The notes below the pieces were generated by a model. That model did no database searches. It was not told where the DNA came from and saw nothing but the letters and a program-made list of their open reading frames with translations. From Sorex araneus (lineage: Eukaryota > Chordata > Mammalia > Eulipotyphla > Soricidae), in the NCBI RefSeq assembly GCF_027595985.1, contig NC_073302.1, positions 406,760,503 through 406,824,502 on the forward strand: a stretch of 64,000 nucleotides of DNA, read 5' to 3'. Of the stretch, positions 1 to 64,000 are shown piece by piece (positions within the stretch are counted from its first letter, which is position 1; each line of letters starts with the position of its first letter). The position numbers were made by a program, and so were the translations under genes.

Positions 1-420
1 CAAAATATATTAACATGTCTACAATGCCTTCATATTACTGCAGTTTTACTCCATAGAGCGTCAAAGTTTTTGATGAAATAGTGCTAACACTATTATGGGA
101 GATTTTATTTACCCGCAGTTGATGCCACCTAGTGGACAGCTTTGGGTCTAATAATTTTATCTGGCAAAGGTAGGAAGATGAAGCGGGTTAAGTTTCATTG
201 TGTTTATTATGTTCAGCATTGCCAAATGTGAGGCTAATCTATTTAAATTCTTAGATTTACGCAAAATTAATCACCAAAACAACTTAGAGGTGGGAACAAC
301 TGTCTTCCTTTTGCAGAAAATAGCAAAGAGCTTAGGTGAGTTGCTTCAAGTCCCTCAGGGAATCAATGGCAGAGTTAATCCGGAGTCAAAACCCTATTGC
401 TAGAATAGTATAAGAAGAAA
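1..420. other. Intergenic, no feature seen
   Basis: AT-rich sequence with no gene, no recognisable repeat and no long coding signal. Confidence 0.4.
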
Positions 421-550
421 GGCACTTGCCTTACATGTGATTGACCCAGAACCTGGGTTGATCGCTGGCACAACATATAGTCCCCCCAACACATGAGGAG
501 TCACTCCAGAGCAGAGCAACAAATAGCCCCTAAGCATTCTCCTTGATCCC
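421..550 (+). repeat. Degraded SOR-type SINE
   Basis: It retains pieces of the family pattern (GGCACTTGCCTTACATGTG, GGTTGATC, CCTAAGCATTC). The ends are unclear. Confidence 0.55.
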
Positions 551-634
551 CACTCCCAATTCCAACAAAACCCCTTAACTACTATGTTAAAATATTGAAT
601 TAATTTTGTTAGAGAATTCACTCCAGGAATGGGG

Positions 635-770
635 AAAGAATGTAGGGGTCAGAGTGCATGCCTACATACACAAGGGCTTAAACTTGATCCCTGGTTCTTC
701 ATGGTCACTCAAGAACCATTGGCTCCAGCCAGGCTGGCCCTCAGCGGGCCCAGGCAGTGAGACATCGTCA
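635..770 (+). repeat. Very degraded tRNA-SINE-like segment
   Basis: GGGTCAGAGTGCATGCCTAC and CTTGATCCCTGGTTC resemble the SINE head and B box. Confidence 0.3.
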
Positions 771-984
771 AACCCTAGCATTGAACCAGCAGAAAGCTCA
801 GACTTTGACAACCTAGTGTTCACTCCTGACAAAGGAAGAATATTATCATTCTCTAGCCTCTCAGTGAGCAGTTCATTATACTCAAGTACCTATCTTTTCT
901 CTGTTAAGCAGACCTTATATCTTCATTGTGTTGCACACGTATTTTTTTTGTAACTCAGGGTAATTAAATCATTCACATATATCT

Positions 985-1330
985 TAGAGCAGGCTGCCAT
1001 GACAAAATGCCTCAGATGAGAAGGTCACAGAAATTTATATCTTTATTGATTTGAAAGCTGGAAGTACAAGATCAGGATACCAGTATGGCTGGGTTCTGGT
1101 GAGAGCTCTCCTCTTGGAAGCCTGCTCTCTATATGTCTCCTTGCTGGAGGCATGTCGAAGAGAGAACAAGCTCTCTGATTATAGAAGATTAATCCCATTA
1201 TGAGGACCCCACCTTTATGAACTCATCCAATCCTAAGTAACTTTAAAAGGGTCCATATCCAAGTATCATCACAATGTGACTTCAATTCAACATATGAATT
1301 TTGGAAGGACACAAATACCTAAACCATAAC
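985..1330 (+). repeat. Ancient pan-mammalian interspersed repeat
   Basis: From AGAGCAGGCTGCCATGACAA through AGCTGGAAGTACAAGATCAG to CAACATATGAATTTTGG the segment matches the start, middle and end, as I remember them, of an old repeat common in human DNA. I do not assign a family name. Confidence 0.45.
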
Positions 1331-1424
1331 ACCAGATATTGCTTATTTTTATTATTTGATGCATATATTTTTATTACAAATGTATCTGAAAGGTTTTTGC
1401 TTGTTTAAAAGTCTTCCAAGGCCA

Positions 1425-1588
1425 GGGCTGGAGTGATAGCACAGCAGGTAGGGCGTTGCACGCGCCCAATCCGGGTTCGATTCCCAGCATTCTATATGGT
1501 CCCCCGAGAACCGCCAGGAGCGATTCCTGAGTGCAGAGTCAGGGGTAACCCCTGAGCATCGCCAGGTGTGTGTGACCCCCCAAAAAAT
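1425..1588 (+). repeat. SOR-type tRNA-derived SINE
   Basis: A full copy: GGGCTGGAGTGATAGCACAG head, GGGTTCGATTCCCAG B box and a CATCGCCAGGTGTGTGTGAC end. It is flanked by near-identical TSDs (GTCTTCCAAGGCCA at 1411 and GTCTTCCAAAGCCA at 1589). Confidence 0.9.
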
Positions 1589-1602
1589 GTCTTCCAAAGC
1601 CA

Positions 1603-1722
1603 GTGTGATAGTAGAGTACTTGCCTTAGGTTTGATTACTGTACCACATATGGTCCCCTGAGCACTGCCAGAAGTGATTCCTGAGTTTAAACCAACTTGAT
1701 TGCTGGTATGGCCCTAAAACTT
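1603..1722 (+). repeat. Degraded SOR-type SINE next to the previous copy
   Basis: The pattern is still readable (GTACTTGCCTTAGGTTTGAT, CCACATATGGTCCCCTGAGC). The younger neighbour appears to have inserted at or near its 5' edge. Confidence 0.65.
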
Positions 1723-2171
1723 AGGGGAAAAAAAGGGTTTTCAACTTTAATCCTTTAACGCTTCCCCCTTGGCACTTGCAGACCTCTGACCTGTAGCAGT
1801 TCAGACACTGAATAATAATAAATCTCCAATAAAAAATGGCCTAATTTTGTGACCATATTGTAAAAGAAATAGTGAAGAAATAGAATGAAAAGAGTAAAAA
1901 AGTTGAAGTTGAACTTTAAGGTGTTTCTTTTTAAAGGTTCTTGCTGTTTTAATTGCAATATGTCTTGGTATTGTTCTGTTTGAGTTCATTTTGGGGAAGT
2001 CTTGAGCCTTCCAGATGAGAGCACAAATCTTCCTCCTCAGACTGGGGAAGTTTCTAGCTATTGTCTCAAATTTTATTTATGTATTTAAAAATTTTTTTCT
2101 ACCACTTTTTCTTTATTGATGCTATTGTTTGCCTTCTCTTCGAGGTCACTAAATCAATTTGTGTTGTTGTT

Positions 2172-2332
2172 GTTTTGGAGACACACCTGGCTGTGCTCAA
2201 GACTTACTCCTGGTTCTGCATTCAAGGATAACTCCTGGCAGGCTCCGGAGTCTTATGGGGTGACAGGGATTGAACCCAGGTCAGCATATTGCAAGGCAAA
2301 AACATTACCCACTGTACTATCACTCCAACCCC
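2172..2332 (-). repeat. SOR-type SINE
   Basis: Antisense pattern: ACACACCTGGCTGTGCTCAA to CTATCACTCCAACCCC, moderately diverged. Confidence 0.8.
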
Positions 2333-2689
2333 ACACATTTCGTTTTTGGCTACTTTTATTCAGCTGTTGAATTAAGCTAATGTAATCTTTAGATTCTTTA
2401 TTTGTTTGAATAAGTCCATTATTTTTTCCATCAGTCTCTCTTTGAGTTCACTGAGTCTTCCAGTGGTTTCCTCAACTCAGGGAACACTAAGAGAATTATT
2501 GCTCTGAAGCAAGATCCTCAGGCAGTATTCAAAGTTCTGTTATACTTGAAAACTTTCCTGGGCTTCTGTACCTATTTGTTGACACAGCTGATTTTGGGTT
2601 CCTTTTTCCCCCCCCCCTCATTATTTCTTGTGCTTCATGGGAACTAAGTAAGGATGGAGTGGTGAGTCCCCAGGTGAATTGAGCAGGAA

Positions 2690-3005
2690 TCTGATGATCT
2701 ATTCACAACATCATGTTAGTGTCTATGAGATTATTGGTTTCTGGCCTTGTGAGGATGTCTTAAATGTTTGCAAGATCAAAACGGTTCCAATGGTTCTGAT
2801 TCGTGTGCACCCAGATGACAACAGAGAGTTTGTGGCACTAAAGTTCATGCTGGGACAACATCTCACTGTGCTGGCTCCCAGAAGACTCAGAAATGTACAC
2901 TGGTACAGGGACAGGTGTTGGAACATTATATGACTGAAACCCAATCCTGAAGAACTTTGTAACTGTTTATCTGATTGAACAAAAAGAAAAAAAAAAGAGA
3001 AAAAA
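2690..3005 (+). repeat. Possible L1-type 3' tail
   Basis: GAACATTATATGACTGAAAC followed by CTTTGTAACTGT and an A-rich end at 2981-3005 resembles the L1 3' ends seen elsewhere in the window. The surrounding 1960-3420 region is L1-like but too diverged to delimit. Confidence 0.35.
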
Positions 3006-3566
3006 ATAAGACTCAGTCAAAATTCGCCTCAGGGAGAGCTGGTATAAACCACTGTTCTGTAGATTGTTTTCATACAGCACCCTCCCATGCCAGGTTGCCG
3101 TTTTCTGCCTGGTACTGGCTGACCAGACTTGCCAGTACCACTTCTGTCTCTTATTTTCCCCTCCCCTGCCCAGAGGGAGCACTCTTTGGCTCTGGATTTG
3201 TCCACAGTTCTTTGTTTTGAGGTGTTGAGTCGCCCTGAGGTGATAGTTCTTCTCTGCAGTGAATTTTCCCAGTGAGACCCCTTGTGCTCTCTTCAGTTTT
3301 TATGCCTTCTTTGTGTTCATGCCACAGTAGCTCTGACAGATCTATTTCTTTTCTGATATCTTGGTCCCACCCTTTAACACTGTTTTTGTTGTTGTTAGAG
3401 ACTAACTTGTGACAATAACTGCAACCATATTATTTCTGAGAGACTTGCACAAAAATATTTATCATTGAATGGAAGAAATGTAGGCACAAAAATACAATAC
3501 ATGATGAATTAGCCTCTGATATAACTTAAGATTCTTAATGCTGAGTGTAGTGAGAAAGTGTATTAA

Positions 3567-3650
3567 GGGACCTGGGGATGGCTCAGTGGCAAAAGTGCCT
3601 GCCTTGCAAGTGTGAGGCAGTGAGTTCAATCCTTTAGTGTAGCCCACATA
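3567..3650 (+). repeat. ID-like monomeric tRNA SINE
   Basis: CTGGGGATGGCTCAGTGGCA (A box) and GTGAGTTCAATCC (B box) mark a tRNA-Ala/ID-like head with no SOR body. This is a different family from SOR. Confidence 0.5.
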
Positions 3651-4224
3651 CATCAATTATGGAACTTATGGGACTTCTGTTTGGGACCTTCAGTGCCACT
3701 AGAGTGTGCAATCTCCACTGAATAGTGTGTGACCTCCACTGAGGATGTATAAGAGCACAACTAAAATGTGTGATCCTCAGTAAGTACCAGTGAACCAGTG
3801 GCGACAAGTTAAAAGTGAGCCAGCTCTGGTGAGCTCCATGCTTGAAAGTACAAGTACTGCAGATAGATGTGTAACACTGGTGAGTATAACCAAGCCTGTG
3901 TACAAACAACCACCCTTTCAGTGAAACCATAACAAAGGGAAAGAAATTTGTGTTTGGGGGGATAAATAAATCTAGCACAGAACTCACAGCTGCTTCTCCT
4001 GGAAGGGAGCATAAAATGAGACCCCCATAACCATGCCACCAGACCCAAAACCAGGCTGTTTTCATTGGGGGAACCCCAGATGGGGAGGTGAGAGCCCTCC
4101 CCACCCTAAGGGACCCAGCCCCAGCAGCTGGCCTCCAGGCCACTTTCCACATGCTTGGGACGAGCCTCAGGCATGAGTGAACATATTTCTGGACCATGCG
4201 GCCAAGAACACATCATCATAGAGG

Positions 4225-4953
4225 GAAATAAATATATATACCTCTCTGGGATGACATCTGCATTTATATGTTCATTGCAGCACTGTTTACAATAGCCAGA
4301 ATCTGGAAAAAACTCGAGTGCCCGAGAACAGATGACTGGTTAAAGAAACTTTGGTACATCTACACAATGAAACACAGCTGTTAGAAAAGATGAAGTCATG
4401 AAATATGCATATAGGTGGATAAACATGGAAAGTATCATGTTAAGTGAAGTAAGTCAGAAAGAGAAAGATAGACATAGAAAGATTGCACTCATTTGTGAAA
4501 TATAAAGTAACACAGTGGGAGTCTAACACCCAAGACCAGTAGAGATAAGTACCAGGAGAATTACTCCACAGCTTCGAATGCTGGGGAAAAAGTCAGCTCA
4601 GCAAGAGAAGAGATCACCAAGTAAAGGGTGCGAGGAGGACCCATGTGGGATGGGAGATGCGGGCTGAAAGTAGATTACAGACTGAACATGATGGCCACTT
4701 AATACCTCTATTGTAAACCACAACACCCAAAAGGAGATAGAGAGAGCAAAAGGGAATGCCTTGCCACAGAGGCGGGGTGGGAGGATGGGGAGGATTGGGG
4801 GAGGATGGGGTGAGGTGGTGGGAGGGATGCTGGGATCATTGGTGATGGAAAATGGGAGGGATGGGCACTCGACCATTGTTAGACTGAAATGCAAGCACAA
4901 AAGTTTGTAAGTCTGTAACAGTACGTCACGGTGATTCACTAATAAAAAAATAA
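4225..4953 (+). repeat. 5'-truncated L1, ORF2 end and 3' UTR
   Basis: ATATGTTCATTGCAGCACTG, CTTTGGTACATCTACACAAT and the following text are the end of L1 ORF2. A G-rich 3' UTR (GGCGGGGTGGGAGGATGGGG) and CACGGTGATTCACTAATAAA then lead into an A/TA-rich tail. Confidence 0.88.
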
Positions 4954-4964
4954 ATATATATATA

Positions 4965-5224
4965 TATGCCTCTTAGAAAACCCGGAAAGCTACCGAGAGT
5001 ATTCTGCCCGCACAGCAGACCCTGGCAAGCTTCCCATCGAGTATTAGATATGCCAAAACCAGTAACAATAACAGCTCTCATTCCCCTGACTTTGAAAGAA
5101 GCCTCCAATCTTGGGAAAGACGAGTAAGGAGAGGCTGCTAAAATCTCAGGGCTGAGATGAATGGAGACATTTCTGGCGCCTGCTTGAGTAAATCGATGAA
5201 CAACGGGATAACAGTGATACAGCA
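4965..5224 (+). repeat. RTE-tailed SINE, long form, 5' truncated
   Basis: It contains the body (AAGCTACCGAGAGTATTCTG), the long-form insert (CAATCTTGGGAAAGACGAGT) and the RTE-derived tail (GAGTAAATCGATGAACAACG, then GATAACAGTGATACAG). It lies directly after the L1 tail. Confidence 0.88.
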
Positions 5225-5517
5225 CAGAATTAAAATTACTTAGTTAATGTGACCATTTTTTTAAGTATCGATTGTAAGTTAAAATATTGTTACATTACAT
5301 TAGTAAAAATACCTTATTTTATGATTCTAGAACTTTGATAAAATTTGCCAGTATTAAAGTTATATGCATTGCAAACAGCACTTAAATCCAGTCTATCTAG
5401 AAATATCAATTAAAAAGAGCGTATCTAACTATACGTACATCTGCACAAGTATAAAAGTAGCTTCTGGCACTTATTAACCACAGGGTCACACTTCTTAGTT
5501 CTTCTGTTGCCTGTGTA

Positions 5518-5773
5518 ACTGTATCACTGTCATCCTGTTGTTCATCGATTTACTTGAGCAGGCGCCAGTAACGTCTCAATTCATCCCAGCCCTGAGATTT
5601 TTAGCAGCCTCTCCTTACTTCTCTTTCCCAACAGTTAGAGGCTCTTTTCAGGGTCAGGGGAATAAGACTGTTATTGTTACTGTATTTGGCATATCGAATA
5701 CACCACAGGGAGCTTGCCAGGCTCTTCCATGCAGGTGGGATACTCTCGGTAGCTTGCCGGTCTCTCCGAGAGT

Positions 5774-5776
<3 letters not shown>
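5518..5776 (-). repeat. RTE-tailed SINE, long form, inverted partner
   Basis: The tail (GTATCACTGTCATCC, TTGTTCATCGATTTACTTGA) comes first on the plus strand, followed by the body (GGGAGCTTGCCAGGCTCTTC). It is inverted relative to the copy at 4965-5224. Confidence 0.88.

Positions 5777-5826
<50 letters not shown>
5777..5826. repeat. (TA)n microsatellite
   Basis: About 50 bases of alternating TA at the 5' boundary of the minus-strand SINE. Confidence 0.95.
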
Positions 5827-5828
<2 letters not shown>

Positions 5829-6418
5829 CCCTTTCTTTTTTTTCTGTTAGGATTAATCAACAACTTTATTAAAGTAATAACTATAAAATCAAAATATAGA
5901 AATTTGGTTGCGTTTTTATAAATTAACAGTGAACTACATGAACTACATGAAAAATCTTTTTCAAACTAGCATCAAAGAATTATTTCTAGCACAAAAAATG
6001 TCAGAATAAACTTCAAGGTGAAAGATGTCTGCATTAAGAAATGAAAGACATTAATCAAAGAATTTTAAGACATATATAAGTAGAAAGACATATCTAATTA
6101 CAATTCTCATAATTTTTTGAAAAAGAAGACGTAGAAATGGCCAATAGATGCATTACTAGGTTTTTAGCCCATTAATCAACACAGAATGCAATATATTTCC
6201 CTTTCTGATGATGTCTCAGTACAGGAATACATTCACTCATGCGTGAGACTTGGCCCGAGCATGTGGACAGCGGCTTAGACCTGTGTAACTAAGTCCCCAA
6301 ATTAAGTGCCCTCATTAATGTATGCACCTGAACATTATACAATACATGGTATTTTAATAAAAATTTGTGATTTTAACTCATTTTTCTCGAATTTGGTACA
6401 ACAAAAATCTTGAAGTAG

Positions 6419-6598
6419 GGGCCGGAGCGATAGCACAGCGGGTAGGGCGTTTGCCTTGCACGCGGCCGACATGGGTTCGATCCCCGGCATCCCATATGGT
6501 CCCCCAAGCACCGCCAGGAGTAGTTCCTGAGTGCAAAGCCAGGAGTAACCCCTGAGCATCGCTGGGTGTGACCCAAAAAGCAAAAAAAAAAAAAAAAA
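6419..6598 (+). repeat. SOR-type SINE, full length, young
   Basis: It is close to the family consensus, with a 20-base A tail. Perfect 16-base TSDs (AAAAATCTTGAAGTAG) lie at 6403-6418 and 6599-6614. Confidence 0.97.
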
Positions 6599-6644
6599 AA
6601 AAATCTTGAAGTAGAAAATCTTTTTTTCTATATTTGGAACCACT

Positions 6645-6705
6645 TGGTCTCTCCTGGAGTAACCCCTAGAGCCCTGCCAGGTATGGCCCCAAAACAAATC
6701 AAAAA
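6645..6705 (+). repeat. SOR-type SINE 3' fragment
   Basis: Only the 3' end remains (CTCCTGGAGTAACCCCTAGA, CAGGTATGGCCCCAAAAC). Confidence 0.6.
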
Positions 6706-6760
6706 AACTATTAAGGAAATATTTTTATTAACATAAAGGGTATTACTTTCTAAAAGTTCT

Positions 6761-6941
6761 TTTTTTTTTTTTTTTTTTGCCTTTTGGGTCACACCCGGCG
6801 ATGCACAGGGTTACTCCTGGCTCTGCACTCAGGAATTACTCCTGGCTGTGCTCAGGGGACCATATGGGATGCTGGGAATCGAACCCGGGTCGACCGCGTG
6901 CAAGGTAAACGCCCTACCCGCTATGCTATTGCTCCAGCCCC
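6761..6941 (-). repeat. SOR-type SINE, full length, young
   Basis: Close to consensus with an 18-base T tract. Perfect TSDs (TCTAAAAGTTCT) lie at 6749-6760 and 6942-6953. Confidence 0.97.
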
Positions 6942-6994
6942 TCTAAAAGTTCTTTTTAAGTTAAGAAATTATGAAAACTTTTTTGAGGTAGGAG

Positions 6995-7105
6995 TTGCTG
7001 CTTATTTCCCCCTTGTCAGAAAGGTGGTTAGTGTAGTCCAATGTGGTGACTGGAATCAAACTGGGGCCAGCTGCATGAAAGGCAAACACCTTCTCTCCTG
7101 TGCTC
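6995..7105 (-). repeat. Very degraded SINE
   Basis: GACTGGAATCAAACTGGGGC and CATGAAAGGCAAACACC recall the antisense B box and head. Confidence 0.4.
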
Positions 7106-7243
7106 AGGAGTTGTCTTTAAAAACTGATATCAAATTTTAGGTAGTAAAGATAGATATTAGTACTCAGATGTTTTGTCTTCACAACATTCCTGTCGCATTT
7201 ATTTTTATTCAGGTTTATAATATTCATATTCTAGTGTATAACC

Positions 7244-7496
7244 GGACTGGAGCGATAGCACAGTGGGTAGGGTGTTTGCCTTGCATGTGGCCGACCCGGG
7301 TTCGATTTCTCCGTCCCTCCCGGAGAGCCTGGCAAGCTACTGAGAGTATCCTGCCCACACGGCAGAGCCTGGCAAGCTACCTGTGCCATATTCGATATGC
7401 CAAAAACAGTAACAAGAAGTCTCACAATGGAGACAGTACGGGTATGTGCTTGAGCAAATCAATAAACAATGGGACAACAGTGCTACAGTGCTATAG
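7244..7496 (+). repeat. RTE-tailed SINE with SOR-like tRNA head, complete short form
   Basis: The head is GGACTGGAGCGATAGCACAG up to the B box GGGTTCGATTTC. The body has a 16-base direct repeat (GAGCCTGGCAAGCTAC at 7325 and 7365). The tail (TGAGCAAATCAATAAACAAT, then GTGCTACAGTGCTATAG) matches the 3' end of the RTE LINE. It shows that one element carries all three parts. Confidence 0.9.
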
Positions 7497-8889
7497 TCTA
7501 TAATCACAATTTTCATAGCTGCTTAGAACCAGTAAAATTACATATTAAGGGCACAACTCTGTGGCACTAGAATATAAATTTCATACAGGTCAGGTGGGTT
7601 ACTTGTTTTGTTCACTGATGCATACAAAGTAACTAGAAGAGTGGAATGTATATAGATAGTAACAAATACATGTTACATTATTTTACCACGGTTATGCACT
7701 TTCTTAGTTTAAAATATTCTCTCTGAGGCTTGTTTTTGGGTCACATTCAGTGTGCTTAGGGCACAGGAGCTGCCCCATGCTTCCTGTATTGGAGGTTGCC
7801 TTTTAAAAATATAACAAAAAACATATTGTTCTTGATGGTTGGGTTTAAATTTTGTATATACGTGTAAACATGTAGTTTTTTCGTCAATGAAGAAGCCCTT
7901 CTGGAAGACTTATTCTTCCCCTTAAACATTTCTACAGTAGTTTGCGCTGTTCAAAATGCCATAAGCAATACCAAGGAATACTGGGCTATGTACTGGTCTT
8001 CGATGTAAATATACTTTTGAACAGTATAACTGGGCATATATATTTTTAATTTTTATTTAATCATTGCGAGATTAACCCTTACAATGCTGCTCATGATTAG
8101 GTTTCAGTCATCTAGTGTTCCAACACTTATAACTGCGTATGCTTAAAGGAAATATGTCAGGGAAGCCCGCAGACCTCATCCTACTGGCAAGGAGAGGCAG
8201 TGTGGTGAGGGGCAGTGTTAAGAAGGATTTCATTCAGTGCACTTTGAATTATTATTTTTTTTCAAGTTTCATCGTTATCAGTTAAGCTTCAGATTGGTAC
8301 AAGTCCAGACTCAGAAGTGTCTGCAGATTTTAAAGATCAGCATGGTACTTAGAGGAGTAGGTGGGTATGAAAGAAAGATGAAGCCTCCCCACTTCCCCAC
8401 CCCAAACAAAAACAATCCCGGGTAATGGAAAACATCTTGCAAAATACAGAGTAACACTTTCCACCTTCCGTTTCTGCAAAAGCAAGGCTCACTTTTGATT
8501 CATAAAGGTCCTTTGCTGCGACTGTAACTAAAAGTTGTACACAAAAGCTGCAGGCGAAAAGGAGTCTTTTGAAACAGAGGCTCCCAGTGAAATAGGACTC
8601 AAACAACAAAGAGCCCCTCACTACTGATCACCACCCTTGTCTTCCATGAGGGCAGGCACGCGGCTGCAGAGAGACCACCTTCCCTCCCACACTTGGCCTA
8701 GCAACCCCGCCCGGTGCAAACATTTTCCTATCAGGTCCCCATAACCCTCTCTTAGGGATCTAGAAGGCCGGGCACGGGAAGCGTGAATAACCCCAGGTAA
8801 GGATGTCGTCACCGAGGGATGACGAGAATAGAACCCAAATCCCTTGACTCCGAGCTTGTGTTTTCCACTAATTGTGCTCCCTTTCCACG
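7497..8889. other. Upstream flank of the CpG island, no gene or SINE seen
   Basis: About 1.4 kb is free of recognisable SINEs. GC content rises after 8620. It may include distal promoter sequence. Confidence 0.4.
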
Positions 8890-9755
8890 CATCCCAGAGC
8901 ATCAAGTGTGCAGGCTGCAGAAGGGAGTGGACCCCGATGCGCCAGGCCCCGCGCGGTGCAGCCGGCCCCGAAGGTGCCCTGCAGTGACCCTCGGGCACTC
9001 GGCTTGCGCCCGGCCGAGGACGATGAAAGCCGCCGCCGCTGCCGCCGCCAACCCCTGGGACCAAGAGCTGGAACTAGGTACCGCCTTGCCGTGCTCTCAC
9101 TCTCTTTCCCCATTTCAGGCCTTCCCTTCTCGACCGCGCCCTTCCGGGCAGCCCCAGCGCACTCTCCGCCTCGGGGAGGGGAGGGGGGCTCCCCCCCCTT
9201 CAGCGCCTCAATATTGGTGGTGTCTCCCCGCCTCGAAATCGCCCGCCACCCAGCGCTCCCTGCACCCCTGTCCTTAGGAGTAGGTGTTCTAGCGCCGCAA
9301 TCCTCCGCTCTGGGAAGCCAGCGCCAGTCAAGCATTTAATGTGCATTTCAACGGTTAGAAACTTAAAAAAAAAAAAAAAAGGTGGAAACCCGAGGATGGG
9401 GTGGGGTGGGGGCGTGCATCTGTCCTCGGGCATGGGTGGATGTAGTCCGGTCACCCCTAGGCACAATTGCGAGCAGCAGAGCGAAAAAGAGAAAGAGAGA
9501 AAGAAGAAAACCTCTTTCTCTCCAGCGGGAGGGGCTTCCCAAGGCTGCCGCAGCCCCGGGGCCAACCTCCCTCCCTAAGGGGAGGGGACGCCTTCCCGAG
9601 CGCGCGTGTTTACACTTTAGCCGGGACTGGGTGGAGCCGACCGACGCCGGCGGCCTCCGAGGGATTCCAGACCGTTACTCCGCCCGCAGGGGCGGGGCGC
9701 AGCCCAACGGCCGCGCCTGCGCGCTGGGGCCGGGCCGGCTGCTGGGCTCCGGCGC

Positions 9756-9775
9756 ACTACAAGTCCCAGAAGGCA
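9756..9775 (+). promoter_or_regulatory. ZNF143/Staf-type binding site
   Basis: The sequence ACTACAAGTCCCAGAAGGCA matches the known SBS2-type consensus (ACTACAnnTCCCAGnnnGC) at every constrained position. It sits 519 bases upstream of the CBLL1 ATG. Such sites usually lie close to a transcription start, so it may mark an upstream or divergent start. Confidence 0.75.
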
Positions 9776-10195
9776 GCGCTCCGTGGGCGGTGTGTGGGGC
9801 GGGGGAGGGCAGGGGCGCGCGCGCTCCGTGGGCGTGTGAGTGTGTGTGGGCGCGCGCGCCCCCCTCCCCTTGGGCGGTGTGTATGCGCGCGTCTCTCCCC
9901 GCCGTGACGCCCTGCCTCGGCTCCTACCGCGTTTCTCCTCAGCCCCCCCATCCTCTCTCCGTTCCCGCCGGTCTCGTTCCTGCAGTTCAGGGGGCAACTT
10001 TTCTTGTAAAGCACATGAGGAGCGAGGCCTCTACGACCCCGCAACCGAAACTTTTCGCGGGCTCACTCTCGCTCCGGCCGCTCGAGTTATGCCTGACTCC
10101 TTTCCCCCCCGCACCCCAGCGCGCACACACACTCTCCGGACTCCGGCAAGGGGACGCGGGAAAAGGAAGCCCGAGCCGAGCGCCGAGCGGGGCGC

Positions 10196-10203
10196 ACTTC
10201 CGG
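10196..10203 (+). promoter_or_regulatory. CBLL1: ETS/GABP-type site
   Basis: ACTTCCGG is a core ETS/GABPA site. It lies 91 bases upstream of the CBLL1 ATG, a normal distance for a CpG-island start region. A second TTCCG occurs at about 10262 (GACTTCCGCTC). Confidence 0.6.
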
Positions 10204-10293
10204 CCTCCCGGGAGCCGCAGGGCGCTGCGCACGCGCCGCCCGCGACTCCGGCGCGGTTGACTTCCGCTCCCACTGTGCCCCGCGAGCCGAATC

Positions 10294-10306
10294 ATGGATC
10301 ACACTG
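10294..10306 (+). CDS. CBLL1: CBLL1 coding exon 1
   Basis: It encodes M-D-H-T plus the first base of the next codon, followed by GTAAGG. The start context is ATCATGG. The exon lies in the CpG island; the 5' UTR upstream cannot be delimited from sequence alone. Confidence 0.93.
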
Positions 10307-13300
10307 GTAAGGAGGCGGAGGCTGTGGGGGGTCCCCGTTCGTGCCCCCCTGGGCCGGCTGGGGACGGGTCCGCCCGGCGGGGCGTCTAGAGGTTAACGCC
10401 CGCGCCGCGGCTCGGGGCTTTGTGGCGGTGAAATCGCACGGGCTTTTCTCCCCCGCGCCGGGCCAGGGCCTAGGGTTTCCCGGCCTACCCCGCCGGTGCG
10501 GGGCCGGGTCGCCGCCAGTCCGGGCCGGCAGCAGCCGCTGCTGGAGCTCCGCCCGGGGCGGGCGCGGGCTCTCGAGGGGGAAGGAGAGCGCGGCCACCAC
10601 TCCTCGGTCCTCCCGGCGGCAGCCCGCCGGACGTCGTGCCAGGCCCCCGTGCGGGGAGTCGGGGCGGGCGGGCGCCGGGAGGGCTTCGCCGCCGCTCCCG
10701 GGACGCTTTCGGCGGTGGCTTCTACTCTTCCCGGCCCTTCGCCGGCGGGAGGTGGCGGGAGGGAGGCGGCGGCAGCGGCGCGCGCGGAGTTGCGCTAGGA
10801 GTTCGCTCGGGTCCCTGAGAGCCGGAGGCGCGCCCGGGGTCGGCGTGTGTGGTGGGGGGGGGAAGGGGGCGGGAGGCGGCGCGTTCCGGCTCCCTCGCCC
10901 GCGTCTCGGACGGTCCCCCGCGCGCTCGGAGGACGGTGTGTGGGGCGGGTGGGGGGCGCGCTCTGAGGGGGTTTTGTTTGCAGCTCTGCGCTGTGCCGCG
11001 TCCGTTCGGCGAGTGCCCACCCCCTCGCAGGGAGGAAGTGCGGCGCGCGCGCATCTGTCAGCCCTCGCTCGGGAAGTTTGCACGACTTCCCCCCCCCCCC
11101 GCGCCCCGCCCCCGGGAGGGACGTTTGCGTGACTTTGTCCCTGTCCCAAGTTGCGGGCGCCCGCGACCCGGGACCGTGCTTTGGCTTGCAGGGAGCCCCC
11201 ACGCGCGCCCGTGCGCTGCGGAGAGGAGCGGGCAGGGGGGCGGGGTGGCGCCGGTTTAGGGGAAGACGCTTCCGAGAAGGGGACCCGGGAAGCCCGCGCG
11301 GGAGAGGTGATGGGCAGTTTACGGGCGGCTCAGGGGGAGGACGGGAAGCCGCCGCTGCCGGGTGCAGGAGGAGCGTTGGACAGGCAGAACAAAGGCGCTG
11401 TCTGAGGTAGAAAAAAAGAGGAGAGAAAAGGAGGGTTGTCTGCAGCTTAGCCCGGGGAAGGAGCTCCAAACGGGATTGGAAAAATGAAGGTGGTGCGAGA
11501 CTCGAAAAGCCACCCAGGTAAGGATTTGAATTTTAAGTGCAGCGTGAAGTGTTGAAAGTCGAGGAACTTAAACAAACAAACAAACAAAAAACCAACAGCT
11601 AACAGAGATCCCATTGCAGTTCTGTGAAGAAGGTAAGAGGGAGGCAAAAATAAAGTAAAAAAGAAAATAGAAAACCCACTATGTTGGAAGTGAATGCAGG
11701 AGACTTAATAAAGGCGGTTTGGTTTAGTGAAAACAGGTTTAGTGGATCGAGTCAGTAAATGCGTTTGTCATGTAACTCCAACCCATTGATGGTTCGGAAT
11801 GACATAAGCGAAAGATGAGAGATTAAGTTTTGTGTTTGAGCGGCAAAATAGTCCTTGCTGTTTTTTCCCCAAACTCACGAGAGTTTGGGGAAATTTTTTT
11901 TAGTGAAAAATAGATTTGTGAAAAAATTAAGTTTCCACGTGATCCAGTTTCTACACTCCTGGCAAATGTGCCCCAATCACAAAAATACTCAAAAAGATAA
12001 ATGGACACCTCTGTTCATTGACAAGCTTAGGACAAAAGCCGGAATTTGAAAACAACCCAAATGTTCTGTGGCAGTTGAGTAGAAAAAGTACTTGTATATG
12101 TACACAATGGAATACTACATAGCCGTAAGAAAACAATTAAATCCTGCAGTTTTCTGTAACTTTTTTTTTTTTTTTTTTGCTTTTTGGGTCACACCCGGCG
12201 ATGCACAGGGGTTACTCCTGGCTTTGCACTCAGGAATTACCCCTGGCCATGCTCAGGGGACCATATGGGATGCTGGGATTTGAACCCCGGGTCGGCCGCG
12301 TGCAAGGCAAACACCCTACCCGCTGTGCTATCTCTCCAGCTCCAGTTTTCTGTAACTTGATGGAACTGGAGGGCATCATGTTAAGTGAAACAAGTTTCAG
12401 GGAGAATGATAAATACAGGTAATCTCACTCATCTGTGCTGCGTTGGAGAAACGGAACAAGGGAATAGATAGTTAACAAGCCCATGTTCCTGGATTACAGA
12501 ACTGAGAATGCCAAGGGATGAGTGGGTGGGAGAAAGGAAGAGGTGCACTGGAAATTATATATAAAATCAAGGGTCTTTGGTGTTTTCCTGGGGTTGAGGT
12601 GATGTCACTGTTTGCACCAATATAAGCATTTGTCTCAAACTATTATACTTTTTTTTTTTTTAATGAATGCACTAAGGGGACTTGCTTGAGACATTGATGA
12701 AGGGATGCTTACTCTGATGGTGGATGTAGAGTTGGAACATTGCCTGGATCTCATCAACCATATTGTAAATCGTGGTCCCTAAGTAAAAATTAAGGTGTAG
12801 AAATGAGATGAATTTGCTACTGGATATTGGAATTCCTCAGTGTGAATGTGTGTCAGACATAACAAGGAGCAATGTCAAATAGCAATCTGAGGAAGATCTG
12901 GATTGAAAGGCATATTTAGTACAATATAAAGTTTTAGGGCAAAAGGGCAGATGAGAATCCTTTAAGGAAAAGAATACAGAAGAGTGCCCAGAACTAGTCT
13001 AGTGTTTGGAAATTATATATAATTTATGCAGGGGTTTATTATTTTAAAGTGGGTAACATTTAGTGCTATATGATTCTTATGATTCTTATGAATCAAATAC
13101 CATATGATTCTTCTGGGTTTGGGAAGCAAATCACTTTCAACAGTTTAGAGGACGTTAGAGTAAATGGGTGGGTTTTTCAAAATAGTTTCATAGGGGACAG
13201 AGATAATACAGCATGTAGGCACTTGCCTTGCATATGGCTGACATGGGTTTCCATCCCTGGCATCCCATGATTCCTGAGCACTGCCAGGAATAAGAAAATT

Positions 13301-16300
13301 CTTGAGTGTAGAACCAGACCTAGCACCTGAGCATCGATGGTAATGGCCCAAAAACCAAAAATATATTTTTAAAAAAATTTCTTAAAACCCATCTTGACAT
13401 GAAAATACTAGGTAATGAGCTCACTACTTAAATTGTAAATTCCTTCTCAGATATCCCTTCTGCTTAGAGAAGCTTCGTTTTGGTGTTGCAAGTGAAACAG
13501 TAGAAGGTGCTGTACATTAATGAAAAACTCTACAAAAGAGATTTTCATGAAATTCATAAGTGTGAATTTGGACCCTCCCGTTTTTAAATTTTTTTTTTTT
13601 TTGGGTCACACCCAGCAATGCTCAGGGGTTACTCCTGGCTCTGCACTCAGGAATCACTCCTAGCGGTACTTGGGGGACCATATGGGATGCCGGGTCGGCC
13701 GCGTGCAAGGCAAACGCCCTACCCGCTGTGCTATCGCTCCGGCCCCTCGTTTTTAAAATTTTTTTTTTTTAACTTTTTTTCCTTTCTTTTGTTTCTCGGG
13801 CACAGTGGTGTTCAGGGATTACTCCTGGCTCATTCCTGGATTTGGGTCTGTATAGGATGCCAGGTTGGCCGCATGCAGAGCAAGCGCCTTACACTCTACT
13901 ACCACCCTGGCCCCTGAATTTGGAACCTATTTAAATCACAGATTAAAATCATCAGAAAGTGAGAAGATGCTAGAGAACCTTATAATTGAAGACATCATAA
14001 TGGCATAAGTGAATTATTTTAGTATCAGGATTGCGCAAGGCTCTTTCTTGTGGAAACTGGCAGTCCTCAGATATTACACAGAAATGATTTTATGCTTGTA
14101 TTGAAATGATCATACATAAAATGAAGGTTATCTGTAGTGTTAATAGAACTTTGCCTTAAATAACTCCCAAGAAACCCTGAACACAGGGTTTTTTTTCCAT
14201 TCTAAAAATTAGCACTTAACTGTAACTGTAACTTAAACTTTGTAAACTTTTTTTGGCTACTTTAATTCAAAATCTGTAGTGGAGCATTTGCCTCGCATGT
14301 GTGACGTAGAAGAAAAATAATCAAGAAATTAGTATGAGTGTGCTACTTTTTTTTTTTAGTGAATTTGACATAAATGACCTGTTAATTTTCGTTCTCCTTT
14401 TTTTGTGTCATATGCAAGGAATTTTGTTGTTGAGAGCTTTTTGTCTTTAATACACATATTCAAAAGGAAGTTGTGCTTTATGTCCTGATTCTTAACCAAA
14501 ACCTCAAGACCAAAGCTGGATGGTACCTCTATTAAATGGTGGACTTTGTTTATGAACTTGGAATCTAAGGCAAGATAGCCAAGAGTTAAGAGATAGCTGG
14601 CTCCTAAAGATGGTATTAGGTTACACAGGTAGCATAAGCTCAAGTGTTCAGGGTTAATATGGAAGGGACTTAGAGTAATAAAGTGAGGATATTTTGATCA
14701 TTCACAAAGGTAAAGCTGAGGAGCCCATTTAATTCCTGAACAGTATTGAATGGTAACTGCCCTGAAGCAACTTGTTCTTTTGGTTTGTTTTGGGCTTTGG
14801 AAAATTTTCGAATATCCTTTGAGGGGGGAAAAAATTACCATATACGAGCAAATATGTTTAATGAAATGTTAAAAATTGACCAAGTTAGATAGCTCAAGAT
14901 TGTAGCAATCCAGCTACCTTTTCTGTGATTTTTTTTTTATTTTGAGAATTAGCTATTATAAAATTAATAGTAGAATTTGGGTCTTAAGGGCCTATTTTCA
15001 ATTTTGTTTTATATATTGTTCAGAAAGAGTAAGTAAATGTGAATTTAGCATGTGTCTAATCCTAGTAGCAACAGAGGAAGTTACTACCTTCAAATTCATC
15101 ATTACTGAATTTAATGTGGACAGTTTAACTTTTAATATTAGTTGCATTATCTTCAGCAAAGACAATTAATTTTTCTTCAGAAGCTTGTTTTGTTTAAAAC
15201 CTGTTTTAGAGACTGGAGTGATAATGGGTTGAGGCACATGTCTTGTGAGTGACCAACCTCTGGTTGATCCCCAACACCACATGCTCCCTAGTATCACCGG
15301 GAGGGACCTTGTGTCTCTTGAATACCATGCAGAAGTCCTTAAGATAAAATGAGTGGGGTAAAACATCAGTATTTTAAAAATCAGTTTATTAGCTTTTTCT
15401 TTTATTTCTATTTTTATTAGGTAAACAGTAATATTTCATGTATTGTATTTTCATATACCTCAGGAAAGGCCAGTTTTAAACTCAAAAGGATGTCATTATT
15501 CTTGACATGTGAGTTAATCTGTTTTATAACAAGGATTTAAGTATCAGTTATGTAGAATAAATGAAGTATAGACACACATTCTTTTGAATTTTTTATTACA
15601 GTACTAAGAATTCAGTCATGTATATCTAGAAGTGTTTCAACACATACATATTGCATGCTCTACTAAACTAATGTTACTACATTCCCAAATGCTTTATTAA
15701 AAAACCTTTTATTCTTACGGGAATATTCATCCTTTAAAAAATGAACTTCAGGAGTTGGAGAGATAATAGCAGGTAAGGTGCTTTCCTTGTACACTGACCC
15801 AGATTGGATCTCTAGCACCTTATATGGTAATCCATGCTCCACCAGGAATGACTCCTAAACACAGAAAACTGCAGATTCCAGATAATTCTGTCATTTCTGG
15901 TATTTCCATTTTATTGAGGACAGAGATACAGTTGATAAATTTATTTAATATGCACTTCATATGTTTGTAGAAATAGGGGTGGTTTCTTTTTTCTTGTTCC
16001 TTTTGTTTTTCAGAATCTCATAATTTAAGATAGGTTCTTATCTTGGTTTTATGAAGTGTTTTATGTCTCTTTAAAGCCCTTTGGAATTCTTTGGAAATTT
16101 TTATTGTCCACATCAAAGGGAAGAGTCGTATAACTATTATCGACTTTTTGTTTTACTGTTTTACTGTTTTGTTTTTGGACCACAACTGGCAATGCTCAGG
16201 GCTTGCTACTTGGCTCTGTGCTCTAGAGGTGCTCCTGTTTAGGCTCAGAAGACCTTATATGGTGCCCAATTTGAACCAGGGTCAGTTGCATGCAATGCAA

Positions 16301-19300
16301 ATACTTTGCTCTACCATCTCTCAGGCCCCTTTTATCAACGCTTTAAATATTCTGTCTCAAAATATTACTTTAGGTATTTCACTCGAGACAAGTGTCAATT
16401 AAACATCTATCCAATAATGTTTATAAAGTTGTGATCCAGACCTTGAATTTTTGATAATGTTGGTAAGTTACTTTAATATCAGGAGCAAAGTAATCTTTGA
16501 GAAGAAAAGACTAAAGTAAATTACATTTTTTCCCCTAATGCAGACAATGAGTTACAAGGCACTAATAGTTCTGGATCGTTGGGTGGTCTTGATGTGCGAA
16601 GACGAATTCCTATAAAGCTCATCTCCAAGCAAGGGAACAAAGCCAAGGCTGCGCCTCGAACTCAAAGGACTATAAACAGGATGCCTGCAAAGGCTCCACC
16701 TGGTGATGAAGGTAATTTGTTTAAATTAACAGGTTCAAAAGTCCTGCTGTATCTGAATCTACAGTCTATATGATCTTATAGCTAGCTACCTTTAATCTTT
16801 CATACTTTTTTGACTTATTAAATTTTTCTTTGCCTTTACAGTTACTTTTGATTTGGGCTAGTACCTCATTAAAAGTAACACTCCTATTTAAAAAAAGCAT
16901 AACAAAATATTTCCGTTTATCCCAACAGTTCATCTCCCCAGAGATAATCTCTGTTGGCACTTTTTAATATTCAGATTTTGGGCCACCTGATGGTACATGG
17001 CCACTCTTGAGCATGCCTAGGGAACCATGCAGTGCTGGGGGGTGAAGGTGAACCTGGGGCTCCCACTTGCAAAGCATTGCTTTAACCCTATTCTCCCCAA
17101 CCCCTCTGGAAACATTTTTGTAATTTCTTACTTCATGTTGTTAACTGCTCCCTTTTCTGAAAAATAATGTGCCTTTGAGATTTTGCCTTAGCTAAATGTT
17201 CACACGCACCACATTTAGAAAATAGGTGATAGGTGTTTTAAGTGCTAATGCCTAAGGGCCATCAGGGCCACTCCTGGCAGTGCTTGAGGAACCATACAGT
17301 GTAGGGGATCAGCCTCTACATCTAGACCAAGAAAAGCATACTCTAGCCCATTGGGCTACCTCCCTGGCCTACTTCTTGATTTTTACAATTGTTTGTTCGT
17401 TGATATAGTTGGCCCTTTGTCATAATTGTATATATTCCTTATCTTTTAATTTTATATAATTATTCAAAAGAAACTTAAGGATTCAATGTGCTCACATGCC
17501 TTGGGTATTTTTGATTTATTTTTGTTACCTTGTCTAGGTTTTATAACTCTCGTATCTTTTTTTGAGTGCAAACGTTTTCCCATCTTGCCCTGTAGCATAG
17601 GGTCAGAAAGGTAGGGCTTATTGGCCAAATCTAACCCTGTTGTTGTAAATAAAGTTTTATTGGAAATAAGCTATTCCATTTATTTACATTCCATTATTTT
17701 TGACTTTTTCCTCTAGAATGGCATAGTAGACTAACTTCCGGAGACCACAACCTAAAACCATTGAGTAATTTGGCCTTATGGAACATTTTTATGACTATAT
17801 ATCTAGTTACAAAAAAAAGTAGTCTGCTTTTATTTATTTTTCTCTGAAACAACTGCTTGTCCCAATGTTGAATAATGTCTTATCTTTCTGAATAAGAATC
17901 TCACCCTATCATAAAATAAAGGCTGTATAAATATTTTTGTCTGTGTGTAGAATATTATTATGGTTTGTTTTATTGTAGGATTATTGTCACTGTTTAAATA
18001 TATTTGTGTGGCCTTCTAAGGAAATTTTTTGATCATTTTCAGTGAATTAATCATAACAAGCCTACAAAATAAATCATTTAGGGCCTGCTATTGGGGCAGG
18101 ATTGGGTGGTGGTTGGTAACGAAATAATGTTGGTGGGATTGGTATTGGAATATTGAATGTAGTAAATCGTGAAAAACTTTATAAAAGTAAAATTAAAAAA
18201 TAAGTATATTTGTGTGGGTAGAATGGATACCTCACATGTATGATGCCCTGGATTCAATCCTGGCACCAAAACAAAAACCTAATCAAATTACAAGTGTATT
18301 TGGTGTCAAATAAAAATTGTAGCAGTGGCAGCAATGTAAGGTTATCTGCTGTACTTGCTGTAATTGGGGTACTAAGATTTGACTTGCTTTTTTGAATGAT
18401 TTTTAATTATTCAAAGTTAATTTTCCAATATGAAGGTAATTTGTGTAATAAATGCCCAAATTTTTGGTGTAATGATGTAAACAGTACACAAAAGCTAAAA
18501 TCCTTATTCTGTAGTTTTCTCCTCAGGTATACCCATCTGCAAGGTTATAACAGTCTAGGGGGAATGTTCTGTTTGTTTTTTTTTTTTAACAGATCAAACT
18601 GAGGTTGAAGATTATCCTTGAATACTACATTGTTTTTATTTATCATTTGGGTGTGACAGGTTTAAAACATTTTTTTTCTTTAGGTAATGATGAAAATACA
18701 GTTTTGTGTGGTAGTATGTTAATTTGTATGTACAAATAATCTAATGATAGATATACTACTATGAAAAGTGAGCATTGACTTCTGATTTCCATGGCTGCTG
18801 CTGAATTCCAACAGTTTTCTGGGGGCTGGAGAGATAATACAGGTGGTTAGGCACTTACCTTGTACACAACTGACCCTCCTTTGATTCACTGTACTTCATA
18901 TGGTTTCTCAAGCCTCTGCTAGAGGTGAGCCCTGAGCACTGCCAGGTGCAACCCAAAACAACAACCAAAAATCACCAGAAAACCGTTTCCTCAGTTTCAT
19001 ATAAATAAGAAAATTAATTTTTCTTACTTTGAATTTTAGAAAACACCAGTTTTTATAAGCTGTAAACGGGCCATTAAAGAGCTTAGGTTCCACTAGATTC
19101 CAAAAATCACATGTAACATGTAAGAACATTTTTTAAAACTTTATATTGTGCTGGAAATAATGAGTACACTTGAATGTCTGTTGCATTTTTAAAAATTCTT
19201 GCATTGCTCTGTGGGTGTGCGTGTCTGTGTCTGTCCCTGTCCTTACACAGGTGCTGAATTTTAGCTGTGTGGGTAAAGATAAAACTTCTGTGCTTTGGCT

Positions 19301-22300
19301 ACTCTGTTTACCCAGTTCTAGGGCCAAAAGAATCATGAGAAGCCTGGCACCTTGGAGGGATATATTTGTCTTCTCAGCTTTACTATAGGTAATTGGATTC
19401 GACCTAGAATCTCCATTAAACTGTCCATTGGTTTTTCTGTTCTGTTGTATGAGATGAAAGGATTACTTCAGTTTTTAATATAGTTTATGGAAAATTGAGT
19501 TCATTTGATCTTCATATTGTCTTAAGTTTATTGATACTGACATATAGTTTACAAGAAGATACTTAGAAAATAGATATATCATGTCCATTCTTTGATTAAC
19601 CAGGGAGTAGTTTTAATTGAAAGGTTGAAGTTTGAATATCTTGACCTTTATAAAATAAGGATCAGTTTAAAGCTAAAGCAAAGGATACCTGATTTAAATC
19701 CCGCCAAATTCTTTGTTCTCATTATTATATCTTTTTGACAATAAAATCAGCCTCTTGTAACAACTGCTTGCATCGATAGATTAGTTATCTAATCTGACTA
19801 AGGTCATTATTTCAAAAATTTGCAAAAGGCATGATGATAATTAAAAGTTTTATACTAGAGATAATCTGGTGAATTATTAAGTACTTGAATATCAACAAAG
19901 AGATCTAAAGTCCATTCCTGGCTTTGCCACTAATCTTCTATGTATTGGTTTCCATGCTGCAGTACTCTAAAAATTATGACAAGAGTTGGACTAGTTGATT
20001 ACCAAGATCCCTTCTAGCCTATTTTTAATTTTGCTTATCTTGTCATAAAAAAAAAATTCTGAAAGATATTTATGGGCTCTTTAGCAAATACGCATATTTT
20101 GCCATGTACATATATTTTCTAAGTAAAGTTTAAAATTTGAAAAGTAATAATGATTTTTCCCCCAGAAGGATTTGATTATAATGAAGAAGAACGGTATGAC
20201 TGTAAAGGGAGTGAGCTGTTTGGAAATCAGAGAAGATTTCCTGGACATCTTTTTTGGGATTTTCAGGTATAATTCAAACTAAAATACTTTCTTAAAACAA
20301 ATATTTAAAAATGTTATCAGAATATTACAGAATACTAAAGAATAGTATGAAGTTTTATTGTATCTATGCCTTTTAGCACACAAATGCTTATTAATGCCCT
20401 CTTTTCAAAAATAATTTGAATTTAAATTCAAATTCAGAAAAGTGAAATAGTCAGTAATCACTGACAGAAGAAAAAGCTAAAAAATGATGGCATAGTTAAT
20501 GGTGTGGCATATGTGGGAATACTATGCCAAGAAATCATGAATCTAATTTTTTTTTTATCAACCTTAATAATAGTATGTTGTAATACATTATAGATGTATA
20601 TTACATTATAGTTGTATTTTTTAAGGAATGTTTAAACAAAAAATATTTTTTATTATGTCATTTCAACAGATAAACATCTTAGGTGAAAAGGATGATACAC
20701 CAGTTCATTTCTGTGACAAATGTGGATTGCCTATTAAAATCTATGGGCGAATGGTAAGTATAACAGTTCTGTTTTTGTAAATGTAAATATTTGCATAGAG
20801 GTAGAATTTTGAAATTTTAAGTAGTTTTAATTTTTGTTATTTGATGACAGTTGTGGCATTTAAAATAAGTCTGAAATAGGAAAATTTTGAGATAATATAA
20901 ACTTAGTAAAATTGTAAATTCTTGAATTACTTATAGATTAAGAAAACTAGCTTCTGAAAACTAAATTTCTTGGGGGATATTTTATTAATCATAAATATAT
21001 TTTCCCTTACTGAGGAGCTGGGATTTACAATATTATTAAGTATACTCTTTATGCATACATATTCTGATGCCACATCCATCACAAGACTACCCGCTTTCCT
21101 CCACCAGTGTTGTGTCCTAAGATGTCACAGCCACTTTTCTTTCCATGTAAACTTTGTTCTTGGTTATTTATTATTTTGGGTTTGGTTGAGTTTTGTTCTG
21201 GGGCCACACTTGGCAATACTCAAGGGTTACTCCTGATTCTGCACTCAGAAATCACACCTGGAGGTTCTTGGAACCATACGGGGTGCCAGGGGTCAAATCC
21301 AGGTTGGCCACATGTAAGTCAACTGCCCTCTTGACTGTACTATTGCTCTGGCTCCATAAGTTTAGTTCTATAGACAAATCTCCAGTTACAATGACTGTGA
21401 CCGTTTGTTATACCGTTACTATATTTCTTTATATCCCACAAATGGGAGGTTGGTTGATTGTATCCTTTTTTTGAAGTGTGGAGCTGGTGACACCTACATG
21501 CACATAAATGATTAAAGATTTTTTTAATTTGAAGTTTGTTATTTATATTGAGTTCTGTTTTTATTTTATGATAGGGTGGGGGTTTGGGACTGTACCTGGC
21601 GATGATCAGATGTCACTCCTAGAGGTGCTCAGGAGATCATATGTAGTACCAGAGATTCGACCCAGTTCAGTACCATGTGCCCCTTCCCCCCCCAAAAAAA
21701 ACCCCTTTAAACCCTGCACTATCTCTTGTCACAAGGTTACAATTTTTAGTTCAGGGGTTGAAGAGAATTGCAAGGGTTCTGGCATTTGCCTTGCATGTGA
21801 TCAAACTCCCCCACTGTACATGGTCTGTGAATACTGTACATGGTCCCCTGAGCAAATGGCCAGGAGTTATCCCTGAGCACCATCAGGTTTATATGACTCC
21901 AAACCTCCTATCCACTCTACAGAAAACCCCAAGATTATGAGAAATTGTAGCCATTGAAATTAAAATCAAATAGTAATACTAACCTTTAAAATTTAGTTTT
22001 ATGTTTGTGTTTGTGAGCAATTAAATCAACATCTGTCATAGTAGGGGGCATAGATTGTGCACTTGTTGCTATATAACAGTAATAACAGTAAACAGTAAAT
22101 AACAGTAATAGGGTGTGGGTTTTAAAGTGATGTAACGTACTACTTTTTCCTGATTTTAAGTTTTATTTCAGATTTTTGGGGTAAGTGTGCCTTGCAGTAG
22201 GTATAGGAAATACTTGTTTTTTTTTCCACTGTTTGCATAGTTTTAAGAAGAACATAAGATTAAGTTCAGTTGCCAGTTTCTTCAGGAGCTATTAACCTGC

Positions 22301-25300
22301 AGAAACCTTGGATGAAGATTATAGGGTTTAATTCCTCCAAAAAGTGTAAGCAGATGTGTGTGTTTGGGAGGAAAGGGCGAGTTTTCTGTCACATTCTTAA
22401 AGGACTTTGTGACTGAAAGTATTTAACTGTTGCTTTCATATAATATTTCATAAATATTTGCTGTAGCAATAGTTTCCCAAGTACCTTCTATACCTACTGC
22501 ATTGTACTTTTTGTCTTATGGGAATATTTTAAGTTTTATTATGCCTAATTATATCTCTGTTCACAGATTCCATGCAAACATGTTTTTTGCTACGACTGTG
22601 CTATATTACATGAAAAAAAGGGAGATAAGATGTGTCCAGGGTAAGATCATTATGGTTTTTTTTTTTTTTTTTTTTTTTTTCCTTTTTGGGTCACACTCGG
22701 CTATGCACAGGGCTCACTCCTGGCTCATGCACTCAGGAATCACCCCTGGCGGTGCTCAGGGGACCATATGGGATGCTGGGATTCGAACCTGGGTCGGCTG
22801 CGTGCAAGGCAAACGCCCTACCCACTGTGCTATCACTCCAGCCCCAAGATCATTATGTTTTAAAGTTCTTGGTAGATTTAAAGTTTGTGTTAGGGTCAGA
22901 GTATACATCAGTTGTAGGAGGCATGACTAATCTCTGAAAGCCCAGAATTGACTTGTAATGTTTTCCTTGAGATAGGACTAGTTTGTCTTTTTATATTTTT
23001 TGTAGTACTATGGATCAAACCGGGACCTCATACATGCAAGGCAGGTGTGCTCCCACTAAACCACACTCCCAGCTTTAATATTCGTTAATTTTAATTGGCC
23101 AAAATGTCTAAAATATGTTTATTATCATAAGATTGACATCACATGCAGTAGTGTAGTGGGTAGGGCACTTGCCTTGCATGCAGCCGACCTGGTTTGATCC
23201 CAAGCATTCTCTGTGGTTACCTGAGCACCACCAGGAGTGATCCCTAGGCATAGAATTTAGGAGTAAGCCCTGAGTATTTCCAGGCATGCTGCTTCCCCCA
23301 ACCTCCCTTCCTTCCTCCTCCCCTCCCACCCCCACCCCCCCACAAAAGCAGTTTAAGTATTTCTTTGTTCCTGCCCAGGAGTTCTTGGATTTAGATCTCT
23401 GTTCTGTCCTTTATCAGTTGTGTGCCTGAGGCTGTTTTATTCATTAATAAAATGGGGTATTAGTATCTACTTCCCTAGTTTTGTTATGAGCAAATGTCTG
23501 TATCTAAGTATATACTTATGTGTGCATACTATATGTTAGGTACTATGTATACAGGTAGTAATGAGTTACATAGTATATAGTCAGTACTGTGTAAGTACAA
23601 AGAATCTTCTACTTTGTACCTTCTTCAGATGATTGTCATGTCTTAAATATATCTTAAAGCACTACCATGGCATAAACTCAGTTATGAAGAACTAGTGGTT
23701 TGGTTTGTTTTGACCCATTTGATGATAGTCTTGAAGAATCGAGAATAAAACAAATTTTTATATCAATTTAGAATTTTTAACAGAGCCTAGAAAATTCCTA
23801 AAAGTAGATTTTTTATATTCTTTATAGCTTGTATCCGAATCTCTCCCAAAATTTGCACTACTGGTATTAATAAAGCTATGGGTGGTATAAATGATGATTT
23901 ACTTTTATGGTATAGGAATATTGTCATCACTAGAAAGGGTTGATTTCATTGACAAAAAATAAATTACTGGTTTTCTTTGCATATTTTTATTAGACTTGAA
24001 TAACTGATTGTCAAGTTTATTGTGAGTTTAAGAATATTCCCTCCCTAGAGTTTTAATTTAGAAATTTTAGGAAATTAAAAGCATATTCAGAGCTAGAGAA
24101 ATAGCTCAAGGTTACCAACTAACTCAGTTACATGACTGAAAGTAAAGTGGAAATGAGAGAGTACACTGGGAATATTATTAGACCTAACAGACTATTTAAC
24201 ATAAGGTAGAACAACACCGTTTTTTGTCTTTGGAAAGAATTTAAAGGAAGTAGACTATTAAGATAGTATTTTCCTACATAAAATAACTGCCAAAGTTGGT
24301 TTGAAGTTTTCATACTGTAGGTTTTATTTATTTTTTGGTTTTTGGCCATACACAGTGGTGCTCAGGACTCACTCCTGGCTCTGCACTCAGGGATCATTCT
24401 TGGTGGGCATAGGACCATATGGGATGTCAGGAATTGAACCTGGGTGTGCCGCATGCAATGCAAGTGCCCTACCTTTTGGACTATCACTGTGGCCCCTATA
24501 CTAACAGTTGAAGAGCGTTTATTTCTATTCAGACCATTAATCATTTCTAGGAAAATAGTGATATCCAAATCAACAAAACTATTTAAATGGAATGGTCTAA
24601 TCAGCTGGTAGCATGGATTCATCTGTTGTGTGATACTTTTTTTTGAGTAAATTTATATGACAATTCAGAAAGATTCCTTTAAGAACTTTTGATAGTGTCT
24701 TGAATTGAAATTCTTTATATTGTTTAATACAAGAATTAGGTTGGTCTCATTCATGTTTAGTTCTTGTAATAACTTCCACTGTTATCTTCTACTTAGTATT
24801 ATTTGTTCAGCAAATACTTATTGCTGTGTACAAGCTTGAATTCTTGATTGTGATAGATCCTTTGGATTGTCCTGGAATCTTTTGCAAATTCTTTTGCAAA
24901 ATGTATCTGTATTTTAGAAGGTCAGAGAAGTTCTTTAGGAATAAAAAGCCTTTTCTGAAAGCGTTTCAAAGACAGTTTTTTCTTGTGTTAAGAATTCTGA
25001 GATTGGGGGTGTGAGAATTTCTGAGGTTGAAAATGCCACTGCTTAATTGTAGGGCTACAACAAAGTGGGAAGGGATGAAAGTCTAACACTTAATGTGAGC
25101 TTTTATTAATATGAATTTTTCTATAGTAGTTTGTAACTAACACTTGATTATATAAGCATATGTTTGCAATTAAGTGTGATTTTCAAGTATTCTTATTTTA
25201 AGTAGTAATTTAATACACTACTTTTGTAGTCTGTTTTTAATAAACCAATTTTTTTCCCCTCTTAATTTAGCTGTAGTGATCCAGTGCAGCGAATTGAGCA

Positions 25301-26306
25301 GTGTACACGAGGTTCTCTCTTCATGTGTAGCATTGTTCAAGGGTGCAAGAGAACATACTTATCTCAGAGAGACTTACAGGCTCATATCAACCACCGCCAT
25401 ATGAGAGCTGGAAAACCTGTTTCGCGTCCTTCACTTGAAACTGTTCATCCTCCTATTGCCCCACCACCAACTGAAATCCCTGATCGTTTTATAATGCCGC
25501 CAGACAAGCACCATATGAGCCATATTCCACCAAAGCAGCACATCATGATGCCACCACCTCCTTTGCAGCATGTGCCACATGAGCACTATAATCAGCCACA
25601 TGAGGATATCCGTGCTCCTCCAGCAGAATTGTCTATGGCTCCACCTCCACCTCGTTCGGTCAGTCAGGAAACCTTTCGTATTTCAACAAGAAAACACAGC
25701 AATTTAATAACTGTCCCTATTCAGGATGACTCAAATTCAGGTGCTAGAGAACCACCACCTCCTGCCCCAGCACCTGCTCACCATCATCCTGAATATCAGG
25801 GTCAACCAGTGGTATCGCACCCGCATCATATTATGCCTCCACAGCAACATTATGCACCACCCCCACCACCACCTCCACCAATAAGCCATCCAATGCCACA
25901 TCCTCCCCAGGCTGCAGGTACGCCTCACTTGGTTTATAGCCAAGCACCACCTCCACCAATGACCTCTGCTCCACCACCAATAACCCCTCCCCCTGGACAT
26001 ATTATTGCCCAGATGCCACCTTATATGAACCATCCTCCTCCAGGACCTCCCCCACCTCAACATGCTGGTCCACCTGTAACTGCACCCCCTCCTCACCATT
26101 ATAATCCTAACTCTTTGCCCCAGTTCACTGAAGATCAAGGAACTTTGAGCCCTCCATTTACACAACCAGGGGGAATGAGTCCTGGTATATGGCCTGCACC
26201 AAGAGGGCCACCACCTCCACCACGAATGCAGGGTCCACCTTCTCAGACCCCACTTCCTGGACCACATCATCCAGATCAGACAAGATATAGACCATATTAC
26301 CAATGA
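10294..26306 (+). CDS. CBLL1: CBLL1 (Hakai) E3 ubiquitin ligase, complete gene in six coding exons
   Basis: The exons join in phase (13+168+101+84+74+1036 = 1476 bases) to give 491 residues plus stop, the human length, and the protein is nearly identical to human CBLL1. The C3HC4 RING uses C109, C112, C125, H127, C130, C133, C145 and C148. A C2H2-type finger follows (C166, C172, H185, H190); together they form the Hakai pTyr-binding (HYB) region. From about residue 200 to the end the protein is rich in proline, histidine and methionine and looks disordered. Known role of the family: ubiquitination of tyrosine-phosphorylated E-cadherin, and membership of the nuclear m6A writer complex with WTAP, VIRMA and ZC3H13. 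The start ATG has A at -3 and G at +4. All five introns have GT-AG ends. Substitutions relative to human as I remember it are few and conservative (for example near residues 35, 40, 76 and 80). Confidence 0.98.
11484..11517 (+). CDS. CBLL1: Possible alternative first coding exon of CBLL1
   Basis: An ATG at 11484 opens a frame encoding MKVVRDSKSHP plus one base, followed by a strong donor (CAG|GTAAGGA at 11518). The phase equals that of exon 1, so splicing to exon 2 would give MKVVRDSKSHPDNELQ. An in-frame stop lies upstream at 11403-11405, so the ATG is the first available start. This is sequence evidence only. Confidence 0.3.
11518..11985. other. CBLL1 intron 1, AT-rich, nothing further seen
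   Basis: Unique-looking sequence between the CpG island and an L1 fragment. Confidence 0.4.
11986..12655 (+). repeat. L1 3' fragment in CBLL1 intron 1, interrupted by a SINE
   Basis: GACACCTCTGTTCATTGACA, GTACACAATGGAATACTACA and the text after the SINE (CTTGATGGAACTGGAGGGCA) form the end of L1 ORF2 and 3' UTR. A T-rich run ends it. Confidence 0.8.
12161..12342 (-). repeat. SOR-type SINE nested in L1
   Basis: Close to consensus. Perfect TSDs (CAGTTTTCTGTAAC) lie at 12147-12160 and 12343-12356, inside the L1 text, so it is younger than that L1. Confidence 0.97.
13190..13362 (+). repeat. SOR-type SINE
   Basis: GGCACTTGCCTTGCATATGG, GCATCCCATGATTCCTGAGC and GAGCATCGATGGTAATGGCC; moderately diverged. 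Confidence 0.82.
13590..13747 (-). repeat. SOR-type SINE with internal deletion
   Basis: Close to consensus but lacks the segment between GGATGCCGG and GTCGGCCGCG. Short TSD (CGTTTTTAAA) on both sides. Confidence 0.92.
13758..13914 (-). repeat. Older SOR-type SINE in tandem
   Basis: GGGATTACTCCTGGCTCATT, GGATGCCAGGTTGGCCGCAT and ACCACCCTGGCCCC; diverged and shortened. Confidence 0.75.
13915..15205. other. CBLL1 intron 1, no clear feature
   Basis: AT-rich sequence; a faint SINE trace at about 14275-14310 (GTGGAGCATTTGCCTCGCAT). Confidence 0.35.
15208..15345 (+). repeat. Degraded SOR-type SINE
   Basis: GAGACTGGAGTGATAATGGG and GGTTGATCCCCAACACCACA. Confidence 0.65.
15750..15885 (+). repeat. 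Degraded SOR-type SINE
   Basis: AGGAGTTGGAGAGATAATAG, CTAGCACCTTATATGGTAAT and CAGGAATGACTCCTAAACAC. Confidence 0.7.
16165..16329 (-). repeat. SOR-type SINE, older
   Basis: CACAACTGGCAATGCTCAGG, GAAGACCTTATATGGTGCCC and CTACCATCTCTCAGGCCCC. It ends about 215 bases before CBLL1 exon 2. Confidence 0.78.
16544..16711 (+). CDS. CBLL1: CBLL1 coding exon 2
   Basis: The acceptor reads CCCCTAATGCAG and the donor is GTAATT. The exon completes the split Asp codon and encodes residues 5-60 (NELQGTNSSGSLGGLDV and onward), ending with the first base of codon 61. This N-terminal part is basic and has no catalytic motif. Confidence 0.96.
16972..17106 (-). repeat. Degraded SOR-type SINE
   Basis: GGGCCACCTGATGGTACATG and AGGGAACCATGCAGTGCTGG. 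Confidence 0.6.
17245..17372 (-). repeat. Degraded SOR-type SINE
   Basis: GGGCCACTCCTGGCAGTGCT and TGGGCTACCTCCCTGGCC. Confidence 0.6.
18003..18203 (+). repeat. Unclassified repeat, 3' end, copy 1
   Basis: It shares about 200 bases with 46165-46376: TTTTTTGATCATTTTCAGTG, GGCCTGCTATTGGGGCAGG and GAATGTAGTAAATCGTG. I do not recognise the family. Confidence 0.7.
18208..18275 (+). repeat. Short SINE fragment
   Basis: GGGTAGAATGGATACCTCAC and GATTCAATCCTGGCACC recall a tRNA-derived head. Confidence 0.45.
18823..18970 (+). repeat. SOR-type SINE, older
   Basis: GGGGGCTGGAGAGATAATAC, GCACTTACCTTGTACACAAC and GAGCACTGCCAGGTGCAACC. Confidence 0.78.
18971..20165. other. CBLL1 intron 2, repeat-poor stretch
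   Basis: No SINE or LINE recognised over about 1.2 kb; only AT-rich sequence before exon 3. Confidence 0.4.
20166..20266 (+). CDS. CBLL1: CBLL1 coding exon 3
   Basis: The acceptor follows a run of T and C (TTTTTCCCCCAG) and the donor is GTATAA. It encodes residues 61-94, an acidic stretch followed by the GHLFWDFQ motif just before the RING, and ends in phase 0. Confidence 0.96.
20670..20753 (+). CDS. CBLL1: CBLL1 coding exon 4 (first half of RING)
   Basis: Acceptor TTTCAACAG, donor GTAAGT. It encodes residues 95-122, including C109 and C112, the first zinc-ligand pair of the RING finger. Phase 0 at both ends. Confidence 0.97.
21185..21355 (-). repeat. SOR-type SINE
   Basis: GGGGCCACACTTGGCAATAC, GGAACCATACGGGGTGCCAG and CTATTGCTCTGGCTCC. 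Confidence 0.82.
21570..21715 (-). repeat. Degraded SOR-type SINE
   Basis: GTACCTGGCGATGATCAGAT and GAGATCATATGTAGTACCAG. Confidence 0.65.
21755..21900 (+). repeat. Degraded SOR-type SINE
   Basis: GCATTTGCCTTGCATGTGAT and GGTCCCCTGAGCAAATGGCC. Confidence 0.68.
22567..22640 (+). CDS. CBLL1: CBLL1 coding exon 5 (second half of RING)
   Basis: The acceptor is TGTTCACAG and the donor is GG|GTAAGA. It encodes residues 123-146 and two bases of codon 147, with RING ligands C125, H127, C130, C133 and C145. A SINE with a long T-tract has inserted just after the donor (22655-22845); the donor itself is intact. Confidence 0.97.
22655..22845 (-). repeat. SOR-type SINE beside CBLL1 exon 5 donor
   Basis: Full-length copy close to consensus. 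Perfect TSDs (AAGATCATTATG) lie at 22643-22654 and 22846-22857. The first TSD covers intron positions +3 to +14, and a tract of more than 20 T follows from +16. Confidence 0.97.
22999..23080 (-). repeat. ID-like monomeric tRNA SINE
   Basis: On the minus strand GCTGGGAGTGTGGTTTAGTG and GGTCCCGGTTTGATCC form A and B boxes without the SOR body. Confidence 0.5.
23142..23300 (+). repeat. SOR-type SINE
   Basis: GTGTAGTGGGTAGGGCACTT, CATGCAGCCGACCTGGTTTG and GAGTATTTCCAGGCATGCTG. A C-rich run follows. Confidence 0.82.
23345..24325. other. CBLL1 intron 5, no feature recognised
   Basis: AT-rich, with only a faint SINE-like trace near 24085. Confidence 0.35.
24330..24496 (-). repeat. SOR-type SINE
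   Basis: GGCCATACACAGTGGTGCTC, GGACCATATGGGATGTCAGG and GACTATCACTGTGGCCCC. Confidence 0.85.
25271..26306 (+). CDS. CBLL1: CBLL1 terminal coding exon 6
   Basis: The acceptor is CTTAATTTAG. It encodes the last RING cysteine C148, the C2H2-type finger (C166, C172, H185, H190) and the whole Pro/His/Met-rich tail, ending in ...YRPYYQ and TGA at 26304-26306. The 1036-base exon holds about 70% of the protein. Confidence 0.98.
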
Positions 26307-26794
26307 TAATAGTATTTTGAACTGAAGATATGTTAAGGGGAAGAACTTGTGTATAGTCAATCTTTTAAGCTTTGACTGGGGAAGGAAAAAAGCACCCTTA
26401 CTGAGGTAACTGTAAAACACATAGGGTCTTGTCTCTTAAAAATGGTTTTAAATCTTCACTTTAGAATTGATTTTGAGTACTATACATAGTGCAGAGAAGT
26501 GACTCACTTGAGCACAGCTATATTTTAACAACTTTATTCCCCTAATGTGGTAAAATGACCCAGAGGCAACCATTTGTAAAAAAAAAAATTTTTTTTTGAA
26601 GAAAAATCTCATTGTTCCAGTTTCCAAAGTATCATTTTTGTTAAACCCAATGTTTAGTTTTTCTTGTGATAATTTTGTTAACCTGTGTAAAAGGATTAAA
26701 TTTCAGTATGGTTGTACAAATGCTATTTTTATGTGAATTTAAGTGCAGCCACTGTTTTTTAAAACATGTTTTACCACTAATTTCCCAAAGTTAC

Positions 26795-26800
26795 AATAAA
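26795..26800 (+). terminator. CBLL1: Candidate proximal CBLL1 polyadenylation signal
   Basis: A canonical AATAAA lies 488 bases after the stop codon. A short-UTR transcript would end 10-30 bases downstream. Confidence 0.45.
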
Positions 26801-29792
26801 ACCCTAAAAGTAAAAATCTGTTAGATTTTACTGTAAGGCAGACTGTTAAATGGTAGAGAATTTTTTCACATTTTAGGCACTGAAATTTTGAGGTATATTA
26901 AGCATATAATGCACTTCACTTGGATGCCTTTATACATAGGCAGCCTCAGGAGCACCAAAATACATTGGAATTCCGGTACTAAGACACTTATGTTTGTAAT
27001 GTTAAAGGTATTACTAATTATTTGGAAGATGTGGCCAAAGTATTTGACTCTACAGTCTCCAAGCTTTTGGGAAGTACTGTTACTAATTAATGCTTTTTTT
27101 ACTGAATGGATAGCATTTCCTGATGCACCACACTTATTAATCATAAATAACATTTTATTAGAACAATTTGGTGTTATACATGAAGTGTGCTCTACTTCGC
27201 TCGTTGTATTAAGCTTAAGTAGACTGTGGAATTCTTCATTTCATAGTAGAGTTTGATCCTGTACTTGTTTTTTGCTTATTGGCCGTTATCTTTAAAAATT
27301 CTAATTATTTCTCATTCCTTTTATTGGTTAAGAAGTCTAAAACTTGGATTATTTTAACATGGAGTCAACAGTGAAGATTATCAGATATTTTAAATTGAAG
27401 AAGAGAAGTATAATGACTAAATTGTGAATTTCAGTGCTTTGTAAGGTGCCTTTAGAGTCAGCTTTTGCATTATAGGGGCTTGTTACTGTCCAACTAAGAT
27501 GACCACTTACAGTTTATACAGAACTCATGTATAAATTAATATTTGGGGGATATTATTATATATCCTTTGAATAAACCCCTGTGAAGTATTTCCTCTCCTC
27601 TAAAATGGTGCATAATATAAACATGAAGTGTGTAGTATGCAGATATCATTTATGAAATAGTTTGTAGTGTATAAATTTATAATACTTCTTTTTAACAAAG
27701 GTTTAACAGATTGCTAATTCACCATTTTATTCTGTTAGGTACAGGCAGAACAGTTTATCATCTTAGATAATGACATACAGAGTCATCTATGAACTTAAGA
27801 GTTGAAGTTAGAAATGGCCATTTCTCCCTTCACAGCCAAAAGCAACTGACACATCTTTTTTAAAGTTTTGGTTTTTTCTCACACCTAGCAGTTTAAGTAA
27901 TGCAATACTTCTAGTGAGAAATTCTTGTATTAGAGCATGGGAGTGAAATAGTGTGAAATATTGGTGATGAGTGCTTCTATCATATTACTGTAGGTACTTG
28001 GACTGGTGCAAACTTGATTCCCTTTCACGCCCTTTTAAGGAGCTGTTAAAATATTACTGTTGAAAATTCAATACCATTCTTTCGTATAATTAAAAAAAAT
28101 AGCCAAATTTACTTTTGAGCTTGTAAACACTGAAGAGCTCTCCTTCTTTTTGTTTTTTGTTTTTTTCTTAACTGAAACTCACTATAGTTGAAGGTTATGT
28201 GACACCACTTAGCCTATATATTGGACAAAAAGAAAAATCATGGTAAAATTCCACATGTAAAGAATTTTTAGGCTTTTTAAAAAATGACTTATTTTTGGTT
28301 AGGTTTAAGAAATAACAAAGGAAGGCAGATCAGTTATTGTGTTGTAGCAGATAAACTTTAAATGGTGTTAGACTTGAATTCATCCAGTTATTATTTGAAT
28401 GCGGGTGGGTGGGTAGAAGATTACAGAATTACTGTTAGTGTTTCTTTCCTTAAGGAAAAAAGATGTGAATCCCAGCCTTTTTTCAGGGAAGCCTTTGAAG
28501 CTATGATGGACTTAAGTCTAAATTAAATGTATGTATGTTTCATTATATTGCTCTTAAGACTACTGAGGTGGCAGTTTAATTCTTAAAAACAATAAAATGG
28601 AAGCATAAATACTATTTTTGCCTAAATGAATTTTTACCTAGCCGTGACATATTTGGGAGAATGTAGGATGTTCATATTTATGTTAATTCAACCTTTACAG
28701 TAAAATTAGATACTTTTTAAAAGATTATAATTAGAAGTTGCATATATTTCTTTAGTGGCATGCTTGTTCAGCGTATAGTACAAAAGTTTGCAGATACCAT
28801 AAAATGATGTTATATAAGTTTTGCCCTGTAAAAACCACTTTCTCAAAATTATTTCTCAAAATTATGTAAATACTGATAAATATCACTAAAATAATGGACA
28901 AGGTAGTTGAACTTTGTTATAGTCATTTTCAAGAGGATACTAGAAGAGGATCTTTAAAACACCTTTTTGGAAAAAAGCCATATGGTCCTGTCTCATAAAA
29001 TTTTTGATAAAGACCTACATTATAAGTGCATGGCAACAGGTCACAAGTACCTCCAACAAAAATAGTTTTTATTCTTAAGTCAGCCATCAAATTATTATAC
29101 TTTGCTTTTTGACATAACTATGCTCTAACATAACTATCATCTGATGAGTGGACTTAATTTGCTTCACAGGTTTGTAACTAATCTGTTAAATTGTATCCTA
29201 GAAACAAAGAGGGTATTTAATATATGCATGATCAAATAAAACAGTATTTGATCTATTAGGCTTAAAGGGGAGAGAGAGTTAAGTCAACTAAAATATTTGG
29301 TAGTGCTACTAATAAAAGCATTTGTTTTTCAAACTTTTTGTTTTGGTTCATAACTCTTCAGTATTACATCTTTACGGAGTTCTGGGTGTCGGGTTGGGGG
29401 AGAGTGCTAGTAATTGCTAAACCCAGCATTTTAGTGTTATTTCCCTATCTTTAAGAAGTTCTTTGTAGGCCTTATAAAATCAAGATTGAATTGAATAAAG
29501 TCACTGATCTAGCTCTCACACTTGAGCAGCAAAGACCCTATCTTTTTAAAAAGCTGGCATTTTAAAATGTGAATTTATGCTTTGACCTAAGAATCACATT
29601 TGTATTCTAATTTGATAGCATTTAGCATTCAGATTGCAGTAACTCCATTTTCTGCTTTTGTCTTTAAAATTATTTTCCTTTTGCCTTCAGATTGAAGTTT
29701 TCTTCCTAAGTTCTACTTAACAAAATCTTTGTTATTTTTCATTTTAAAATTTCTACTCATTTCAGAGTCTTTGGAAACAATGTACTATTGCA

Positions 29793-29798
29793 AATAAA
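29793..29798 (+). terminator. CBLL1: Candidate distal CBLL1 polyadenylation signal
   Basis: This is the last AATAAA before repeat-bearing intergenic DNA resumes. It is the natural candidate for the long 3' UTR form; AATAAA at 29494 is an alternative. Confidence 0.4.
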
Positions 29799-29849
29799 GA
29801 TAAAAAATTCCCCTTGACCACTATTGCAATTAACAGTTTCTTTCCAGGG

Positions 29850-29950
29850 GATGGAGACATAATTTAAGGTTTAGGCACATGATGCTGACCCAATTTTGAT
29901 CCCAGCAGCCTCACTTGGTCTTCAGAGCATCAGAGCTGCAGCTCTGGAAC
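29850..29950 (+). repeat. Degraded SINE, 5' part
   Basis: AGGGGATGGAGACATAATTT and CAATTTTGATCCCAGCAGCC. It marks the return of repeats after the CBLL1 3' UTR. Confidence 0.5.
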
Positions 29951-30489
29951 CACCCTCCTACCCCCAGCACCACTGGTATCCCTGGAGCGCCCCAATACCT
30001 TTCCAGTACCACCCATTTACACCCTTCAGTGTCAGTGATCTCCAGGATGGGCTCCCTAAGTACCACTCGGGAGGTCTGCACCTGTCCCCTGCAAAGGCAT
30101 CCAGTTTCCTTCCAGAGATAAGTACTACTTATAACATTGGTCTTATGTCTAAGTTAACAGAACTGACAACTAAGCTGTCTTTCTGTTCTAGTTAAACATT
30201 TATTAAACCATGGTAAATATATTTCATGACCTATACTCAGTATATACTGATCATGTACCATTGACATTTATGTCGAGAAACCATGAAAGAGGTGGGTTGT
30301 ATATTAGGTCTTTAGAGACACAATATATTGAATTTCATTAGGAATGTAAGATTCTTTGGAGTAAAGTAAAAGGAATAATTGGGCCATGGTATTCTCAGAT
30401 CAAACAATGGTCAAGGTAGAACTTAACATTTGATGACATTTGAGTTGGTTATGTAGATAACTTGGGGCAGAACCTTAACAGCTAGAGGA

Positions 30490-30880
30490 TATAGTCACCA
30501 TTCCATTTTATTTTTATTATTGATTCACCTTGAGGTACAGTAGCTAAGCTTTCATGTTTGAGTTTCGATCATACAGTCACCCAACAACCCTCTCTTCACC
30601 AGTGCACATTATCCAAAACCAAAATCCCCAGCATCCCCCACTCCCATTCCACATTTCCCCCTGCCTGTGTGGCAGACAACTTGTACAATGCTCTCTCTAC
30701 TTTAGTTACCTTCGATATTTTGAGACCAGTCCTACCACCACTCATATCTGTCAAAAAGGCAATGCTAGACCATGTGTTTTGTATTGTTTTGGATTTAGCA
30801 TCTATTTTAAAGGGACATATTTTGAGGGACAGCAGGATAAGTAGAATGAGGTGAATAAAAGGCACAGTGGTGATAACAAA
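30490..30880 (-). repeat. L1-type 3' tail, older subfamily
   Basis: On the minus strand it reads TGTCTGCCACACAGGCAGGG, then AATGTGCACTGGTGAAGAGA, and ends in an A-rich run. It shares the first of these with the element at 53561-54261. Confidence 0.6.
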
Positions 30881-30949
30881 AATTTTAACTATTAAAGGTT
30901 AAGGAGGCTGGGAAAGACTAGCCAGAGGTTCTGTTTTGGGACGGGGGGG

Positions 30950-31130
30950 GGGGGCACTATTGGGTCACACCCAGTCAGGGACTCTAGTGTTTAAAAGTGA
31001 TCTCTGGCAGCACCACATATTGGTGTAGGGGATTTGAATGGCGATTGGGTGAGGTGGGGATTTGACTTGAGGACAAGCAGGATGCAGGTAAGTGCCTTCA
31101 CCTCTGCTGTCTCAGCCTCTGCCAGAGCTT
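30950..31130 (-). repeat. Degraded SOR-type SINE
   Basis: TTGGGTCACACCCAGTCAGG, GGGGATTTGAATGGCGATTG and CTCTGCTGTCTCAGCCTC. Confidence 0.65.
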
Positions 31131-31335
31131 GTTTTGATAACTTATGCTAGAAATGGTGGCAGCATTGTAGTCGTCAAAAAGTGGGTGATTTGTGAAGCTT
31201 GCATGTTTTATATAGATATGAAATACATAAATTGAGCACCTGTTGTTAAATAGTAAATATGGGTACTAATTATGAACAGAAATGATAACTCCTCTAGGAA
31301 TTTAATCCTAGCTTATCTAGGAATTGTTAGTATTT

Positions 31336-32133
31336 TTTTTTATTTTTTTTTTAAATTTATTTTTAATTAGAGAATCACCGTGAGGGTACAGTTACAGATT
31401 TATACACTTTTGTGCTTATACTTCCCTCATACAAAGTTTGGAACCCATCCCTTCACCAGTGCCCATTCTCCACCACCCGTAAACCCAGTGTCCCTCCCAC
31501 CCTCCCCAATCCCATCTCCCCCCCCACCCCACCCTGCCACTGTGGCAAGGCATTCCCTTCTGTTTTCTCTCTCTAATTAGCTGTTGTGGTTTGCAATAAA
31601 GGTGTTGAGTGGCCGCTGTGCTCAGTCTCTAGCCCTCATTCAGCCCGCAACTCCCTTCCCCCACATGGCCTTCGACTACAATGTAGTTGGTGATCGCTTC
31701 TCTGAGTTGCCCTTTCCCCGGAACGTGAGGCCAGCCTCGAAGCCATGGAGTCAACCTCCTGGTACTTATTTCTACAGTTCTTGGGTGTTAGTCTCCCACT
31801 CTGTTATTCTATATACCATAGATGAGTGCAATCTTTCTATGTCTGTCTCTCTCTTTCTGACTCATTTCACTCAGCATGAAACTTTTCATGCCCATCCACT
31901 TGACTACAAAATTCTTGACCTCCTTTTTTCTAACAGCTGCATAGTATTCCATTGTATAGATGTACCAAAGTTTCCTCAACCAGTCATCCGTTCTGGGGCA
32001 TTCGGGTTTTTTCCAGATTCTGGCTATTGTAAACAGTGCTGCGATGAACATACATGTGCAGATGTTGTTTCGATTGTACTTTTTTGCCTCTCTGGGATAT
32101 ATTCCCAGCAGTGGTATTGCTGGGTCAAATGGG
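31336..32133 (-). repeat. 5'-truncated L1 with intact target-site duplication
   Basis: About 0.8 kb. A T-rich run (minus-strand poly-A) is followed by 3' UTR (CACCAGTGCCCATTCTCCAC) and the end of ORF2. On the minus strand 31809-32051 is open and encodes L1 ORF2 C-terminal text such as TDDWLRKLWYIYTMEYYAAV. The 17-base TSD AGGAATTGTTAGTATTT is perfect at 31319-31335 and 32134-32150, so insertion was fairly recent. Confidence 0.95.
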
Positions 32134-32150
32134 AGGAATTGTTAGTATTT

Positions 32151-32815
32151 AACAAAATACACAAGCAACCATAATGAGATTGAAGTGCTATTTTAATTCT
32201 GAATATTGTATTTCCTGATAGCTTTTCTGGGTCCATTTACTTGCACAATGCTAAATTAATGACTTACCAGGTCTATAGAATTTGTCTGTATTCATAAATT
32301 CAGTTCTACCTTGAGTTAGCTGAGACTTGATACAGATTTGTTTCTTTCAGATGGTAAAGTTTCCTATGGATAGGAGCCCAGCTCTGTAGTTGACCTACTT
32401 GGACTAAATTCTGGCTTTCCTACCAGCAACAGTATAACTTTGATTCATTTCTTATCCTCTTTGATCCTCGATTTACTTTTTAAGAATAGCAATAAATACA
32501 GTATAAACCTTAGGTTTTTAAATAAACTCAATTGATTCTAGATAAAATTTAAATGTAGAATCAGTAGAATTTCCAGACAGATTTTTCAACCTGAGAAATC
32601 TATTGTAATTACTTGAGGTGGTGTTAGCCGAGCAGGTTAGAGTATCAGTAGATCTGTTTTGATATGGAGGTACCAAATGAAGATAGCAAGAAAATGCATA
32701 AAATATTCCCCTTTGGTTTTGTATACGCAGTGTAAGATCAGCCTTGCAATTTCTAAGTATTAGGTTACAGTATTTAGACAAGGGTATATACCAAATGCTT
32801 AATAATTAGAAGATG
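32151..32815. other. Intergenic, no feature seen
   Basis: AT-rich sequence between the L1 and the next SINE. Confidence 0.35.
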
Positions 32816-32942
32816 ATTTTTTTGTTTTGGGGTCACACCTGATGATGCTCAGGGCTTACTCCTCGCTCTGTGCTTACGGATCACTCCTTTGGGGTCAAAC
32901 CCCAAAGGCTCACCCTAACTGCTGTACTGTTGCTCCAGCCCT
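32816..32942 (-). repeat. SOR-type SINE with internal loss
   Basis: GGGGTCACACCTGATGATGC and CTGTACTGTTGCTCCAGCCC. The middle has a short palindrome, TTTGGGGTCAAACCCCAAA. Confidence 0.78.
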
Positions 32943-33947
32943 AAGAAGATGATTTTAAAGACAAATTTCTCTGCAAGTATTGGCTCCAGTCTGTCTTAAT
33001 TTCAGTAGTCTGTTAGTTGCATTGTTGCATATGATCTCTTTTTTTTTTGGTCTTGCTCTGGTTTATAAAAGTTTTATTTTTATCTTACACCACAGTCGTT
33101 TGGCCTCTGCCTAGCGCAAGGTTTGGATTCTTGTAACACTCAGTATCTAGTATTTGCTCTGAGGCAGATAGATTCCCATTCCCATGTATTTCCCTTCCCA
33201 AGCATATCCAATTTATGGTCTAAGAGGAAACCTCTCCAGGAATGAGGATATGTGAACCTCTCAAGATGTAAATTTGAATGGATTGTAATGGGGCTCAAGA
33301 ATTGGAGTATTTGTTCCAGCTTGTTCTTTTGGTTGACAGACTATAGAGTGCACCTTTATATAGTGGATGCAGACATTAGTGACAATTCTATATGAAGATT
33401 TTTACCTCACTCCCAAACCGATTTTAGTTTTGACTCCCATCCCTCTACAGAAGAACTCTTTAATTCAAATTCACAGGGTATCATAAAGTGACTGAATCAA
33501 AAAGTTAAGAAACATTGCTAAAAAGAATTAAAAAAATAATGTTAAAGTCTAGTTTTTATTTAAGAATGCCTTATAGACCTTTGTTATACCTTCCTGTACC
33601 TGGTTGTATGTCCAAAGCCTTCTTAGTAAAGACACATTAGTCAAGTATGTGTGGGCACTTTGACGTGTATTAGAGGAGAGTTCTAAAATGATTCACATTG
33701 GCAATGGGGTCTGATGTTTAATAGAGAGCATGGAATCTTTTTCTGTTCAATTTCTAATGATTTCATAAACATAAAATTGCATGAAGTCATGCCAGTGAAA
33801 TCAGAAGCATTCATTTTTTTATTTCCCTTCCAGTAAGACCAGGTAGAATTAGCTTAGTTTTTATCTTCCTGGTTTTTTATTTTGTGTTTTCCATTAGTTT
33901 ATACTATTCTCATATTTAGAGGTGTAAAAAAAGTAAGGATGTGACTC
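32943..33947. other. Intergenic, no feature recognised
   Basis: About 1 kb of unique-looking AT-rich sequence. Confidence 0.35.
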
Positions 33948-33961
33948 AAAAGTCACAGTTA

Positions 33962-34130
33962 GGGGCCGGAGTGATAGCACAGCAGGTAAGGCGTTTGCCT
34001 TGCATGCGGCCGACCCGGGTTTGATCCCCGGCATCCCATATGGTCCCCCAAGCATTGCCAGGAGCAATTCCTGAGTGCAAAGCCAGGAGTAACTCCTGAG
34101 CATCACTGGGTGTGACCCAAAAAGAAAAAA
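33962..34130 (+). repeat. SOR-type SINE, full length, young
   Basis: Close to consensus. Perfect TSDs (AAAAGTCACAGTTA) at 33948-33961 and 34131-34144. Confidence 0.97.
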
Positions 34131-34209
34131 AAAAGTCACAGTTACAAATATGACATTAGAAGTATGTCTAAATCTGGATAGAAAATCGGGGGCTTTAAAA
34201 AGATTGATG

Positions 34210-34368
34210 GGGCCAGAACGATAGTCCAGTGGCTGGGACACTTTCCTTGTATGTGGTTGAGTTGGGTTCATTTTCCCCTGCAGTCCATATTGTCCCCTGA
34301 GCACCATCAGGAGTGATCCCTACGTGTAGAGTAAGCCCCGAGCACTGCTGGGTATGGCCCCAAAACAA
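34210..34368 (+). repeat. SOR-type SINE, older
   Basis: GGGGCCAGAACGATAGTCCA, GAGCACCATCAGGAGTGATC and GCTGGGTATGGCCCCAAAAC. Confidence 0.82.
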
Positions 34369-34560
34369 AAGACACAGATAATGTTACTGTTATATGATTT
34401 TATGATTATAGTAGTAGTCATAAAATCTTGGAAAAGAAGACTTGTTGCCCAGGCTATTAGTTTGATGTTTTCAGCCATATCATTCACTGTACAGGGGACC
34501 CAAATGAGTTTGTTTCACTAAGCTTGTTTTTAAGGACAAGTTCAACTGTATGTTTGATCT

Positions 34561-34566
34561 TTTAAT
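34561..34566 (-). terminator. SLC26A3: Candidate SLC26A3 polyadenylation signal
   Basis: Read on the minus strand this is ATTAAA, about 350 bases after the stop codon. That would give a 3' UTR of roughly 370-380 bases. It is only one of the possible signals; a 3'-end read would decide. Confidence 0.3.
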
Positions 34567-34917
34567 GGAGATGTATAGCATGAACTATAAATTATGAAAT
34601 TTAAAGCAGATGTAGATGCACTACAAAACATGCACAAAGGTAGTGGCTTGGATGGAAATCTGTAAGTACTATAAAAATACATATAAATTTTTTCTTTTGG
34701 TAGATCCATCAGGTATAAAATTGAGAGTATACACAATTTTGTACTAGATATGCAAAAAATATACAGTATTAGAACAATCTTGTTCCAAAGTCTGAAACAT
34801 AAATCTGCCAAAAATAATCTTCATACAATGTATGAACTTAGCAATAACTTTCCTGATATAAATTTGTTCTTCATGTGACAATCAGATTGACAAGGACCGC
34901 TCTGAATCATATTTTTA
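34567..34917 (-). other. SLC26A3: Probable SLC26A3 3' UTR
   Basis: An AT-rich, repeat-free stretch of about 350 bases lies between the stop codon and the candidate ATTAAA. SINEs resume below 34370. Confidence 0.45.
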
Positions 34918-62320
<27,403 letters not shown>

Positions 62321-62564
62321 CTGTAATAATAAAAACAAATCTCACCCACATTCTCTGTTAATGTATGATCTGGATACAAAGCAATTATTTCCAAATAATT
62401 ATTACAACAAAAAGATTGACAGTAATTCCCAATTCTGCACATGTCAATTGGGAAAGTGTAATTATAGAGATAAGCATGGAGAGGAGAGAAGGGCAGGCTG
62501 GTACAGCACAGGCACCATGCTGGTTTAGGGAGGCTTTGGGGATTTTTCTGTGCATCTTATTAAG

Positions 62565-63345
62565 TATCACTTGTATCACTTGTCATCCTATTGATCCTCA
62601 ATTTTCTCGAGTGGGCACCAGTAACGTCTCCATTTGTCCCGGTTGCGTGTTAGTGTAGCCCAATGATATCTGCTCGCCCCAGGAACAGGAAGAGCCTCAA
62701 ACCGTTCACTCACAGTTTTGACAAAGAAGTCTGACAATCTCGTTGGTGGGTGGCCACGTGGTCTTTTGACGTCCCATGCAATCCAGTTGGTAACAGCTCT
62801 AGTTCAGCGGTCGTCTCTGAATCGCATTACATGTCGGGCACATCTGATTTTTGATGTCTTGACAAACGAGACAGTGTCCCTGATTCTTGATCGTCGACGG
62901 ACGTCGGAACTCCAGATCCCTTCTCTCACTTGAGTAAGACATGATACTCCAGGCATAGCTCTTTCCATTCCTCTTTGGGATACCCGAATAGTGTTCTCAT
63001 CCTGTTTGCTTAGGGCCCAGGTCTCTGAGGCGTATGTTAGTGCAGGAAGACCGGTGGAGTCGAAAAGATGTGCCCGGAGCCAAAGGTTCTTCGTCCTCTT
63101 AACCACTTCTTCGATGCTCTTGAAGGCATTCCACACTGCTCTCTTCCTCCTGTACAGTTCTGGTGCCAAGTCATTCCTCATGTTGAGTTCTCGACCCAGG
63201 TACACATAGCTGCTGCATTCGGAGATGTTTGTTCCATTGAGAGCAAATGGAAGGTCAGGGACTAGTTCATTTTTCATGAACATTGTCTTAGTGAGATTCA
63301 GCTGTAATCCGACCTTTCTACACTCTCAGCCAAAGTTGACCCAAC
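62565..63345 (-). repeat. RTE-clade LINE, 3' end with reverse-transcriptase C-terminal coding
   Basis: On the minus strand, 62807-63283 is open and encodes the typical RTE region after the RT core: YLGRELNMRNDLAPELYRRK, AFKSIEEVVKRTKNLWLRAH, LFDSTGLPALTYASETWALS. One in-frame TGA (62804-62806), where RTE proteins usually have Trp, interrupts it. Coding text then continues in the same frame (HPPTRLSDFF, WRRYWCP) to a stop at 62588-62590. The 3' UTR is very short and ends in GTGATACAA-type repeats. The 5' end is truncated near 63345. Confidence 0.9.
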
Positions 63346-63577
63346 AACAGTAACATCAATGGACCTCATCTTATTAAAATAGTAGTGTTAAATTTTCTTT
63401 GGATACTTTTCATGTAGTCTCCTTAGCTCTTAACTTTCTTTCAGCCATCTTTTAAATGTTCACCATCATTACTATTCTGTCCAGGGAATAACCTTGGATC
63501 CCTGATAATTTTTTAAGCAATTTTTTTATAAGTATATGCTCCAGTCCTTTATTTCTTTTTGGGTTTTTTTTGTGTTG

Positions 63578-63744
63578 GTTTGTTTTTTCTTTCTTTTTGC
63601 TTTTCGGGTCACACCCAGTGATGCACGGGGGTTACTCCTGGCTCTACATTCAGGAATTACTCCTCCTCGGGGGACCATATGGGATGCTGGGAATCGAACC
63701 TGGGTCAGCCGCGTGCAAGGCAAATGCCCTACCCGCTTTGCTAA
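63578..63744 (-). repeat. SOR-type SINE, 5' end missing
   Basis: Close to consensus from CTTTTCGGGTCACACCCAGT to GCAAATGCCCTACCCGCTTT; lacks the last ~15 bases of the head and has a short loss near 63664. Confidence 0.93.
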
Positions 63745-63783
63745 GCAAAAAATTTTAAATTGAAACTTATTTTGAAAGATGTG

Positions 63784-63818
63784 AAGGGAGAGAGAGAGAG
63801 AGAGTGAGAGAGAGAGAA
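63784..63818. repeat. (GA)n microsatellite
   Basis: About 35 bases of GA with few interruptions. Confidence 0.9.
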
Positions 63819-63957
63819 GTACATGTTTAAAAGAGAACACAGGCTTCTCCAGAGTGAAATAAGAAATCAAAGAAACAGAGAGGAAAGCAAGTAAGGTTTG
63901 TCTACAAGGAAGAACACCAGTTGAAAGAGCAAGCGGGATCCCTGACAGTTTTTCTTT

Positions 63958-64000
63958 CTTGCTGTGTCCTTTTGTTTTGTTTGATTTGGGGCCATGTTTG
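63958..64000 (-). repeat. Possible SINE start cut by the window edge
   Basis: TTTTGTTTTGTTTGATTTGG and GGCCATGTTTG match the antisense SINE 3' end; the rest is outside. Confidence 0.4.

Follow-up and report, generated by a model that had tools for sequence, protein, structure and literature searches.

The window, a 64,000-nucleotide stretch of Sorex araneus DNA, contains a SINE built from three pieces: the tRNA-derived head of the shrew SINE SOR, a fragment of the 5'UTR of an RTE LINE, and an RTE 3' end. The reading favored here, with a probability of roughly 0.87, is that this three-piece SINE is mobilised by RTE; its most likely origin is by way of RTE internal-deletion derivatives.

Architecture of the chimeric SINE

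The element proper occupies positions 7244-7493 of the forward strand and comprises a SOR-type head, a body unlike that of SOR, and an RTE-type tail (Table 1). Its 12-nt target-site duplication was left unscored by the automatic search, which tolerates one mismatch. The earlier note had listed five other copies of the SINE in the window; the one at 55313 (minus strand) is indeed a truncated chimeric SINE, while those at 4970, 5772 (minus strand), 38002 (minus strand) and 49229 lack a tRNA head and belong to a separate family. Since four of the five are headless and the fifth consists of tail only, just one complete chimeric element lies in the window.

Table 1. Features of the window discussed in the text, in order of position.
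Feature	Positions	Strand	Remarks
Headless RTE derivative	4970..5221	+	RTE 5' piece + RTE 3' end
Headless RTE derivative	5520..5772	-	
Near SOR copy (sister SINE)	6418..6580	+	A-tail, 16-nt target duplication
Near SOR copy (sister SINE)	6782..6941	-	A-tail, 16-nt target duplication
5' target-site duplication TAGTGTATAACC of chimeric SINE	7232..7243	+	10/12 vs 7494-7505, spotted by eye, letters checked
SOR-type tRNA-derived head	7244..7308	+	Intact A box, 7256-7266; one mismatch in the B box, 7299-7309
RTE 5'UTR fragment (body)	7309..7418	+	88% to L044 5' region, contiguous there with RTE reading frame
RTE 3' end (tail)	7425..7493	+	Two terminal ACAGTGCT repeats at 7477-7492
3' target-site duplication TAGTCTATAATC of chimeric SINE	7494..7505	+	Eroded 12-nt pair with 7232-7243
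Headless RTE derivative	37760..38002	-	5' end eroded
Headless RTE derivative	49229..49447	+	Internal deletion
Chimeric SINE copy, 5'-truncated	55239..55313	-	Tail only; identified by ACAGTGCT repeats
Target-site duplication, 3' end of RTE copy	62553..62563	-	Exact, 11/11
RTE LINE copy, 3' part	62564..63366	-	After short inverted RTE 5'UTR piece (63341-63369)
Target-site duplication, 5' end of RTE copy	63367..63377	-	Exact, 11/11

The SOR-like tRNA head proposed for the window element was borne out at the level of consensus sequences. Between the head consensuses of the SINE (55 copies) and of young SOR (47 copies) there were two substitutions, and the first base was missing from one of them; the SINE head was nearer to the young SOR set than to the old one. 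Both pol III promoter boxes are present in the SINE consensus, the A box at position 13 and the B box at 56, and four of the six tRNA-like SOR heads in the window were called tRNA-Ala by ARAGORN. The SOR consensus, built from 60 of the 65 head-bearing copies without RTE parts, holds both shrew SINE primer sites published in PMC8608897, as compared by eye. The chimeric SINE carries the SOR head; the SOR body and A-tail that membership of SOR entails are absent from it.

The body had been described as different, which holds with respect to the SOR body, but its origin had been missed. It aligned to the RTE 5'UTR with 97 of 110 positions identical, and none of 2000 shuffles scored as well. When the body was compared with the 5' region of the long RTE copies L044, L045 and L046, identities of 88%, 83% and 76% were obtained, and in these copies the stretch continues unbroken into the RTE reading frame. 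Folding of the body gave a z-score of -1.07 against shuffles. The junctions were then expressed in RTE 5' coordinates for 61 head-to-tail SINE copies, 60 of which gave a hit: the RTE 5' piece started at 52 or 53 in 54/60 and ended at 157-161 in 59/60. The B box forms the end of the head, and the junction reads GATTCCCAGC in SOR, AAAGCCTCCGTCCC in RTE copy L044 and GATTCCTCCGTCCC in the SINE. As judged from these alignments, the head/RTE junction is a fusion within a CC common to SOR and RTE.

The tail of the window SINE was identical to the window RTE at 43 of 63 positions, an agreement reached by none of 2000 shuffles, although as a single pair in blastn the two did not reach E<=1e-3 because both tail and RTE copies are eroded. 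Consensuses of the SINE and RTE 3' ends agreed in 62 of 67 columns, the base in a small number of CpG columns having been chosen by eye. The claimed relationship of the tail to the RTE 3' end therefore stands, while the identity to the RTE 3' consensus named as support in the earlier note does not, and the terminal repeats differ in length as well. SINE repeat units were the 8-nt ACAGTGCT in 64/73 cases and headless units were ACAGTGAT in 15/15, whereas 20 further RTE 3' ends, from copies that best match the window RTE, included 19 with at least one 9-nt ACAAGTGAT and none with the 8-nt unit. Furthermore, GATGAACAA is common to the SINE and the headless family, and RTE has GAAGATCAA in its place. 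In all, the SINE tail differs from the RTE 3' ends seen by two substitutions and by the 8-nt rather than 9-nt repeat; the headless copies share the SINE state, and the SINE tail is closer to the headless family than to the RTE 3' end. The exact donor is thus not among the LINE copies seen; the tail came either from a headless derivative or from some RTE subfamily beyond the copies examined. In RNA folding, the three shared 3' ends showed stabilities no better than shuffles (z 0.74, 0.20 and -0.80), and no recognition hairpin is claimed on these scores. With a body of about 110 nt from the RTE 5'UTR and a tail of about 68 nt from the RTE 3' end, nearly all of the sequence after the head is RTE, forming a bipartite tail.

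The RTE LINE and its headless derivatives

The edges of the RTE copy in the window were set by its flanking target duplications. Two queries led to long RTE copies: the window RTE, which gave 13,023 first-look candidates, and a piece upstream of it, which gave 8167. Among four RTE pieces compared with Pfam, one gave a reverse transcriptase match above the cut-off (PF00078, E 2e-12), another an endonuclease match below it (PF14529, E 7.6e-5, 23 vs 27.4 bits), and two gave no match. Exact duplications of 11-13 nt flanked 4 of 10 RTE LINE copies, while 3 of 90 mismatched pairs had a match of at least 11. Comparison of three long RTE 5' ends with Rfam produced two weak matches far below the cut-offs, and the window produced none, so that these comparisons revealed no known ribozyme or RNA family. 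Viral contigs scanned for the RTE reverse transcriptase yielded no relative. Five of ten RTE LINE copies (the window copy, L021 5579-6813, L034, L035 and L036) begin with an inverted RTE segment in a twin-priming-like arrangement. The inverted piece is RTE 5'UTR in the window, L021 and L036, and it overlaps the part retained by the SINE.

An abundant RTE of Sorex araneus, RTE1_Sar, has been reported as horizontally acquired from nematodes (PMC6542046). The helper RTE is probably RTE1_Sar, as suggested by the host, the abundance and the reverse transcriptase match. In the main text of that 2019 study, in which the LINE was counted, a word search gave no occurrence of 'SINE'.

In the headless family an RTE 5' piece and an RTE 3' end are linked without a tRNA head, and in the random sample described below (L009-L028) this family was roughly as common as the SINE (11 vs 14-19 matches). 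In RTE 5' coordinates, the 5' piece of headless copies started at 58-61 in 9/12 and ended at 246-248 in 11/12, with a longer 5' part in L011 and L043. Two headless copies, one in L023 and one at 49150-49230 of the window, resemble partial dimers.

An origin in which a full-length RTE subfamily carrying 8-nt repeats supplied the SINE tail directly, in place of a headless internal-deletion derivative, is a sizeable possibility that falls somewhat short of probable. It would account for the start of the 5'UTR piece at 52/53 in the SINE as opposed to mostly 58-61 in headless copies, a difference which indicates that the SINE is no simple derivative of the common headless form, and for the motif CTACCC, common to the SINE and RTE where headless copies have CTCCCC. 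Against it, the 8-nt repeat frame and GATGAACAA unite the SINE with the headless family and were lacking in the RTE copies seen, and some of the headless copies (L011 and L043) do have a longer 5' part.

Abundance, age and insertion signatures

A genome search with the window copy gave 3907 first-look candidates, of which 40 places were scored; all were near full-length matches, and the 39 places other than the window copy showed 87-89% identity. With the SINE consensus as the query in place of a natural copy, the genome search yielded no match, probably through the skipping of very frequent words. In a random sample of twenty 10-kb stretches (200 kb), drawn from 10 contigs within the ranges known for them, of which 8 were hit, the SINE model matched at 19 places, with 14 of these matches running head to tail. 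Genome-wide this extrapolates to about 168,000 head-to-tail copies (95% Poisson 92,000-283,000), if so small a sample is typical. The same 200 kb contained 11 headless matches, 38 SOR matches at 80% identity or above, and 56 older SOR-like matches. At L037 1925-2424, two chimeric SINE copies that are 81% alike adjoin in the same orientation.

Divergence was calculated at non-CpG positions against the family consensus for copies of the random sample and the window. The median was 9.2% for 15 SINE copies (minimum 2.9%) and 10.8% for 11 headless copies, while 109 SOR copies, with a minimum of 0.7%, fell into two waves, one of 46 copies diverged by less than 12% and one of 58 diverged by at least 18%. 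The ages of the SINE and the headless family overlap, and far younger copies are found in SOR. Five RTE fragments, three of them chosen by similarity and one being the window query, were 3.5-9.1% from a rough piece consensus. The best other copy was 98% identical for SOR vs 89% for the RTE-tailed element, with queries unequally eroded (96 vs 89% to consensus). Within the window and L009-L028, the two SOR age waves differ in head consensus, and the older may constitute a SINE family of its own.

Target duplications were scored by one rule in all classes with mismatched flanks as the control, and young SOR was defined as copies at 85% or more, 45 of which were scored, one of 46 being without a flank. 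Duplications were scored for 23/53 SINE copies (control 3/265) and 30/45 young SOR copies (control 3/225); the headless figure of 2/9 against a control of 3/45 is uninformative. Median duplication length was 13 nt in the SINE vs 15 nt in SOR (p 4e-6), and three or more A among the first four duplication bases occurred in 0/23 SINE vs 22/30 SOR duplications, figures in which a bias remains on the SOR side, where the A-tail can extend matches leftward into A-starting flanks. Upstream, T occupied 40/69 positions from -11 to -9 in the SINE vs 25/90 in SOR (p 1.7e-4), and TT lay within -12 to -8 at 18/23 SINE sites vs 9/30 SOR sites. The first bases of the SINE duplications were mixed (T 11, A 7, G 3, C 2; n=23), a pattern weaker than the published Tn-TA. 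The SINE copies came largely from loci chosen for likeness to the window copy (40/53, and 17/23 of those with duplications), and the SOR copies mostly from the random sample or the window. The five of 23 SINE duplications that came from the random sample had lengths of 9-15 and three or more A in the first four bases in 0/5. The 3' ends differed as well: 57 of 59 SINE ends were CAGTG-type repeats, two were neither and none A8, whereas 34 of 49 young SOR ends were A8, 15 neither and none an RTE repeat.

Insertions of the RTE clade are described as having a T-run about 10 nt upstream, and those of L1 as occurring at TT/AAAA (PMC13295347). The SOR signature fits L1, and that of the SINE fits RTE in the T-run, with a mixed first base; RTE-clade machinery for the SINE and L1-type machinery for SOR is the best reading of these data. 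The duplication types of the two SINEs thus differ, as the earlier note had anticipated, and end types together with duplication types support its proposal of RTE as the probable mobiliser of the one and L1 of the other.

Movement of the SINE by L1 in the manner of SOR, with the RTE part as a passenger, appears very improbable: the head is held in common with SOR, which is abundant here with an L1-type signature, but A8 ends were found in 0/59 SINE copies, the duplications are shorter and do not start in A-runs, and L1 mobilisation was rejected on the lack of A-tails. The remaining explanation, that the chimera reflects repeated independent SOR insertions beside RTE fragments instead of one family, has a negligible probability, since despite the great abundance of both SOR and RTE in the genome the same fragment ends recur (54/60 starts, 59/60 ends), duplications lie outside the whole unit in 23/53 copies, and the uniform junctions led to the rejection of chance adjacency.

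Proposed mechanism and known counterparts

Under the favored reading of an RTE-mobilised SINE, the element would be transcribed by pol III from the SOR head, and its RNA would be taken by the RTE protein via the RTE-derived tail. The protein would nick DNA and reverse-transcribe the SINE RNA at that place (target-primed reverse transcription), leaving duplications of 9-18 nt at T-rich sites, while SOR, with its own body and A-tail, would insert with an L1-type signature. As for the order of events, reconstructed from sequence comparison, the most likely origin is that RTE would first have yielded short internal-deletion derivatives, with a 5' piece joined to the 3' end, and that the RNA or a copy of such a derivative would then have been fused to a SOR head at the common CC.

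Ped-2 and Bov-tA are known as SINEs partnered by Bov-B, for which Gogolevsky 2008 is reportedly the work cited. For springhare Ped-2 a table in PMC3747384 gives a head from the ID SINE and BovB as the partner, so that one head served by two machineries is not unprecedented. As tabulated there, Ped-2 and ruminant Bov-tA resemble the shrew SINE in having a tRNA or tRNA-SINE head and an RTE-clade tail, and the Ped-2 head stems from the ID SINE where that of the shrew SINE stems from SOR. Their helper is Bov-B, with (CTGAA)n repeats in the cattle Bov-B of PMC13295347, unlike the ACAAGTGAT of the shrew RTE. The parallel drawn by the earlier note with the Bov-B/Bov-tA pair therefore holds as a way of working; in sequence only the 3' repeat was compared with published Bov-B, and it differs.

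Close in design, too, are bird SINEs mobilised by AviRTE (ManaSINE1, GymnSINE and others), described in PMC4844689 as having a promoter head and a tail from the RTE 5'UTR and 3'UTR, as in the shrew. According to the same source AviRTE also occurs in parasitic nematodes as a result of horizontal transfer; its SINEs differ from that of the shrew in their bird hosts, in their tRNA-Glu, 5S or other heads, and in depending on another RTE. Bov-A2, RTESINE1, MAR4 and RTE1-N1_LA, each with a head from the 5' end of RTE (or BovB) and an RTE-clade partner, can be likened to the headless family by their description in the table of PMC3747384, although their hosts and RTEs are others. For the hagfish SINEs SINE1-1_EBu and SINE2-9/10_EBu the same origin model, an internal-deletion RTE derivative joined to a SINE head, is given in PMC7245038, with 7SL or other heads and RTE-2/RTE-4 in place of the shrew components. 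SOR (Sor) itself, as it appears in PMC11240701, PMC8466645 and PMC8608897, is the shrew SINE that has the same head as the chimera and its own body and A-tail.

A search of one open-access library found no description of the shrew chimeric SINE; Repbase and Dfam may contain a consensus. Among the mammal rows consulted in the 2013 table of SINE/LINE pairs in PMC3747384 there is no shrew entry. The bipartite RTE tail is thus a design already known from Bov-B and AviRTE SINEs, of which the shrew member is apparently undescribed.

Interest attaches to the head that the two SINEs have in common and to the helper's probable descent from a parasite. Chances appear about even that a nematode-derived RTE tail was captured by a tRNA-SINE and that the RTE copied this SINE to the order of 100,000, while the sister with the same head kept to L1. 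Shrews now fall under the rule that RTE-dependent SINEs carry pieces from both LINE ends. Furthermore, the two shrew SINEs form a clean natural pair, with one promoter head, two tails and two insertion signatures in one genome, and these natural swaps make it directly testable whether the RTE protein reads the 5' piece, the 3' piece, or both. If the helper is RTE1_Sar, the SINE would also indicate the extent to which a parasite-derived retrotransposon amplified host sequence after its transfer.
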